64,000 nt of DNA from Massilibacillus massiliensis (GTDB lineage Bacteria > Bacillota > Negativicutes > FLKF01). The stretch is taken from contig NZ_LT575483.1 of NCBI RefSeq assembly GCF_900086705.1, positions 1,383,534 through 1,447,533 of the forward strand. Direction: 5' to 3'. The position numbers were made by a program, and so were the translations under genes. Shown piece after piece: positions 1-64,000 of the stretch (position 1 is the stretch's first letter; each line of letters opens with the position of its first letter). The notes beneath the pieces were generated by a model that was not told where the DNA came from, did not search any database, and worked only from the letters and a program-made list of their open reading frames with translations.

Positions 1-697
<697 letters not shown>

Positions 698-840
698 ACG
701 CTCCGATCAGTCAAAAGATTATTGCTATATTTATACTAACTGTAGAAAACCTAAGTCTACTTCATACTATCGCTTAAAAATCAGTAATCAAAAGCGTAAA
801 CATCATTCAATACTTTATTATCTGGGGGTGTCACATTAAA

Positions 841-867
841 TGGTGTGCACCCCGTCAAGAGGACAGT
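841..867 (+). repeat. IS3 terminal inverted repeat, orfB side
   Basis: This is the 27-bp inverted repeat at the end of the element downstream of orfB. It begins TGGTGTGC and ends AGGACAGT and pairs with 2539-2565. Confidence 0.75.
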
Positions 868-917
868 CAAAAAATATAAGAATTTTTTGTAGCTCATCCG
901 TAAGGATGGGCTGTTTT

Positions 918-1760
918 TTATGCAGCGATATAATGTTCATAATATTCGTAGGGAGTCATTACATTTAATCGACGCTGCAAACGTTCAAAATTGTAATAGT
1001 GAATATAGCAGCTAACTGCATGCATCAGGTCTTGTTTCCCTGTAAATTTATGACCATAATACATTTCACGCTTCAATACGCCCCAAAATCCTTCCATCGG
1101 TCCATTATCTATGCAATGACCAACTCGAGACATACTTTGTGTCATCTCATGTTCTATCAGTCTGCTATGAAAACTGCGGCTGGTATACTGAAATCCACGG
1201 TCACTGTGAAATAATGGGTGCGCCTGTGGATTGTTTTTTACAGCTTCATCAAAAGTGTTAAAGACCAACTTGTTATTGTTGTGGTCGCTTAGTACATATG
1301 ACACAATTCGGCGATCATATAAATCCAATATAGCACTCAGGTAGAGCTTATGGATAACCGGACCTATACAATATTTAAATTCCGTCACATCAGTCAGCCA
1401 CTTTTCATTTGGTGCATCAGCATGGAATTGCCGGTTTAGAATGTTTTCTGCTGTGTAAGCTGGATCAGGTGCCCGGCGAGTACAACAGTTTTGCCGGTGT
1501 TTAATATTTGACTGGATGTGTAATTTACGGTCAATGCGCAGAATACGTTTATCATTTATATGCTCATGATGCCAACGGTTCAAATCATCACGAATTCTGC
1601 GGTATCCCTCGTCTGGATGTTTTTCGTGAATTTCGATGACCTTCTTAGCCAGTCGCTCATTTTCCCGCTCACTTGGGCTTTTATCTCCTTTAAGCCAATG
1701 GTAATACGCTGAACGGGTTACATGAAAAATTGGGCAAAGTTCTAAAACCGAATAATGCAC
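918..1760 (-). CDS. IS3-family transposase OrfB (DDE integrase domain)
   Basis: This 280-residue catalytic subunit has an N-terminal HTH_21-like segment followed by an rve-type RNase H fold. The DDE triad can be placed in WLTDVTEF, LFHSDRGFQYTS and the NGPMEGFWGVLK block. The stand-alone start would be GTG at 1760, but no good ribosome binding site is seen. The frame is open upstream through an A7 tract inside orfA, so the active enzyme is probably the OrfAB fusion made by a -1 frameshift. No internal stop or truncation is seen, so the copy may be functional. Confidence 0.9.
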   Translation of the reverse strand: MHYSVLELCPIFHVTRSAYYHWLKGDKSPSERENERLAKKVIEIHEKHPDEGYRRIRDDLNRWHHEHINDKRILRIDRKLHIQSNIKHRQNCCTRRAPDPAYTAENILNRQFHADAPNEKWLTDVTEFKYCIGPVIHKLYLSAILDLYDRRIVSYVLSDHNNNKLVFNTFDEAVKNNPQAHPLFHSDRGFQYTSRSFHSRLIEHEMTQSMSRVGHCIDNGPMEGFWGVLKREMYYGHKFTGKQDLMHAVSCYIHYYNFERLQRRLNVMTPYEYYEHYIAA

Positions 1761-1783
1761 CGGCTCTGTCTGTGAAAGCTGTT

Positions 1784-2503
1784 TTATTGCTTCGTATTCT
1801 CTTTCCTTGCGTGTAAAGCCAAGGCATCCCTTCTTTCCAGTTCGTCCAGTTTTTTTAATGCATCAATCTCCATCTGCAACCAATGGTTTTTACGTTCCAG
1901 TTGGGCAACACAGTCCCTGAGTTCTTCTTCCGGGGTACGGCTGGGCAGTGTACCTGTTCGATGCCCACGGCGATCTTCTAGTCCAGATTTGCCCATCTGG
2001 CGATATTTTTTCATCCATATGAAAACCTGTTGATAGGATACTTTATAAGCAAGTGCTGTTTGTCCATAATTGTTATCGTGAGCTGTACAATACTGAACAA
2101 TTTCTAGTCGTTCTTCTTGTGTAGTCTTTCTTGATTTTGTCATGATACTGCTTCCTCCTGTTCGAAGCTGAAACTTCTCATGACTATTATACTTCTTTAC
2201 CCAATTGAGTAATTGATCATTCTTACGAATTTGATATTTTTCGCAAATTTCTATTACGGGAATAGATCCGCTTAGATAGTCCTGGACAGCAGATAGTTTT
2301 ACCTCTGGTGAATAGGCTTTAAAGTGAGTTCGTGCAATGAGACCTTTTATTCCTTCACTACGATAATTACATACCCATCGTTGAATTGTCATCGGGCTTA
2401 TTTTTAAAGTCCTGGCCACTTCTCTATAACTGCATTTTCCTTCAATGACATCTTTACAGGCTTGCAGTTTCAATTTTAGAGAAACTTTACTTTTCTTTGA
2501 CAT
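1784..2503 (-). CDS. IS3-family OrfA, DNA-binding protein with two helix-turn-helix segments
   Basis: The ATG at 2503 (MSKKSKVS) is preceded by GGAGGT at a 7-nt spacing and is preferred over an in-frame start 24 nt upstream. Two HTH-type segments are visible, one around YREVARTLKISPMTIQRWV and one around GQTALAYKVSYQQVFIWMKKY, followed by a Leu/Lys-rich tail that resembles the leucine-zipper region of OrfA proteins. It should bind the element ends and partner OrfB. The stop lies 23 nt upstream of the OrfB GTG, in the +1 frame relative to it. Confidence 0.87.
   Translation of the reverse strand: MSKKSKVSLKLKLQACKDVIEGKCSYREVARTLKISPMTIQRWVCNYRSEGIKGLIARTHFKAYSPEVKLSAVQDYLSGSIPVIEICEKYQIRKNDQLLNWVKKYNSHEKFQLRTGGSSIMTKSRKTTQEERLEIVQYCTAHDNNYGQTALAYKVSYQQVFIWMKKYRQMGKSGLEDRRGHRTGTLPSRTPEEELRDCVAQLERKNHWLQMEIDALKKLDELERRDALALHARKENTKQ
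1850..1856 (-). promoter_or_regulatory. Probable -1 programmed frameshift site (A7)
   Basis: On the minus strand orfA reads TTA-AAA-AAA-CTG here, giving the slippery heptamer A AAA AAA. Shifting back one base opens a frame that passes without a stop into orfB through an OrfB-like junction (KKGCLGFTRKEREYEAIKQ). This is how IS3-family transposases are usually expressed. Confidence 0.7.
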
Positions 2504-2538
2504 AAAAAATACCTCCAGATAAGACAATGTTTTTTTTC

Positions 2539-2565
2539 ACTGTCCTATCTAGAGGTAGCATACCA
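2539..2565 (-). repeat. IS3 terminal inverted repeat, orfA side
   Basis: This is the 27-bp inverted repeat upstream of orfA. Read on the minus strand it begins TGGTATGC and ends AGGACAGT, and it matches 20 of 27 bases of the opposite end. Confidence 0.75.
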
Positions 2566-2603
2566 AAAAAAAAATGTGGCACCTCTATTATTTACGTACT
2601 TGG

Positions 2604-2753
2604 ACGTTCCTAAGGATGAAAAAGAATCAACTTATGTTAAAAAATCCGTTTGTTCGCCGAAGCGAGTTTAGAATTTTATAAGTTGGTCTTTTTTCAATTG
2701 TTTTGAAGGTTATACGTCCTAGACTTTTTGATTCTTTTTTGTCAATGACAATA
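2604..2753 (-). repeat. Intergenic repeat R1, degenerate copy A
   Basis: This is a diverged copy of the R1 repeat, orientated as the one at 14437. It keeps the AAGGATGAAAAA edge, a long inverted repeat whose arms end in CAACTTAT and ATAAGTTG, the CTAGACTTTTTG block and the GTCAATGACA terminal hairpin. The short open frame that covers it is explained by the repeat. Relative to the collagen-like gene it has the same orientation as other R1 copies have to their upstream gene. Confidence 0.75.
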
Positions 2754-2888
2754 GAACATCTATGTGTGTAGTACAACACTTCCTTTATATCATTTATATC
2801 AAATTTCAAAACAATCCTCCAAACTTTTGGTAACAAGACATGCCCATGTTGCATATATTAGAAATATAATTTTGAGGAGGCATTTGAA

Positions 2889-3995
2889 ATGACCACATTG
2901 GAAGAAAATTCTGCAAAACCAATGACCATCAGTCTATGTATGATTGTAAAAAACGAAGAAGCAACAATCGAGCGTTGCCTGGGTTCGGTTGCAAAAGCTA
3001 TGGACGAAATTATAATCGTCGATACTGGTTCAACAGATACAACGAAAGAAATTGTTCGCCAATTTACAAATACCATTTATGATTTTACATGGATTGATGA
3101 CTTTGCAGCTGCACGTAATTTTGCCTTTCAGCAGGCAACGCAAGAGTATATTCTTTGGTTAGATGCCGATGATGTTATGCTGACAGATGATTTAGAAAAA
3201 TTATTGACGTTTAAACAAAGCGCTGACAAAACCGTGGATGCCTATACCATGAATTATAATTTATCTTTCGATACTAACGGTAATGTTGCCTCAAAGTTAA
3301 GAAGAAACCGCCTAGTCAAACGAACAAACCATTTTCAATGGATCGGAGCCGTTCATGAATACCTAGCCGTGGGAGGAAAAATCGTAAATCTAGATATTAG
3401 CGTAACCCACAAAAAAGAAAAATCTGATACGTATGATCGTAATCTAAAAATTTATGAAAATCGCTTAGCAAATGGAGAAGAGTTTTCTCCAAGAGATTTA
3501 TATTATTATGCCAATGAATTAAATGATCACCAAAGATATGAAGAAGCAATTGTTTACTATAAAAAAGCATTGGCTACAAAAGCCTGTTGGATCGAAGATA
3601 ATATTGCGATCTGTGGAAAACTTGCAGACTGTTATAGTGCGCTTGGTGACGATGAAAATAAATTAAACTATACATATCGATCCTTTAATTATGATACACC
3701 ACGCGCAGAATTCTGCTGCCGAATCGGGTATCATTTTCTCAGCTTAAAACAGTATCAACAAGCAATTTTTTGGTATACACTTGCCACCAATCTACAAAAA
3801 CCAAAAGACTCTTTGGCTCTTTTAAATAATTCTTGCTGGACTTGGCTGCCACATCTTCAGTTATGTGTTTGCTATGCAAATATCGGGGAAGTACCGTTAG
3901 CAATTCAGCATAATAAAATTGCTGAAGCCTATGTGCCAGATCATCCTAGCATTCTTCATAATAATAAATATTTCGCACAATTATCTGCGAATTGA
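2889..3995 (+). CDS. Family 2 glycosyltransferase with C-terminal TPR repeats
   Basis: This 368-residue cytosolic protein starts at an ATG preceded by GAGGAGG. The GT-A domain begins with SLCMIVKNEE (residues 15-24), followed by VDTGSTD (44-50) and the metal-binding DADD motif (92-95). From about residue 200 the protein is helical with TPR-like repeats. GT2-TPR proteins of this build include protein glycosyltransferases such as SunS, and C. difficile SgtA is encoded next to bclA3. Its place behind the collagen-like gene suggests glycosylation of the GXT stalk; that substrate is inferred. Confidence 0.85.
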   Translation: MTTLEENSAKPMTISLCMIVKNEEATIERCLGSVAKAMDEIIIVDTGSTDTTKEIVRQFTNTIYDFTWIDDFAAARNFAFQQATQEYILWLDADDVMLTDDLEKLLTFKQSADKTVDAYTMNYNLSFDTNGNVASKLRRNRLVKRTNHFQWIGAVHEYLAVGGKIVNLDISVTHKKEKSDTYDRNLKIYENRLANGEEFSPRDLYYYANELNDHQRYEEAIVYYKKALATKACWIEDNIAICGKLADCYSALGDDENKLNYTYRSFNYDTPRAEFCCRIGYHFLSLKQYQQAIFWYTLATNLQKPKDSLALLNNSCWTWLPHLQLCVCYANIGEVPLAIQHNKIAEAYVPDHPSILHNNKYFAQLSAN

Positions 3996-4030
3996 TCCTA
4001 ATATTTTCAATTTCTCCATATATAAATGTA

Positions 4031-4063
4031 AAGATAGACTGTTTACCAATTGCAGTCTATCTT
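4031..4063 (+). terminator. Hairpin downstream of the TPR glycosyltransferase
   Basis: A perfect 11-bp stem, AAGATAGACTG paired with CAGTCTATCTT, surrounds an 11-nt loop 36 nt after the stop. There is no real T tract, so it may be a weak terminator or an mRNA 3'-end stabiliser. Confidence 0.5.
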
Positions 4064-4074
4064 GTCAGCGTGTA

Positions 4075-4116
4075 GACAACCTATCATCGTACTAATTTAT
4101 AAGTGGTACGGATTTC
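4075..4116 (-). repeat. Intergenic repeat R2, end fragment
   Basis: These 42 bp match the outer end of R2 (CCTATC-TCGTACTA-TTTATAAGTG) with a few substitutions. The hairpin core is missing. The orientation relative to the upstream glycosyltransferase gene matches that of the full R2 copies to their upstream genes. Confidence 0.6.
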
Positions 4117-4222
4117 GTTATTTTCTAAGTTATTTGCATAAATATATGATTTGTCTTTCTTGATTTGTTAAATTTTTCGTATCTTTATTTTTGGATTTGT
4201 CTTATGCCTTTGTCACAAATCT

Positions 4223-4231
4223 TGTTATAAT
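4223..4231 (+). promoter_or_regulatory. Extended -10 promoter for cobT
   Basis: TGT-TATAAT is a consensus extended -10 element about 35 bp upstream of the cobT start. No good -35 hexamer is seen. No cobalamin riboswitch-like fold was recognised between here and the start. Confidence 0.5.
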
Positions 4232-4265
4232 AGAATAATGTAAATTTATTTTATGGAGGCAATCA

Positions 4266-6248
4266 ATGAACTTACTTAAGCAAACGCTTTCTCTTATCAC
4301 TCCGCCAGATGAAGCAGCTATGCAATACGCAAAAAAACAGCTCGCTGCCATAACAAATCCAGAACGAAACTTTGGCTATTTAGAAAATATTCTCATCAAA
4401 TATGCTGGTATCACTAGGCAAAAAATGCCGAAGCTTCCCAAAAAATGTACCGTTATCGTCTGTGCGGATCATGGGGTAGCTGAAATGGGCGTGAGTGCCT
4501 ACCCAGTTGAAACCACCGTACATATGACGAGAAATTATCTTGTTGCAAAAGGTGCTGTTGCCAATGCGCTCTCTAATTTTTCTGAAGCAAATATGATTGT
4601 TGTCGACATGGGGATCGCAGCTTCCATGGAAAAAATCCCTGGATTGATTGATCGTAAAATCGATTACGGTACAAAAAATATGACCAAAGGGCCCGCCATG
4701 ACACGTCAGCAAGCAGTACAAGCTTTAACAACCGGTATAGAAATTGCGAATGAATATGCAAAAAAAGGATATCAATGTTTTTTACCTGGGGAAATGGGTA
4801 TTGCCAATACTACGGCAAGTGCTGCCATCGTTGCTACCTTTGGGAATCTCACTCCCGAGCAGGCCACTGGCCGCGGTACAAATATTTCTGATGAACGGTT
4901 GAAAGTTAAAATTGATGTTGTGCGCCAAGCTTTGGAAGTTAATAAACCAGACCCCACTGATGGCATTGATGTTTTAGCCAAAGTTGGAGGCTTTGAACTT
5001 GGCTGTATTGCCGGTATTATGCTTGGTGCTGCTGCAAACAATTGTGTTGTTATGCTTGATGGTTTTAATACCGGTGTCGCCGCCCTTATTGCCAACAGTA
5101 TTTGTCCACTTGTAAAACATTATCTCATTGGTTCTCATCTCTCCATTGAACCAGCACATAAAACCATGTTAAAGCTTTTAGATTTAAAACCTTACATCAA
5201 TATGCGGTTTCGCCTTGGTGAAGCAACCGGTTCCTCTATTGCAATTCACTTTTTAGATGTAGCAATCAAAACATATATCAATTTATGCTCTACTGCAGGC
5301 AACAAGCCAACGCTAGAATCTGTCCAAGCTGTTTCATCAGCAAAAGAATCCCAAGCGCACTTATCTAAACTTATTGATAAGATTCAACCCTTGAATACAA
5401 AAGTAATGGAAGCTTGCAGTCTCTATATAGACAACCTAACTAAACCGATGCATAGTCTTGGTGCACTCGAAGAATTGGCAATAAAAATTGCCGGAATCAC
5501 TGGCAATGAAAAACCTCGTCAATTAAATAAAGAACTTTTTATCTTTACCGCCCCAGCCCAGCTAAAAGACACCAAAAATCCATATTGCGCAATTCAAACT
5601 TTTGCACAGCATGCGAGTGCCAAATTGCATTTCATTGATTTACCATCAGGTGCAAATCAAGCTGAATTCAAACTTACAAAGCAGGCAATGTTCCAAGCGA
5701 TTGAAATTGGCTGTCAGCTTATCTCTACAAAAGCTGACAGTAATGCAAACGTCTTTGGCCTCGGTACAATAGACGATACATGCTCTATAGACGCTTGTCA
5801 TAAAATTTTAACCGCTTATGAGAAGGATCGATCCTCTGCCCCGATCGACTCGCTCATGCTCTTAGAAAAATTCGGAACACCACAAATTGCAGCTCTGGTC
5901 GGTGTAATCCTCAGTGCCGCAGATGAACACTGTGCAATCGTATTGGACAATTTGACAACGTGTACCGCAGCTCTGGTTGCTGTAACAATGGCGCCGCAAG
6001 TCAAAGGTTATTTGATCACCTCACAGCTTTCGCCAGAACCAGCACATAAACTTGTGATCGAACTACTCGATCTTCCAATTTACTTAACGCTTCATATGTC
6101 TATTGGTGAGGGCTGTGCAAGCGCACTTGGTATGAAATTACTAGATGCCAGTATGCACATGCTCAATGATATGAAAACTTTTGGACAAACCTCCGTTGCC
6201 GTTGCTAACGACGGTCCCGGTGCCAAGCGACAAACCAAGAGTATATGA
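4266..6248 (+). CDS. cobT: Tandem CobT-type nicotinate-nucleotide:base phosphoribosyltransferase
   Basis: ATG preceded by GGAGG. At 660 residues the protein is nearly twice the usual CobT length because two CobT-like halves are fused. The first half (about 1-350) is complete: CADHGVAEMGVSAYP, the GEMGIANTTAS substrate loop (Glu near 176) and LGEATGSS with the probable catalytic Glu near 319. The second half (about 390-640) keeps the fold and an IGEGCASA motif (Glu near 615), but its substrate loop has become FGLGTIDDTCS and the ADHG motif is gone. CobT activates the lower-ligand base of cobamides. Sporomusa ovata uses a CobT-homologous pair, ArsA/ArsB, to activate phenol and p-cresol; this could be a fused equivalent, which is inference. 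Confidence 0.9.
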   Translation: MNLLKQTLSLITPPDEAAMQYAKKQLAAITNPERNFGYLENILIKYAGITRQKMPKLPKKCTVIVCADHGVAEMGVSAYPVETTVHMTRNYLVAKGAVANALSNFSEANMIVVDMGIAASMEKIPGLIDRKIDYGTKNMTKGPAMTRQQAVQALTTGIEIANEYAKKGYQCFLPGEMGIANTTASAAIVATFGNLTPEQATGRGTNISDERLKVKIDVVRQALEVNKPDPTDGIDVLAKVGGFELGCIAGIMLGAAANNCVVMLDGFNTGVAALIANSICPLVKHYLIGSHLSIEPAHKTMLKLLDLKPYINMRFRLGEATGSSIAIHFLDVAIKTYINLCSTAGNKPTLESVQAVSSAKESQAHLSKLIDKIQPLNTKVMEACSLYIDNLTKPMHSLGALEELAIKIAGITGNEKPRQLNKELFIFTAPAQLKDTKNPYCAIQTFAQHASAKLHFIDLPSGANQAEFKLTKQAMFQAIEIGCQLISTKADSNANVFGLGTIDDTCSIDACHKILTAYEKDRSSAPIDSLMLLEKFGTPQIAALVGVILSAADEHCAIVLDNLTTCTAALVAVTMAPQVKGYLITSQLSPEPAHKLVIELLDLPIYLTLHMSIGEGCASALGMKLLDASMHMLNDMKTFGQTSVAVANDGPGAKRQTKSI

Positions 6249-6255
6249 TAAATAT

Positions 6256-6300
6256 AAATAAACGATGGGATAGGTACACTACCTATCCCATCGTTTATTT
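6256..6300. terminator. Bidirectional terminator between cobT and fchA
   Basis: A perfect 20-bp stem (6256-6275 with 6281-6300) and a 5-nt loop carry A-rich and T-rich flanks on both sides, so it can end transcription of both convergent genes. The fchA stop codon overlaps the right arm. Confidence 0.9.
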
Positions 6301-6874
6301 ATAAAAGAATCGCATCTATAAATCGGTCACTTGATTCGGCAAACTGCTCTACTTTTTCCTTCAACTCTGCCGCCAGCTCCTCATCGTCTCGCAGCAATGA
6401 AATATTCAGTTGAGCAATTAAAATCGCGCCTTGTATTGCTGTATTACAACTCATTGCAGCAAACTGTACATCGCAAATAAGATTTGCTTTTGCTATCCCC
6501 CGTAATTTTTTTGCTGCTTCAAGTGCCTGCAAACAAGCATCTGCAATCGCATAAGGTACATCGATTGCTTGCAGTAATACTTCGTTCCACTCTTGACTAT
6601 TGCCATCTGCCCCCACAGCAGTCAACGCAGGTAAAGCTTGATTTAAAACCTCCGCATCACGGTTGATTAACCCTCCTAACAGCACATGCAGCTTATCTAA
6701 TTCAATATTTAATAAAGTAACTTCTCCACTTTCTCTTTCGTCGCACAATTGGTTTACCATCTTCAACAAACTTACACCTGTTAACCCAAGCAGAGCCGCT
6801 CCGCTTCCACTCCCCGGTGCCTCATTTCCCGCCATTTTTGAAAAAAAATGATGTAAACTTAAATCGGTAAGCAT
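6299..6874 (-). CDS. fchA: Formiminotransferase-cyclodeaminase family protein (methenyl-THF cyclohydrolase type)
   Basis: The start at 6874 (MLTDLSLHHFF) has GGGGAGG upstream and fits the family N terminus; the frame is open further upstream but lacks a credible start. The 191-residue protein shows the family motif NEAPGSGSGAAL near residue 20 and the helical build of FTCD_C domains. Members convert formimino-THF or methenyl-THF to other one-carbon folates in the cytosol. The gene stands alone, convergent with cobT, so no operon partner points to a specific substrate. Confidence 0.82.
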   Translation of the reverse strand: MLTDLSLHHFFSKMAGNEAPGSGSGAALLGLTGVSLLKMVNQLCDERESGEVTLLNIELDKLHVLLGGLINRDAEVLNQALPALTAVGADGNSQEWNEVLLQAIDVPYAIADACLQALEAAKKLRGIAKANLICDVQFAAMSCNTAIQGAILIAQLNISLLRDDEELAAELKEKVEQFAESSDRFIDAILL

Positions 6875-7061
6875 GCTAGTTTCCTCCCCAATAACAAACA
6901 TGTATTGTAATTTATGTATTTTTTCAACTAAGAACCGTTGCACTAAGATTTTATTTGTAAAACTCTTTGTATAGTCCCATCCGCATAGGTATACTTTTGG
7001 CATTACCCCAAAATAAGATGCAACGCAAGCGGTAGCATCACCATGAACGAAAACAATGATG

Positions 7062-7237
7062 TATAATTAAAGTATGGCATAAGGTCGATTCTTTTTGAGT
7101 CAAGAACTCGACCCCAAAATTGATATGATTTCCTGCTTGCACCACATATTGTCCAGCCCCTTCGGGCGAAAGGACGTGTAGTAAAGTAATAACTTACAGG
7201 AAGTCACGCCATATTTTATCTACAAGGGGATGGTATT
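7062..7237 (+). ncRNA. Candidate bridge RNA region of the IS110 element
   Basis: About 175 noncoding bases precede the transposase GTG. A TATAAT lies at 7062-7067. One hairpin (GGTCGA at 7083-7088 with TCGACC at 7108-7113, extended by TTCTT/AAGAA) and a second GTCC...CCTT/AAGG...GGAC hairpin around 7151-7174 are visible. In IS621 the equivalent 5' region makes a bridge RNA with target-binding and donor-binding loops. The guide loops could not be assigned here. Confidence 0.45.
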
Positions 7238-8458
7238 GTGGACATAACTTATGAGCGTTGTTGTGGGATTGATGTACACAAAAAGATGATAGTTGCCTGT
7301 CTAATCTGTGGTGGAAAGCAGCAACTTCGTCAGTTTGGTACAACGACAAAAGAACTGAGAGATTTATCAGCTTGGTTAGTTGACGCCGGTTGTCAAATGA
7401 TTGCCATGGAAAGTACCGCTTCCTACTGGAAACCATTGTACAATATCTTTGAGCTTTCCGATCTCAATGCCATGGTAGTAAATGCCCAGCACATGAAAGC
7501 TTTGCCTGGTCGTAAGACCGACGTCAAAGATGCAGAATGGATTGCCGATCTTCTTCGACATGGGTTACTAAAAGCAAGCTATATTCCAGACCGTGAACAA
7601 CGGGAACTACGGGAAATCTCTCGCTATCGCAAGAGCTTGATTGATGAGCGAAGCCGAGAGCTGAACCGATTGCAGAAAATGCTAGAAGGAGCCAATGTGA
7701 AACTATCCAGTGTAGTAAGTGCCATCAACGGCAAGAGTTCCAGGCGACTTTTGGAAAGCATTGTCCAAGATAAAAAGCTTGATGAAGACGAGATTTTAAG
7801 GCTGCTTCATCCTAGTATGCACGCTAAACTCAATGAAATCATGGCTTGCGTTGATGGAATTATTTCGCCCTTGCAACGCAGATTGCTTCGTAATGTCTTG
7901 GATCATATTGACGATATGACAAAACGTATCGAAGATATGGACAAACTAATCAAAGACTACTTGAACAAATATGAAGAAGCCATCGCAGCCATAGATGAAA
8001 TACCGGGTGTTGGGAGAATCAGTGCAGAAACAATCTTAGCGGAAATCGGATTAAATATGAATCGGTTTCCAACCGAAAGACATATTAGTTCTTGGGCTGG
8101 TGTGGCGCCAGGTAACCATGAGAGTGCAGGGAAACGAAAGAGTGGAAAAACTACGCATGGAAATACAACATTAAAAGCTATGTTAGTACAATGTGCTAAG
8201 GCTGCGCAAAAGACGAAGGGAAGCTTTTTTTCAGCTCAATATCAACGGATTGCAGCGCGAAGAGGAAAAAGCAGAGCCGCCGTAGCTGTGGCTCATTCCA
8301 TACTAATCGCTATTTACTACATACTAAAAGCAAAAGTTCCTTATCGAGAGTTAGGTTCGGAATATTACAATCAATTTAACCGAGAGAAGAAAATACAATC
8401 CTATTTGAAGAAATTAGCGGCTTTGGGTTGGGAGCGCCCCACCACAGCTACAACCTGA
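7238..8458 (+). CDS. IS110-family transposase (DEDD)
   Basis: A GTG start (MDITYERCCGID) follows GGGGATGG. The 406-residue protein has the N-terminal RuvC-like DEDD domain: Asp12 in CGIDVHKK, Glu in AMESTASYW and two Asp in PGRKTDVKDAEW. A coiled-coil linker lies around 125-250, and the C-terminal Transposase_20 domain has the HhH-like EIPGVGRISAETI segment and the conserved Ser region PGNHESAGKRKSGK. Length and motifs are intact, so it may be active. It is flanked by short 3' sequence and then an R1 repeat. Confidence 0.93.
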   Translation: MDITYERCCGIDVHKKMIVACLICGGKQQLRQFGTTTKELRDLSAWLVDAGCQMIAMESTASYWKPLYNIFELSDLNAMVVNAQHMKALPGRKTDVKDAEWIADLLRHGLLKASYIPDREQRELREISRYRKSLIDERSRELNRLQKMLEGANVKLSSVVSAINGKSSRRLLESIVQDKKLDEDEILRLLHPSMHAKLNEIMACVDGIISPLQRRLLRNVLDHIDDMTKRIEDMDKLIKDYLNKYEEAIAAIDEIPGVGRISAETILAEIGLNMNRFPTERHISSWAGVAPGNHESAGKRKSGKTTHGNTTLKAMLVQCAKAAQKTKGSFFSAQYQRIAARRGKSRAAVAVAHSILIAIYYILKAKVPYRELGSEYYNQFNREKKIQSYLKKLAALGWERPTTATT

Positions 8459-8550
8459 TTGTCTATATACGATATTTTTTGTCCTGAATTATAGGGCTTG
8501 TCTTTGTGCGTCCTTTTTCTAGGATATAGAAGAGGTTTTCATAGTAAAGT

Positions 8551-8710
8551 ACCAAAAACGCTAGGCCCTCCAACCTCCAAAAAACTTGAAAAATGACCAA
8601 CTTACTAAAATCCTTAACTCGCTTCGCTCAGACAAACGGATTTCTTTACGTAAGTTGGTCATTTTTCATCCTTCGGAACGTATTTTTCCGGAAAAGGCCA
8701 GGTACGAAAG
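8551..8710 (+). repeat. Intergenic repeat R1, copy B
   Basis: This copy has the CTAGGCC edge, a perfect 18-bp stem (GAAAAATGACCAACTTAC with GTAAGTTGGTCATTTTTC), an inner AAATCC/GGATTT pair around the ACTCGCTTCGCTCAGACAAA loop, and the TTCCGGAAAAGGCC edge. It lacks the outer small hairpin present in copies C, D and E. On the minus strand it follows fakA and the R2 fragment. Confidence 0.88.
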
Positions 8711-8730
8711 CACTAAATAGGCACTATCGA

Positions 8731-8764
8731 ATTTCGTTCCACTTATAAACTAGTACGAAGATAG
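8731..8764 (+). repeat. Intergenic repeat R2, truncated copy
   Basis: Only the outer end of R2 (CGTTCCACTTATAAACTAG to GAAGATAG) remains, 10 nt from the fakA stop codon. The hairpin core and the far end are deleted. Confidence 0.8.
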
Positions 8765-8774
8765 TTTAAACAGC

Positions 8775-10421
8775 TCATTCAACACTCATAATAAAATGAT
8801 AGTTTGCCTGACCACCGGCGTAAACTTGTACTTCCATTTCAGGGAATGCTGTTTCTACTGCTGCTGCAATTTTTTTCGCTTTTGTTTCGTCTAAATCTTC
8901 GCCATAATACAAGCTAATGATTTCACTGTCATCCCCAGCAATTGCTTTTACTGTATCAATTAAAGTTTTGATCATATCAGCACCAAAAACTTTTACCTTG
9001 CCACCAATCACACCGATATAAGAACCTTCCTTGACCAGTGTTTCTTCTACGAAGCTGTCACGAACAGCCATCGTTAAACTCGCCTCTTTGACTTCTTTTA
9101 TCGCCACATTCATTTCTTCAACATTTTTGAGAATATCCGCCTCACGATCATATGCAACAAGCGCAGCTAATCCCTGCGGAGTATTCGTCGTCGAAACAAT
9201 TTCTACACGATCACCCAACAATTTTTTTACTTGCGCCGCTGCTAAAATGATATTGCTATTGTTCGGTAACACAATATATTTTTCTGCAATATCCTGATGC
9301 ACTGCATCAATGAATTCCTCTACGGCCGGATTCATACTTTGACCACCGGAAATGACAATGTCCGCACCAAGACTTTTCATCATATCCGCCAATCCATCAC
9401 CGGCAGCAACGGCAATTATCGCCGTTTTCAGTTTTGTTTTTTTACTTGCATTCGGCAATAAAATCGCACGGTGCTGATCGGCCATGTTATCAATTTTAAT
9501 ATCATGCAACGTACCACCCCAGCCCACTGCACATTCAAGTACCGTGCCTGGATGTCCTGTATGAATGTGAACTTTTACAATATCACTGCCATCCGCGACG
9601 ACTAAAGAATCTCCTAATTCTCCAAGAACGCGCCGAATTTCTTCAACCGTAACTTTTGTATTTTTCACCATAAACTCTGTACAATACGGCCGAGCAATTT
9701 CAAAATCTACAGTTGGCATAATTTTAGCTGCTTTATAACTCATTTCGAAATCAAGTTCCGGTGAAGAAAACTCACCGCCTAATCCCTGCAGACACCCTTG
9801 CAAAAATACGATCAATCCTCTGCCGCCTGCATCTACTACACCAGCAGCCTTAAGTGCCGGTAAAAGCTCCGGCGTACGTGCTAATTCAACATTTCCAGCT
9901 TTAATTGCCTCTTCTAGGATATCGGCAATGGACAGATCTGCTCTTACCGCATGGTATGCGCCCTTTGCGATACCTTTTGCAACTGTTAAAATCGTACCTT
10001 CTACAGGCTTGGCAACTGAACGATAAGCATACAATACACCATATTGAAAGGCCTTGCCTAATCCGGCAGAATGCACTTCATGTTTTCCAGCAAGACCGCG
10101 TCCTATACCGCGAAAAATCTGCGATAAAATAACACCCGAATTACCACGTGCTCCCATAATAGCACTGTCTGCTGCTCGTCTTGCCACAGAACCAATTCCT
10201 TCATCTTGTGGTGCCTCTGCCACCGCCCTTGCTACCGCACCTAACGTACGAAGCATATTTGTTCCTGTATCACCATCTGGCACAGGAAATACATTCAATT
10301 GATTAATCTTCTCATGTTCAAGATTAAATTCACTATATGCACCGGCAATCATGCGTTTAAAATCATTGCCAGTAATTACTTCTTTATTTTTCGTCATACC
10401 TTCACCACCATTTTCTCTCAT
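8775..10421 (-). CDS. fakA: Fatty acid kinase FakA-like, DhaL-domain protein
   Basis: The 548-residue length matches the FakA/YloV family. The N-terminal DhaL kinase domain shows FPVPDGDTGTNM (ATP/Mg-binding Asp residues near 45-60) and MGARGNSGVILSQ; a middle domain and a C-terminal DegV-like domain follow. FakA phosphorylates fatty acids presented by a FakB (DegV) partner, feeding exogenous fatty acids into phospholipid. The ATG at 10421 overlaps the upstream degV stop as ATGA, implying coupling; an alternative ATG at 10397 (MTKNKEV) has a better GGTGGTGAAGG upstream. An R2 fragment follows the stop. Confidence 0.87.
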   Translation of the reverse strand: MRENGGEGMTKNKEVITGNDFKRMIAGAYSEFNLEHEKINQLNVFPVPDGDTGTNMLRTLGAVARAVAEAPQDEGIGSVARRAADSAIMGARGNSGVILSQIFRGIGRGLAGKHEVHSAGLGKAFQYGVLYAYRSVAKPVEGTILTVAKGIAKGAYHAVRADLSIADILEEAIKAGNVELARTPELLPALKAAGVVDAGGRGLIVFLQGCLQGLGGEFSSPELDFEMSYKAAKIMPTVDFEIARPYCTEFMVKNTKVTVEEIRRVLGELGDSLVVADGSDIVKVHIHTGHPGTVLECAVGWGGTLHDIKIDNMADQHRAILLPNASKKTKLKTAIIAVAAGDGLADMMKSLGADIVISGGQSMNPAVEEFIDAVHQDIAEKYIVLPNNSNIILAAAQVKKLLGDRVEIVSTTNTPQGLAALVAYDREADILKNVEEMNVAIKEVKEASLTMAVRDSFVEETLVKEGSYIGVIGGKVKVFGADMIKTLIDTVKAIAGDDSEIISLYYGEDLDETKAKKIAAAVETAFPEMEVQVYAGGQANYHFIMSVE

Positions 10422-11260
10422 TTCTCTATCTTTTCCTGAAATATCAGCGCCAATGCGCCCGGCCCAGTATGTGATGCAACAACTGATCCCGCACTTGTCA
10501 GAGAAACTCTTGAATCTGGATAAAGTTCCATAATACGTTCTTTCGTTTGCGGTCCTTCTTCAGCTTCGACTTCCACAACACCAATATAATCCAATTCTTT
10601 ATATTGTGCAAGCTCCTCTATCAGACGATTGATCGCTTTTTTTCGCGTTCTGACTTTGTCTAAAACGGCAATTTTTCCTTCTGACAAATATAATACAGGT
10701 TTAATCTGCAATATTGTGCCAAACAAAGCAGCTGCACCGCCGATTCGTCCACCTCGATGTAAATATTCCAAAGAGTCTGGTAATAACAACGTATGGGTTG
10801 CTTTTACTTGCTTTTGCAGCACTGCTAAAATTTCTTCGGCCTTTTTTCCTTCTTCTCTCAATGCTAAAGCAGTCTCAGCCAATCGCAGCATACCAATCGC
10901 AGCCGTCTGTGAATCCACAACATGAATCTTACTCGCATCTACCATCTGCGCTGCAGCCCGGGCCGTTTGCACAGTCCCACTGAGTGCACCGGAAACAGCA
11001 ATTACAATGCATTCATCACCTTGTTCTGCAATGGATTGAAACAATGTAACAAAATCGCCAATTGGTGGCTGAGATGTCCGCTGCATAACACCTGACTTTT
11101 TTGTCTCAGCAAACAACGCCCGCGGAGATAAATCATCCTCATCCCATTCTCGATCTGCTATACTGACCTTCAATTCAACCCTGTGCAAATATTTATGTTT
11201 TTGTAAAAGCTCATCTTCTATATGAGCCGTACTATCTAAAACGATATGAATTCTATTCAC
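10418..11260 (-). CDS. fakB: DegV family fatty acid-binding protein (FakB-like)
   Basis: The 280-residue protein starts at GTG, 7 nt after GGAGG. DegV features are clear: LDSTAHI at the N terminus, a Thr/Ser-rich acyl-binding segment QRTSQPPIGDF, SGALSGTVQTA and the C-terminal SHTGPGALALIF. Such proteins bind a fatty acid and hand it to FakA for phosphorylation. The stop overlaps the fakA start, and the pairing strengthens both calls. The preferred fatty acid cannot be read from sequence. Confidence 0.87.
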   Translation of the reverse strand: MNRIHIVLDSTAHIEDELLQKHKYLHRVELKVSIADREWDEDDLSPRALFAETKKSGVMQRTSQPPIGDFVTLFQSIAEQGDECIVIAVSGALSGTVQTARAAAQMVDASKIHVVDSQTAAIGMLRLAETALALREEGKKAEEILAVLQKQVKATHTLLLPDSLEYLHRGGRIGGAAALFGTILQIKPVLYLSEGKIAVLDKVRTRKKAINRLIEELAQYKELDYIGVVEVEAEEGPQTKERIMELYPDSRVSLTSAGSVVASHTGPGALALIFQEKIEK

Positions 11261-11521
11261 GCTTTTCCTCCAAAAAAGAATTTCTACTCTATATATTGTA
11301 CTAAATTTCTACACTGAAATACAGCCCAAACAATTTTTGCTAGAATATATTCTCACTTATTTATGAAAAAATCAAAGGATTATTTACCTAAATTAGCGAA
11401 ATAACAAATATTTGGACAAAATTTTCATTTCAAGGAATGTAGGATTGAAACTTAAAACCCTTTCCATTTTACTATATTTTAGCTTTCAATGATTCATTCC
11501 TATTGATAAGGGAGAGTTTTC

Positions 11522-13663
11522 ATGCAGAAAAACTTACTATTTTCTTTAGACATCGGTACGAGAAGCGTGATCGGTATCGTTGCCGAACAAGTCGAACATA
11601 AAATTAAAATTATCGCTACAGAGCGAAAAGAACATAATACACGTGCCATGTTGGACGGGCAAATCCATGATGTACCCGAAGTTGCTGCGATCTTAGAAGA
11701 TGTAAAAAAACAACTCGAAGAAAAAGTCGGTCCATTGAAATCTGCTTCTGTCGCTGCTGCCGGGCGTGCCCTTTACACCATCAATGCAAGTGCAGAACTT
11801 GAAGTATCGGAAATCCTCACCATTGATGATGAACATGCGCTTGATTATGCTGCGATCCAATCAGCGCAGCACAAATTGGCCACTTCCAGCACAGTGGATG
11901 ATCCAACGATGTATTATTGTGTGGGGTATAGCACGGTCAGCTATAAACTGGATGGTGTTCAACTAAAAACGCTGGTCGGACAGCGCGGAAAAATCGCTAA
12001 AGCAGATGTAATCGCCACTTTCTTGCCACGCCAAGTTATTGATTCAATGAAATCAGCCTTACATGAAGCAAAACTTGAAATGGCTTCATTGACCTTGGAA
12101 CCAATCGCTGGAATCAATGTACTCATACCACCAACGATGCGCCATTTAAATCTCGTTTTAGTTGATATTGGCGCCGGCACCTCCGATGTTGCAATTACAA
12201 AAAACGGCTCTGTCATCGCCTATGGCATGGTTCCATTTGCCGGTGATGAAATTACCGAAGCGCTTTCCCAACATTATTTGCTGGATTTTAACGTTGCAGA
12301 ACAAATCAAACGTGAACTAAATAATCCAAATCGTAATGCAGAAGATAACCAAGTTTCCTTCCAAGATATTTTAGGAATGACCTATACTTTATCTCCGAAA
12401 GAAATCAACGATAAACTCTCTACGAATGTCGCCGAATTGGCACAGGCGATTGCAACGCAGATTTTAACTTTAAATGGCGCTGCACCACAGGCAGTACTGC
12501 TCGTTGGCGGTGGCTCCTTAACCCCAATGCTGCCGGAAGCAATTGCGCAGGCACTTGATATTCCTACGGCACGTGTTGCCGTCCGTACACCTGATACAAT
12601 TCAAAATATAGAAGATATTCCGGAAATATTAAAACGCCCCGATGCAGTAACGCCACTCGGTATTTTAAAAATTGCTTCTACGCAAACCTTAAATTTTATT
12701 ACGATCTACGTCAATAAAAATGAGTTGCATTTATTTAATATCAGTAACTTGACCGTTTCCGATGCCTTACTTGCAGCTGGGATTGATATGAAACAGCTCG
12801 GTGGCAAACCTGGTCTTGGTCTTACTGTGAAAATCAACAATCAAACTAAATTTTTTGCCGGTACCTTAGGAAAACCAGCAAAATTTACGCTGAACGGTGA
12901 AGCAACTACACTTACTGCACCGATTGCAAACGGCGATAAAATCTGTGTCACAAATGGAATTGACGGTTATGTGCCGACAGTAAAACTAAACGATGTCGTA
13001 GACGCGCCGCCTGCTTTTATGATTACTGTGAATGATGAAGAATTCACCATCGATTCCAAAGTACTCGTCAATCACAAAACAGTTGACGCTGCGTATCAGT
13101 TAAAAGACCGCGATGAAATCACTTATCAGCAGATAAAAAAATTAGGAGATATTCTGTTGCGCATCGGGTATCAGCCAGCCGATCGTCACTTTAAATACAA
13201 AGTAAATGGAGCAAGCATCCAGCAAACAGTTTCCCCAACCATTACAATCAATGAAGAACCAGCTTCTCTTTCGAGCATTGTAAATCCAGAAGATCGTATT
13301 ATATGCATTGAACCAAAAACACCGACTGTTGAAAAAATTATCGACATCAATACAATGGATACGTATTTAACCGTTCATTTTAATAAAAACCCATCTAGAA
13401 TCCCAACGACAACTTATACGCTGACAGTAGACGGCAATCCGGCTTCTTTACAAACGCTGGTCAGGGACGGCAGCGAAATTCAATATTCGGTTTCCGAAAA
13501 AGCAGTCACTATGATTAGCGACGTTCTGCTGGCAACAAATTTTCAGCCGCCGAGTGCGTTGTCTCATGTAAAAGTGGAAATCCTTTTAAATCAAGAATCT
13601 GCTGAATATACTTCACTCGTAAAAAATGGCGATTCTGTTGATGTCATTATTACCCCATTATAA
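11522..13663 (+). CDS. FtsA/PilM-like actin-fold ATPase with long C-terminal beta-rich repeats
   Basis: ATG after AAGGGAGAG. Residues 1 to about 360 have FtsA/PilM/MreB-type phosphate motifs: LFSLDIGTRSVIGIVAE at the start, LVDIGAGTSDVAI near 215 and AVLLVGGGSLTP near 325. The remaining roughly 350 residues contain several similar units built around VNG/VNN and 'NGDKI'-like turns (KINNQTKFFAGTL, VNDEEFTID, VNGASIQQTV, LTVDGNPASLQTLV), suggesting repeated small beta domains. FtsA itself is about 420 residues, so the tail is distinctive. No signal peptide or membrane segment is seen. It could organise a division, pilus or envelope complex; no partner gene is adjacent. Confidence 0.75.
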   Translation: MQKNLLFSLDIGTRSVIGIVAEQVEHKIKIIATERKEHNTRAMLDGQIHDVPEVAAILEDVKKQLEEKVGPLKSASVAAAGRALYTINASAELEVSEILTIDDEHALDYAAIQSAQHKLATSSTVDDPTMYYCVGYSTVSYKLDGVQLKTLVGQRGKIAKADVIATFLPRQVIDSMKSALHEAKLEMASLTLEPIAGINVLIPPTMRHLNLVLVDIGAGTSDVAITKNGSVIAYGMVPFAGDEITEALSQHYLLDFNVAEQIKRELNNPNRNAEDNQVSFQDILGMTYTLSPKEINDKLSTNVAELAQAIATQILTLNGAAPQAVLLVGGGSLTPMLPEAIAQALDIPTARVAVRTPDTIQNIEDIPEILKRPDAVTPLGILKIASTQTLNFITIYVNKNELHLFNISNLTVSDALLAAGIDMKQLGGKPGLGLTVKINNQTKFFAGTLGKPAKFTLNGEATTLTAPIANGDKICVTNGIDGYVPTVKLNDVVDAPPAFMITVNDEEFTIDSKVLVNHKTVDAAYQLKDRDEITYQQIKKLGDILLRIGYQPADRHFKYKVNGASIQQTVSPTITINEEPASLSSIVNPEDRIICIEPKTPTVEKIIDINTMDTYLTVHFNKNPSRIPTTTYTLTVDGNPASLQTLVRDGSEIQYSVSEKAVTMISDVLLATNFQPPSALSHVKVEILLNQESAEYTSLVKNGDSVDVIITPL

Positions 13664-13740
13664 AACCTAAGGGTTGATACATGACAACCTATCTTCAGCC
13701 TAGCTCCTAGGTATTAGATAAAATTTTATCGTATGAAATC

Positions 13741-13784
13741 TACCTCCTCTGCATATAGATAGATAATCTTATGCAGAGGAGGTA
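13741..13784 (+). promoter_or_regulatory. Hairpin burying the ribosome binding site of the 13791 gene
   Basis: TACCTCCTCTGCAT (13741-13754) pairs perfectly over 14 bp with ATGCAGAGGAGGTA (13771-13784), leaving a 16-nt loop. The AGGAGG at 13777-13782 lies entirely in the stem, 8 nt before the TTG start. In the mRNA this would block translation unless the stem is opened. It could also act as the end structure of the upstream gene. Confidence 0.7.
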
Positions 13785-13790
13785 CGTATT

Positions 13791-14207
13791 TTGGCCGATA
13801 TATCCAAAACCTGCACAACAGCGGATTCCACTTCGACGACAACGGTCGTAACCGAAACAGATGCAGCCGCCTCTACAACCACAACGACAACAACCAATCA
13901 GCAAAACAGTTCCACTTGCCAAATCACTGAAACAGAAAATACCGATGCTCCTTGTGGTCCCTGTGCGCATTTTGATTTAAAAAAACTTGCAGAAGAAAGC
14001 CGTGCCGCTGCGTTCAGATCCTCTAATATCGCCGCAGCAACGAGCAATTCTGTCATCATTTTTACGATGCTCGTGTTACAAGAACTGCTCATCAAAGAAT
14101 GTAAGAAAAATACCCTTGACCTCGATGCCATTTTTCTAATCTCCAATGCAATTTCTAATCTCGGTGATGGCATCACAATCACAAATCCACAAGCTTTGAA
14201 TAGTTAA
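13791..14207 (+). CDS. Small protein of unknown function, Thr-rich N terminus
   Basis: A TTG start lies 8 nt after AGGAGG. The 138-residue product has a low-complexity Ser/Thr/Ala first third with runs of Thr, a CGPCAHFDL motif near residue 55, then a helical section with a hydrophobic patch (NSVIIFTMLVLQELLI) and a SNAISNLGDGI end. I do not recognise the family. The hydrophobic patch is too short and interrupted to call a membrane segment. The C-x2-C pair could bind metal or form a disulphide. Weak start codon plus the buried ribosome site suggest tight control. A full R2 repeat begins 6 nt after the stop. Confidence 0.65.
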   Translation: MADISKTCTTADSTSTTTVVTETDAAASTTTTTTTNQQNSSTCQITETENTDAPCGPCAHFDLKKLAEESRAAAFRSSNIAAATSNSVIIFTMLVLQELLIKECKKNTLDLDAIFLISNAISNLGDGITITNPQALNS

Positions 14208-14213
14208 CCTCGG

Positions 14214-14385
14214 GGACAGATCGGTGGCGGGTCGGCGATAAGCGCCCATCTGCGTCGTTGCAATAATGGGGCTGCTCGTCGACGTACGGAAGTACGACTC
14301 CTTCGCAGCCCCATTATTGCGCCTAGCATCTGAGCACTTCTCGCCAACCGGCAACCGATCTTCGTACTAGTTTATAAGTGGAACG
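14214..14385 (-). repeat. Intergenic repeat R2, full copy C
   Basis: This complete R2 copy folds into one long hairpin: outer GATCGG/CCGATC, then GGTTGGCG/CGCCGACC, then AAGTGCTCA/TGGGCGCTT, and a perfect 16-bp apical stem containing GCAATAATGGGG/CCCCATTATTGC. It starts 6 nt behind the stop of the small gene. The other copies have different apical arms that still pair. Confidence 0.9.
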
Positions 14386-14390
14386 TATTT

Positions 14391-14429
14391 TAGTAGGTGG
14401 TATTCACTTTGTGAATACCACCTACTTTG
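14391..14429. terminator. Hairpin between R2 and R1 copies C
   Basis: AGTAGGTGGTATTCAC pairs perfectly over 16 bp with GTGAATACCACCTACT around a TTT loop, followed by TTTG. It may be a bidirectional terminator for the small gene and hemL. Confidence 0.55.
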
Positions 14430-14436
14430 TCCTGAA

Positions 14437-14648
14437 CCTGCCGCATTTTAATGCGGCAGTTCTTTTCGTTCCCCGGCCTTTTCCGGAAAAATACGTTCCG
14501 AAGGATGAAAAATGACCGGCTTACGTTAAGAAATTTGCTTGTCTGAACGAAGTGAGTTTGCAAATTTTAGTAAGTCGGTCATTTTTCAAGTGTTTTGGAG
14601 GTTTTAGGCCTAGACTTTTTGGTCCTTTTGTGTCAATGACAAAAGGAC
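14437..14648 (-). repeat. Intergenic repeat R1, copy C
   Basis: This full R1 copy includes the CTGCCGCAT/ATGCGGCAG hairpin, TTCCGGAAAA, the main stem (GACCGGCTTAC with GTAAGTCGGTC), an inner AAATTTGC/GCAAATTT stem and the terminal hairpin GTCCTTTTGTG/GACAAAAGGAC. The inner stem differs from AAATCC/GGATTT in other copies yet still pairs. It ends 5 nt from the hemL stop. Confidence 0.9.
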
Positions 14649-14652
14649 GCCC

Positions 14653-15972
14653 CTATTTAGATGCGGCAACCTTTGCAAATGCTACCGCACTTGCAGCAAT
14701 GGTTTTCTCAATATCCTCATCCGTATGCGCACCGGACATAAACGCAGTTTCAAACTGCGATGGTGCAAGGTAAATACCTTGTTCCAACATCGATTTAAAA
14801 TAGATTTTAAACGCTGTCAAATCTGATTTTTTTGCTGTTTCATAATCATAAACAGGCTGATCGGTAAAGAATAAACCAAACATCGAACCTGCTTGATGAA
14901 ATTGGAGCGTAAGCCCGGCTTTTTTCGCTGCTGCTTCCATACCTAGCGTTAATTTTTTCGTTTTAAGCGTAAGCACGCGGCTATAATCCGGCTGTCCTTG
15001 CTCTGGAATTTCACTAATGATACTTAAAGTTGTAATCCCAGCCGTCATCGCAAGTGGATTTCCGCTTAAAGTGCCGGCTTGATAAACCGGTCCTGCCGGT
15101 GAAATTTGCTCCATGATGTCCCGTCTGCCACCATAAGCGCCTACCGGAAGTCCACCGCCAATGATTTTACCGAGACAAGTTAAATCCGGTTTTATTCCAT
15201 AAGCAGCCTGTGCACCACCTAAAGAAGCTCTGAACCCGCACATCACTTCATCAAAAATCAACAATGCACCATGTGCTTCTGTAATCTTTCTAAGTTCACG
15301 CAGATACCCTTGTTTCGGCAGAACCAATCCCATGTTCCCGGCAACTGGTTCGATAATCACCGCAGCAATTTCCTCACCGGATTTTTCAAATACTGCCCGA
15401 ATCGCGTCAACATCATTATATGGGACAGTGATCGTATTATTGGCAACACCTTTTGGCACGCCTGGGCTGTCGGGCACACCGAACGTAGCGGCACCAGAAC
15501 CCGCTTTTACCAATAAACTATCGTGATGGCCGTGATAACAGCCTTCAAATTTGACAATTTTTTCACGTCCGGTAAAACCGCGTGCCAAACGAAGCGCACT
15601 CATCGTTGCTTCTGTTCCCGAATTCACCATGCGAATCAATTCCATCGATGGCATAATCTTTTGCACCAATTTTGCAAGTTCTGTCTCGAGCAAAGTCGGT
15701 GCACCATAACTTGTGCCAAGCTCGGCTGCGCGAGAAATCGCTTTGATCACTTCATCATGGGCATGTCCGATGATCATAGGCCCCCAAGAGCCTACATAAT
15801 CAATATACGCATTCCCGTCGATATCATAAATCTTACTGCCTTTCGCTTTCGCAATAAACGGTGGATTTGCATCCACACTTTTAAACGAACGAACTGGACT
15901 ATTCACACCACCGGGAATATACTTTTTTGCTTCGGCAAATGCTTCTATTGATTTTTCTAAATGCAAAGTCAT
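14653..15972 (-). CDS. hemL: Glutamate-1-semialdehyde 2,1-aminomutase
   Basis: The 439-residue protein matches HemL throughout: [10 protein letters not shown] near residue 21, [17 protein letters not shown] near 115, FDEVMCGFR near 240, and the PLP-binding Lys269 in [17 protein letters not shown]. It converts glutamate-1-semialdehyde to 5-aminolevulinate, finishing the C5 route begun by HemA. It is the last gene of the minus-strand haem/sirohaem run, 25 nt after hemB. The enzyme is a cytosolic dimer in known cases. Confidence 0.97.
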
Positions 15973-15997
15973 ATTTTAGCCTCCTAAGATCAAGCAA

Positions 15998-16978
15998 TTA
16001 TTTTTCCGTTAACCACCGCGCAGCATCTAATGCATGATACGTGATAATAATATCTGCGCCTGCACGCTTCATACTCGTCAAAGTTTCCAGCACAATCCGC
16101 TTTTCATCAATCCAGCCATTTGCGGCCGCTGCTTTTACCATTGCGTATTCACCGCTTACATTATAAACAGCAACAGGTAGATGCGTCATTTCCCGTACTT
16201 GATGCACGATATCCAAATAAGATAGCGCCGGTTTTACCATAATCATATCCGCACCTTCAGCAAGATCGAGTTCTACTTCTTTTAATGCTTCACGTGCGTT
16301 GGCCGGATCCATTTGATAAGAACGGCGATCGCCAAACTGCGGCGTAGAATGTGCGGCATCTCTAAACGGGCCATAATATGCCGACGCATATTTTACCGTA
16401 TAAGACATAATTGACACATTTTGATACCCGGACTCATCTAACGCCTCACGAATCGCTGCAACACGCCCATCCATCATATCAGAAGGCGCAATGATATCCG
16501 CACCTGCCTGTGCTTGACTGACAGCCACCTTTGCCAATAAGGTAAGCGTCGCATCATTGTCAACATATTGATCCTGCAATTGCCCGCAATGACCGTGCGA
16601 TGTATATTGACAAAGGCAAACATCACCGATAATCACAAGTTCTGGCAATACAGCTTTGATCGCTTTCATCGCCTTTTGTACTGGACTGTTCATATCCCAG
16701 GCACTCGACCCAATTTCATCTTTATATTCCGGTAATCCAAAGATCTCAACAGCAGGAATACCAAGTTCATAGGCTTCCTTTGCCACTTTCACCGCTTCAT
16801 CCACCGATAGATGGTAACATCCCGGCAAACTAGGAATTTCTTCTCTTACTTTTTCACCAGCTACGACAAAAATTGGGTAGACAAAATCTTTTGCCGTAAG
16901 GATCGTTTCACAGACTAAACTGCGTACACCTTCAGAAATACGCATACGACGTGGTCTTAATTTTTGCTTAATCATCAA
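15998..16978 (-). CDS. hemB: 5-aminolevulinate dehydratase (porphobilinogen synthase)
   Basis: The 326-residue protein carries the Zn-type cysteine cluster GDVCLCQYTSHGHCG near residues 118-132, with the two active-site lysines in SYTVKYAS and MIMVKPALSYLD. It joins two 5-aminolevulinate molecules into porphobilinogen. It sits between cobA-hemD and hemL with spacings of 14 and 25 nt, consistent with one operon. The three cysteines mark a zinc-dependent rather than Mg-only enzyme. Confidence 0.97.
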   Translation of the reverse strand: MMIKQKLRPRRMRISEGVRSLVCETILTAKDFVYPIFVVAGEKVREEIPSLPGCYHLSVDEAVKVAKEAYELGIPAVEIFGLPEYKDEIGSSAWDMNSPVQKAMKAIKAVLPELVIIGDVCLCQYTSHGHCGQLQDQYVDNDATLTLLAKVAVSQAQAGADIIAPSDMMDGRVAAIREALDESGYQNVSIMSYTVKYASAYYGPFRDAAHSTPQFGDRRSYQMDPANAREALKEVELDLAEGADMIMVKPALSYLDIVHQVREMTHLPVAVYNVSGEYAMVKAAAANGWIDEKRIVLETLTSMKRAGADIIITYHALDAARWLTEK

Positions 16979-16992
16979 ACTCCACCTCTAAA

Positions 16993-18504
16993 TTATTGAA
17001 ATAATTTTTCTATAGAATCCACCAAACCTGTAATCGTATAATCTTCAGCAACAACCGTTGGCTCAATTCCGTTATCAAAACATGTTTTGGCCGTGATCGG
17101 ACCGATACAAGCTGTTTTTGTTTTTACAATACACGCTTTGCCAGTTTCACCTAAAACATCCAATAAATTTTTCACGGTTGAAGAACTGGTAAACGTTACT
17201 AAGTCAATCTCGTCTGCCTGTAATTTTTCAAGCAAGTGTTGACTATCCACCTCACCAATTACGGTCTGATAGACATGTGCAACATCGACGACAGCACCCA
17301 TTTCACGCAGTTTTTCCGGCAATATTTCACGTGCTTCCGCTGCGCGTGGAATCAAGATTTTCATTCCTGCAGTAATTTCATCTTTTAATATTTCGATAAT
17401 CCCTTCTGCTCTAAACTGAACCGGGATACAATCTGCTTTAATTCCATACCGCTCTAATTGATCGGCAGTAGAAACACCGATTGCCGCAATTTTAGCATTT
17501 GCAAGCGCTCTGCTGTCGAGCCCTTTTTTACGCAAACGCTTAAAGAAATGATCTACACCATTGGTACTGGTGAAGATCAGCCATTGATAACTTGTAATCT
17601 TTGCAATTGCCGCATCGATACCTTCATAACTTTCCGGTTCAACAATTTTAATCGCCGGAGCTTCTATACAATTTGCGCCAAGCGCTTCTAATTTGTTCGT
17701 AAGCACGCTTGCTTGCTCTCTTGCCCGTGTAACCAGTATATTCTTTCCGAATAATGGCTTATTATCAAACCAAGCAAGTTTTTCGCGCAAGTTTACCACA
17801 TCGCCGACAATAAAGATCGCAGGCGGTTTCATACCGTGTTGTAAAACATCTGCGGCCGCCTCGCCTACCGTTGTCACTAAAACACGCTGCTCCGGTTTTG
17901 TCCCCCAGCGAATCACGGCCGCCGGCGTGTCAGCAGAGCGTCCATTTTCAATTAACTTTTGCGTAATGTGAGGTAAGTTTTCTACCCCCATTAAAAATAC
18001 CAGCGTATCTACGCCAGTCGAAAGTTTATCCCACCGCATGTTGGATTTTCCTTTTGTCGGGTCTTCATGTCCCGTAACAACGGCAAAAGATGTAGCCACA
18101 GCACGATGCGTGACCGGAATGCCCGCATAGGCCGGTACAGAAATCGCTGAAGTAATCCCCGGAACAACCTCAAATGGCAGATGATTTTCTAATAATAAAA
18201 GCGCTTCCTCTCCGCCGCGGCCAAAAACGAATGGATCGCCGCCTTTTAGACGCACTACGGTCTTACCTTCTTTTGCTTTATCCACTAATAATTGATTGAT
18301 GTCTTCCTGCCGCATCGTATGCTGACTCGAAGCCTTGCCCACGTAAATCAGTTCTACATCCTTGCGCGCATAACGCAGCAATCTGTCATCTGCCAAACGA
18401 TCATAAACGATTGTATCCGCCTCTTGTATGTACTCCCAGGCTTTTACACTAATGAGTTTATAATCTCCCGGGCCTGCTCCTACCAAATATACTTTACCTG
18501 CCAT
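16993..18504 (-). CDS. cobA-hemD: Fused uroporphyrinogen-III C-methyltransferase / uroporphyrinogen-III synthase
   Basis: The ATG at 18504 (MAGKVYLVGAGPGD) lies 7 nt after AGGAGG and is preferred to longer frames. Residues 1-245 are a SUMT domain with VGAGPGDYKLISVKA, VVRLKGGDPFVFGRGGEE and VVPGITSAISVPAYAGIPVTHR. Residues 255-503 are a HemD domain with NILVTRAREQASVLTNKL and VTFTSSSTVKNL. HemD closes hydroxymethylbilane to uroporphyrinogen III, and SUMT methylates it to precorrin-2 for sirohaem and cobamides. This fusion is common in Firmicutes. An intrinsic terminator lies just upstream. Confidence 0.95.
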   Translation of the reverse strand: MAGKVYLVGAGPGDYKLISVKAWEYIQEADTIVYDRLADDRLLRYARKDVELIYVGKASSQHTMRQEDINQLLVDKAKEGKTVVRLKGGDPFVFGRGGEEALLLLENHLPFEVVPGITSAISVPAYAGIPVTHRAVATSFAVVTGHEDPTKGKSNMRWDKLSTGVDTLVFLMGVENLPHITQKLIENGRSADTPAAVIRWGTKPEQRVLVTTVGEAAADVLQHGMKPPAIFIVGDVVNLREKLAWFDNKPLFGKNILVTRAREQASVLTNKLEALGANCIEAPAIKIVEPESYEGIDAAIAKITSYQWLIFTSTNGVDHFFKRLRKKGLDSRALANAKIAAIGVSTADQLERYGIKADCIPVQFRAEGIIEILKDEITAGMKILIPRAAEAREILPEKLREMGAVVDVAHVYQTVIGEVDSQHLLEKLQADEIDLVTFTSSSTVKNLLDVLGETGKACIVKTKTACIGPITAKTCFDNGIEPTVVAEDYTITGLVDSIEKLFQ

Positions 18505-18519
18505 GTTCATTCCTCCTGC

Positions 18520-18554
18520 AAAAAAGTCAGGTGAAAACGCTCGCTCCACCTGAC
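18520..18554 (-). terminator. Intrinsic terminator/attenuator inside the haem operon
   Basis: On the minus strand GTCAGGTG and CACCTGAC form an 8-bp GC-rich stem with a 13-nt loop followed by six T. It lies between hemC and cobA-hemD, and the T tract runs almost directly into the AGGAGG of cobA-hemD. It would reduce or regulate expression of the downstream three genes. Confidence 0.75.
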
Positions 18555-18567
18555 CTATATATTATTC

Positions 18568-19497
18568 TTACACCATACAGCCTAAATCAACCATAATCTT
18601 ACGTCCACCGGCATCGAGCATACGATTGGCAAGCTGCTTTCCAAGTAGAGCCGCCGCCTCTTTATCGCCGGTAATACAGTCTTTGATCACAGTCTGTCCG
18701 TCTATCGTTGCGATAATTGCTTCTACGGTAAGCTTCGTTTCATCGAGTCGTCCAAATACGCCGACAGGTACCTGACAACCGCCCTCAACCGTTTTTAAAA
18801 AAGCGCGTTCCGCCGTCACCGCATAACGTGTTGCTCTATCGTTTAAAAATTCTAATTGCTCTAAAACTTCTGCATCATGCTGCCGTGCTTCAATTGCAAG
18901 TGCACCTTGTCCTACAGCCGGCAAACAAATTTCTTTCGCCAAAATTTCCGTAATATGCGCTTGCCAGCCAAGGCGTTTTAAGCCAGCCGCAGCCAAAACA
19001 ATGGCATCCAAATCGCCTGTATCCAATTTTTTCAATCTTGTATCAACATTACCGCGCAATTCACAAATTTGAAGATCAGGTCGAGCACTTAAGAGCTGTG
19101 CTTTCCTTCTAAGACTAGAAGTTCCTACTTTTGCTCCTTGCGGCAAATTTTCCAGTGTTTTATATACCGGGCTAATCAGCGCATCCCCCGGATCTACACG
19201 CTTTGTAATCGCCGCCAAAGTCAAACCTTCCGGCAATTCTGTCGGCATATCCTTCAGACTATGCACGGCTAAATCAATCGTACCCTCCAGCATTTCTGCT
19301 TCCAGTTCTTTTGTAAATAAGCCTTTTCCGCCGATTTTAGCCAATGGTACATCAAGAATTTTATCGCCGGTCGTCGTAATATGCTTTAATATCACATCCA
19401 AATCAGGATACTGCTTGCGTAAACAATCCGCAATATGATTTGCCTGCCAAAGCGCTAGCTTACTGCCGCGCGTACCGATAACTAGTTTTTTTCTCAA
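18568..19497 (-). CDS. hemC: Hydroxymethylbilane synthase (porphobilinogen deaminase)
   Basis: The 309-residue protein shows VIGTRGSKLALWQA at the start, HSLKDMPTELPEG near residue 85, GTSSLRRKAQL near 130, and the dipyrromethane cofactor Cys241 in VEGGCQVPVG. It polymerises four porphobilinogens into hydroxymethylbilane. Its start overlaps the 3' end of hemA by 38 nt, so translation is probably coupled. A terminator hairpin follows 14 nt after the stop. Confidence 0.97.
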   Translation of the reverse strand: MRKKLVIGTRGSKLALWQANHIADCLRKQYPDLDVILKHITTTGDKILDVPLAKIGGKGLFTKELEAEMLEGTIDLAVHSLKDMPTELPEGLTLAAITKRVDPGDALISPVYKTLENLPQGAKVGTSSLRRKAQLLSARPDLQICELRGNVDTRLKKLDTGDLDAIVLAAAGLKRLGWQAHITEILAKEICLPAVGQGALAIEARQHDAEVLEQLEFLNDRATRYAVTAERAFLKTVEGGCQVPVGVFGRLDETKLTVEAIIATIDGQTVIKDCITGDKEAAALLGKQLANRMLDAGGRKIMVDLGCMV

Positions 19498-20776
19498 TTT
19501 TTCTTTTCTCTCCTATTGTATCAAGTTTAAAAAGATCCCGCATAGCTTTGATATAATATTCTTCATTTCCCGTACCGGCTGCACTATTGATTTTCACCAT
19601 CGGTTCTCTAAGAAGTTTACGCACAATCATTCTTGACATATTTTCCATGATCTTGCGTTCTTCTGGCGTAATATCAGATAATTTCGCCATTGCCCGCTTA
19701 ACTTCCCGCTGCCGTATACGCTCTGCTTTATCTGTCAATAAGGCCATAACTGGCCGAAAAGATAAGTAGCGGAACTTATTCACCAGTTCTTCCACTTCTT
19801 CTGCTACAATTTTCCCTGCAAGCGCAGCTTCTTGCTCCCGCACTTTTATATTAGAGTCTACCACAGCCTCTAAATCATCTATATTATATAAACGAACACC
19901 CTTGATATTCGCTACTTCTGGTTCAACATCGCGCGGCACAGCAATATCAATGAAAATAATCGGTTTCCCCTTACGTTTTGTCATCAATTGCTGCGTTTCC
20001 CACGCCTTCACGATATAATGCGGTGCACCAGTAGAAGTTATTACAATATCTACATTCACCGCACAGTTCATTGCATGCTCCGTCTGGACTGCCTGCCCAT
20101 TAAATTTCTTCGCCAAATCTACCGCACGTTCATAGCGGCGGTTTGATACAAAGACAGTTTGCACGCCTTGATCAGCCAAATGCCTTGCCGTAAGCTCGCC
20201 CATTTGTCCGGCACCGAGCAATAACACATTGGAATTTGATAAATCACCAAATAAATTTTTAGCCAATTCTACCGCTGCATAACTGACCGAAACTGCACTA
20301 TAAGCAATTCTCGTCTCCGTACGCACTCGTTTTCCTACTGCAATCGCTCGATGAAATAATGTATTTAACACGGTACTGGTCGTACCGGCCTCTTTTGCAA
20401 TCCAATATCCTTTTTTTACTTGACTGAGAATTTGTCCCTCGCCAATGATCAAAGAATCTAAACTTGCTGCAACTTTAAATAAATGCGTAATACATGCCTC
20501 GTCATAGTAATGAAACATATAATCTTCCGCATCCTCATCACTACTTGCCAAATCATATAAAAATTGCTTCAATGCCGGTAAAGCTTCTTCCGCATCATCC
20601 ACAACTACATAGACTTCACTACGATTACAAGTTGATATAATCACGGCTTCATGAATTTGCTCATATTCATCTATATGCCTAAGTCCCGCTTTGACCTTAT
20701 CATCCGATAAGGAAAAACATTCACGCACGCCAACCGGTGCTGTTTTATGATTCAGACCCAATACTACCAATTGCAT
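19460..20776 (-). CDS. hemA: Glutamyl-tRNA reductase
   Basis: The 438-residue protein has LGLNHKTAPVGVRE at the N terminus, the nucleophile Cys50 in ISTCNRSEVY, SLIIGEGQILSQVKKGY near 115 and the NADPH-binding LLLGAGQMGELTARHL near 190, ending in a helical dimerisation domain. It reduces glutamyl-tRNA to glutamate-1-semialdehyde, the usual control point for haem synthesis. It overlaps the precorrin-2 dehydrogenase gene upstream by 32 nt and hemC downstream by 38 nt. Confidence 0.97.
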   Translation of the reverse strand: MQLVVLGLNHKTAPVGVRECFSLSDDKVKAGLRHIDEYEQIHEAVIISTCNRSEVYVVVDDAEEALPALKQFLYDLASSDEDAEDYMFHYYDEACITHLFKVAASLDSLIIGEGQILSQVKKGYWIAKEAGTTSTVLNTLFHRAIAVGKRVRTETRIAYSAVSVSYAAVELAKNLFGDLSNSNVLLLGAGQMGELTARHLADQGVQTVFVSNRRYERAVDLAKKFNGQAVQTEHAMNCAVNVDIVITSTGAPHYIVKAWETQQLMTKRKGKPIIFIDIAVPRDVEPEVANIKGVRLYNIDDLEAVVDSNIKVREQEAALAGKIVAEEVEELVNKFRYLSFRPVMALLTDKAERIRQREVKRAMAKLSDITPEERKIMENMSRMIVRKLLREPMVKINSAAGTGNEEYYIKAMRDLFKLDTIGEKRKIEKKTSYRYARQ

Positions 20777-21389
20777 CTTTAATTCTAGCCTCCGCCTCGT
20801 TTAATTTTCCTTGTCTTAGCAAATCAAGTATATTCTGATTCATCGCCTTTTCCCAAAACTCACCACGTTCTTGGCTCGTTCTAAGATTTTCTTTTAACTC
20901 TGAACGAATCCTTGCTACCAGATCTAGATACATTTCATATTCCATACCATAGGTGTCTGCAAGCTCTGCTCGAAGCTGCCTTGCCAATGCAGGGCTTTTC
21001 CCACCTGTAGACACAGTAAATAATAAATCACCGCGACTGACTTGTGCTGGCACAATAAAATCGCTGTAACTTTCATCATCTACAATATTCACAAGCGCCC
21101 CCGCTTTTTTTGCTTCTAAAGCAGCTTTTTGATTTACCTCGCTATGATCAGTCGCACAAATAACAAGAAAATAAACATTTAAATCGCCTCGGCTATAAAC
21201 CTTTGCACTATGCATGATAGCAGCCTGCTCAACGAACTGCGTTAACTCATCTACCAGCATCGGACTTATTACCGTTACGTTCGCCTTGGCTTTTAATAAA
21301 GCCTTCACTTTCCGATACGCAACCTTGCCTCCGCCAATCACAGCACATGGCTTACCCTCAATATTTAGATTCACCGGATAAACAGCCAC
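20745..21389 (-). CDS. Precorrin-2 dehydrogenase (sirohaem synthase N-terminal type)
   Basis: I prefer the GTG at 21389 (VAVYPVNLNIEGK), which has GAGGTGA 8 nt upstream; the frame extends four codons further to another GTG at 21401. The roughly 214-residue protein is the stand-alone CysG N-terminal/Met8p-like module with the NAD-binding AVIGGGKVAYRKVKALL near residue 20 and VSTGGKSPALARQLR near 125. It oxidises precorrin-2 to sirohydrochlorin, and family members may also insert iron. It heads the operon and overlaps hemA. The methyltransferase it depends on is encoded three genes downstream. Confidence 0.9.
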   Translation of the reverse strand: MAVYPVNLNIEGKPCAVIGGGKVAYRKVKALLKAKANVTVISPMLVDELTQFVEQAAIMHSAKVYSRGDLNVYFLVICATDHSEVNQKAALEAKKAGALVNIVDDESYSDFIVPAQVSRGDLLFTVSTGGKSPALARQLRAELADTYGMEYEMYLDLVARIRSELKENLRTSQERGEFWEKAMNQNILDLLRQGKLNEAEARIKDAIGSIGSES

Positions 21390-21416
21390 TGTACTTCTCA
21401 CCTCGCCAAAATAAGC

Positions 21417-21586
21417 CTAAATACACCTTATAATATAATATCGCTTTTTTAAATGAATTTCCATCCTATTTTCAAAAAAATGAATTAAATTTATAAATGA
21501 ATGATATTCATATTTATATTATAATCGAATGATTGGGTATTACACAATCATTTAATTATAATATAAATATATTCAATAAGGTAGCC
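21417..21586. promoter_or_regulatory. AT-rich region with palindromes upstream of the haem operon
   Basis: Two inverted repeats are visible: ATGAAT-GAT-ATTCAT at 21497-21511 and AATGATT...AATCATT at 21529-21535/21546-21552. The sequence nearest the operon on the minus strand contains TATTATATTATAAG, a plausible -10 region. The first palindrome resembles a Fur/PerR-type site only loosely. It is the most likely place for the operon promoter, but no clear -35 was found. Confidence 0.35.
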
Positions 21587-21797
21587 GTCCTTTTGTCATT
21601 GCCACAAAAGGACCAAAAAGTCTAGGCCTAAATCCTCCAAAACACTAAAAAAAATAGCGGCTTGCTAAAATCCTGAACTCGCTTCGCTCAGACAAACGGA
21701 TTTCTTCACGCAAGCCACTATTTTTTCATCCTTCGGAACATATTTTTCCGGAAAAGGCCGGGGAACGAAAAAACCTGCCGCATTAAAATGCGACAGG
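21587..21797 (+). repeat. Intergenic repeat R1, copy D
   Basis: This full copy has the GTCCTTTTGTC/CACAAAAGGAC hairpin, AAAAAGTCTAGGCCT, a main stem in which ATAGCGGCTTGC faces GCAAGCCACTAT, the AAATCC/GGATTT inner pair, the TTCCGGAAAAGGCC edge and the CTGCCGCATTAAAATGCG end. The main stem sequence is quite different from copies B and E but still pairs, apart from one mismatch. Confidence 0.9.
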
Positions 21798-21832
21798 CAG
21801 GCTGTAGACAAAGTAGTAGATGAAATTTATTC

Positions 21833-21862
21833 TTGCATCATTTTGACAGCGTCTGCTATAAT
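21833..21862 (+). promoter_or_regulatory. Promoter of the small hydrophobic peptide gene
   Basis: TTGCAT (21833-21838), an 18-bp spacer and TATAAT (21857-21862) with an extended TG at 21854. Transcription would start near 21869, giving a roughly 55-nt leader. Confidence 0.7.
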
Positions 21863-21923
21863 GCAAGCAGGTGCTACGAAAACGGTAGGCGGTTTACCTT
21901 CCCCAATGAAATGGGGTGAGCAT

Positions 21924-21995
21924 ATGGGAACTATGGAGCTTTATGTATTGCTAATACTTGCTACAGGTTACATTATCGCAATAAAAAAGAATTAA
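21924..21995 (+). CDS. 23-codon hydrophobic peptide, probable type I toxin
   Basis: ATG at 21924 reads MGTMELYVLLILATG and on to a basic IAIKKN end: one membrane-spanning stretch with a charged tail, the usual form of Fst/TxpA/holin-like type I toxins. A second ATG lies three codons in. The GGGGTGAG ribosome site is partly paired in a CCCC-aatgaaat-GGGG hairpin. The leader contains GGCGGTTTACC, and a GTTTACC direct repeat lies inside the convergent antisense unit, as in par/Fst loci. The gene sits between R1 copy D and a deleted R2 copy, behind the response regulator gene. Toxicity is inferred from architecture only. Confidence 0.6.
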   Translation: MGTMELYVLLILATGYIIAIKKN

Positions 21996-22085
21996 CCGCC
22001 CCTCCTAGCCAGAGTTTAGCGATTAATCTTTAATGATTTCCCTATATCTTTTGTTAGGTGAACCGTTTACCAGTAGCACCTTTCA
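21981..22085 (-). ncRNA. Convergent antisense RNA, probable antitoxin of the 21924 peptide
   Basis: A strong minus-strand promoter at 22093-22121 would start an RNA near 22085 running toward the peptide gene. A stem TTAATCGC/GCGGTTAA followed by TTCTTTTTTA would end it near 21983, giving about 100 nt. It overlaps the toxin stop codon and 3' UTR, and its GGTAAAC is complementary to GTTTACC in the toxin leader. No open frame of note is present. Confidence 0.55.
21992..22026. terminator. Shared bidirectional terminator of the convergent RNAs
   Basis: TTAACCGC (21992-21999) pairs with GCGATTAA (22019-22026). T-rich sequence follows on the minus strand (TTCTTTTTTA) and more weakly on the plus strand (TCTTTAATGATTT). 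Confidence 0.6.
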
Positions 22086-22092
22086 TATAATT

Positions 22093-22121
22093 ATCATAAT
22101 ATCAAAAGATTATACTGTCAA
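22093..22121 (-). promoter_or_regulatory. Promoter of the antisense RNA
   Basis: On the minus strand TTGACA, a 17-bp spacer and TATGAT, a near-consensus sigma-A promoter that faces the peptide gene with no coding region behind it. Confidence 0.8.
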
Positions 22122-22131
22122 GGTTTAAAAT

Positions 22132-22177
22132 AAGGGTGATGTTTCACTAAAAAATTAGTGAATCATCACCTTTTTTA
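22132..22177 (+). terminator. Plus-strand terminator behind the toxin-like locus
   Basis: GGTGAT and CACTAA pair with TTAGTG and ATCACC to form a long hairpin around 22135-22171, followed by six T on the plus strand. Confidence 0.75.
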
Positions 22178-22202
22178 GGATGAAGCGCACTTTTTCTGAA
22201 AT

Positions 22203-22259
22203 CCATCCCACTTATAAACTAGCACGAAGATAAGTTACCGACCCGCGGCCTATCTGTCC
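22203..22259 (+). repeat. Intergenic repeat R2, internally deleted copy D
   Basis: The two R2 ends are present (CCACTTATAAACTAG...AAGATAAG and CCGACCCGCGGCCTATCTGTCC), but the whole hairpin core between them is missing. The end nearest the response regulator gene lies 9 nt from its stop codon. This is what precise loss of a hairpin by replication slippage would leave. Confidence 0.85.
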
Positions 22260-22268
22260 ATAGTTTGT

Positions 22269-22937
22269 CTATTCTAATGTCATAATTTTATTTTTAAGCG
22301 CATAGAGTAAAGCCTGTGTTCTGTCGTTTACATTAATCTTGCGGAAAATGTTGGTCAAGTGATTCTTCACCGTTTTTTCGCTGACAAATAAAGCCTGCGC
22401 GATTTCTTGGTTGCTAAACCCTTTGGCAATGCAGCGCAATACATCCATTTCTCTGGCAGTTAACCGTTCACTGCGACGTTCCCGCCAAATTTCTTCGGCA
22501 CGATCACCTACGTTTTCACACTGGGCAGCACCAAATAATTTTTCTGCAATTTCCGGATACACAAAAGCACTTCCACCGTGCACCATATGAATTGCCTTAA
22601 TGAGCATTTCAGGTTCTACATCTTTCAGCAAATACCCCATTGCACCGTTTTTTAATACTTCTATTACATAATTATCATCATCATGAATTGTTAACATAAT
22701 AATTTTAGTATCAATCTGTGCTGTTTGCAGTCTTTGGGTTACTTCAATCCCATTTAAAATCGGCATATTCAAATCCAAAAGTAAAATATCCGGCTGCAAC
22801 ATCATTGTTTTTGCTAATGTTTCGTGACCATCGACTGCTTCGGCGACAACTTCTAAATCATCTTCAAGATCTAATACCATCCGAATCCCTTGTCTTAACA
22901 ACAAATGATCATCGGCGATTAAAATTTTAATTGACAC
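22269..22937 (-). CDS. NarL/LuxR-family response regulator (DegU-like)
   Basis: A GTG start gives a 222-residue protein. The receiver domain has the acidic pair DD at 9-10, the phospho-acceptor Asp55 in LLLDLNMP and a Lys in GYLLKDV. The C-terminal LuxR HTH (about 155-210) shows LTAREMDVLRCIAKGFSNQEIA and VSEKTVKNHLTNIFRKI. No sensor kinase is adjacent. It lies 16 nt downstream of the secretin gene and may be cotranscribed with it, hinting at control of pilus or competence functions. An R2 derivative follows the stop. Confidence 0.92.
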   Translation of the reverse strand: MSIKILIADDHLLLRQGIRMVLDLEDDLEVVAEAVDGHETLAKTMMLQPDILLLDLNMPILNGIEVTQRLQTAQIDTKIIMLTIHDDDNYVIEVLKNGAMGYLLKDVEPEMLIKAIHMVHGGSAFVYPEIAEKLFGAAQCENVGDRAEEIWRERRSERLTAREMDVLRCIAKGFSNQEIAQALFVSEKTVKNHLTNIFRKINVNDRTQALLYALKNKIMTLE

Positions 22938-22953
22938 ACGAACTCACTTCTTT

Positions 22954-24330
22954 CTATTTTACAATATTCGCTGTAAGAAATATCAACACTTCTGACTCAC
23001 TTTTACTTTGATTGGTAGACTTAAAAAAATGACCCAAGATCGGCAAGTCTCCTAAAAAGGGGATTTTGGCAAAACTTTTGTTCTCTTCACTGCCAATCAA
23101 TCCACCAATCACCATCGTTTCTCCATCCTTCAATCGAACTACAGTATCTGCCGAACGCTTATTAAACTTATAAGCTTTAATATCAGCAACATAATAGGGT
23201 GAACTCACCTCAGTATGTACAGTTGCTGTGATATAACCATCCTGATTGACACGCGGCGTATATTTTAAAATAATACCGGCTTCACGATACACAATTGATG
23301 TCGTTGTGGTCGAGTTTGTGACCGCTACAGTCGGCACGGGCACCTCTCCACCAATATTGATGACTGCTTCTTTTCCATTCACCGTTAAAATATTTGGACG
23401 CGCTAATATACTTGCTTTCCCATCACTGACAAGTGCACTTAATCGCCCTGCATAATACATTTCAAAAGGATGCCCACTCACATCATGCCCAAAACGAATT
23501 ACACCGGGAACGCCCTCCGTGCCATCCTTCCATTTCCTTGTGATTTTTTCTGTCGGCACTGTTTGTCTGACAGTTTCATAACGATTGGTCACCGCATTCC
23601 AGACACTACTCGTTTGCGTTTCAGTCGTAGTTTCATATTCCGGTGTCTGGGGAAATTTCGACCATTCCCATTCAATCCCCAAGTTTTTCGCAGCGTCTTT
23701 GTTCAAGGCAATTACCTTAGCTTCTAAAGAAACTTGCTGATAAGGAATGTCGATATTGGAGAGCAATAACCGAATTTTCTCTGCTTCTGGCTCAGTCCCA
23801 TAGAATAAAAGCGAATTCGTCGCCAGATCAACAGACAATTGTGCGGGATAAACCGGTTGCAGATCTGTTTCCCCGGACTTTTCTTTTGCGATTGGTTTCG
23901 CATCCATCTTTCCTAAAGCAAGCGCTGCTGATTGTGCAGCCATATTTGGATCAGCATACTTTAAAGAAAAAACATGCAACGTACCGAAGGTTTGGCTCAT
24001 CATTTCTTTTTCGCCAACAATAACTACATCCCCCTGCAACTGATACTTTAGTCCTTTTGTTTGGGCAATCAAGTCTAAGGCTGTATCAAAATCAATGGAT
24101 TGCAGTTGTATCGTAATTTTCCCTTTTATTGAATCATCTACGATAATATTGTGATCACTTAGCTTTGCCAGTGATGTTAGTACATCGCGTACTTCAGCGT
24201 TTACTACATTTAATGATACCAGTTCAGCACCTTCTGCGACACTGTACGATTGTCCTAAAACGTCAGTCCATGCCATAATTCCTGTAAATATAATCCACCG
24301 AAATACTTTTGACAAATACAAATCCATCAC
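22954..24330 (-). CDS. Secretin (PilQ/GspD-type) outer membrane channel subunit
   Basis: The 458-residue protein begins with a hydrophobic signal-like segment (VFRWIIFTGIMAW). A secretin/TonB short N-terminal domain (about 35-110) and an N1-like domain follow, then the conserved secretin core with SLEAKVIALNKDAAKNLG and, near the end, VVRLKDGETMVIGGLIGSEENKSFAKIPFLGDLPILGHFF, the hallmark of the family. It would form a multimeric outer-membrane pore, fitting a diderm host. It overlaps the PilP-like gene by ATGA. It is shorter than classical PilQ (600-700 residues). Confidence 0.92.
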   Translation of the reverse strand: MMDLYLSKVFRWIIFTGIMAWTDVLGQSYSVAEGAELVSLNVVNAEVRDVLTSLAKLSDHNIIVDDSIKGKITIQLQSIDFDTALDLIAQTKGLKYQLQGDVVIVGEKEMMSQTFGTLHVFSLKYADPNMAAQSAALALGKMDAKPIAKEKSGETDLQPVYPAQLSVDLATNSLLFYGTEPEAEKIRLLLSNIDIPYQQVSLEAKVIALNKDAAKNLGIEWEWSKFPQTPEYETTTETQTSSVWNAVTNRYETVRQTVPTEKITRKWKDGTEGVPGVIRFGHDVSGHPFEMYYAGRLSALVSDGKASILARPNILTVNGKEAVINIGGEVPVPTVAVTNSTTTTSIVYREAGIILKYTPRVNQDGYITATVHTEVSSPYYVADIKAYKFNKRSADTVVRLKDGETMVIGGLIGSEENKSFAKIPFLGDLPILGHFFKSTNQSKSESEVLIFLTANIVK

Positions 24331-24863
24331 CGTCCAACCGTTAATACAACCTCTCCGTTTGGTCCATTTAAGATTACACGAAATTCATCAATTGCACGCA
24401 CGCTATAAACGCCCACTACGCTTCCCTGCAGACATTGTTTACTCTCACCATCATATTCTATAATCGCAATAAAACGATTTTCACTGCTGATGACACCTGT
24501 TAAAACAGGAGTTTTGTCAGACATCGTCACAGGATTTTTTCTTGTATAACTACTGTTACTGGATTCCGGTTCCTTTTTTACCTTCGTCTTTTCTATCTTT
24601 TGCTGCGCTTTCTTTGGCGCAGCAAAAGGATCTCTCATCTTAGTATCATCAGCACGGGGAACTGGATGAAACGCCGTCGAACTTTGTGTTTTCTCCCCTA
24701 TTTGTTTCGTCTCCGATTCTACGATCACGGTCTCCGCAGGAGATTCTTTTGTCAAAAAAATTACAAATAAGCCAATAAAAATACTTCCCCCAAAAAGCAA
24801 AAGCATTCTTTTATTCTTCAAAATAAGCTTATCATCTCGAAGTCTTTTCAGCAAATTCTCCAT
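24327..24863 (-). CDS. PilP-like inner-membrane pilus assembly protein
   Basis: This 178-residue protein has a cytosolic Lys/Arg-rich start, one membrane segment (LLLFGGSIFIGLFVIFLT, about 21-38), a Lys/Pro/Ser-rich linker, and a small C-terminal beta domain (TPVLTGVISSENRFIAIIEYDGE...VVLTVGR). That is the build of PilP/GspC-type linkers joining the inner-membrane platform to the secretin. The stop overlaps the secretin start, supporting the role. The function is assigned mainly by architecture and neighbour; identity to PilP was not tested. Confidence 0.7.
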   Translation of the reverse strand: MENLLKRLRDDKLILKNKRMLLLFGGSIFIGLFVIFLTKESPAETVIVESETKQIGEKTQSSTAFHPVPRADDTKMRDPFAAPKKAQQKIEKTKVKKEPESSNSSYTRKNPVTMSDKTPVLTGVISSENRFIAIIEYDGESKQCLQGSVVGVYSVRAIDEFRVILNGPNGEVVLTVGR

Positions 24864-24909
24864 ACTTTCTCTAAACCTTCCACAAAGTTATATAAAATAA
24901 CAAATTCTA

Positions 24910-24947
24910 TAAAAAAAATAAAAATCCTGTCACTTCATGACAGGATT
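24910..24947 (-). terminator. Minus-strand terminator downstream of pgi
   Basis: AATCCTGTCA and TGACAGGATT form a perfect 10-bp stem with a 5-nt loop; on the minus strand it is followed by TTTTATTTTTTTT. It separates pgi from the pilP-like gene. Confidence 0.85.
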
Positions 24948-25058
24948 CCAAATTGTTTACAAAATAAACTATGCATAGAGATGACACATCAAAAATGCGG
25001 TATTTCTATGACTGCAAACAAATACTATATTTATATCGATAACTTAGAAGATAACGAA

Positions 25059-25231
25059 ATTCGTTCCACTTATAAACTAGTACGAAGATAGGTTGCCGGT
25101 TGGCGAGAAGTACTCAGATGCTAGGCGCAACATGGGGATACGAAGGAGTCGTACTCATGTACGTCGACGAGTAGCACCTTGTTGCAACGACGCAGATGAG
25201 TGCTTATCGCCGACCCGCTGCCTATCTGTCC
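25059..25231 (+). repeat. Intergenic repeat R2, full copy F
   Basis: Full R2 hairpin: outer GATAGG/CCTATC, GGTTGGCG/CGCCGACC, AAGTACTCA/TGAGTGCTT and apical GCAACA/TGTTGC. It ends 12 nt from the pgi stop codon. No R1 copy accompanies it; an ordinary terminator follows instead. Confidence 0.9.
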
Positions 25232-25243
25232 TTATTTTGTTGT

Positions 25244-26719
25244 CTACAAGCTAAGCTTAATCTCTCGTAACCGAGGACCCATGATACGCTTATAAGCCTC
25301 TACTCCAGGCTGATCAAATGCATCTACATTGGCAAGTTCCCCTTCATAAGAAACAGACAAAGCAAGCATATAAAGCAGTTCACCTAAATGATACGGCGTT
25401 AATTCTGGTAAAGCATAAGCCGCATTAAAACGATTTTCCGAAGCAAGCGCACTTGCATTTGACTGTCTGGCAACTTCTAAAGCTTGACTCATTGGAATGC
25501 CAGAAATATCCGATAATTTTTTTACCGTTGGAAAGGCATCGGCAATCACAGGATCAACTGCCCATTTATCAATTTTGATAAATTGGACAATTTTGTCCAG
25601 TGCACCTTCCTGATGCTGCTGTGTCTGTGCATGCATGTCCGTTGTTCCAACAGCAACAAGCGGTGTTCTGCCATTGTTTACAACATTGCCTTCTTTATCA
25701 AATTTTTTGCCTAATGATTCGGCTAATAATTGGATATACCATTCCGAAGTGGATTTCAGATAATCTGCATATGGCATCAGAACTTCAATTGTTCTGCCAT
25801 ATTTCTTCGCTGCAATAAATTTTAAGCCTGCATTGAGCATCGCTGGATTCTGCCAAATATCATCCGTCTGACAAACTTGATCCATCGCTCTAGCACCGGC
25901 TAAGAAATCTTCAATATCAAATCCGATACAAGCCGCTGTCACCAAGCCCACTTCACAGAATATTGAAAAACGTCCGCCAACGCCATCTGGAACGCTAAAC
26001 GTTGGCCAGCCTTCGTCTGTAGCAAGTTTTTTAAGTAATGTCATATTCGATTCATTTGGATCCGTTACTGCAACAACTTCAATTTCAATATTCGGATACT
26101 TTTTCAAAGCCTCATAAGCAACCATGAAATTTGACATCGTATCTAACGTACCACCCGATTTAGAAATCACAATCATCATTAGACGATATGGACGTTGAAT
26201 CCCATGTGCTTCATTTATCTTTGCATTCGTTGCAATATGCTCAATTAGGTCCGTTGTTCTTCTAGGGTCAATGTTGTTTCCGCTAAAATATACCTTTGGA
26301 AATCCATTGCGTTCTTCCGTAGACATACTATTCCAAAATTCACCGCAATGAACATCAAACAATACTTTATTGCCTAAATAAGATCCACCAATTCCAAAAG
26401 AAATTACTGCATCTATACGATTCTGCACCGATTTTGAAAAATCTTTTAATCGCCTAATGGAAGATGGCGAATTTAAATTGCCTTCTTTTATGTATGGCAA
26501 TTCAGTGAACAATACCTTTTCCGGCGCGCCATCCTTAGACAAATGCCCGCGAATTACGCCCGTATCGCGCATCACTTTCATCGCCTCATGCGCTTTTTTT
26601 AACGCTTCACTATATTCCTTTAAATCAGCAGCCGTTACTTTGCCTTCACCGAAAAGATTTTCATAATCAAAACAAAACCCCGACTCTAAAACACATGCAC
26701 TTTTACTATTAGAACTCAT
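25244..26719 (-). CDS. pgi: Glucose-6-phosphate isomerase
   Basis: The 491-residue protein has the SIS-type sugar isomerase motifs: VISFGIGGSYLGNKVLF near residue 107, VISKSGGTLDTMSNF near 187, GGRFSIFCEVGL near 247 and the catalytic region QQHQEGALDKIV near 363. It interconverts glucose-6-P and fructose-6-P, linking glycolysis to the hexose-phosphate supply used for the nucleotide sugars encoded nearby. It is a separate unit, with an R2 repeat and a terminator downstream. Confidence 0.94.
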   Translation of the reverse strand: MSSNSKSACVLESGFCFDYENLFGEGKVTAADLKEYSEALKKAHEAMKVMRDTGVIRGHLSKDGAPEKVLFTELPYIKEGNLNSPSSIRRLKDFSKSVQNRIDAVISFGIGGSYLGNKVLFDVHCGEFWNSMSTEERNGFPKVYFSGNNIDPRRTTDLIEHIATNAKINEAHGIQRPYRLMMIVISKSGGTLDTMSNFMVAYEALKKYPNIEIEVVAVTDPNESNMTLLKKLATDEGWPTFSVPDGVGGRFSIFCEVGLVTAACIGFDIEDFLAGARAMDQVCQTDDIWQNPAMLNAGLKFIAAKKYGRTIEVLMPYADYLKSTSEWYIQLLAESLGKKFDKEGNVVNNGRTPLVAVGTTDMHAQTQQHQEGALDKIVQFIKIDKWAVDPVIADAFPTVKKLSDISGIPMSQALEVARQSNASALASENRFNAAYALPELTPYHLGELLYMLALSVSYEGELANVDAFDQPGVEAYKRIMGPRLREIKLSL

Positions 26720-26829
26720 TTTTTAGCACCTTCCTTTTCTCAAAAGTATAACTAAAACTTATTTTATTATACTAAACCAGTTCTTGGACTTCAAGTAAAT
26801 ACCAGAGGAAAATACGGCAAGCAACAATA

Positions 26830-27705
26830 CTATTTTAACAAGGGTCCTACGGTCTTCGTTAAATACTCCAGAAACTTGTCCCGCAGTTCCGGACGTTTCA
26901 GTGCATACTCTACCGTAGCTTCCAGGTATCCCTGCTTATCACCGATATCATACCGTCTGCCGGAAAAATTATATGCATAAACTTTCTGCACCGCCGCAAG
27001 CTGACAAATTGCATCCGTAAGTTGAATCTCATTCCCACGTCCCGGTTTTGTCATTTCCAAAAGATCAAAAATTTCCGGTTCCAAAATATATCGTCCAAGC
27101 ACAGCCAACTGAGATGGCGCTTCCTCTGGGGAAGGTTTTTCAATCAAATCCAACGCCTGCCAAACATTCTTTTTTATCACCTTCGGATTTACAATACCAT
27201 AACTGGAAACTTTAGCTTTCTGTACTTCCTGCACCCCTAGAACAGATCCGTTGAAATCTCTGTAAACATCCATCATCTGCCGAAGGCAAGGCACTTCCGC
27301 ATCAACAATATCATCACCAAGCATAACCGCAAACGGTTCATTACCAACAAATTGCTTGGCACAAAGTACAGCATGTCCTAACCCTTTCGCTTCTTTTTGG
27401 CGAATAAAATGCACCGTGATATCTGAAATTTCCTCTACCAACCCTAACAATTCATATTTTCCCTGTTCTTTCAGTTGTAATTCCAACTCTACAGAACGAT
27501 CAAAATGATCCTCAATTGAGCGTTTATTGCGTCCAGTAATGATCAAAATCTCTTCAATTCCAGAATCAATGGCTTCTTCAATAATATATTGAATTGCTGG
27601 TTTATCAACGATTGGCAGCATTTCTTTCGGCTGCGCTTTCGTCGCTGGTAAAAAACGTGTTCCCATTCCAGCAGCTGGTATAATTGCTTTGCGAATTTTT
27701 TTCAT
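26830..27705 (-). CDS. galU: UTP-glucose-1-phosphate uridylyltransferase
   Basis: The ATG at 27705 (MKKIRKAIIPAAGMGTRFLP) has GGAG 8 nt upstream and fits the family start. The protein of about 291 residues has the nucleotidyltransferase signature AAGMGTRFLPATKAQPKEMLPI, VMLGDDIVDAE near residue 130 and DLIEKPSPEEAPS near 185. It makes UDP-glucose, feeding UDP-sugar formation (GalE-like at 36660 and the WbpO/WbpP-type pair at 61-63 kb). It lies 15 nt after the phosphohexomutase gene, probably one operon. Confidence 0.95.
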   Translation of the reverse strand: MKKIRKAIIPAAGMGTRFLPATKAQPKEMLPIVDKPAIQYIIEEAIDSGIEEILIITGRNKRSIEDHFDRSVELELQLKEQGKYELLGLVEEISDITVHFIRQKEAKGLGHAVLCAKQFVGNEPFAVMLGDDIVDAEVPCLRQMMDVYRDFNGSVLGVQEVQKAKVSSYGIVNPKVIKKNVWQALDLIEKPSPEEAPSQLAVLGRYILEPEIFDLLEMTKPGRGNEIQLTDAICQLAAVQKVYAYNFSGRRYDIGDKQGYLEATVEYALKRPELRDKFLEYLTKTVGPLLK

Positions 27706-27720
27706 CTTCAAAACTCCAGA

Positions 27721-29076
27721 CTATGCATGAATCATTGCTAATAATTCATCGGTTTTCTCTTTTAATAATATTTTATCCTGTCGTGCTTCCACATTCAAGC
27801 GAATCACCGGTTCCGTATTGGATATACGTAAATTAAACCGCCAATTTGGATACTCGATACTGAGACCATCCACTTTTGTCACAACGCCATCTTTTCCATA
27901 ATGTGCTTCAATTTTTTCAAGAACTGCTTTTGGATCTTTTACCGTACGGTTAATTTCTCCGCTGATCGGATAACGTTCCATTCTTTCCTGCATCAGAGAC
28001 GAGAATGGCTTACCAGAGCGACAAATCAATTCTACAACAAGCAACCAAGTAATCATACCGCTGTCACAAAAAGAAAACTCTTTAAAATAATGATGTGCTG
28101 ACATCTCTCCACCATAAACGGCATCTTCTTTACGCATACGTTCCTTAATAAAAGCATGTCCAGTTTTGCACATGATCGGTCTGCCGCCCGCTTCTTCCAC
28201 CAATTCTATTGTATTCCAGATCAAACGCGGATCGTAAATAATTCCTGCCCCGGGATTCGACCGTAGAAAAGCCTGCGCAATGAAGCCGACCATATAGTAG
28301 CCCTCAATAAAGTCACCTTTTTCATCAAACATAAAACAACGATCAAAATCGCCATCCCAGGCAATGCCGACATCAGCTTTATGCTCCCGTATAACACTTG
28401 CTGTTGCTTCACGATTTTCCTGTAAAATCGGGTTCGGTACACCATTCGGGAAATTGCCGTCCGGCTCATGATTTACCTTGATAAATTCAAATGGCAAATG
28501 TTTCTCCAAAACATCGATAGCCGCTCCCGCAGCACCATTCCCAGCATTTACAACGATTTTTAATGGTTTTAATGCGCTTTTATCAACATAAGTAAGTAAA
28601 TGTTTTACATACTCTTCTAAAACGTCTATACAGATTACTTTGCCAGCCTTAATACCGACTACAGGCTCAAAGGTACCCGTAACTGCACGTTCTTCAATTT
28701 CTCTCAGCCCCGTATCCCCGCTGATCGGACGCGACTCTTCCCGTACAAACTTCATCCCATTATAGTCTTTCGGATTATGACTCGCTGTAATCATAATACC
28801 ACCATCTAAATTTAAATGTGCCGTAGCAAAGTAGATCTGCTCCGTTCCACATACCCCAATATCAACCACATCACAACCCATATCGGTTAGGCCCAATTCA
28901 AGCGCATTTTGTATAGATTGTCCGGATAAACGAATATCATGCCCAACTGCTACTTTTTTTGCGTTAAAAAGTTCAACATATGCACGCCCAATACGATAAG
29001 CTAATTCTTCATTGATTTCATCCGGATATTTCCCCCGAATATCATAGGCTTTAAATGCAGTACGTTTTAACTCCAT
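27721..29076 (-). CDS. Phosphomannomutase/phosphoglucomutase (AlgC/ManB family)
   Basis: The 451-residue alpha-D-phosphohexomutase shows KAYDIRGKYPDEINEE at the N terminus, the phosphoserine loop GGIMITASHNPKDYNG near residue 100, the metal-binding DGDFDRCFMFD near 241, the sugar-binding GGEMSAHHYF near 323 and the C-terminal RISNTEPVIRLNVEA. It interconverts hexose-1- and -6-phosphates. With galU directly downstream and manC nearby it can serve both glucose-1-P and mannose-1-P supply; the actual preference is not visible in sequence. Confidence 0.93.
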   Translation of the reverse strand: MELKRTAFKAYDIRGKYPDEINEELAYRIGRAYVELFNAKKVAVGHDIRLSGQSIQNALELGLTDMGCDVVDIGVCGTEQIYFATAHLNLDGGIMITASHNPKDYNGMKFVREESRPISGDTGLREIEERAVTGTFEPVVGIKAGKVICIDVLEEYVKHLLTYVDKSALKPLKIVVNAGNGAAGAAIDVLEKHLPFEFIKVNHEPDGNFPNGVPNPILQENREATASVIREHKADVGIAWDGDFDRCFMFDEKGDFIEGYYMVGFIAQAFLRSNPGAGIIYDPRLIWNTIELVEEAGGRPIMCKTGHAFIKERMRKEDAVYGGEMSAHHYFKEFSFCDSGMITWLLVVELICRSGKPFSSLMQERMERYPISGEINRTVKDPKAVLEKIEAHYGKDGVVTKVDGLSIEYPNWRFNLRISNTEPVIRLNVEARQDKILLKEKTDELLAMIHA

Positions 29077-29262
29077 TTACTCATCTCCTCATCTCATCAT
29101 GCTTTTATGACTCCAAATCATCTAAAATAAGACTACTTTATCATCTTATGAGCCATGACTAAAAATATTACTAAAATAGATGTATAACAAATTCTAATTT
29201 TAGTAAATATTCGTTATATCCGTCATAAAATCCTGTACAAAATGAAGGATTTACCGAAACTT

Positions 29263-29790
29263 CTAACTGTTCTCATTTAACAACTGTACATAATCCGTAA
29301 TTCCCCTTGCAACCGCTCTGGCAAAATCGTCCTGACGATAGAGCAATAGCCGCTCGTCTTCTTTATTGGTGATAAAAGCCAGTTCCACTAAAACAGCAAT
29401 ACATTCTGTATATCTCAAGACATACAATGCCTGATTTTCTTTAACGCCTCGATCATAAGTTCCCAGACTAGAGACAATTTGTGCTTGTATACACTCAGCC
29501 AAAGTCCGCCCATTACGACTATAAAAATAAGTCTCCGTACCATAAGCTTCGCTTGTGCTGTAACCATTGCAATGCAAAGACACAAACAAATCCGCCCCAA
29601 AAGCATTACTGTAATTCGTAATGTCTTGAAGTTCATTTTCCTGCACTGCCAAGACCTCATATCCCACTGCCTGCAAGTAATAGCAGGTGAGTGCCATAAC
29701 TGTTTTTGTAATATCTGCCTCACAGACAAACGCCCCCACAGCCCCACAATCTAACCCTGGATAATGTCCTCCATTGATCACGACCTTCAA
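29263..29790 (-). CDS. N-acetylmuramoyl-L-alanine amidase (Amidase_3 type)
   Basis: The 175-residue single-domain enzyme keeps the zinc site: His8 in INGGHYPG, Glu24 in FVCEADITK, His in FVSLHCNGY, and the catalytic Glu in VLVELAFITNKEDE. It would cleave the amide bond between muramic acid and the peptide stem. Family members with this length include the sporulation amidase CwlD, but CwlD normally has a signal peptide and none is seen here. It could be an intracellular or non-classically exported form. R1 copy E lies upstream. Confidence 0.88.
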   Translation of the reverse strand: MKVVINGGHYPGLDCGAVGAFVCEADITKTVMALTCYYLQAVGYEVLAVQENELQDITNYSNAFGADLFVSLHCNGYSTSEAYGTETYFYSRNGRTLAECIQAQIVSSLGTYDRGVKENQALYVLRYTECIAVLVELAFITNKEDERLLLYRQDDFARAVARGITDYVQLLNENS

Positions 29791-29860
29791 ACTGGTTCGC
29801 TCCTCTTTATTAAAATAAAAGCTCTGAGTATAGAGTATGAAATGCCATTAAGGAAAAGAC

Positions 29861-30073
29861 CTTTCTTTTGTCATTGACACAAAAGAAACAAAAAGTCTAG
29901 GCCACAAACCTCCAAAATACTTGAAAAATGACCAGCTTACTAAAATCCTTAACTCGCTTCGCTCAGACAAACGGATTTCTTTACGTAAGCTGGTCATTTT
30001 TCATCCTTCGGAACGTATTTTTCCGGAAAAGGCCAGGGGAACGAAAGAACTGCCGCATTAAAATGCGACAGGC
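29861..30073 (+). repeat. Intergenic repeat R1, copy E
   Basis: This full copy has the CTTTTGTC...ACAAAAG hairpin, AAAAAGTCTAGGCC, a perfect 18-bp main stem (29923-29940 with 29985-30002, containing GACCAGCTTAC/GTAAGCTGGTC), the AAATCC/GGATTT inner pair, the conserved ACTCGCTTCGCTCAGAC loop, TTCCGGAAAAGGCC and the CTGCCGCATT end. Confidence 0.92.
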
Positions 30074-30087
30074 AAAAATAAACAAAA

Positions 30088-30119
30088 CAGCTCGTATTCA
30101 CATATGTAAATACGAGCTG
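30088..30119. terminator. Hairpin between R1 and R2 copies E
   Basis: CAGCTCGTATT and AATACGAGCTG form an 11-bp perfect stem with a 10-nt loop. T tracts are poor on both strands, so terminator activity is uncertain. Confidence 0.45.
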
Positions 30120-30127
30120 CTAAAATC

Positions 30128-30297
30128 CATTCCACTTATAAACTAGTACGAAGATAGGTTGCCGGTTGGTGAGAAGTACTCAGATGCTAGGCACATGAAG
30201 GGGATGTGAAGGAGTCGTACTGTCGTACGTCGACGAACAGCACCTTCATGCAACGACGCAGATGGGTGCTTATCGCCGACCCGCGGCCTATCTGTCC
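30128..30297 (+). repeat. Intergenic repeat R2, full copy E
   Basis: Full R2 hairpin: GATAGG/CCTATC, GGTTGGTG/CGCCGACC, AAGTACTCA/TGGGTGCTT and apical CATGAAGG/CCTTCATG, an 8-bp perfect pair different from the other copies. It ends 9 nt from the eda stop codon. Confidence 0.92.
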
Positions 30298-30306
30298 ACG
30301 ATTTCT

Positions 30307-30954
30307 CTATCTGCGCGCCGCCTTCACAGCTTCAACGAATTTTACAGCGGAATCTGTAACCAGCTGATAATCGCCGGTTTTTGCTCCGGCAGTGAGGCTT
30401 CCACCGGCACCAACTGCTACGCAACCGGCATTTAACCATTCATGCAAATTTTCCACTGTGACACCACCGGTTGGCATCATCTGAGCCTGTGGTACCGGGC
30501 CTTTGATTGCTTTGATCAACTTCGTACCAACGATTTCTCCCGGGAAGATTTTAATGATATCCGCGCCGGATTCCATCGCGGTCAAGACTCCCTCAATCGT
30601 AGTCGTTCCCGGCATACAAGGCACACGATAGCGATTGCAAAGTTTGATCGTTGCCAAATTGATAGACGGAGAAACTACAAACGCAGCACCATTTAGAATC
30701 GCAATGCGGGCAGTTTCTGGATCAAGTACCGTCCCGGCACCGATGATTACATTTTCATTATCCTTATATCGATCCACAAGTGTTTTAATCGCGTCATGTG
30801 CACCCGGTGTTGTAAATGCAACCTCTATGGCCGTCACGCCACCGGCAATACAAGCCTCAGAAATTTTTACACCTTCATCAGCATCCTCGCCGCGAATCAC
30901 TGCAACCACACCTAGTTCTTTAATTTTTGCAATTACTTTTTCCTTATCCATCAT
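30307..30954 (-). CDS. eda: KDPG/KHG aldolase
   Basis: The 215-residue class I aldolase has VAVIRGEDADEG at the N terminus, EVAFTTPGA near residue 46, IIGAGTVLDPETA near 72 and the Schiff-base Lys in GADIIKIFPGE near 134, then PTGGVTVENLHEWLNAG. It splits 2-keto-3-deoxy-6-phosphogluconate into pyruvate and glyceraldehyde-3-P, the last step after KdgK. It follows kdgT by 27 nt and ends the catabolic run; the R2 hairpin sits behind its stop. Confidence 0.95.
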   Translation of the reverse strand: MMDKEKVIAKIKELGVVAVIRGEDADEGVKISEACIAGGVTAIEVAFTTPGAHDAIKTLVDRYKDNENVIIGAGTVLDPETARIAILNGAAFVVSPSINLATIKLCNRYRVPCMPGTTTIEGVLTAMESGADIIKIFPGEIVGTKLIKAIKGPVPQAQMMPTGGVTVENLHEWLNAGCVAVGAGGSLTAGAKTGDYQLVTDSAVKFVEAVKAARR

Positions 30955-30981
30955 AACCTCCTAAATCCATGTCCTCTGTAT

Positions 30982-31986
30982 TTACACCAATGCTTTTCCC
31001 TGTGCAATATGCTCTGGTGATTTCTTATTAAAATGATTACACCAATATGCGGTAATAATCGGTACCACAATAGAAGTGACAATAACAGCTGTCGCCACAA
31101 GCGCAGTAGCCGCCTGTGCGATTGGTTTAAATTCTGGTACCATCTCTGCAATAATAATAGGATTGGTAACCGCAGCCCCCGCTGTAGATGAAGCTGCAAG
31201 CCCGGCTCCGCCATGACCGCCGCCGATATAAATGTCCGCTAAAATAAGTGGAATGCCCGTAATCACGATAACACCCAAACCAAGTAAAAGTCCTAGCAAA
31301 CCAGTCTGACCGATAACAGCTAAATTAATCGTATTCCCCAATGCAAAACCGAAAAAAGGAATCATTGTCATGGACGCACTGCCAAAGAACGTTCTAAGCT
31401 CTGTATCCAAATTACCTAAGATAAAGCCAATAATAAATGGAAGTACTGCGCCAACAAACAACCGAGGTTCAAAAGAAGCCGCACCAGTCGTACCTAAAAT
31501 CATCATCGTTACCAATGGACCGGATTCAATTGACGTCAATACAAACGCTCCTGCTTCTTCTTTCGTACCATATTGCTGCATAATCGAAGCATAAAGACCA
31601 CCATTGGTCATATCCATAGAAGTTACGATTGCCAGCGTTGAAAGCCCGGCAAAAAAACCTTTTTCAATCATGCCCACCGGCATAAAGCTTACACAAATCA
31701 TCCCAACAATCCAGGCAACCAAAATCTTCGTTACTACAATCGTACCCGATTTTCTAAGCACAGTCCCAGTCGCTTTGATATCAATTCCAGCACCCATGCA
31801 AAAAAACCATACAGAAAGAATTGGTACCGTTCCAGTAATCAATCCATTTGTAAAAGAACCAAAATACTTACCTGCACCCGGAGCAAACGTATGACAAAGT
31901 GCTCCTAGAAATAATGGAACTAACATCAAACCACCAGGAATACGCTCAATACTTTGTTTAATTTTCATCTTACTCTCTCCTTGCAT
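30982..31986 (-). CDS. kdgT: 2-keto-3-deoxygluconate permease
   Basis: The 334-residue membrane protein has about ten hydrophobic segments and typical KdgT blocks: [22 protein letters not shown] near the start, [15 protein letters not shown] in the middle and the Gly/Ala-rich [24 protein letters not shown] near residue 255. It would import 2-keto-3-deoxygluconate by proton symport across the inner membrane. It is separated from kduD by a strong hairpin, which may lower its expression relative to the enzymes upstream. Confidence 0.94.
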
Positions 31987-32060
31987 TATTATAAATATTT
32001 AGATAATTCCCACAAGTTATAAAGAACCAAAATGTATATACTTGATCCAAAGACATAACC

Positions 32061-32101
32061 CGTTTTTTACTCCCGTCCGTCTTCGACAGGAGTAAAAAAC
32101 G
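32061..32101. terminator. Strong hairpin between kduD and kdgT
   Basis: CGTTTTTTACTCC and GGAGTAAAAAACG form a perfect 13-bp stem, with T6 inside the arm on either strand. It may be a partial terminator within the KDG gene cluster. Confidence 0.65.
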
Positions 32102-32115
32102 ACTAAGTCTCTAAA

Positions 32116-32871
32116 CTAACGCGCTAACCAGCCACCATCGACTGCAATGGTATACCCCTGCACGTAATTTGCAGCCTCCGATGCCAAAAATATAATCGGA
32201 CCGCCTAAATCACTTGGCGTTCCCCAACGCCCTGCCGGGATACGACCTAAAATTTCAGCATTACGAACTTCATCAGCTCTAAGCGCTGCCGTATTATCCG
32301 TTGCCATATAGCCCGGTGCAATTGCATTAACATTAATATTGTGTTTTGCCCATTCATTTGCCAGGATCTTCGTTAATCCCATGACACCACTTTTACTCGA
32401 TGTATAGGATGGAACACGAATCCCACCTTGAAAAGAAAGCATTGAAGCGATATTGATAATTTTTCCGCCCTTGCCTTGTTTCACAAATTGCTTTGCAACC
32501 GCTTGCGACAAGAAAAACATGCTTTTTAGATTCAGATTCATTACATCGTCCCAGTCTTTTTCTGTAAAATCAAGCGCATCATTTCGGCGAATAATGCCAG
32601 AATTGTTTACTAAGATGTCGACATGCCCAAATGCAGCTACTGATTTTTCAATAATATCTGCAATCGGCTCTAATGATCCTAAACTTGCCTTAATTCCTAG
32701 AAAACGACGACCAAGTGCTTTTACCTTTTGCTCTGTTTCCGAAAAATCACTGGTTGCAACGCTCACAATATCAGCACCGGCACTTGCAAGTGCCAAAGCC
32801 ATACCTTGCCCTAATCCCTTTGTACCACCAGTAACAATTGCCACTTTACCTTCTAAATCAAATAATCCCAT
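32116..32871 (-). CDS. kduD: 2-dehydro-3-deoxy-D-gluconate 5-dehydrogenase
   Basis: Of two adjacent ATGs the second (32871, MGLFDLEGKV) lies 7 nt after AGGAGG and is preferred. The 251-residue short-chain dehydrogenase has TGGTKGLGQGMAL near residue 14, NNSGI near 88, the catalytic Ser/Tyr/Lys set (IASMLSF, YTSSKSG) and the usual end GYTIAVDGGW. It interconverts 2,5-diketo-3-deoxygluconate and 2-keto-3-deoxygluconate after KduI. It follows kduI by 16 nt. Confidence 0.94.
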   Translation of the reverse strand: MGLFDLEGKVAIVTGGTKGLGQGMALALASAGADIVSVATSDFSETEQKVKALGRRFLGIKASLGSLEPIADIIEKSVAAFGHVDILVNNSGIIRRNDALDFTEKDWDDVMNLNLKSMFFLSQAVAKQFVKQGKGGKIINIASMLSFQGGIRVPSYTSSKSGVMGLTKILANEWAKHNINVNAIAPGYMATDNTAALRADEVRNAEILGRIPAGRWGTPSDLGGPIIFLASEAANYVQGYTIAVDGGWLAR

Positions 32872-32887
32872 CATCGAACCTCCTAGA

Positions 32888-33715
32888 TTAGCGTATGTCT
32901 TCCATTTTTACTGCATCCATATCATCAAAATCTTGATTTTCACCAGCCATAGCCCAGATAAATGTATAATTATGTGTAGCTACACCAGAATGAATCGACC
33001 AGCTTGGAGAAATCACAGCTTCCTCATTATGCATAACAATATGACGTGTTTGCGTTGGTTCCCCCATATAATGCATCACAACGTTATCTTTCGGTAAATC
33101 AAAATACAGATAAATTTCTGCACGGCGCTCATGCGTATGACAAGGCATACTATTCCACATGTTACCTGGTTCTAAAGCAGTCATCCCCATTACCAATTGA
33201 CAACTTTCTACACCACCGGGAACAATATATTGATAAATATTACGCTCATTTGAATTGGTCTGAGAACCTAAATGTCTTGGCGTAATAGATTTACGTTCAA
33301 TTTTTTTTGTTGGATACGTTGCATGCGCAGGCGCACTATTAAAATAGAATTTTGCCGGTTCACTTGTATGGTCGCTACTAAATACAACTTTTTTTGCTCC
33401 CATGCCAATGTATAATCCATCCGTTTTACTAAGTTTATAGGTGGTTCCATCGACCTCAACGCTTCCACTGCCGCCAATATTAATGATGCCGAGTTCTCTG
33501 CGTTCTAAGAAAAACGCGACGCCCATACCTTCCTCCACTTTTAATTCCTGCGGTTTTATTGGACATACACCGCCAGCGATCATACGATCCACATGACTAT
33601 ACACCATTTGAATCTTATCGACTTGAAATAAATCCTGAATTAAAAAATTTGCTCTTAGCTCCTCAGTCGTATAACGTTTTACATCATTGGGATGAACTGT
33701 GTGTCTTACTTCCAT
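32888..33715 (-). CDS. kduI: 5-keto-4-deoxyuronate isomerase
   Basis: The 275-residue cupin-type protein has VRHTVHPNDVKRYTTEELR at the start, the double-arginine region LERRELGIINIGGSG, and the zinc ligands in MPCHTHERRAEIYLYFDL near residue 195 with a later His near 245 in WSIHSGVATHNYTFIWAM. It isomerises 4-deoxy-5-ketouronate, the product of unsaturated galacturonate breakdown. This points to pectin-derived oligogalacturonides as the carbon source, although no pectate lyase lies in the window. Confidence 0.95.
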   Translation of the reverse strand: MEVRHTVHPNDVKRYTTEELRANFLIQDLFQVDKIQMVYSHVDRMIAGGVCPIKPQELKVEEGMGVAFFLERRELGIINIGGSGSVEVDGTTYKLSKTDGLYIGMGAKKVVFSSDHTSEPAKFYFNSAPAHATYPTKKIERKSITPRHLGSQTNSNERNIYQYIVPGGVESCQLVMGMTALEPGNMWNSMPCHTHERRAEIYLYFDLPKDNVVMHYMGEPTQTRHIVMHNEEAVISPSWSIHSGVATHNYTFIWAMAGENQDFDDMDAVKMEDIR

Positions 33716-33766
33716 TGAAATAACCCCCTCATAAAATTTATATGTGAATAAAAAATAACAACAACT

Positions 33767-34711
33767 TTAATTTTGATGCGCACTTAAATATTTCTTTAAT
33801 CCAGCTACGGTTGGCAATCCATCGTTATCCCCAGGAGACATAATTGCCAGTGCACCAATCGCAGAACCGCGTCTTACCGCATCTTTAAGACTTAATCCTT
33901 CGAGTAAACCGCTTACTACCCCAACCGCAAATCCATCGCCAGCACCAACGGTGTCCACGATGTGATCTACTTTAAATGCAGGAACTGTAAAACTGCCTTC
34001 TTTTGTTTTTACAAAAGCTCCTTTTGCTCCAACCTTGATAATCGCCGTTTTTACGCCAGCATTGAGATAAAAATCAGCAATCGTATTTACGTCATCACTA
34101 CCGGTTAAAATCTTCCCTTCACCTACGCCCGGTAAAACCATATCACACTTGAATGCAAGATCATTGATCACATCGATCATTTCCTGCTTATCCTTCCATA
34201 ATGCCGGACGAAGATTGGTATCAAAAGAAATTCTAACCTGATGTTGCTTTGCCGCTGCAATTAATTCATACATCGTTTTACGGCAAGATGCAGATAAAGC
34301 AGGCGGAATTCCTGTGAGATGCAAATGACGAATCGTTGACCAGTCAATGCTTGCAATATCATTTACATCCATATTCGCTGAAGCAGTATTCTTTCTAAAA
34401 TTGACAACCTCAGGATCACCGACTTCAACCTTTGCTTTTAACTGCATTCCCGTCATATGGTCATCGTCAAAAGAAATATAACGATTGTCTATTTTATTTT
34501 CAGCTAAAAACTTTTTGATATGTTTACCAAAAGGATCATTGCCTAATTTACTGACATAACCTACTTTATGCTCTAAACGAGCCATGCCCACTGCGAAATT
34601 AATCTCTGCGCCAGCCACATATCTCGTAAAATGTGCAACATCTTCAAGCGGTTTCACCTCATCTGCAACTAATAATCCCATTGGCTCACCAATCGTAAGC
34701 ACTTCTATCAT
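33767..34711 (-). CDS. kdgK: 2-keto-3-deoxygluconate kinase
   Basis: The ATG at 34711 (MIEVLTIGEPMG) follows GAGAGGGG and fits the PfkB family start; the frame extends 16 codons upstream without a better site. The protein has the N-terminal GG-like substrate region ARLEHKVGYVSKLGNDPFG and the C-terminal PfkB signature DTVGAGDGFAVGVVSGLL near residue 255 with the catalytic Asp. It phosphorylates KDG to KDPG, the substrate of Eda. Candidate LacI-type operators lie upstream, between it and the regulator gene. Confidence 0.94.
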   Translation of the reverse strand: MIEVLTIGEPMGLLVADEVKPLEDVAHFTRYVAGAEINFAVGMARLEHKVGYVSKLGNDPFGKHIKKFLAENKIDNRYISFDDDHMTGMQLKAKVEVGDPEVVNFRKNTASANMDVNDIASIDWSTIRHLHLTGIPPALSASCRKTMYELIAAAKQHQVRISFDTNLRPALWKDKQEMIDVINDLAFKCDMVLPGVGEGKILTGSDDVNTIADFYLNAGVKTAIIKVGAKGAFVKTKEGSFTVPAFKVDHIVDTVGAGDGFAVGVVSGLLEGLSLKDAVRRGSAIGALAIMSPGDNDGLPTVAGLKKYLSAHQN

Positions 34712-34798
34712 TTTCACTACCCCTCTCCATCGATCAAAGCTAATTGTTATTATTTTCATTCTTTAATGAAATTTCTGAATTATATAAATAGATTTTAT

Positions 34799-34823
34799 GA
34801 AACAGTTTCGTTTACCGGTTTAC
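34799..34823. promoter_or_regulatory. Candidate LacI-family operators upstream of kdgK
   Basis: GAAACAGTTTC (34799-34809) is a perfect 11-bp palindrome, and GTTTACCGGTTTAC (34810-34823) next to it has the central CCGG core of GalR/LacI sites. Both lie about 90-110 bp upstream of the kdgK start. Confidence 0.5.
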
Positions 34824-34837
34824 ATTCGTCAACCTTA

Positions 34838-35854
34838 TCAGGTTGAATTGCGAATCACCAACTGACAATCCAGTTCGATTAATCTCGGTGCCGCATTTTT
34901 ATTGCGATGCAAACGAAACATTAAACGTTTCACACATTCTTTTCCTACTTTATAGGACGGCTGAGAAATAACCGTAATTCCTCTATCCACCAATTCAGTC
35001 CAATCCCAATTATCAAAACCAAAAATCCCTATATCCTCTGGGAATTTTAACTGCATTCTCTGTAACGCTTTTACCACATGCAGCATGGTAACGCCATTGG
35101 CTGTATAAATCGCCTTCTTTTCTGCACTGTTGGCTTCTATAAACTGTTTCACTAAATTCTCTACATACTCTTCTTGCTTTACTTCTAGTATATAGGATTG
35201 CGGCTCAATATCCAAAACATCAAGACAAGCCTTTTCATAGGCATTATACCGCCAATTTCTTGTGCCATTCTTTTTCAACGGTTCACTGAAGAATCCTACT
35301 CTTGTATACCCGCATTTCTTTAGGTACTCAATCGCTTCAATTGTGATATCCATATCAGCGGTTCTTACGATATCAAACGATTTTGATTCAATCGGTCGAT
35401 CCGCCAAAATAATAGGAATCCCTGACTTTGCCATGGATTCTAAAAATGCATTATTTTCACCGGTCGTATTAATAATTAACCCTTCAACACGCTGGTCAAT
35501 CATAGACAAGATATATTCACGTTCTTTACGCGGATCATCATCGGTACTGGTAATCATCACACCATAGCCGTATCGGTCACAACAATCACTAATGCCCTTT
35601 AATAAAATAGAAGAAAACGGACTGCTGATATCTGAAACAACAACACCAATAATTCTGCTTTTTTTAGATTTCAAACTACGCGCCAAATTATTTGGCCGAT
35701 AGTTTAATTCTTCAATTACTTGGGCAATCTTGTTTCTCGATTCTGCTGACATAAACTCAAATTTACCATTTAAATATCTGGAAATCGTCGTCTTTGATAC
35801 CCCAGCTCTTTCCGCAACGTCTACAATTGTAATATTTTTATGATTTCTCTCCAT
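34838..35854 (-). CDS. LacI-family transcription regulator of the KDG genes (KdgR-like)
   Basis: The 338-residue protein has the LacI HTH at residues 8-30 (ITIVDVAERAGVSKTTISRYLNG), the hinge helix YRPNNLARSLKSKKS and a periplasmic-binding-protein-like effector domain (IIGVVVSDISSPFSSILLKGI; GIFGFDNWDWTELV). Its position directly upstream of kdgK-kduI-kduD-kdgT-eda suggests that it controls them, probably with KDG or a related keto acid as inducer; that is inferred from context. Operator-like sequences flank its gene on both sides. Confidence 0.9.
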   Translation of the reverse strand: MERNHKNITIVDVAERAGVSKTTISRYLNGKFEFMSAESRNKIAQVIEELNYRPNNLARSLKSKKSRIIGVVVSDISSPFSSILLKGISDCCDRYGYGVMITSTDDDPRKEREYILSMIDQRVEGLIINTTGENNAFLESMAKSGIPIILADRPIESKSFDIVRTADMDITIEAIEYLKKCGYTRVGFFSEPLKKNGTRNWRYNAYEKACLDVLDIEPQSYILEVKQEEYVENLVKQFIEANSAEKKAIYTANGVTMLHVVKALQRMQLKFPEDIGIFGFDNWDWTELVDRGITVISQPSYKVGKECVKRLMFRLHRNKNAAPRLIELDCQLVIRNST

Positions 35855-35888
35855 AGCATCAAACTCCTACTACAAACCAGCTAGAACT

Positions 35889-35910
35889 CGTTTTACTAAA
35901 CCGTTTTACA
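35889..35910. promoter_or_regulatory. Possible regulator binding site upstream of the lacI-type gene
   Basis: CGTTTTACTAAACCGTTTTACA contains two CGTTTTAC units 13 bp apart, about 40 bp upstream of the regulator start, a plausible autoregulatory site. Confidence 0.35.
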
Positions 35911-36177
35911 TTGAATAAATAATTATTATCTTTCTATAGTTCAATTTTATCTCATATAAAATTACTTGTCTAGACTTTTTATCACATTTTATTATACAAA
36001 ATTTTAGAAATACCTGATGGTAGTTATAAATAATACGAATAGTATATAGATAGCTTCCCTTCATAATTCGATTCTTTCCTTTATGTTCAGCCAAATTTTT
36101 TTATGTTATAATAAAGTATAATATAAGTGCGGATTCAACTTCACCCTCTACCCGCCTGAGTCCACATGCATAACTTT
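35911..36177. other. AT-rich intergenic region
   Basis: No credible gene is seen. TTATAATAAAG near 36106-36116 is a possible -10 region for the downstream coiled-coil gene. The upstream half is A/T-rich and may hold the promoter of the LacI-type gene on the minus strand. Confidence 0.4.
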
Positions 36178-36197
36178 AAGGAGGTTCACACTTACTT

Positions 36198-36602
36198 ATG
36201 GAAGCCATCTTAAAACAAATTCTCACTGAAGTCTCGTCTCTTTCTTCAAAGTTTGACCACCTCGAATCGGATGTAAAAGATATTAAATCCGATGTTGGTA
36301 CACTCAAATCCGACGTCGGTACTCTGAAATCTGATGTAGGTACACTCAAATCCAATGTTAGTACATTAACTTCTCGTGTAGACGATTTAGGCGACAGACT
36401 GCTCAATGTTGAACAGTCACAATTACGCATGGAAAATACCATGACAACCAATTTTGCCGCACTTTACGATGCGCGTGAAATGCATCAGGAATTCAATGAA
36501 CGTATTGAATCTAAGGTTGATGTCATAAGCAGCAAAATGGATACCCTTGCACTACAGGTCAACTATCATGAGCATCGGTTCAATCGCTTGAAAAGTATCT
36601 AA
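36198..36602 (+). CDS. Small coiled-coil protein of unknown function with exact heptad repeats
   Basis: The ATG at 36198 lies 12 nt after AAGGAGGT, a longer spacing than usual, but no other in-frame start is available. The 134-residue product is helical and almost entirely coiled coil. DVGTLKS is repeated exactly three times in tandem (about residues 32-52), flanked by near copies (DVKDIKS, NVSTLTS). No signal peptide or membrane segment is seen. The function is unknown; such proteins can be structural or tail/adaptor components. It stands alone, with a strong convergent terminator separating it from the galE-like gene. Confidence 0.75.
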   Translation: MEAILKQILTEVSSLSSKFDHLESDVKDIKSDVGTLKSDVGTLKSDVGTLKSNVSTLTSRVDDLGDRLLNVEQSQLRMENTMTTNFAALYDAREMHQEFNERIESKVDVISSKMDTLALQVNYHEHRFNRLKSI

Positions 36603-36612
36603 AATCCCAAAC

Positions 36613-36661
36613 AAAAAACTTCCTTGGAATATGAAAAATTCACATTTCAAGGAAGTTTTTT
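36613..36661. terminator. Bidirectional terminator between the coiled-coil gene and the galE-like gene
   Basis: AAAAAACTTCCTTG (36613-36626) pairs perfectly over 14 bp with CAAGGAAGTTTTTT (36648-36661), with A and T tracts on both strands. Confidence 0.88.
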
Positions 36662-37586
36662 ATTTTTTATTCTTTTCAAAAAAATATTGATAAGTTCTTG
36701 CCAATCCTTCTTTTAATGAAGTCTTTGGCTGCCAATCCAGTGCCGCTACAGCCTGATCATTTGACAATACCGAACGATAAATATCACCTGATCGAGCTGG
36801 ACAATAAGCTGGCGCAATCGCCCGCCCGGAAATTTCTCCAAACAATGTAACAACGGTATTGACCGAAACTTCGGTCTTTGTACTGATATTATATACGCTA
36901 TTGCAATTTGAACTACCCAGTGATTGACAAATTGCCGCTGCCACGTCACCCACATAAATAAAGTCTCGTGTTTGATTGCCATCGCCGTAAATCGAAATAG
37001 ATTCACCATTGGCGATCCTCTTCGCAAAGATACTGATGACACCACCTTCACCGCCGTCCCCCTGCCGTTCTCCATAGACATTGGCAAAACGTAATGCTAC
37101 ATACTCCAAATCATGCAACGTATGATACAACTGTAAATACTTCTCCACCGTTAATTTACTTAACCCATAAAAGGAAGTCGGTTCAGTTGCAAAACTTTCT
37201 AAAACCGGCATTTCTTCAATATCACCATAGGCAGCCGCTGTAGTTGCAAAGATGACTCTTTTCACACCAGTCTTACGACAGGCTTCCAGTAAATTGATCG
37301 TACCTAAAAGATTCACCTGCGCATCAAAATATGGATCATCTACAGATACATTCACCATCGTCTGCCCAGCCAAATGGATAACAGCATCAAACCTCCGCGC
37401 TGTAAGTACCGTCACAATGTCCTGATCACATACATCCATTTCGATAAAGTCTATACCCTCTGGTACATTTTCTCGTAAACCCGTATGTAGATTATCTAAG
37501 ACTGTAATTTTACAATCTTCTTTCAATAATTTTTCTATCACATGAGAACCAATAAATCCAGCGCCCCCAGTTATTAATACTTTCAT
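36660..37586 (-). CDS. NAD-dependent nucleotide-sugar epimerase (GalE-like)
   Basis: The 308-residue extended SDR has [18 protein letters not shown] at the start, VIHLAGQTMV near residue 70, ATTAAAYGD near 115 and the catalytic YGLSK near 141, then RFANVYGERQGDGGEGGVISIF. It resembles UDP-glucose/UDP-GlcNAc 4-epimerases of the short (about 310 residues) type. The Ser before the catalytic Tyr is Thr here (ATTAAAYG), which still allows catalysis. It is separate from the manC-rml run, but its product would feed the same polysaccharide genes. Confidence 0.85.
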   Translation of the reverse strand: MKVLITGGAGFIGSHVIEKLLKEDCKITVLDNLHTGLRENVPEGIDFIEMDVCDQDIVTVLTARRFDAVIHLAGQTMVNVSVDDPYFDAQVNLLGTINLLEACRKTGVKRVIFATTAAAYGDIEEMPVLESFATEPTSFYGLSKLTVEKYLQLYHTLHDLEYVALRFANVYGERQGDGGEGGVISIFAKRIANGESISIYGDGNQTRDFIYVGDVAAAICQSLGSSNCNSVYNISTKTEVSVNTVVTLFGEISGRAIAPAYCPARSGDIYRSVLSNDQAVAALDWQPKTSLKEGLARTYQYFFEKNKK

Positions 37587-37695
37587 AGCAAGATCTCCTA
37601 TTATGTAATATAGCTACTCTAAAAAACTATTCTTTATTTATACCATACTTTCCTAAATATAGTCTATAAAAAAATTTCTATGTTACACGCATTTC

Positions 37696-39072
37696 TTAAT
37701 TGCGCCCTTCATCAAATCGTACAATATCATCTTCCCCAACATAACTCCCATTTTGTATCTCGATGATTTCCAATGGAATTTGTCCCGGATTTTCTAAACG
37801 ATGTTTGGTCGTTGGTGGCACAAACACACTCTCATTCTCATGCACCCAGCTTTCCTCCCCCGCAATTGTCACTTTAGCCGTACCAGAAATTACGATCCAA
37901 TGTTCACTGCGATGGTAATGCATCTGCATCATGAGAACACCTTTAGGCTGCAAACGAATTTTCTTCATCTTATATCGTGGTCCCTCACCAAGCGTAGTCA
38001 CACTACCCCACGGCCGGTAAATCGTCGTATGTTCATCAGCTTCCTTGCGTCCACGTTTTTTCAGCTCATTTACAATTTCCTTTACCTTTTGTGATTCGCC
38101 CTTTTTGGCGACAACGATCACATCATCCGTTTCTACCAAAAGTACGTCATCTAACCCAATTCCTGCAATCAGACGATCTCGTCCGAGAATGAGAGAATTC
38201 TTGCAATCAACGGCTAAACAATCTCCCTCCATCGCATTGCCGCGTTCATCTTTCGGTAAGATCTCATACATCGCATCCCAGGAGCCAATATCATTCCAAT
38301 AACAAGGCAATTCCAGAACAACGACTGAAGTTGATTTTTCCGCAACTGCATAATCAATCGAAATATTTGGCATCGCAGAAAACGCCGCCAACACCTCTTC
38401 ATACGTTCCCGTCAGCTGTTGCATAATATCCGGTTGATAATTTTCCAATTCATTTTTCATGAAACCAATTGCAAATGCAAACATTCCCGAATTCCAAAAG
38501 TAGTTTCCCCTAGCCAGATACTCTTCTGCGACTGAAAGCTCCGGTTTCTCTTTAAAAGAGAGAACTTCATAGCCTCCCTCATAAGCTTGTCCTGCTTCGA
38601 TATACCCATACCCTGTTTCCGGCTTATCAGGCTTGATTCCAAAAGTAACTAATTTCTGCTCTTTAGCAAGCGCAGCCGCCGTTTGAACCGATTTGACAAA
38701 CATTTCTTCCTGTTGAATCACATGATCGGCCGGCGTTACTAGCAAAACTTCATTCTCGTCACAGCCAAGCTTCTCCATGCAAAATTTCAATGAAAGTGCA
38801 ATAGCCGGTGCCGTATTCCGTCCCGCAGGCTCTAAAATCACATGTGCTGCATCGGCATTACAATCGGCAAGTTCACTCTGTACATGGTATACATACGCTT
38901 GATTCGTCACAATAATGATATCTTTTGCCTCAACGATCGGCAGAAAACGCAGCACAGTTTGTGCTAATAAAGATTTTCCTTGATTCACCTTTAGAAATTG
39001 TTTCGGATACCCCGTACGAGATAGCGGAAATAATCGCGTACCACCGCCACCTGCCAATATAATAATCTTCAT
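37696..39072 (-). CDS. manC: Mannose-1-phosphate guanylyltransferase / mannose-6-phosphate isomerase
   Basis: The ATG at 39072 (MKIIILAGGGGTRLFPLSR) has GAGGA 8 nt upstream. At 458 residues it has the two-domain type II build: an N-terminal guanylyltransferase with GGGGTRLFPLSRTGYPKQFL and FKEKPELSVAEEYL, and a C-terminal cupin with YRPWGSVTTL, MQMHYHRSEHWIVISGTAKV and PTTKHRLENPG. It makes GDP-mannose, the precursor for Gmd/Fcl (GDP-fucose) encoded 8-14 kb to the right. It follows the DUF218 gene by 22 nt. Confidence 0.95.
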   Translation of the reverse strand: MKIIILAGGGGTRLFPLSRTGYPKQFLKVNQGKSLLAQTVLRFLPIVEAKDIIIVTNQAYVYHVQSELADCNADAAHVILEPAGRNTAPAIALSLKFCMEKLGCDENEVLLVTPADHVIQQEEMFVKSVQTAAALAKEQKLVTFGIKPDKPETGYGYIEAGQAYEGGYEVLSFKEKPELSVAEEYLARGNYFWNSGMFAFAIGFMKNELENYQPDIMQQLTGTYEEVLAAFSAMPNISIDYAVAEKSTSVVVLELPCYWNDIGSWDAMYEILPKDERGNAMEGDCLAVDCKNSLILGRDRLIAGIGLDDVLLVETDDVIVVAKKGESQKVKEIVNELKKRGRKEADEHTTIYRPWGSVTTLGEGPRYKMKKIRLQPKGVLMMQMHYHRSEHWIVISGTAKVTIAGEESWVHENESVFVPPTTKHRLENPGQIPLEIIEIQNGSYVGEDDIVRFDEGRN

Positions 39073-39094
39073 ATAAATCATCCTCAGCCTAGAA

Positions 39095-39850
39095 TTATTT
39101 AACTAACTTAGCCACAGTAATACCCAGCCATTCCTGAAAGAAAATATAATTTCCATATAATGCACCTGCTGATGGTGCCAATTTATTATAATGGAACACA
39201 TGCTGCTTATTTACCATATAGTCACTCGGATACGGTAAAACATTGACATTTTCCTTATGAAAATTAAGTACCGATCGTTCCATATGAAAAGCAGATGTGA
39301 CTAAAATTGGCTTCGTATATCCTTTTTCATCTAATAGCTTATGGACAAACTGTGCATTTTGCTTTGTATTCACACTTTGATCTTCGATCAAAATCTGTTC
39401 TTCCGGAACACCTAAACTCAATAAAATTCGCTTGGCAATCTGTGCCTCCCGCCCGGAATCCCCATAAACTTGCCCACCAGCCAAAATAATCGGTACATCC
39501 AGTTTTTTTTGCAATCGAACCGCAGTAAGCAGGCGATTGGCCGCACTGCTGCCCAAATTCCCCTGACCATCTACATCCATCGTATCCGCAGTCGCACCAC
39601 CGCCCAGCATAATCACCGCATCGCCAGCAACTTCACGCGGCGGCTCATACCGTCTTTCTAATGAACCAAGTAATGTTTCACTCACATAACTTGTACACAG
39701 CAGATAAAAAATAACGGTAAGACCGGCTAGAATTCTAGCCAGTCTCCGCTCTCTGCGCTTCCATAGATATAAGGCCATCCCCAACAATGCGACTATGAAA
39801 ATCCCAGGGGGCAGAAGAAAACTCGCACCAAATTTCAGCAAATAAATCAT
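39095..39850 (-). CDS. DUF218 / ElyC-SanA-YdcF-like membrane protein
   Basis: I place the start at the ATG at 39850, which overlaps the rfbD stop as ATGA; the frame runs 15 codons further up without a good site. The 251-residue protein has two N-terminal membrane segments (FLLPPGIFIVALLGMALYL and ILAGLTVIFYLLCTS), then a DUF218 domain with VIMLGGGATADTMD, PIILAGGQVYGDS and ILVTSAFHMERSVL. ElyC and SanA act in envelope integrity or lipid carrier-linked steps. Its place inside the rhamnose operon supports an envelope polysaccharide role, but the exact reaction is unknown. Confidence 0.85.
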   Translation of the reverse strand: MIYLLKFGASFLLPPGIFIVALLGMALYLWKRRERRLARILAGLTVIFYLLCTSYVSETLLGSLERRYEPPREVAGDAVIMLGGGATADTMDVDGQGNLGSSAANRLLTAVRLQKKLDVPIILAGGQVYGDSGREAQIAKRILLSLGVPEEQILIEDQSVNTKQNAQFVHKLLDEKGYTKPILVTSAFHMERSVLNFHKENVNVLPYPSDYMVNKQHVFHYNKLAPSAGALYGNYIFFQEWLGITVAKLVK

Positions 39851-40689
39851 ACTTTTCCCTCTCGATGTAAATATTCTTTTAGTGCCGTTTGCCAATCACG
39901 CATCGGATCTCCCACCGTCATCTTGAGCATATAATTGTCCAACACTGAATACGCCGGGCGCTTCGCTGGGCGAGAAAATTCTTCTGACGTTACCGGCACC
40001 ACATCAATTTCTTTTTCCACCTGTTTAAATATTTCCACTGCAAAATCATACCAGGAGCATTTTCCCCGACAAGTTGCATGATAGGTTCCATAGGAATTAC
40101 TTTCCAGCAATCTAAAAATCGCTTTCGTTACATCAACAGTAGAAGTTGGTGTCCCAATCTGATCATTGACCACCCGCAAAGTCTGATTGCTTTCGGCCAA
40201 TCTAAGCATCGTTCGCACAAAATTATTTCCATCCCCATACAGCCATGCTGTCCGCACAATAAAATGCCTGCCGAGAATTTCGCGCACCATTTGCTCACCG
40301 ATCCACTTCGTCTTTCCATATACGCCAAGCGGACACACAGTTTCATACTCCCGGTAACTTTCTTTTCCGCTGCCATCAAATACATAATCGGTACTCACAT
40401 GCACCAATTTTGCGCCAATCTCTAAACAAGCAGCAGCCAGATTCTGTACACCAATGACGTTTACCCTAAATGCACCATCAAAATCTGTTTCGGCATGATC
40501 CACATTTGTATAGGCTGCACAGTTGATCACTGCATCGGGTTTTGTCTTCATAAAAAACTCTTTCACTGCCCGACTATTTCCAATATCTAAATCCTGATGA
40601 CCAACCAAGATCAACTCATGTAACGTCTTTCCCTGCGTGGCAACCTCACGGCCTAATTGCCCATTTGCACCAGTCACTACAATTTTCAT
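39847..40689 (-). CDS. rfbD: dTDP-4-dehydrorhamnose reductase
   Basis: The 280-residue SDR has IVVTGANGQLGREVATQ at the start, NCAAYTNVDHAE near residue 60, VHVSTDYVFDGSGKESYREYE near 95 and the catalytic YGKTKWIGEQ near 128. It reduces dTDP-4-keto-L-rhamnose to dTDP-L-rhamnose, the last step of the pathway. It follows rfbC by 11 nt and overlaps the DUF218 gene by ATGA, so rfbB-A-C-D and the next two genes form one operon. Confidence 0.95.
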   Translation of the reverse strand: MKIVVTGANGQLGREVATQGKTLHELILVGHQDLDIGNSRAVKEFFMKTKPDAVINCAAYTNVDHAETDFDGAFRVNVIGVQNLAAACLEIGAKLVHVSTDYVFDGSGKESYREYETVCPLGVYGKTKWIGEQMVREILGRHFIVRTAWLYGDGNNFVRTMLRLAESNQTLRVVNDQIGTPTSTVDVTKAIFRLLESNSYGTYHATCRGKCSWYDFAVEIFKQVEKEIDVVPVTSEEFSRPAKRPAYSVLDNYMLKMTVGDPMRDWQTALKEYLHREGKV

Positions 40690-40700
40690 CTCATTACCTC

Positions 40701-41267
40701 TTATCCTTGATAACGAATCAATCGTTCTTTTGGCAAATCCTTCAATAATGGATGCACCTTATCCTTTTCCGATAACACGACATCCACCATCGGCCATTTG
40801 ATACCAATTGCCGGATCATTCCACAAAATTCCGCCATCGGCGGCAGGGTTGTAAATATCACTGCACTTGTAGGTAAAATAAGCGGTTTCACTCACCACAC
40901 AAAAACCGTGTGCGAAGCCTGGTGGTATCCAAAATTGATTATGCTTTTCTCCGGATAACATAACACCAACCCATTCGCCAAAAGTTGGCGAACCATCACG
41001 AATATCCACCGCAACATCGTATACTTCCCCTTGCGCTACAGATACCAATTTTCCCTGTGCATTTGGATTTTGAAAATGCAGCCCTCTAAGTACGCCTTTC
41101 GTTGAAAAAGACATATTATCTTGCACAAACTCCACATCAATGCCTGCTTCTCTATACTTCTCCTTACTCCACGTTTCCAAGAAAAATCCGCGCGCATCAC
41201 CAAATACTTTTGGCTCAATGATCCGCACCCCTGCTAGCTTCGTCTCTATTATCTTCAACTTCAGCAC
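40701..41267 (-). CDS. rfbC: dTDP-4-dehydrorhamnose 3,5-epimerase
   Basis: The 188-residue cupin enzyme has the RmlC blocks VFGDARGFFLETWSKEKY near residue 21, FVQDNMSFSTKGVLRGLHFQ near 45 with the catalytic His, and FWIPPGFAHGFCVVSETAYFTYKCSDIYNPAADGG. It epimerises dTDP-4-keto-6-deoxyglucose at C3 and C5. It lies between rfbA and rfbD with 16- and 11-nt gaps. Confidence 0.96.
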   Translation of the reverse strand: MLKLKIIETKLAGVRIIEPKVFGDARGFFLETWSKEKYREAGIDVEFVQDNMSFSTKGVLRGLHFQNPNAQGKLVSVAQGEVYDVAVDIRDGSPTFGEWVGVMLSGEKHNQFWIPPGFAHGFCVVSETAYFTYKCSDIYNPAADGGILWNDPAIGIKWPMVDVVLSEKDKVHPLLKDLPKERLIRYQG

Positions 41268-41283
41268 TCCTTAATCAAGCGAT

Positions 41284-42174
41284 TCAAAAAAACTCTTTTT
41301 TATGCATAACTAAATTCAATAGATACTGTCCATAGGCATTTTTTTTCATTTCTTCAGCAATTTCTATCAATTGCTGCTTTGTAATATACCCTTTACTATA
41401 CGCAATTTCCTCCGGACAAGAAATCATTAAACCTTGACGCTCTTGAATCGTCGCAATATAGTTCGATGCCTGTAATAAAGAATCATATGTACCCGTATCG
41501 AGCCATGCATACCCGCGCCCCAAAGTCTCCACCTGTAATTCTTTCCGTTCTAAGTAAATACGATTCAAATCAGTAATCTCTAGTTCCCCTCGCTTAGATG
41601 GCTTGATCGACTTGGCAAATTCTACGACCTGTGCATCGTAAAAATATAAACCCGTAACCGCATACGATGATTTCGGCTGCTGTGGTTTTTCCTCAATACT
41701 CATTGCCTGCCCATCAGCATCAAATTCAACCACACCATATCGCTCCGGATCTTTTACCCAATAAGCAAAAACAGTGGCACCATGCTCAAGCGCCACGGCT
41801 TGCTTGAGTTTTTCACTAAAGCCATACCCATAAAAAATATTATCTCCAAGTACCAAAGCACAGCCTTCACCGGCAATAAATTCTTCCCCAATGATAAACG
41901 CCTGCGCCAATCCATCCGGACTAGGCTGAATCGCATATCGCAGTTGAATCCCCCACTGGCTTCCATCACCTAAAAGCTGCTGAAAGGCCGCTTGATCCTG
42001 TGGCGTTGTGATCATCAAAATATCTCGAATACCGGCCAGCATTAACGTCGTCAACGGATAATAAATCATTGGTTTATCATATACCGGAACCAATTGCTTA
42101 CTAATCGACTTCGTAATTGGATACAATCTCGTACCTGATCCGCCCGCTAGAATAATTCCCTTTGTAATTGCCAT
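41284..42174 (-). CDS. rfbA: Glucose-1-phosphate thymidylyltransferase
   Basis: The 296-residue nucleotidyltransferase has [36 protein letters not shown] at the start (broken into the GGSGTRL and [10 protein letters not shown] motifs), [13 protein letters not shown] near residue 107 and [16 protein letters not shown] near 222. It makes dTDP-glucose from glucose-1-P and dTTP. It follows rfbB by 9 nt. Confidence 0.96.
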
Positions 42175-42183
42175 CTCGTATCC

Positions 42184-43245
42184 CTACTTTCCTATTCCAA
42201 GTCGTTCCCGCCGATAACTGCCATCTGTCACCCGCTGACACCACCCAGCATGATTTAAATACCAATCCACCGTTTTTACAATACCGGTCTCAAATGTTTC
42301 CGCCGGAACCCAACCTAGCTCATCCTTGATTTTCGTTGCATCAATCGCATAGCGCGCATCATGTCCCGGACGATCCGTTACAAAGGTAATCTGTTCCCGA
42401 TACGACTTTCCATCCTCTCTCGGACGTCTTTCATCTAAAATATCGCACAATGTATGAACAATACTTAAATTTGTCTTTTCATTATGACCGCCAATATTAT
42501 ACTTATCACCCGGATCACCCTTTTTAAGCACCGTCAAAATCGCCCGACAATGATCTTCCACATAGAGCCAATCCCGAACATTTTGACCCGTTCCGTAAAT
42601 AGGCAGAGCTTTGCCCTCCAAAGCATTCAGTAAGATCAATGGAATTAATTTTTCCGGAAATTGATACGGACCATAATTATTCGAACAATTCGTCATAATC
42701 ACTGGCATACCATAGGTATGGTAATAGGCTCTCGCCAAATGATCCGAAGATGCCTTTGACGCTGAATAAGGAGAATTTGGCGCATATGGTGTTTCTTCTG
42801 TAAAATAACCCGATTCGCCAAGTGTTCCATACACCTCATCTGTCGAAATATGAATGAACCGAAATGATTTCTGACTTTCCTCACACAATGAGTTCCACTG
42901 CTTGCGCGCGCACTCTAGCAGGTTAAACGTTCCATTGATATTCGTCCGCACAAATTCCCCCGGTCCATCTATCGACCGATCCACATGCGACTCCGCTGCA
43001 AAGTGTACAACTGCATCCGGACGATATTCAGCAAATATCTTCGTTACCAATACAGCATCGCAAATATCCCCTTCCACAAAAGTATACCGCCCATTTTGTG
43101 AAATCTCTTCAAGTGAGTCAAGATTTCCTGCATACGTCAACTTATCTAAATTGATAATCTCTATATCTGTATACTCTTTTAATATCAAATGCACAAAATT
43201 ACTACCGATAAATCCAGCACCACCAGTAACTAGAACTTTCTTCAT
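42184..43245 (-). CDS. rfbB: dTDP-glucose 4,6-dehydratase
   Basis: I place the start at the ATG at 43245 ([17 protein letters not shown]); GGAGG lies 11 nt upstream, and a GTG immediately before it would give a better 8-nt spacing. The extended SDR has the glycine-rich motif, [15 protein letters not shown] near residue 75, [11 protein letters not shown] near 125 and [11 protein letters not shown] with the catalytic Tyr/Lys near 160. It converts dTDP-glucose to its 4-keto-6-deoxy form and is the first gene of the rhamnose operon. A small antisense-paired locus lies upstream. Confidence 0.95.
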
Positions 43246-43351
43246 CACCCAATCAACCTCCGTAAACATTCTTAACTTATAGATATTCTACAAATTATCA
43301 GTAAATTCCTTGCAACATTCATCATTTAGAAATACCACACAGGAAAACTAT

Positions 43352-43380
43352 TTTACAAACCAGATTAAATTCGCTATAAT
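43352..43380 (+). promoter_or_regulatory. Promoter of the antisense RNA to the 30-codon peptide
   Basis: TTTACA (43352-43357), 17-bp spacer, TATAAT (43375-43380): a near-consensus plus-strand promoter with no gene on the plus strand behind it. Confidence 0.75.
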
Positions 43381-43400
43381 ATACATATACTATATATACC

Positions 43401-43428
43401 AAAAACGCCCTGCGCTAACAGGACGTTT
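43401..43428 (-). terminator. Terminator of the 30-codon peptide mRNA
   Basis: On the minus strand AACGTCCTG and CAGGGCGTT form a 9-bp stem (one wobble) with a 6-nt loop, running into a T5 tract. Confidence 0.8.
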
Positions 43429-43443
43429 CGGTTGAATGCAGGA

Positions 43444-43536
43444 TCAGGTGAACAGCAACTTTAGGATAAAAGCCGCAAGTGCTATTACCTTCACAAGTGC
43501 CGCGTCGCTGATGCAAAAGTTCACGCGAAACTTCAA
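43444..43536 (-). CDS. 30-codon hydrophobic peptide, probable type I toxin
   Basis: A TTG start at 43536 lies 6 nt after AGGAGGG. The peptide begins MKFRVNFCISDAALVK and continues with a hydrophobic helix (VIALAAFILKLLF), a single membrane-spanning cationic peptide. It has its own promoter (TTGACG-18-TATAAT) and terminator, a leader starting with a strong hairpin, and a fully overlapping antisense RNA. That arrangement is typical of type I toxin-antitoxin loci. I do not recognise the peptide as a named family. Toxicity is inferred. It lies between the rfbB operon and the broken fcl. Confidence 0.6.
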   Translation of the reverse strand: MKFRVNFCISDAALVKVIALAAFILKLLFT

Positions 43537-43560
43537 AGATATCCCTCCTGTATTCAGTTT

Positions 43561-43589
43561 ACAAGCACGGTAGGCGCCGTGCTTGTTTT
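43561..43589 (+). terminator. Terminator of the antisense RNA; also 5' leader hairpin of the peptide mRNA
   Basis: ACAAGCACGG (43561-43570) pairs perfectly with CCGTGCTTGT (43577-43586) around a 6-nt loop, followed by TTTTAATT on the plus strand. On the minus strand the same hairpin is the first structure of the peptide mRNA. Confidence 0.8.
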
Positions 43590-43590
43590 A

Positions 43591-43620
43591 ATTATAAACC
43601 CCATATTTTCCAATCGTCAA
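43591..43620 (-). promoter_or_regulatory. Promoter of the 30-codon peptide gene
   Basis: On the minus strand TTGACG, an 18-bp spacer and TATAAT, giving a start near 43584 at the base of the leader hairpin. Confidence 0.75.
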
Positions 43621-43629
43621 TATATGAAG

Positions 43630-43659
43630 ATAGGACCTGCATTCGCAGATCCTATCTAT
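43630..43659. terminator. Hairpin at the 3' end of the broken fcl gene
   Basis: AGATAGGA and TCCTATCT form an 8-bp stem around a 14-nt loop; the fcl stop codon lies in one arm. T-rich sequence follows on the plus strand. Confidence 0.5.
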
Positions 43660-44480
43660 TTTTATACCATGCATAAGTTTTCTCAATCCCTGCCAATAAA
43701 TTGACTTTAGCTTTCCAGCCAAGGCTATGTAAATAGCTCACATCATTGATCTTCACCGGAGTACCATCCGGCTTGGTCTTATCAAAGACCAGCTCACCTT
43801 CATAGCCCACAACCTTTGCGATGCTCTCCGCCAGCTCCTTGATCGTCACCCCAACACCGGTTCCTATATTTACGATCTTGCTTTGATCATACGTATTCAT
43901 CAGATACACACAAGCCTCAGCCAGATCATCTACAAACAAAAACTCACGAATCGGTGTCCCCGTACCCCAAATCGTTACACTCGGTGCATGATTGATCTTC
44001 GCCTCGTAGAATTTGCGAATCAAAGCCGGAAACACATGACTCTTTTCCAAATCAAAATTATCATTGATCCCATACAAATTCGTCGGCATCACCGAAATAT
44101 ATTTCGTTCCATACTGCTGATTATACGCCTGACACATCTTGATCCCCGTAATCTTCGCCATGGCATAGGCATCATTCGTCGGCTCCAAAGCACCTGTCAG
44201 GAGGCTCTCCTCCTTAATTGGCTGCTGCGCCATCTTTGGATAAATGCAAGAACTGCCCCAAAATAATAGCTTCTTCACACCATTCACATACGATTGATAA
44301 ATGATATTCGCCGCAATCATCAAATTCTGATAAATAAACTCCGTCACAGCACAGCCTCCCAGCGAATCAAATCCATATCCGCATGGTACGCCTATCCCCT
44401 TGCTTTTCTAGCTCTGTCACTAACGCAGAACCCACTAAGTCTCTGTGCCCAGCTACATAAATTTTCGCTTCTTTTCCCAT
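43652..44480 (-). pseudogene. fcl: Broken GDP-L-fucose synthase (fcl) copy
   Basis: The first 27 or so codons ([20 protein letters not shown]...) read from 44480 and match the intact copy at 46499, then the frame is lost and reaches a TGA. Homology resumes at about 44347 ([17 protein letters not shown]) and runs to the normal C terminus (AWYKNR). Roughly 130 bp present in the intact copy, coding the SAAKVGGIG region, is missing. The catalytic YAMAKITG remains, but the NAD-binding half is lost. About 250 bp (43713-43963) is identical to the intact gene, implying recent duplication or gene conversion. Confidence 0.88.
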
Positions 44481-44538
44481 CGCATTACACACCGCTATCA
44501 ATATAGATAATTTGCACAATCGGCAAAATTCTTACACT

Positions 44539-44892
44539 TCACCATTCTTCCGATAACATTCTTAAAATATTATCCTCAAGTGGTGGAAGCTCCTTCACGA
44601 CAACTTCCCAAATCATATCATAGCTAATCCCATCATAATCATGCGTCACAATATCTCTTAATCCTGCCATTTGCCGAAATGGAATATCGGGAAACTTTCT
44701 TCTTAAAAATTCTGGAATGCGCTTACTTGCCTCTCCCATATTCTCTAATGCTTTATATACAGCATACTGAGTTTTAAAATCGTCTATAAAATCTATAAGA
44801 GACATTCCTTTAGTAAATTCCTTTACAAATTGCAAATCCCTGTAAATATCTTCAACATAATCTCGATATTCGCGGTTTTTCTTTCTACTCAT
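44539..44892 (-). CDS. hepT: HEPN toxin-like protein, HepT/DUF86 family
   Basis: The 117-residue all-helical protein has the HEPN RNase motif Rx4HxY in GLRDIVTHDYDGIS near residue 80, preceded by the typical NMGEASKRIPEFLRRKFPDIPF. HepT proteins are RNases kept inactive by a partner MNT nucleotidyltransferase that adds AMP to the motif Tyr. Here the ATG overlaps the stop of that partner by 4 nt, and the conserved Tyr is present. The pair sits between the broken and intact fcl copies. Confidence 0.88.
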   Translation of the reverse strand: MSRKKNREYRDYVEDIYRDLQFVKEFTKGMSLIDFIDDFKTQYAVYKALENMGEASKRIPEFLRRKFPDIPFRQMAGLRDIVTHDYDGISYDMIWEVVVKELPPLEDNILRMLSEEW

Positions 44893-45197
44893 AGGTAGTG
44901 AACCTCTTCAAGAATACGCTTACCAATTCTAGGTTTCAGCGCCTTTTTAGATACCAAATCAACTCTTATGCCTATTTTTTTACTTAGCTCATATTTTAAA
45001 TCGATAAACTGAAAAGCACTGATTTGCTTACTAAAATCAACTAAAATATCAACATCTGATCTTTTAGTTTGCTCATTTCTAACATAGGAACCAAACACGC
45101 CCATTTCTGATATATGATATTTATCGACCAAGTAATTTTTCTCCTGTTCTAAAATATCCTTAATTTGATTAATATCCAATTTCATTACTCCAGACAT
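44889..45197 (-). CDS. mntA: MNT-domain nucleotidyltransferase antitoxin
   Basis: The ATG at 45197 (MSGVMKLDINQ) lies 7 nt after GGGGAGG and is chosen over an in-frame start 21 nt upstream. The protein of about 102 residues has the minimal nucleotidyltransferase signature GSYVRNEQTKRSDVDILVDF (GS...DxD) near residues 39-58. It would AMPylate the HepT partner encoded directly downstream. No second acidic block beyond the family minimum is apparent. Confidence 0.87.
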   Translation of the reverse strand: MSGVMKLDINQIKDILEQEKNYLVDKYHISEMGVFGSYVRNEQTKRSDVDILVDFSKQISAFQFIDLKYELSKKIGIRVDLVSKKALKPRIGKRILEEVHYL

Positions 45198-45334
45198 AAG
45201 CTCGCCTCCCCTATACACTTTAGACTTCCCAGCTCAATCTACAATTAACATATTAAAAACTATATTCCACCCTTATAAAAGCATAGCACACACGAATCTT
45301 CTTCAAGTCATCGTGATTTTACGATTCCTTTTAC

Positions 45335-45368
45335 CAAAACAGGCACATCCTTTGACATGCCTGTTTTG
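45335..45368. terminator. Hairpin upstream of the MNT/HEPN pair
   Basis: CAAAACAGGCA pairs with TGCCTGTTTTG over 11 bp with a 12-nt loop. The T-rich arm on either strand suggests a terminator, possibly for the MNT-HEPN fusion gene to its right. Confidence 0.6.
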
Positions 45369-45372
45369 TGAT

Positions 45373-45632
45373 TTTCCTAAATTTTTTTTACAGCAATCAT
45401 TACATCCGTTTAAAAATGATTTCATCATGAACAGATACCTTGCACTTGATCCGATCCAGCTGCGCCTGCTGATCCACCGATAATCGCCCCCAGATTTTCC
45501 ATGTCTCTTTCATTTATCATAGCAAAATCCATGACGAAAAACAATCAATTTTAAACTATATCAATTCTACGATTCGTTATGCTGATGCACTTCATCGCTT
45601 GATCTCTATCAACACACCTTGTATTCATCAGC
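45373..45632. other. Intergenic region without a recognised gene
   Basis: About 260 bp between the two MNT/HEPN modules. A 31-codon minus-strand frame (45425-45520) encoding a Gly/Ala-rich peptide (GAIIGGSAGAAG) is open but has no convincing ribosome binding site. The rest looks like decayed sequence. Confidence 0.35.
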
Positions 45633-46299
45633 TTATTTATTCAACCGCTCACTTAACGCTTCTAATTCTTTAAAATGTGTAGCAATGATCCGATTACATA
45701 TCTCTGTAGAAATTTCTTCTTTATAAATATGAGAAGTTAAGTTTCTATCGTTTAAAATTTGCACCCATATTTTGTCATTTTTTTATTAAACCATAACTAA
45801 AAGCTTCTTTCATTACAGCTTTTGGACTATTAAGCTCAGCAAATCCTTGATCCAGCAAATATTCACGTGTCGCTTTCCACCCAAGTTCAGTCGTAAATTC
45901 AAAACGCTGCATAACCCCATCACGAACAACGCTACTATTAGAATTTTCTAGCTCAACTAGCGCTTCACCAAGTCGTTCAACTGCACTTTTAAAATTATGT
46001 AATTTATTTGATAATCGTTCCATAATGACAATTCCCTCTTTAGTTATAGTATTTAGCAACTTTTCATCTGTACTGGGATTGATAAATACAACATCAAACT
46101 TAAATAAGGTATCTAGCTTATCTATATCATTCATAAAATTAGCTACTTCTAGGTTTGATTGGCACTTACTAAAGATTGCTAAGTCAATATCACTACTACT
46201 TCTAAAATCACCTCTTGCTCGCGATCCAAACAAGATCATTTTATAAATATTAGGGTAATTAAAAGCAATCATTTTAATCTTGTCCATTAATTGCTCCAT
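45633..46299 (-). pseudogene. MNT-HEPN fusion protein interrupted by a 1-bp frameshift
   Basis: The first 174 codons from 46299 give an MNT domain (GSRARGDFRSSSDIDLAIF near residues 26-44) fused to an HI0074-type helical substrate-binding/HEPN domain (FEFTTELGWKATREYLL). The frame stops at SYGLIKK. Removing one A from the A7 run at 45779-45785 restores NDKIWVQILNDRNLTSHIY and an uninterrupted C terminus to 45633. The HEPN motif RNLTSHIY (Rx4HxY) lies in the lost part. It may be a pseudogene, a phase-variable gene or a sequencing error in a homopolymer. Confidence 0.8.
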
Positions 46300-46498
46300 C
46301 CATCTTCGCCCTCCACACTATACTCAATTGGCATTATTATACCACAATACTAGTAAAAATCTTTGTAAATACGTTAGACCTTTTATTTTATTTAAGCATT
46401 TTATTCTTACAAAACAAGAAACGTAGTTTTTAAATAAATATCAAAAACTACGCTTTTCACTGTTGGTCTTTTTTAAGTATTTTGAGGCTTGACAAGCC

Positions 46499-47422
46499 CT
46501 AGCTATTTTTATACCATGCATACGTTTTTTCAATTCCTGTCAACAAATCCACTTTCCCCTTCCAGCCAAGGCTATGTAAATAGCTCACATCATTGATCTT
46601 CACCGGAGTACCATCCGGCTTGGTCTTATCAAAGACCAGCTCACCTTCATAGCCCACAACCTTTGCGATGCTCTCCGCCAGCTCCTTGATCGTCACCCCA
46701 ACACCGGTTCCTATATTTACGATCTTGCTTTGATCATACGTATTCATCAGATACACACAAGCCTCAGCCAGATCATCTACAAACAAAAACTCACGAATCG
46801 GTGTCCCCGTTCCCCAAATCGTTACACTCGGGGCATGATGCAGCTTCGCCTCGTGGAATTTGCGAATCAAAGCCGGAAACACGTGACTCGTTTCCAAATC
46901 AAAATTATCATTGATCCCATACAGATTCGTCGGCATCACCGATATATATTTCGTCCCATACTGCTGATTATACGCCTGACACATCTTAATCCCCGTAATT
47001 TTTGCCAAAGCATACGCATCGTTTGTCGGTTCCAAAGCACCCGTCAGGAGGCTCTCCTCCTTAATTGGCTGCTCTGCCAGCTTTGGATAAATGCAAGAAC
47101 TGCCCAAAAATAACAGTTTCTTCACACCATTCACATACGATGTATGAATAATATTTATCGCAATCATCAAATTCTGATAAATAAACTCCGCCGGCGTAGT
47201 AGAATTCGCCCCAATTCCACCAACCTTTGCGGCTGACAGAAATACATACTCCGGATTCTCCTCAGCAAAAAATTTACGCACAGCCGCCTGATCAATCAGA
47301 TCCAATTCACCATGCGTCCGCGTGATAATGTTCGTATATCCTTGTTTTTCAAGTTCTCTGATTAAAGCTGATCCCACTAATCCTCTGTGACCGGCTACAT
47401 AGATTTTTGATTTTTTATCCAT
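46499..47422 (-). CDS. fcl: GDP-L-fucose synthase
   Basis: The 307-residue SDR has [19 protein letters not shown] at the start, [13 protein letters not shown] near residue 60, [18 protein letters not shown] near 105 and the catalytic YALAKITG near 136, then [10 protein letters not shown]. It converts the GDP-4-keto-6-deoxymannose made by Gmd (51603) to GDP-L-fucose. It lies about 4 kb from gmd, separated by four glycosyltransferases, and a broken copy lies 2 kb downstream. Confidence 0.95.
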
Positions 47423-47513
47423 TTTTTACACCTCTAAAAAACTTTATCAATACGAATAACCTAATAAAGTATTCGCATATACCAAGCAGTCTACCATTCC
47501 AACAAGCTCCTCT

Positions 47514-48332
47514 TTATTTTCTCATACATTTTCTATATAAAATACCTCTAATAGCGTTAGGTATTAATCTTGCAATCATGCGTATTCCAATATTGCGTAT
47601 GTATTCAAAGGTATTAATAAAATGATTTCTATAGAAAATATTCTGCAATTTAACTTCTTGTAAAAAATACTTTATACCACCACGTCTTTGAAACATATTT
47701 TTATCTACTCTTGCATAAACTAAACTTTCTGATAAGTTTTTTGCTTTATAACCTTTATTAAGTAAACGATACCACAAATAATAGTCTTCGCATAGGTAAA
47801 AAGGTTGATAATTACCCACATCTAAAACAGCACTTTTTTTGAACATAACCGTCATATGATTAAAAGGATTTCTCATCTTTGCATACTGTCTTATCTCCTG
47901 ATTGGATAAAGGTACTTTACGTATAGAATCAATCCTCTCTGGAGTTGTAGAAAATTCTTCAATTGTAGTCCCTAAAATAACGAGTAAATCATCTTTTTGA
48001 AATTCTCTAATTTGTTTTTCAAACCTATCTGGTTTTGCAATATCATCTGTATCCATACGAGCGATAATATCATATGAACAATATTGCAATCCGACTTGAA
48101 GAGCTTTACCCAATCCTTGATTTTTTTCTAACAATACAAATTTAAATAAATTTGTATATTTAATATTATATTCTACGCAAATATCATCCAAATTCGCTGA
48201 TAATTTTCCGTCTTTTACAACAATAATTTCTGCTGGCAATAAGGTTTGATTCAGAATACTATCAAGAGACAATCGAAAATGCATAGGTTCTTCTTTCTTG
48301 TAAATTGATAACAAAACCGAAAACTTTAACAT
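47514..48332 (-). CDS. Family 2 glycosyltransferase (AmsE-like)
   Basis: The ATG at 48332 (MLKFSVLLSIYKKE) follows GGAGAG. The GT-A protein of about 272 residues has VLLSIYKKEEPMH, the donor-binding IIVVKDG near residue 40, LEKNQGLGKALQVGL near 70 and the metal-binding ARMDTDDIAKPDR near 88. A late basic, hydrophobic region suggests membrane association. The acceptor and donor are unknown. It overlaps the preceding GT4 gene by 7 nt. Confidence 0.87.
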   Translation of the reverse strand: MLKFSVLLSIYKKEEPMHFRLSLDSILNQTLLPAEIIVVKDGKLSANLDDICVEYNIKYTNLFKFVLLEKNQGLGKALQVGLQYCSYDIIARMDTDDIAKPDRFEKQIREFQKDDLLVILGTTIEEFSTTPERIDSIRKVPLSNQEIRQYAKMRNPFNHMTVMFKKSAVLDVGNYQPFYLCEDYYLWYRLLNKGYKAKNLSESLVYARVDKNMFQRRGGIKYFLQEVKLQNIFYRNHFINTFEYIRNIGIRMIARLIPNAIRGILYRKCMRK

Positions 48333-49429
48333 ATATTCTCTCCGTTTAATTTCAAACACTTATAGTAAATTTCATTATATCCCTCTACCATATACTTCAT
48401 TTTAAACTTATTTAAATATTTATTTCTGGCCTCTAAGGACATAGATTCTAATAGGGTAATATCATATAGCTGTAACAAACATTTTCCATAGTCTTCATAA
48501 TCAAATACTTTACATATAAATCCATCTTTAAAGTTATCAATAATCTCATTCATGACAGGAATATCACTCCCAATGACAACCACTTTTTTCATCATCGCTT
48601 CAATAGCGACTAAACCTAATCCTTCACTTATAGATGGAAAAAGCAATACATCCTGCTCATCTAAAATCCTCATAGCATCTTTCCTATCAACAGTTCCTAA
48701 AAAAATAACTTCCTTAACTAGATCCAATTCTTTAGTTATTTTCTCTAATTCTTGTCTTAACTCACCATCGCCAATAATTGTATATTTAATTTTTTTCCCT
48801 TTGTTTTTAATGTACCGAATTGCTCGCAAGGCTGTTTCTATATTTTTTCTCTTATTCAAGACTGAGACAGAAATAACATGTAATGTATTATTTCTTAAAT
48901 ATATTTTTTCTTCTAAAGTTAATAAATCTTCAGTAGAATTATAAACAACACTTATTTCATTATTCTTACAAACATTTTTTACATAATTAGAAATAGCAAT
49001 AATTTTTTTAAAAGAATATACAATCTTCAATGATAAAGTAGCCATTATTTTGCCAATTATAGCACCATATTCAAATTTATAATCTTCAAATGGATTGTTA
49101 TGCAAAGTAACGATTACATTATACCTTTTAACAAATAAATAAGATAAAAGCGTTGGCCAAAAGCAATGAACATGAATAATATCAGGAGATATCTTTTTTA
49201 CTATAGACCCAAATTTATATATAGCTTTCATAGTAGGAACTTTACTCATTCCTAATTCATAAACTTCAAAATTTAAGTCACGAAAACGTTTTTTATCTAT
49301 TTCGGAATTATATCTCAATGATATAAAAATAAATTTTATATTTTTATCAAAATTATATTTTGCTATATTTAATGCAACAATAATTGGTCCTTTCTCTGCT
49401 AAACTTGGAATCAACATTGCAATTTTCAT
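48326..49429 (-). CDS. Family 4 glycosyltransferase
   Basis: The 367-residue GT-B protein has the N-terminal IPSLAEKGPIIVALNIAKY, DIIHVHCFWPTLL near residue 82 and the C-terminal nucleotide-sugar site YTIIGDGELRQELE and FPSISEGLGLVAIEAMMKKVVVIGSDIP (ExxxxxxxE-type motif). The sugar cannot be deduced. The gene is AT-rich like its neighbours and overlaps the next gene, so the glycosyltransferases are probably one transcript. Confidence 0.87.
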   Translation of the reverse strand: MKIAMLIPSLAEKGPIIVALNIAKYNFDKNIKFIFISLRYNSEIDKKRFRDLNFEVYELGMSKVPTMKAIYKFGSIVKKISPDIIHVHCFWPTLLSYLFVKRYNVIVTLHNNPFEDYKFEYGAIIGKIMATLSLKIVYSFKKIIAISNYVKNVCKNNEISVVYNSTEDLLTLEEKIYLRNNTLHVISVSVLNKRKNIETALRAIRYIKNKGKKIKYTIIGDGELRQELEKITKELDLVKEVIFLGTVDRKDAMRILDEQDVLLFPSISEGLGLVAIEAMMKKVVVIGSDIPVMNEIIDNFKDGFICKVFDYEDYGKCLLQLYDITLLESMSLEARNKYLNKFKMKYMVEGYNEIYYKCLKLNGENIC

Positions 49430-49506
49430 AAAGAACTCACTTCTCCGTATGTATATTTATTCATTCTTTGATTTTAAAATATATTAATTATAAATAATAA
49501 AACTTT

Positions 49507-50487
49507 TCAAATTTTTCTCTTTATTATAAATCTCGCAAACTTCATCAAAGATTCAGCCACTTTCAAAGGAGCTAAAAGTATTATCACCTTAAAAATACTT
49601 TTCAACGTCAAGCTAGTAAAATTTTTCAAAATACTTTTTTTTAAATCTTTTTTTAATGAAAAAAATTCTTTTTCATATTTTTCTAATAAACTACTATTTA
49701 ATATAGCTAAAGCGCAGTCTAACTTTATTACAAATAGACTATGACCTGCTAAATTCAATAGTGATGGGTATTTCTTTTTTATTTGTTCTTCAATAAATTG
49801 AAAAGCTAAAATTCCTGTTAACCGCTCTTTTGTAAAATCTTTTGTCGTAAAACTAACGCCAGATTGAAAATAGTGATATTTAGCTTTGGATGAATAAACA
49901 ATTTTATTTGATCTATCAAATAAATCAACACTAATTAAAACATCTTCACACATTGCTATCTTTTCATCTAATAACAAATTATCAAAGAGCTCTCGCCTAT
50001 ATAAGCGATTCCATAAAAACCCCGCAAATGGATTATTTTTTAGCATACATTCAATAGCTTCTTTTGAATTTAAAATTTGAACCATTTCTTGATTAGAATC
50101 CTTTTTTTGTTTACCATTAGGATAATTTAAAAATACTCCACATATAGAAATATCAGCATTATATTTTTCTATATTACAATGTAAATACTCATAAAAATCT
50201 GGCTCTAACCAATCATCACTATCTACAAAACTAATATATTGCCCCTTTGCTAATTGAATTCCTTTATTTCTAGCTGCACTAACTCCTTGGTTTCTTTGAG
50301 TAATGACAAAAATTTTCTCATTTCTATTTTTAAACTCATTACATATCTGTAAACTTTTATCATTGGAACCATCATCGATTAAAATAATTTCAAGTAGCCA
50401 CTTAGACTGATTGATTACAGAAATTATGCATTTTTCTAGTGTCTTTTCTGCATTATAAATAGGAATGATAACACTAATTTTCTCCAT
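49507..50487 (-). CDS. Family 2 glycosyltransferase
   Basis: The 326-residue protein has a standard GT-A start (ISVIIPIYNAEKTLEKCIISVINQ), LIDDGSNDKS near residue 36, NQGVSAARNKGIQLAKG near 63 and the metal-binding FVDSDDWLEPDFYE near 85, then a helical C-terminal half of the EpsJ/EpsH sort. The acceptor is unknown. The gene is 19 nt or so after the next upstream GT2 gene. Confidence 0.87.
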   Translation of the reverse strand: MEKISVIIPIYNAEKTLEKCIISVINQSKWLLEIILIDDGSNDKSLQICNEFKNRNEKIFVITQRNQGVSAARNKGIQLAKGQYISFVDSDDWLEPDFYEYLHCNIEKYNADISICGVFLNYPNGKQKKDSNQEMVQILNSKEAIECMLKNNPFAGFLWNRLYRRELFDNLLLDEKIAMCEDVLISVDLFDRSNKIVYSSKAKYHYFQSGVSFTTKDFTKERLTGILAFQFIEEQIKKKYPSLLNLAGHSLFVIKLDCALAILNSSLLEKYEKEFFSLKKDLKKSILKNFTSLTLKSIFKVIILLAPLKVAESLMKFARFIIKRKI

Positions 50488-50510
50488 CTTTTTTCCTCAT
50501 ACAATCACAA

Positions 50511-51359
50511 TTATTTAACTGCTCTTTCCGAGCACCATCTACATTTTTCCCATTTACATAAATGTTTTTCATAATGATAGATATTAATTTTTATTAATTC
50601 TATACATCCAAATTTTTTTAATAGAAATTTTAAAACCTTTTTTATTGGATTTTGAGTAAACCTCTTTTCTATATTAACTAATCTTTCTTTAGGAATTTTA
50701 TATTTTGATAAAATTTGTATGAAATCTTTGCAAATTAGTTTTGTATTCGTTCCGCTGATGCCTTCAGTTGAAAAAAAAGCAATAACTTCATCAATATATA
50801 TGATTTTTTTTTCTAAAAAGTGTAATTTTAAAAAGAAATCGAAATCTGCTCCAATTTTATATCTTAAATCAAATTTATTCCCCTTCATCAACTCTGTTTT
50901 TACAAACATTCCCTGATGTGGAGTCATCCGACCATCTAGAACATTATCTTTTGTCAAAACAGTGCCGCTCTTTAATTGCAAAAAATGTTTTTCTTTTTCC
51001 ACAACATAAACGCAACCACATAAAACATCTATATTTTTATCCAGCTTTAAAGCCACCTTTGCGATTATCTCACGATCAACTAAACTATCATCAGCACCTA
51101 AGAAATAGATATATGCGCCTGTTGCAATATCAATCCCCTTATTCATTGCATCATAAATTCCCCGATCAGGCTCACTCACCCAATAACCAATATTATCTTG
51201 ATACTTTTTTATAATATCAACAGTTCCATCCGTTGATCCACCATCAATAATAATATATTCAATATTTTCATATGTTTGCTGAATTACACTTAGAATCGTT
51301 TGTTCGATAGTCTTTACAGCATTATAAGAGACCATTATAATACTAACTTTTTCTGTCAT
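50511..51359 (-). CDS. Family 2 glycosyltransferase
   Basis: The 282-residue GT-A enzyme has VSIIMVSYNAVKTIEQTILSVIQQ, IIIDGGSTDGTVDII near residue 35, SEPDRGIYDAMNKGIDIATG near 58 and the YFLGADDSLVD metal site near 84. It resembles WcaA/WfgS-type GT2 proteins in which DDSL replaces the more common DxD block. The short form has no membrane segment. Lys-rich C-terminal end. Confidence 0.87.
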   Translation of the reverse strand: MTEKVSIIMVSYNAVKTIEQTILSVIQQTYENIEYIIIDGGSTDGTVDIIKKYQDNIGYWVSEPDRGIYDAMNKGIDIATGAYIYFLGADDSLVDREIIAKVALKLDKNIDVLCGCVYVVEKEKHFLQLKSGTVLTKDNVLDGRMTPHQGMFVKTELMKGNKFDLRYKIGADFDFFLKLHFLEKKIIYIDEVIAFFSTEGISGTNTKLICKDFIQILSKYKIPKERLVNIEKRFTQNPIKKVLKFLLKKFGCIELIKINIYHYEKHLCKWEKCRWCSERAVK

Positions 51360-51522
51360 ACTTCTTACTCCTTGGATCCAATACCTTCATTCATGAAAAT
51401 TTTAAAACAAACTTTCATTCTATATTTTTGTAAAATTTAATATTTTAGATAAAACTAAATAAAAATCTAGCTTTATCTAAAATATTAAACCTAATAATAA
51501 AAGTATAAATAATTTAAAAAGC

Positions 51523-51552
51523 TAAGCACAAGGGTTCCCATCCCTGTGCTTA
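51523..51552 (-). terminator. Terminator downstream of gmd
   Basis: TAAGCACA...GGG pairs with CCC...TGTGCTTA with one bulge; on the minus strand it is followed by GCTTTTTAAATTATTT. It separates the gmd group from the glycosyltransferases 50511-47514. Confidence 0.7.
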
Positions 51553-51602
51553 TATATTACTACTAACCAATTCCAATAATATCTCTTACAGCAAATTCTC
51601 AA

Positions 51603-52691
51603 CTACTCATTATAATTATGTACTTCAAATCCATGTTTCTCACACAACAAATCTTTTTTCGCTGTAACTAAGTCTTCTCTCACCATCATCGCGCAAAGCT
51701 CTTTCAACGTCGTCTGAGGCTTCCACCCTAATTTTTCTTGTGCTTTTGTAGCATCCCCAAGTAATAACTCGACCTCTGTTGGTCTAAAATATCTTGGATC
51801 AACTTCGACTAAAACTTTACTTGTAGCTTTGTCTATTCCCTTTTCGTTAACTCCTATCCCTTGCCATTCAATAGCAATGCCAACCTCTTTAAATGCCAAT
51901 TCAACAAACTCACGAACCTCATGCGTTTCACCAGTTGCAATGACAAAGTCTTCTGGCTTGTCCTGCTGTAATAATAACCACATTGCCTCTACATAATCTT
52001 TTGCGTAACCCCAATCGCGTTTTGAACTGAGATTTCCTAAATAAATCTTTTCTTGTAAACCAAGTTTAATACGAGCAACCGCTCGCGTAATCTTACGCGT
52101 AACAAAAGTTTCTCCGCGCAACGGGGATTCATGATTAAATAGAATGCCATTACAAGCATACATTCCATATGCCTCTCGATAGTTCACCGTGATCCAATAT
52201 CCGTACAACTTTGCCGCTGCATACGGACTACGCGGATAAAAAGGAGTTGTTTCCTTCTGTGGTGTTTCCTGTACCAAGCCATATAATTCACTCGTCGAAG
52301 CCTGATAAAATCTTGTTTTATTTTCCAACCCTAGAATACGAATAGCCTCTAATATTCTAAGAGTACCAAGCGCATCGGCATTTGCTGTATATTCCGGTGT
52401 ATCAAAAGATACCTGCACATGACTTTGCGCAGCAAGATTATAGATCTCATCTGGCTGTACCTGCTGAATAATTCGAATCAAATTCGTAGAATCTGTCATA
52501 TCCCCATAGTGCAAGAAGAATCTCACATCTTCTTCATGTTGATCTTTATATAAATGATCAATACGATCCGTATTAAACATCGAAGAACGACGTTTAATGC
52601 CATGAACTTCATAACCTTTTTCGAGCAAAAATTCTGCTAGATATGCTCCATCTTGCCCTGTTATACCTGTGATTAATGCTTTATTAGTCAT
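51603..52691 (-). CDS. gmd: GDP-mannose 4,6-dehydratase
   Basis: The 362-residue SDR has [23 protein letters not shown] at the start, [18 protein letters not shown] near residue 33, [19 protein letters not shown] near 86, [14 protein letters not shown] near 131 and the catalytic [10 protein letters not shown] near 156. It converts GDP-mannose to GDP-4-keto-6-deoxymannose for Fcl. Its ATG overlaps the stop of the upstream GT4 gene by 4 nt. Confidence 0.96.
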
Positions 52692-53950
52692 CTATTTTTC
52701 CTCGATTCTAAAATTTCTTCGTACAAATTAATATATTTCTTTGCCACTATATTAATATCAAAAGTATCGATCACTTTTTTTCTAGCATTATGCGATAACA
52801 TATTCCATCGTTCTTTATCTTCTAAAATATACGCAATGCCTCTAGCCAAATCTTCTGATTCGAACGGCTTGGCTAAATAACCATTTTGTTTATGATTAAT
52901 CAAATCCGATATTCCACCAATATTAAATGCTACAACAGGTGTTCCACAGGCAATTGATTCCATCACCGTGTTTGGTAAATTTTCTGATATGGATGGAGCA
53001 ATAAACACATCTGCTGACGAGTATAAAATATTTAAAGTAATATCATCATATAATCTCCCTAAATACGTCGTTTTATAATTGAAAATTTTTTCTTCTTTTG
53101 GCTGATTCCCACCAAATACAATAATCTCTATACAATCATCTTCAATAAAGTTACCAATTTTATTTAAAGCATCTATTAAATATTGATAACCTTTATTTTT
53201 ATCTTTCGTAGAACTCATTGCTCCAAATAATATAATTTTCTTCTTTTTATTTATTGATAAAATATCTCTTGTTACATTTTTATCTATCGGCTTATATTTT
53301 TGTATATCAATTCCATTAGGAATAACTTTAATTTTATTGCAGCCTAACAAAGAACTCTCTTGAACACACTTAGCTAACCACTTACTTGGAGCTACAATAG
53401 TCATGTCTATTTTACTATATACCTTTTTTTTAGCTTTATAACCATATTGGGCCAAATCAATAAAGTGACCATTATTTAGTTGTTCACACTTTGCGCAATA
53501 TTCCATATATTTTTTACAACTATATGGAATATGACACCCACCAGTAAATGCCCATGAATCATGTAATGTCCAAACTATAGGTAAATTGATATGTTGTAAA
53601 TTATAGACTGATATAAAATTCTGATTAATCCAATGTAAATTGATTATATCAGCATTACTATTGTTTAAATAATCTATCCCTCTCAGATTGGATAAATAGT
53701 TTAAACTCCATGGAGTTGATACTTCATATCTTAAAATTAATTTTAATAAACTATCGGCACGTTGCTGTAATTTAGTCGATAATTTGTTCACTTTTCCTTC
53801 GAGTACATTAATTGTAGAATCATCATTTATTTTTTTTTGAACAAATAAATTTGATTTTACATTGTTTGCAATCAAACCTTTATGTATTCTATATGCAGCT
53901 CGTGCCGCACCGCCTACATCATCAAATGTATTAACATTTAAAACTTTCAT
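52688..53950 (-). CDS. Family 4 glycosyltransferase (WcaC-like)
   Basis: The 420-residue GT-B enzyme begins [21 protein letters not shown], with [12 protein letters not shown] and [22 protein letters not shown] in the N-terminal domain, typical of WcaC-like enzymes. The C-terminal site is [31 protein letters not shown] near residue 320. The four-cysteine [16 protein letters not shown] stretch is characteristic of this group. Donor sugar unknown. Overlaps gmd and the deacetylase gene by 4 nt each. Confidence 0.88.
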
Positions 53951-54927
53951 ATTGTAAAAAACCTTCTAATTTCTTTTTTGAAAACATTTACATCCCAATT
54001 TCTAACTAAATTCCTTGGTATTTCATATTTATTACTCCAGCTATGTACTTGCCCCGGAAAATTAGAAGCAACTTTTTTAAAATTATTATCTTTTAAAATT
54101 TTAATTGTATCATGATTATAATCACATTTTTGTCCAAAAGGATATGAAAATACTACTAATTTATCATTAATTATACTCTCTATTTTATCCGTAGATTTAT
54201 CTATTTCAAACTTTTGCTCATTATAACTCTGTATACCTAGTCTTGTATGTGTTATTGTATGACCACCAATAGTTACTAATGGTGATTGAGAAAATTTTTT
54301 CAATTCTAATTCATTTAAAACACGATGAGTATCTCTATAATCCAAATTAGGAGTTAATTTTTCTATCAACTCATTAATAATATGAATTCTTTCTGTATTA
54401 CTGACATCATTAAGTAACGGATGTAATTGATTATAAAAATTTAAAATTTCACCTTTACTGCCTGTATTCCACTTATATGCTACTCCACTGATATTAATAG
54501 TAACTTCAGCAGGTATAACCTTATTCAATAAAATTATTCTCTCTAAATCATCCCACCAAAATTCTTTATTAGTTCCAATATAACCTGAACTAATAAAAAA
54601 AGTTGCTGGTACATTATATTTTTCTAATATAGGTAATGCATTATAATAATTATCTGCATAACCATCATCAAAAGTAATGCAAATAGATTTTTCTTTGATA
54701 TTATCCCATTTGTCTTCAAATCGCAATATAGGATAACTACTCTTTAAAAATTTGATTTGTTCATCAAAATTTTTTATACTAACCGATAGCAGTTGAGAAT
54801 CTATTTCTAAATCAGCAACTCGATGATACAACAATATAATGACTGGTTTTTCTATAATATTAGAAGTAAGGTTTTTTAAGATTCTTATTCGCTTTCTTGC
54901 CTCATGGTAAAAATACCTTAGCATCAT
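53947..54927 (-). CDS. Polysaccharide deacetylase (NodB domain)
   Basis: The 326-residue protein has IILLYHRVADLE near residue 31, the NodB motif 1 ICITFDDGYADNYYNALPIL near 85 with the catalytic/metal Asp pair, and the metal-binding TIGGHTITHTRLG near 218, with later SYPFGQKCDYN. It would remove N- or O-acetyl groups from a polysaccharide. No export signal is seen, so it may act on lipid-linked intermediates or be exported unusually. It overlaps the GT4 gene downstream. Confidence 0.87.
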   Translation of the reverse strand: MMLRYFYHEARKRIRILKNLTSNIIEKPVIILLYHRVADLEIDSQLLSVSIKNFDEQIKFLKSSYPILRFEDKWDNIKEKSICITFDDGYADNYYNALPILEKYNVPATFFISSGYIGTNKEFWWDDLERIILLNKVIPAEVTINISGVAYKWNTGSKGEILNFYNQLHPLLNDVSNTERIHIINELIEKLTPNLDYRDTHRVLNELELKKFSQSPLVTIGGHTITHTRLGIQSYNEQKFEIDKSTDKIESIINDKLVVFSYPFGQKCDYNHDTIKILKDNNFKKVASNFPGQVHSWSNKYEIPRNLVRNWDVNVFKKEIRRFFTI

Positions 54928-55143
54928 AATCCCCCTATCTTTTTATAGCAAAAATCTCTATCGTCACCTGATAGTCTACAATTTAATATGACGCAAATCC
55001 TCTATTATTAATCCTTATAAAAGAGCCGTTCAACTCACTATACTCCTCTATAAATATGCATTGAAGTCCCCAAATACTTATCCATATACTCTTGGATAGA
55101 TTTATCAGTAAATCATCAATAACAAACAAAATTTTATCTAAAA

Positions 55144-56352
55144 CTATACTAAATACTTTTTTATCAATTTATCCAAAATTAAAATTCTATGTTCAAACGT
55201 ATGTTCATTTAAACACCGTTTATTGCCAGCAGCCGCAATTTGTCTCGCTTTACCTGGATGTTTATTCAACCATCTTATTTTTTCTACACAATCATCAATA
55301 GATTTATATGTAATAATCTCTGTATCTTCTTCAAATAATTCAGAAACATTTTGTTTCCAATCTGTGACTAAGCAACTTCCTACTCCAGTTGTCTCAAAAA
55401 GTCTCATATTCGAGGCATATATTGGAGATGTATCAGCATGTATATTCAAGGTTACTAATGAATCCCTAATAATTTGAAACATTTCCATACCAAATACAGG
55501 CCTCTTTAAATTATTTTTTAACGACATATTGACTGGAAGCACCGGACATTTTTCCCAATGTAAAGCCTTTTGTATTATAGGTATATGCTTTATCATACCT
55601 TCAAATCCTATATTTTCGCCACGTTTTACTGTTTTATAAATCATTTGTTTCAAAAATGGCTTTATAATATCTCTATATTTTATATTTGCACTTGGCGAAT
55701 ATATATTCAAATCAACAACTTTACTTATTTCAATTAACATGCGTTCACGTTCTAAATGAAATTGATTATCTCGAACTATTTGTCCTATAAAAGTATTATT
55801 TGCTACTTCTTTTTCTTTCAAAATATGCTGATTTATGCGTGGATCAAATGCATGGTGAATATGCTCTGCTTTTACGCCATAACTTTTTAACCTTGATACA
55901 CTTTCTGGAGCACAACTAAGAATTACATTCATTTGGGACCATTGATCAGTCTTAGCAATAGCACTACCAACCCACCCCATAATAAGTTTTATACTCGTAC
56001 ATTCGCTTTTTATTTTTCGCAGCAAATCATAATTAATTATATCAAACCACAAAATTTCTGGTTTAAATTTTTTTATTTGAGCAATAGCAATATCTTCTAA
56101 AGAAAGGGTATGAGAATTTAATAAATTTTCACTTGCCCATGCAAATTGTATTCCTCTCATGTTAATAACTATCTCTTCTGCCTCATAACCTATATTGTTC
56201 AATGCATTACACCAACATCCTGCCCAAGCAAAAAAATCTTGATTATACTTCATTTTCTGAACTATATAGGGCTGTTGAATAACTTCGGGATAACGAGAAT
56301 AAAATATATTTTCATAATATGGATATACATCTGTTATACGTAGCAATTTCAT
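55144..56352 (-). CDS. CgeB-like glycosyltransferase
   Basis: I place the start at the ATG at 56352 (MKLLRITDVYPYYENIFYSRYPE) with GTTAGGTG upstream, because the 77 codons before it belong to a different protein (a dehydrogenase remnant). The 402-residue product has FAWAGCWCNALNNIGYEAEEIVIN near the start and the Glyco_trans_1_2 C terminus typical of CgeB: NIHADTSPIYASNMRLFETTGVGSCLVTDWKQN and VEKIRWLNKHPGKARQIAAAG. CgeB enzymes act in spore or surface glycan maturation. It stands between intergenic gaps of about 215 and 390 bp. Confidence 0.8.
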   Translation of the reverse strand: MKLLRITDVYPYYENIFYSRYPEVIQQPYIVQKMKYNQDFFAWAGCWCNALNNIGYEAEEIVINMRGIQFAWASENLLNSHTLSLEDIAIAQIKKFKPEILWFDIINYDLLRKIKSECTSIKLIMGWVGSAIAKTDQWSQMNVILSCAPESVSRLKSYGVKAEHIHHAFDPRINQHILKEKEVANNTFIGQIVRDNQFHLERERMLIEISKVVDLNIYSPSANIKYRDIIKPFLKQMIYKTVKRGENIGFEGMIKHIPIIQKALHWEKCPVLPVNMSLKNNLKRPVFGMEMFQIIRDSLVTLNIHADTSPIYASNMRLFETTGVGSCLVTDWKQNVSELFEEDTEIITYKSIDDCVEKIRWLNKHPGKARQIAAAGNKRCLNEHTFEHRILILDKLIKKYLV

Positions 56353-56598
56353 AAGATAACACCTAACAATATTATTTGATTTATTTCTATATCTTCCTCG
56401 AGTATCTACAACAAATTTGCTTTTTTTAATTGCGCAATAATCAATACAGTCGTGATTTGTTACTATCAAAACACAATCAAATTCTTTCAATTTTTCATCA
56501 TTAATTTCAACGGATTTCAAATTAAATTTATATTTTCGCATCTTTGGAAGCGTTGCAACATAAGGATCATGATAACTAACCAATGCACCTTTATCTTC
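56353..56598 (-). pseudogene. C-terminal remnant of a nucleotide-sugar dehydrogenase
   Basis: The minus-strand frame reads EDKGALVSYHDPYVATLPK, then FDCVLIVTNHDCIDYCAI and KFVVDTRGRYRNK, the C-terminal domain of UDP-GlcNAc/ManNAc 6-dehydrogenases (WecC/WbpA group). A TAG lies just upstream and the Rossmann and catalytic domains are absent. It runs in frame, without a stop, into the CgeB-like gene. It is a leftover of a rearrangement or replaced operon. Confidence 0.75.
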
Positions 56599-56990
56599 CT
56601 ATAATAGCATTTTTCACAAAAACATTATCTACCTTTTTTAAAAATTGGTTATGTAAACTCATTTTTTTCATGTTCTTTTATCAATTATTTTATACACTTA
56701 CTCAAAAATCAATAATTGGAGTAACTAAAATTAACATATAAGATAAAACCAATGTTCCGCCAACTCTCTTTAATAAAACTAATTCCTTTTAGTTACAAAA
56801 ATATCAACAACGCTATTTTTTTACAATAACTTTTTTCATAATTGACTATCTTATTTTAATATTTTTTAAAATCTACTAATACCATTCTAAAATTCATACC
56901 ATTACATTACAATTCTATTTTACAAATAAATAGAATCATAATCAAACATCCCATTATTAACCATATGTTCTTCATAAGAAACTTAAATTA
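56599..56990. other. AT-rich intergenic region
   Basis: About 390 bp at more than 70 percent A+T with no credible gene on either strand. I see no clear hairpin terminator. It may be the decayed remainder of the dehydrogenase or of a mobile sequence. Confidence 0.4.
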
Positions 56991-58220
56991 CTAAGGGCAA
57001 GTTTCTACACTTAAAATTTTCTTATATTTTTCCAAAATAACCTTTTCGGAGAATCGTTTACTAATTAACAATGAATTTTTACCCATTTGCTCTCTTAATA
57101 CATTATCTTCAATTAGACGCTCTGAACAATTGATTAATTGTTCAATATCTAAAAATGGGACAAGGTATCCATTTTTTTCATTTATAATAATTTCTCTATC
57201 TCCCCCTACATCAAAAGCTACTACAGGCATTCCACAAAAAACTGCTTCTAATAAAGCCATTCCAAAACTTTCAATCAATGTAGGAGAAATTGCAAAAGAG
57301 CATGATTTTATAACAGAGATATTTTCGTGATAACTCAAATGCCCCGGACAAAATAATTTTACTCTCTTATCCATGAAATTAAATTCTTCTTTCAATTCTT
57401 CCGAAAGGGTTCCCGATAAGAAAAAAGCAATTTCATAATCTTGACGTTTATAACTTAACCGTCGAATAATTTCAAATACAAATCTACTACCTTTAAAGAC
57501 ACTTCCTGCGGCTGGAATGTAAATTAAAACGGCATTTTCAGTAAGACCTAATTCCTTTTTCATGTCTTTTGCAATAATATTATTAATCAAACCTGAATCT
57601 ACTATGTTGGGAATTACTTCAATTTCCTTTTTCAGCTTATAGGTTTTATTAAACTCATTTTGCATATACTTAGAAGGACATATAACTTTATCAATCTTTT
57701 CTAATGCTATATTTTCAAATTTTAGTGTTAACTTTATGTCCTCAATATCACTTTTCATAACAAAAGGAATATTGTAAAATCGCGATGGATTATGATGTGA
57801 AATTAATATATTTAACACGTTATTTTTCTTTTTTATAAAAAAACCCGGACAACCATGATCTGGTATAATAATAACATTTGGTTCAAATTTTTCTACTTTT
57901 TTTGTCATGAAGAAGGCACCATACAATGATAAAAAAACATCCAAAGTATGCCAACCTATAAATTTAATATGCTTTCGAAAAATCTTTTTAATAACCCAAA
58001 ATATAAACAAGCATATTTTTTTCATCCATGACGGCATACCTGAACGAACCACTTCATCCGTATCCTTATCTATTATTCCATCGTCACCAAACGTAAAGAC
58101 TTTAGCATCATATCCATTGTCTTTTAATATTTTAAATAAATTATAATGAGCTGATGATATTCCTCCACCTCCATAAGGCGGAAAAGAAGAAGAGATAATT
58201 GCAATCTTTTTATTTGCCAT
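56991..58220 (-). CDS. Family 4 glycosyltransferase
   Basis: I use the ATG at 58220 (MANKKIAIISSSFPPYGGGG); a GTG four codons earlier is possible. No clear ribosome binding site is present, but the start overlaps the end of the upstream GT2 gene by 11 nt, so coupling is likely. The protein of about 409 residues has ISSSFPPYGGGGISSAHYNL, VIIPDHGCPGFFIKKK near residue 118, and the GT-B site FAISPTLIESFGMALLEAVFCGMPVVAFDVGG near 325. Sugar unknown. Confidence 0.85.
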   Translation of the reverse strand: MANKKIAIISSSFPPYGGGGISSAHYNLFKILKDNGYDAKVFTFGDDGIIDKDTDEVVRSGMPSWMKKICLFIFWVIKKIFRKHIKFIGWHTLDVFLSLYGAFFMTKKVEKFEPNVIIIPDHGCPGFFIKKKNNVLNILISHHNPSRFYNIPFVMKSDIEDIKLTLKFENIALEKIDKVICPSKYMQNEFNKTYKLKKEIEVIPNIVDSGLINNIIAKDMKKELGLTENAVLIYIPAAGSVFKGSRFVFEIIRRLSYKRQDYEIAFFLSGTLSEELKEEFNFMDKRVKLFCPGHLSYHENISVIKSCSFAISPTLIESFGMALLEAVFCGMPVVAFDVGGDREIIINEKNGYLVPFLDIEQLINCSERLIEDNVLREQMGKNSLLISKRFSEKVILEKYKKILSVETCP

Positions 58221-59271
58221 AGTATACCACACATTTTATAAAAAATTTTATTTGATTTTTTAAACTCATTTGAAAAAAAATCTTTCTTTTTAAGCAAAAA
58301 GTCAATATATTTATATCATATATTTGAAAATTTTCTAATAAAAACAAAACATATTTATTAATAATTATTTTAAAATTTTCATTATATTGATTTTTGGAAT
58401 TTAATATGATAAAGATTTTATTTAACAAATTCAACATCAAAAATAACTTATTTCTGCTTTTTTCTATAATATTATAACTACATATTTGATTAAATAAATC
58501 CACTTCATCTTTATCGAAATTCAAACCAATATTGGCTAAATTTTTTTCTCGGATTTTTTTTGCTGTCCCAGATTGTATACCCCTCATTTGCTGAGTAAAA
58601 CTTTCATCATGAAGTCTATATTTATATAAAACCTCTTGTAAGTTAGAAAATCTAAACAAATCTATACATTTCGTCCATAGATGATAATCTTCAGCATACA
58701 AATAAGAACTATCATAAAACAGCTGGTATTTCATTACCAGTGCCGTTCGAATAATAATTGTCGCATGGGCCATAGAAGAATAAAATAGCAACTGTGCCTT
58801 TATTTGTTCATGTTCAACTGAGTATTTCCATACATCGCTTTTCCCATTCCCAAAAGTTTCCAACCAAGTACCGCAAACTCCAATTCCTAGATTATTTTCC
58901 ATAAAGGCAACTTGCTTTTCTAATCGATCAATATAACTAATATCATCTGCATCCATTCTGACAATATATTCACCATTAGCAAGTTTCAATCCCTTATTTA
59001 AAGTATAAATTAATCCTGAATTTCTTTCATTACAAATTAATCGAATTCTAGAATCTTTATATGCTCTAATAATTTCTTCACTATGATCTGTAGATCCATC
59101 ATTAATAATCAGAAATTCAAAATTTTTAAAAGTCTGTTTTAAAATACTTTCAATCGCTTCTTTTAAATATTGTTCTGCATTATAAACTGGCATCAAAACA
59201 GTTACTTTAACCTTATTTGCACTTAAATTTTCCATTTTTTTTTGATCATGATAAAAATAATCATTCCTCAT
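58210..59271 (-). CDS. Family 2 glycosyltransferase
   Basis: The 353-residue enzyme has VTVLMPVYNAEQYLKEAIESILKQ, FLIINDGSTDHSEE near residue 53, NSGLIYTLNKGLKLANG near 82 and the metal site RMDADDISYIDR near 104. The C-terminal third is Lys/Asn/Phe-rich and helical. An internal ATG at 59235 (MENLSANK) is an alternative start; neither has a strong ribosome site. Acceptor and donor unknown. Confidence 0.86.
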   Translation of the reverse strand: MRNDYFYHDQKKMENLSANKVKVTVLMPVYNAEQYLKEAIESILKQTFKNFEFLIINDGSTDHSEEIIRAYKDSRIRLICNERNSGLIYTLNKGLKLANGEYIVRMDADDISYIDRLEKQVAFMENNLGIGVCGTWLETFGNGKSDVWKYSVEHEQIKAQLLFYSSMAHATIIIRTALVMKYQLFYDSSYLYAEDYHLWTKCIDLFRFSNLQEVLYKYRLHDESFTQQMRGIQSGTAKKIREKNLANIGLNFDKDEVDLFNQICSYNIIEKSRNKLFLMLNLLNKIFIILNSKNQYNENFKIIINKYVLFLLENFQIYDINILTFCLKRKIFFQMSLKNQIKFFIKCVVYYGK

Positions 59272-59427
59272 CTTTTAAGATACACACTGAAAAGTCCTAT
59301 CCAGTATATTTCAAAGTCCTTGTTTAATCCTTACTATAAAAATTTCATTATTCTAAAATTAAATAAACTTAATAATTTATTAAATAAAAACCAATTTTAT
59401 CTCTTGCCTATAATAAAATTACTAAAA

Positions 59428-60798
59428 CTATTTGCCAAACCACTTAAAAATGTATTCTTTTATAATCCATTTTAACATAAATTTAAGTGTATATTTTTCT
59501 CCAATGAATTTATTAAAATCAGCCAATGACAATATATTTGCGTTTAATATTTCATTGAAAATTTTGCCATCATCTTTTATATTATTAGACTTTTTTTTAG
59601 TAAAATTATTAATTACTTCTTTATAATAATAAATCAATCTTTCTACACTATGATCTGGATTCAACCTTTTAATACTTTCACCCGCATTTTTCTCCATCAT
59701 TTGTAACGTACATTCATCTAACTTCAAAATAAATTCAATTTTATTAAACAAATCATCAGCATCATCTACTTTAGTAAGAAGCCCATTTACTCCATCTGTA
59801 ATCAATTGTTCAAAACTAGTACCACTAGTTCCAATAACTACTTTATTATGCCCCATAGCTTCTAAACACGTATTAGGGAAATTGTCAATTCGTGAGGGTA
59901 AAACAATTGCATATGCCCCTTTTATAATTGGATATAACTGATTATGTGGTAACTTGTCAATACAAATAAGCCTATCTTTCAATTCTTTTGTACTATCAAT
60001 AAGTTTCTTTTTTACACTTTCACCTTTGTATTCTGTATCTTTTCCTACAACGACAAAAAATAAATCATTATATTTAGCAAGCAGCTCATAAATCATCTTC
60101 GATATTGTATAAGCACCCTTTAAATATCCTACAGTACCGAAAAACAATAAATATTTTTTATCTTTCAGCAAATTATTATGCACAGATAAATCGTATTCCA
60201 TATTAGGTATATAGAAAGGTGATTCAACAACTTCAACTTTTTTATCAACTACTTTTTCAATAACTTCGGCAAGTATTTGACTCGGACCAAATATTCCATC
60301 CACATTTTTTAAAGATAATTCTTCTAGCAAATCTTCATATTTATTGTTAAAAGTATTATAATCAATACCATACCCACTTCGCATTAATGGATTATAACTA
60401 GAAATTCTTATTACTGAGGGAACATCCAAATGTCTAAAAAGCGCAGTAGCATTATAACTAGCATATTGAATAATATTAAACGGTTTAATTTTATGAATTC
60501 TTTCCACCTCAACATTGAGGGCCTTACTTATATTTAATAAATGTAATGGCATATAGACTTTTAAATAATTAGCATTTTTTAAAAATACATTAGCAAAATC
60601 TACCGTCTTCACTCTTACACGGTAGACCTCAACTTTATCATGAATAATATATTCATCTCTATCAGATGCTACTATTATAACAGGCTCATGTCCTTTTTCC
60701 ACTAAATAAACTGCCACTCTATGCAAATAATTCGATAAACCTCCATCAAAGCAGCTGCTTTCCGTAACATACTCTGGTGTTATAAAGCCAATGCGCAT
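59428..60798 (-). CDS. Family 4 glycosyltransferase
   Basis: The 456-residue GT-B protein has IGFITPEYVTESSCFDGGLSNYLHRVAVYLVEKGH at its start (the GGLS acceptor loop), PSVIRISSYNPLMRSGYG near residue 125, YLLFFGTVGYLKGAYTI near 215 and the C-terminal IVLPSRIDNFPNTCLEAMGHNKVVIGTSG near 305. A basic aromatic C terminus (WIIKEYIFKWFGK) suggests peripheral membrane attachment. It lies 16 nt after the epimerase gene. Confidence 0.86.
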   Translation of the reverse strand: MRIGFITPEYVTESSCFDGGLSNYLHRVAVYLVEKGHEPVIIVASDRDEYIIHDKVEVYRVRVKTVDFANVFLKNANYLKVYMPLHLLNISKALNVEVERIHKIKPFNIIQYASYNATALFRHLDVPSVIRISSYNPLMRSGYGIDYNTFNNKYEDLLEELSLKNVDGIFGPSQILAEVIEKVVDKKVEVVESPFYIPNMEYDLSVHNNLLKDKKYLLFFGTVGYLKGAYTISKMIYELLAKYNDLFFVVVGKDTEYKGESVKKKLIDSTKELKDRLICIDKLPHNQLYPIIKGAYAIVLPSRIDNFPNTCLEAMGHNKVVIGTSGTSFEQLITDGVNGLLTKVDDADDLFNKIEFILKLDECTLQMMEKNAGESIKRLNPDHSVERLIYYYKEVINNFTKKKSNNIKDDGKIFNEILNANILSLADFNKFIGEKYTLKFMLKWIIKEYIFKWFGK

Positions 60799-60814
60799 AT
60801 TTTATCTCCTCAAA

Positions 60815-61846
60815 CTAGTTTTGACTGTGACGAATAAACCACTCTACCGTTTCTAACATTCCTTCATGAATTGCATACTTAGGTGAATATCCCAAAAGAT
60901 TTCTTGCTTTACTAATATCTGCTAAAGATTGTCTTATATCGCCATCTCTAAAAAATCCGTATATTGGATTGAATATTTTAGTTTCTGCTTTATTTTTTTT
61001 TATTTCTTCGCAAATCATCTCAAATAATTCATTTAGTGTCGTTTTCTGCCCATATGCAATATTATACACATTCCCGACAGCATCAATATTTTTAGTAAAT
61101 GCGGCCAGTATATTCGCTTGTATCACATTATCAATATAACAGAAATCACGGCTTGTCTCTCCATCGCCATTTATTGTGATCTCTCTATTATTTATGATAT
61201 TACCAATCCATCTAGGTATAACAGCAGAATATGCGCCTTTTGGATCCTGCCTTTTCCCAAATACATTAAAATACCTTAATCCTATACATTGTAGATTATA
61301 ATGCATAAAAAACATACTAGCATACAATTCATCTACGTATTTAGTAACTGCATAAGGCGATAGCGGTTTTCCAGTTATCTCCTCTTTTTTAGGTAATGTC
61401 TTCTCATCACCATAAACCGAACTTGATGATGCATATACAAATCTTTTAACATTAGCATCACGAGAAGCAATAAGCATATTTAAAAAACCATCTATATTGC
61501 TAGCGTTTGTGGCAATAGGATCCTTAATTGATCTCGGAACAGACCCCAAAGCAGCTTGCTGTAAAACAAAATCTATATTTTCAGTGCATTTTCGGCACAT
61601 TTCTAAATCTCTTATATCACCTTGAATAAATATGAAATTATCAGCCTGCTCGGAAGTAACACTGCTTAGTGCTTCATCTATATTGTGCTGATAACCAGTA
61701 GAAAAATTATCGATTCCAACTACAATCTGATTGAGCTTCAACAGTTCTTCTAATAAATTTGAGCCTATAAAACCTGCTACTCCTGTAATTAACCATCTAT
61801 ATTGTTTTTGAGACAATTCTATTTCAAATTTTTCTATCATCGTCAT
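60815..61846 (-). CDS. UDP-HexNAc 4-epimerase (WbpP/TviC-like)
   Basis: Several starts are possible (TTG 61858, ATG 61849, ATG 61846); the last has GGAG at 6 nt, and the 61849 ATG overlaps the upstream stop as ATGA. The extended SDR has the group-specific RWLITGVAGFIGSNLLEELLK with a long N-terminal lead, GIDNFSTGYQHN, QQAALGSVPRSIKDP near residue 105, ASSSSVYGD and the catalytic YAVTKYVDE. These are hallmarks of WbpP/TviC, which act on UDP-GlcNAc/GalNAc or their uronates. It is paired with a WbpO/TviB-like gene. Confidence 0.88.
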   Translation of the reverse strand: MTMIEKFEIELSQKQYRWLITGVAGFIGSNLLEELLKLNQIVVGIDNFSTGYQHNIDEALSSVTSEQADNFIFIQGDIRDLEMCRKCTENIDFVLQQAALGSVPRSIKDPIATNASNIDGFLNMLIASRDANVKRFVYASSSSVYGDEKTLPKKEEITGKPLSPYAVTKYVDELYASMFFMHYNLQCIGLRYFNVFGKRQDPKGAYSAVIPRWIGNIINNREITINGDGETSRDFCYIDNVIQANILAAFTKNIDAVGNVYNIAYGQKTTLNELFEMICEEIKKNKAETKIFNPIYGFFRDGDIRQSLADISKARNLLGYSPKYAIHEGMLETVEWFIRHSQN

Positions 61847-63126
61847 CATAAACTCCAATACCCCACCTGCTCTGGAATTTCATTTTTATCTAAAACTGAT
61901 TTAACATCAATAATAACTCCCGTATAATCTTTCAGTCTTGAAAGAAACATTTCTGCTCCATGTTTTACATAGTCATCATGAGCAACTGCAATGATAATAG
62001 CATCTAAATCATTAAGTTCCTCCATATCATTGAGTACGATACCATACTCTTGTTTAGCGTCTTCAATATTAGCCAAATAATCATTAACTAATATTGAAAC
62101 TCCATACTCCTTCAATTCCAGTAAAATATCAGGAACACGACTATTACGCAAATCCGGAACATTTTCCTTAAATGCAAGTCCAAAAACACCAATTTTTGAT
62201 CCTACTATATCTTTATTCATTTTAGCCAAGGTTTTTACCGTTTGTTCTGCAATATATTTTCCCATACCATCATTAATACGCCGTCCTGCCAAAATAACTT
62301 GTGGAATGTACCCAAGTTCCTCGGCTCGATAAGTTAGATAATAGGGATCGACACCTATACAATGACCTCCTACTAATCCAGGAGTGAATTTTAGAAAATT
62401 CCATTTAGTATTTGCTGCTGCTAATACGTCCTGAGTGTTAATTCCCATTTTATTAAATATAATAGCTAATTCATTCATAAGCGCTATATTGATATCCCTC
62501 TGGGTATTTTCAATTACCTTTGCCGCTTCTGCAACTTTAATACTTGATGCTTTATGTACACCTACTTTTATAACCTTAGAATAAACATCTGCAATTAATT
62601 CCAGTGTTCTTTCATCTTGTCCCGACACAATTTTCGTAACATTTTCCAGTTTGTGTACTTTATCACCAGGATTAATACGCTCCGGCGAATATCCAAGATA
62701 AAAATCTTCTCCAACTGACAAATCTGATATTTCAGCTAAAATATCACCACAAATTTCTTCTGTTACCCCTGGATAAACAGTTGACTCATATACAACTATA
62801 TCTCCTCTTTTTAAAACACTGCCGACTGTTTCTGATGCTTTAATCACTGGTGTCAAATCTGGACGATGAGCTTTATCAATTGGTGTAGGTACAGCGACTA
62901 TATAAAAATTCACATCAGATAAATCACTAACATCACAAGTAATTTTCAAATTTGTATTTTCTAACTCTCCATCTGATAATTCACCAGTGTAATCATGACA
63001 TTCTTTTAATTTAGTTACTTTTTCACAACTGATATCAAATCCAACCACAGAAGAAAATTTCTTCGCAAAAGCAATTGCCAAGGGCAGACCAACATAGCCT
63101 AATCCAATCACACCTATTTTAACCAC
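61846..63126 (-). CDS. UDP-HexNAc 6-dehydrogenase (WbpO/TviB-like)
   Basis: The 426-residue nucleotide-sugar dehydrogenase has IGVIGLGYVGLPLAIAFAKKF at the start, VAVPTPIDKAHRPDLTPV near residue 84, ESTVYPGVTEEICG near 113, the catalytic Cys in TPGLVGGHCIGVDPYYLTYRA near 250 and GLAFKENVPDLRNSRVPD near 318. WbpO/TviB oxidise UDP-GlcNAc or UDP-GalNAc to the uronate. With the epimerase it would make UDP-GalNAcA, as for Vi antigen and Pseudomonas O6; the exact sugar is inferred. Confidence 0.9.
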   Translation of the reverse strand: MVKIGVIGLGYVGLPLAIAFAKKFSSVVGFDISCEKVTKLKECHDYTGELSDGELENTNLKITCDVSDLSDVNFYIVAVPTPIDKAHRPDLTPVIKASETVGSVLKRGDIVVYESTVYPGVTEEICGDILAEISDLSVGEDFYLGYSPERINPGDKVHKLENVTKIVSGQDERTLELIADVYSKVIKVGVHKASSIKVAEAAKVIENTQRDINIALMNELAIIFNKMGINTQDVLAAANTKWNFLKFTPGLVGGHCIGVDPYYLTYRAEELGYIPQVILAGRRINDGMGKYIAEQTVKTLAKMNKDIVGSKIGVFGLAFKENVPDLRNSRVPDILLELKEYGVSILVNDYLANIEDAKQEYGIVLNDMEELNDLDAIIIAVAHDDYVKHGAEMFLSRLKDYTGVIIDVKSVLDKNEIPEQVGYWSL

Positions 63127-63190
63127 TGTAATCCTTCTTTCACATATTTATCTAGTGATTCACTTACATCTTATCAATATTATATATTAC

Positions 63191-63229
63191 TGATAGCTCT
63201 TGAAATTATGGATGTTTCAAGAGCTATCA
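63191..63229 (-). terminator. Hairpin between the acyltransferase and the dehydrogenase gene
   Basis: TGATAGCTCTTGAAA and TTTCAAGAGCTATCA form a perfect 15-bp stem with a 9-nt loop. No long T tract follows on the minus strand. Confidence 0.65.
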
Positions 63230-63262
63230 GCTTGTCCATTAACTATATGCCATTCTAAGCGC

Positions 63263-63586
63263 TTATTTATTACCAAAATATTTTATTAGTTTGGCTGGGT
63301 TTCCTCCAACCAAAGAAAATGATGGTACATCGCTAACAACTATACTACCTGCAGCGACAATGCTGCCTTCACCTATTGTCACCCCAGAAAGTATGATTGT
63401 ATTTAATACTATCCATACATTATCTTTTATAATAATGGGATGCGCTCCATATTTTTCACCAAATGTATGTATCATATTTTCTGGATTCTCAAAACAAAAA
63501 TCATGACCATTACAGTCAAAAATCTGAGTGTTTGCAGCAATTAAGCAGTTTTTCCCTATTGATTTTTTATTAAGATCATATTTCAT
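63263..63586 (-). CDS. Short hexapeptide-repeat acyltransferase
   Basis: This 107-residue left-handed beta-helix protein resembles the C-terminal two thirds of xenobiotic/maltose acetyltransferase-like enzymes: the catalytic His region DCNGHDF near residue 27, then NVWIVLNTIILSGVTIGEGSIVAAGSIVVSDVPSFSLVGGNPAKLIKYF. Usual members have 170-200 residues, so the N-terminal part is missing or it is a short form. The ATG overlaps the stop of the upstream gene by 4 nt. It could O- or N-acetylate the surface polysaccharide. Confidence 0.72.
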   Translation of the reverse strand: MKYDLNKKSIGKNCLIAANTQIFDCNGHDFCFENPENMIHTFGEKYGAHPIIIKDNVWIVLNTIILSGVTIGEGSIVAAGSIVVSDVPSFSLVGGNPAKLIKYFGNK

Positions 63587-64000
63587 ATATTATTGCGTTG
63601 TACTATCTCAATTTCATTAATAAAATCATCTACATGTGCATATTCCGGCCAAACATGCCCAGAAATCCAAGCCATCTTTTCATCCCAATATCCTTCACAA
63701 TTATAAATTGCCACATCTGCAAATCCATAACTTATCTCACCTATCAATGGCTCTCCTTTTTCATCAAGTAAAAAATCATAAGCCATACTTTGAAAATGAT
63801 ATTTTCGAGAAATTTCCTGAGCTATTTTCACTGCCTTTAATGGAATTTTTTCTTTATCATAATCTATAACCCCGCTACCAGATGCTCGAAAATCGCCATT
63901 ACGATTATACCTAATAAACCCAAACGTCCTTTTACCAATTGTTGTTATTCGGATATCATAAGCATTATTAGGCAAAAATTTCTGCACATAAAAATATCCT
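63583..64000 (-). CDS. ATP-grasp domain protein (5' end outside window)
   Basis: The frame is open to the right edge (GYFYVQKFLPNNAYDIRIT). The visible 139 or so residues show the ATP-grasp C-terminal lobe: QKFLPNNAYDIRITTIGKRTFGF, RNGDFRASGSG, and the Mg-binding AYDFLLDEKGEPLIGEISY (D...E.S/N). RimK-like ATP-grasp proteins occur in O-antigen and capsule loci, where they may ligate amino acids or amines to uronate carboxyls. That would fit the UDP-HexNAcA made next door, but the reaction is a guess. Confidence 0.75.
   Translation of the reverse strand, partial: GYFYVQKFLPNNAYDIRITTIGKRTFGFIRYNRNGDFRASGSGVIDYDKEKIPLKAVKIAQEISRKYHFQSMAYDFLLDEKGEPLIGEISYGFADVAIYNCEGYWDEKMAWISGHVWPEYAHVDDFINEIEIVQRNNI

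Follow-up and report, generated by a model that had tools for sequence, protein, structure and literature searches.

A probable class-wide family of type I toxin-antitoxin loci in Negativicutes, with full antisense overlap, a predicted self-inhibited mRNA and exchangeable peptides

Comparative analysis of a locus at positions 43352-43620 of a 64,000-nucleotide stretch of the Massilibacillus massiliensis genome (the whole of which is referred to here as the window) points with good probability to a type I toxin-antitoxin family that is new and spans the class, in which a toxin mRNA would be fully overlapped by an antisense RNA, the mRNA would be self-inhibited and the toxins would be exchangeable. 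By sequence comparison, a common layout, selection on the coding region, RNA covariation, a conserved antisense promoter and unrelated peptides carried on one frame are observed. A sequence-only reading of the same DNA had proposed a candidate type I locus with full antisense overlap, and the comparative evidence supports this as the best reading; that the locus is multicopy had been overlooked.

The elements named in that reading were all found in place. On the minus strand, an ORF of 30 codons with a TTG start (43444-43536; residues MKFRVNFCISDAALVKVIALAAFILKLLFT, a type A peptide) is preceded at a distance of 6 nt by the Shine-Dalgarno sequence AGGAGGG (43543-43549), which forms part of a leader, GAATACAGGAGGG (43543-43555), that is conserved in all copies and lies in a stem of the predicted fold. 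The toxin promoter on this strand, TTGACG-18-TATAAT (43620-43591), agrees with the consensus at 11 of 12 positions and has a counterpart at the same place in the copies, most of which carry TATAAT as the -10 box. The toxin mRNA terminator (43400-43430, minus strand) is a stem-loop with a T-tract that is near-invariant across all copies, its 9-bp stem (with one G-T pair) being followed by T5 at about 43400-43427. Between ORF and terminator, an anti-Shine-Dalgarno region, ACCTGATCCTGCATTC (43434-43450, minus strand), lies at and after the stop codon and is predicted to pair with the leader. On the plus strand, the putative antisense (antitoxin) promoter, TTTACA-17-TATAAT (43352-43380), likewise scores 11/12 and occupies the same place in most of 64 loci. 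A hairpin with an 11-bp stem at 43561-43586 would have two roles: on the minus strand it would form the 5' end of the mRNA, and on the plus strand, where it has a T-rich tail and is followed by TTTAATTATA, it would terminate the antisense RNA.

When the ends of the two RNAs are placed from conserved promoter to conserved terminator, a toxin mRNA of about 187 nt (43399-43585, minus strand) and an antisense RNA of about 206 nt (43387-43592, plus strand) are predicted. By the coordinates of promoters and terminators, the complement of the entire predicted mRNA (43585-43399) is contained in the predicted plus-strand RNA, in line with the antisense RNA of about 205 nt over the whole mRNA that had been proposed from the letters alone. 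Both RNAs are predicted to fold much more stably than their shuffles (z -5.25 for the antisense RNA and -4.37 for the toxin mRNA). A second hairpin with a T-tract in the antisense direction can be read at 43629-43664 (plus strand) and is probably a back-up terminator for the antisense RNA; most copies have a hairpin with a T-tract here, which in three of them (c1, c2 and c6) includes the toxin -35 box in its 3' arm, and other families show similar hairpins before the toxin promoter.

With the 301-bp locus as query, the window's own genome yielded 14 other copies at E<=1.8e-13 plus a short remnant, and a peptide profile added one more copy (C6:2961835), giving 15 intact loci, one locus with a frameshifted ORF (c14) and the remnant (c15). 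The copies are dispersed among ordinary chromosomal genes, with argH, fabH, recD2 and rfbB among their neighbours, and share one order of parts: toxin promoter, 5' hairpin, GAATACAGGAGGTG-like leader, hydrophobic ORF of 28-30 codons and terminator, with an opposing TTTACA-17-TATAAT promoter beyond the terminator in nearly all of them. Similarity between copies begins at about the toxin promoter and ends at the -35 box of the opposing antisense promoter; since it stops at the two promoters, the conserved unit is the pair of opposed transcription units.

For 64 loci, the antisense promoter was scored in the sequence that follows the stop codon, a region outside the models used to find the distant loci. 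A score of at least 9/12 was reached in 53 of the 64, compared with 23.9 in shuffles and 19 on the control strand, and at least 10/12 in 38, compared with 8.4 and 2, respectively. The promoter is nearly always located 84-106 nt from the stop and is usually nearer the consensus than the toxin promoter, so that the antisense RNA should be in excess. The complementary antisense RNA gene that is looked for in a type I locus is thereby seen at the level of sequence. In a group of loci from two genome families (L115-L122 and L143-L147; f5 and f14), both promoters resemble TTCTAA-N16-18-TAWAWT instead of the TTGACA type, perhaps reflecting another sigma factor or a shared regulator.

These data bear on the simplest alternative, in which promoter- and terminator-like sequences happen to surround a spurious ORF. 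Promoter-like sites arise easily in AT-rich intergenic DNA, and eight were counted in 1.4 kb (shuffles 3.8 +/- 1.6), of which the two opposed promoters are the best two; every element, however, is conserved in dozens of loci. It is conservation, more than the consensus matches by themselves, that excludes chance: 14 further copies were found, 15 intact loci keep the ORF and most of the 64 loci have an antisense promoter at an almost constant distance from the stop. This explanation, to which a vanishingly small probability is assigned, was already refuted by the homologues.

Several loci have lost parts of the unit. The standard antisense -10 box is absent from c3 and c7, with a possible replacement upstream in c3; c7 has lost the toxin -10 box as well, and the degenerate locus L211 has lost both its terminator and its antisense promoter. 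Such paired losses in c7 and L211 are what would be expected if an unguarded toxin is not tolerated, two cases being too few for a test. In G001, a genome of another family, a type B locus without a stop codon and a fragment are found; a lysine riboswitch (Rfam RF00168, 108.5 bits; L052:612-783) is located on the contig of that locus.

Some copies lie beside duplicated pieces of genes. Copy c7 abuts an 82-codon C-terminal fragment of argH, at a junction close to the site of its lost antisense -10 box, and the intact argH stands beside c2 (the regions concerned being L044:3914-4436 and L039:1476-3288). In the window, a 300-bp direct repeat with 96% identity (43651-44519 versus 46498-47422) represents a truncated, broken duplicate of a GDP-L-fucose synthase-like epimerase gene, the intact copy of which is at 46499-47422, and the 43352-43620 locus is located at the 3' end of the truncated copy. 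Duplicate units may arise along with pieces of neighbouring genes. In the same part of the window, two adjacent small genes at 44539-45218 resemble, from their translations, a HEPN/minimal nucleotidyltransferase pair, and a similar nucleotidyltransferase-like ORF is present at 45775-46299.

The peptides are 28-32 residues long and mostly cationic, with a hydrophobic stretch of 17 residues, and are thus small (<60 residues), conserved and hydrophobic, as type I toxins are. Type A, with the consensus LKFRFxLEIEGTVLVKVVALIAFILKVLFT, occurs in ten copies in the window's genome, including the 43444-43536 locus, while type B (like MQLEFGKLKLAISSKFILALAALFEFCR) occurs in five intact copies and the frameshifted one. 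Among nine type A copies of 30 codons, differences fall on the three codon positions as 283/175/376, with a median dN/dS of 0.48; the median for type B is 0.35. By these substitution patterns, the ORFs are under purifying selection. The peptide frame is open in every intact copy, and loss of that frame from homologous loci, which the sequence-only reading had named as grounds for giving up its proposal, was not observed among the intact homologues; apart from one antisense frame of type B that is also open, every other frame is interrupted in many or all of the copies.

A strong, conserved antisense promoter and conserved structure are also compatible with an antisense RNA that is itself the working part, for example as a small RNA that targets other mRNAs in trans, with the ORF being secondary. 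This explanation is considered very improbable, given that purifying selection acts on the ORFs, which are exchanged for other intact ORFs instead of being lost, and that the Shine-Dalgarno sequence and its lock are conserved.

The structural evidence concerns the 5' hairpin and the predicted lock on the ribosome site. In 14 sequences, nine of ten counted pairs of the 5' hairpin show changes on both sides; both-sided change cells number 45, against a shuffled mean of 12, with no single-sided changes and no G-U intermediate. Such an absence of single-sided changes is expected if folding is needed on both strands, because wherever one strand has a G-U pair, the opposite strand has an A-C mismatch. 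We infer from this pattern that the hairpin must fold in both RNAs, at the start of the mRNA and in the antisense terminator. The loops of these hairpins differ, with 14 distinct sequences among 15 copies, and it may be guessed that they help to keep each antisense/mRNA pair specific.

The leader GAATACAGGAGGTGA is predicted to pair with the sequence at and just after the stop codon, and a closed mRNA is predicted in all copies. RNAalifold applied to alignment A1 did not recover this long Shine-Dalgarno stem; as indels displace the stem in such an alignment, it was evaluated by duplex energies with swapped partners. Across 45 loci, cognate duplexes average -14.57 kcal/mol compared with -12.87 for swapped partners (p=5e-5), a difference also seen separately in the window's own genome (p=0.0026) and in other genomes (p=1e-4); for type A alone, the cognate-versus-swapped co-variation is not significant (p=0.17). 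The predicted probability that the Shine-Dalgarno sequence is unpaired rises from 0.17 in the full mRNA to 0.33 without its 3' end (69 loci, p=7e-7) and, at the 43352-43620 locus, from 0.05 to 0.38, with the mean for the window's genome barely shifting (0.29 to 0.31). These models thus predict another type I feature, a ribosome site hidden in the full-length mRNA. Within the ORFs, type C sequences maintain a small internal hairpin through third-position changes that occur in pairs (columns 12 and 36: GC 16, AU 10, GU 2, broken 0), and the type D group has hairpins of its own, one pair of which has changed on both sides.

The search for the paired-promoter layout in other Negativicutes, which had been suggested by the sequence-only reading, showed it to be conserved across families. 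A covariance model of the 5' leader, R1, built on the cleaner alignment subset A7, detected the unit at E<=1e-8 (its E-values being rough) in 35 genomes of 12 Negativicutes families; loci found in this way have the leader by construction, and only features outside the leader count as independent evidence. The peptide profile likewise finds the unit across the class. In a phylum sample of 398 genomes, only the window's own genome reached the R1 threshold, and a 21-base leader pattern searched over 84,980 species matched 12 stretches, all from Negativicutes, with Sporomusa ovata, Lucifera butyrica, and Selenomonas and its relatives among the carriers. Weak peptide matches that turned out to be fragments of genes were discarded, and so were L214-L218, which were weak RNA-model matches ahead of long genes.

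Within the window, R1 matches only 43534-43589, consistent with the earlier remark that the locus shares nothing with a second candidate near 21.9 kb. The latter (21900-22125) comprises a small ORF, MGTMELYVLLILATGYIIAIKKN, on the plus strand and a TTGACA-17-TATGAT promoter on the minus strand at 22121-22093; lacking an R1 match, it represents a different frame, and no match was obtained in Pfam, NCBIfam or PHROGs.

A single frame carries peptides of type A, type B/C (pattern M-x-x-E-T-K-x-F-x-L-T-V-S and variants) and type D (MWISPRVIVWLIIAITIILLKPLAITIWLR and relatives), together with two singletons (L195 and L212). Profile comparison gives probabilities of 1.2% for D versus B/C, 0.7% for D versus A and 8% for A versus B/C, so at least three of the families on the frame appear unrelated by this measure. 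Type A is carried by the window's genome and by a locus of another family (L171), and in 379 class genomes each of the 15 type D matches follows immediately after an R1 match, with no type D peptide seen outside the frame in that set. The identity of the 3' module is 0.77 within a genome for equal and for different peptide types alike, and between families it is 0.65 for the same type and 0.67 for different types, over a shuffled background of 0.58. Frame identity therefore tracks the genome, not the peptide, which suggests peptide exchange or gene conversion of the frame, with other histories being possible.

Two further explanations must be weighed against this distribution. The unit could be a selfish repeat, mobile or gene-converted, whose toxin-antitoxin activity serves only its own persistence, an idea that is compatible with the preferred reading and finds some support in the dispersed copies, in sequence homogenised within a genome whatever the peptide, and in the partial gene duplicates adjoining c7 and the 43352-43620 locus. 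However, viral contigs gave no match to the leader pattern or two peptide profiles, plasmids gave none to a type A peptide and phages none to a type C peptide; the flanks are ordinary genes without transposases, and the unit ends at its two promoters with no element termini. A mobile-element origin was rejected on the basis of these negative searches and ordinary flanking genes, and the selfish explanation as a whole is regarded as improbable. Somewhat less remote, although still unlikely, is a non-toxic regulatory membrane peptide under antisense control, which would modulate a membrane protein or act as a signal. Small membrane peptides without toxicity are common in bacteria. Nevertheless, unrelated peptides in one frame that share only size and hydrophobicity are ill suited to a specific protein partner, 15 copies are present in one genome, and a self-closed mRNA together with a full antisense RNA would be a heavy guard for a harmless peptide.

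Under the type I reading, we infer transcription of both units, toxicity, RNA-RNA repression and 3' processing, and the following mechanism can be proposed. A short mRNA would encode a membrane peptide of 28-32 residues, presumably toxic when over-made. At full length this mRNA would be self-inhibited by its 5' hairpin and by pairing of the Shine-Dalgarno sequence with the anti-Shine-Dalgarno region at the stop codon, and it could presumably be translated only once its 3' end is trimmed or in a window while it is being transcribed. From a promoter on the opposite strand just beyond the mRNA terminator, an antisense RNA of ~200 nt would be made over the whole mRNA, ending at the hairpin with which the mRNA begins. 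It would pair full-length with any opened mRNA, blocking translation and exposing the duplex to an RNase III-type nuclease. If antisense synthesis failed, the opened mRNA would be translated and the peptide would reach the membrane, by analogy with known type I toxins, which are membrane-associated (PMC8309996). The conserved unit is the RNA frame, and the peptide within it would be exchangeable.

A broader proposal, the odds of which are judged to be about even, is that this class-specific RNA cassette acts as a general holder for interchangeable toxic peptides, being self-inhibited, silenced by full-length antisense RNA and homogenised in each genome regardless of the peptide inside, with ORFs swapped between frames; the hairpin required on both strands and its varied loops would ensure that every antisense RNA acts on its own mRNA. 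Because it is the regulatory frame that is conserved, and not the putative toxin, a single RNA model detects the family throughout the class. Should toxicity be confirmed, about 70 natural variants could be used to ask what makes a short peptide toxic, how cross-talk is avoided among 15 similar antisense pairs in the same cell and whether the mRNA is activated by 3' processing.

According to a 2025 study, type I loci are known only from Proteobacteria, Firmicutes and Tenericutes, and this apparently narrow range is blamed on searches that start from the features of known loci (PMC12390103). Consistent with the earlier remark that no named family could be recognised, the window gave no Rfam match at the gathering score and eight related loci gave no relevant one; the peptides had no family match in Pfam and NCBIfam (0 at E<=10), and PHROGs, PADLOC and PDB sequences yielded no relevant match. 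Full-text searches of open-licence literature on type I toxin-antitoxin systems together with Negativicutes or Sporomusa gave nothing relevant, and single members may already have been listed elsewhere.

Fst/Ldr, TxpA/RatA and BsrG/SR4 share with the present loci a convergent small mRNA and antisense RNA, a small membrane peptide and an antisense promoter downstream of the toxin gene (PMC4147584). The Gram-positive type I loci described up to a 2014 review, these included, all overlap at their 3' ends (PMC4147584), whereas here the predicted overlap is complete and the terminators are separate; Pfam and NCBIfam gave no match to the toxins Fst/Ldr, TxpA and BsrG. The likeness to Ibs/Sib of E. 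coli (PMC4147584, PMC8309996) lies in a short hydrophobic peptide, several dispersed copies per genome and an antisense RNA over the ribosome site and the entire coding region: Sib overlaps ibs (PMC4147584), and the promoter and terminator coordinates predict the same here. In contrast to Ibs/Sib, the peptides have 28-32 residues instead of the 19 of IbsC, Rfam and peptide-family searches indicated no membership, the mRNA is predicted to be closed on itself as well, and the frame holds unrelated peptides. A non-translatable primary transcript has been described as a hallmark of type I loci, and in AapA and hok mRNAs the ribosome site is hidden by pairing with the mRNA's own 3' end (PMC6733600). 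AapA/IsoA of Helicobacter (PMC6733600) accordingly resembles the present loci in a 5'-3' long-distance lock that hides the Shine-Dalgarno sequence, here predicted, and in a cis-overlapping antisense RNA, several copies per chromosome and structure conserved between loci. It differs in belonging to another phylum and in that the antisense RNA would here cover the whole mRNA and have a hairpin in common with its 5' end. The peptides here gave no family match in the libraries used. Activation at the 3' end, demonstrated for AapA, is here a prediction: over all loci the models release the Shine-Dalgarno sequence on 3' trimming, but weakly in the window's genome. With no family membership found in the libraries, the Negativicutes loci would thus appear, by analogy, to combine a topology like that of Ibs/Sib with an mRNA lock like that of AapA/IsoA.
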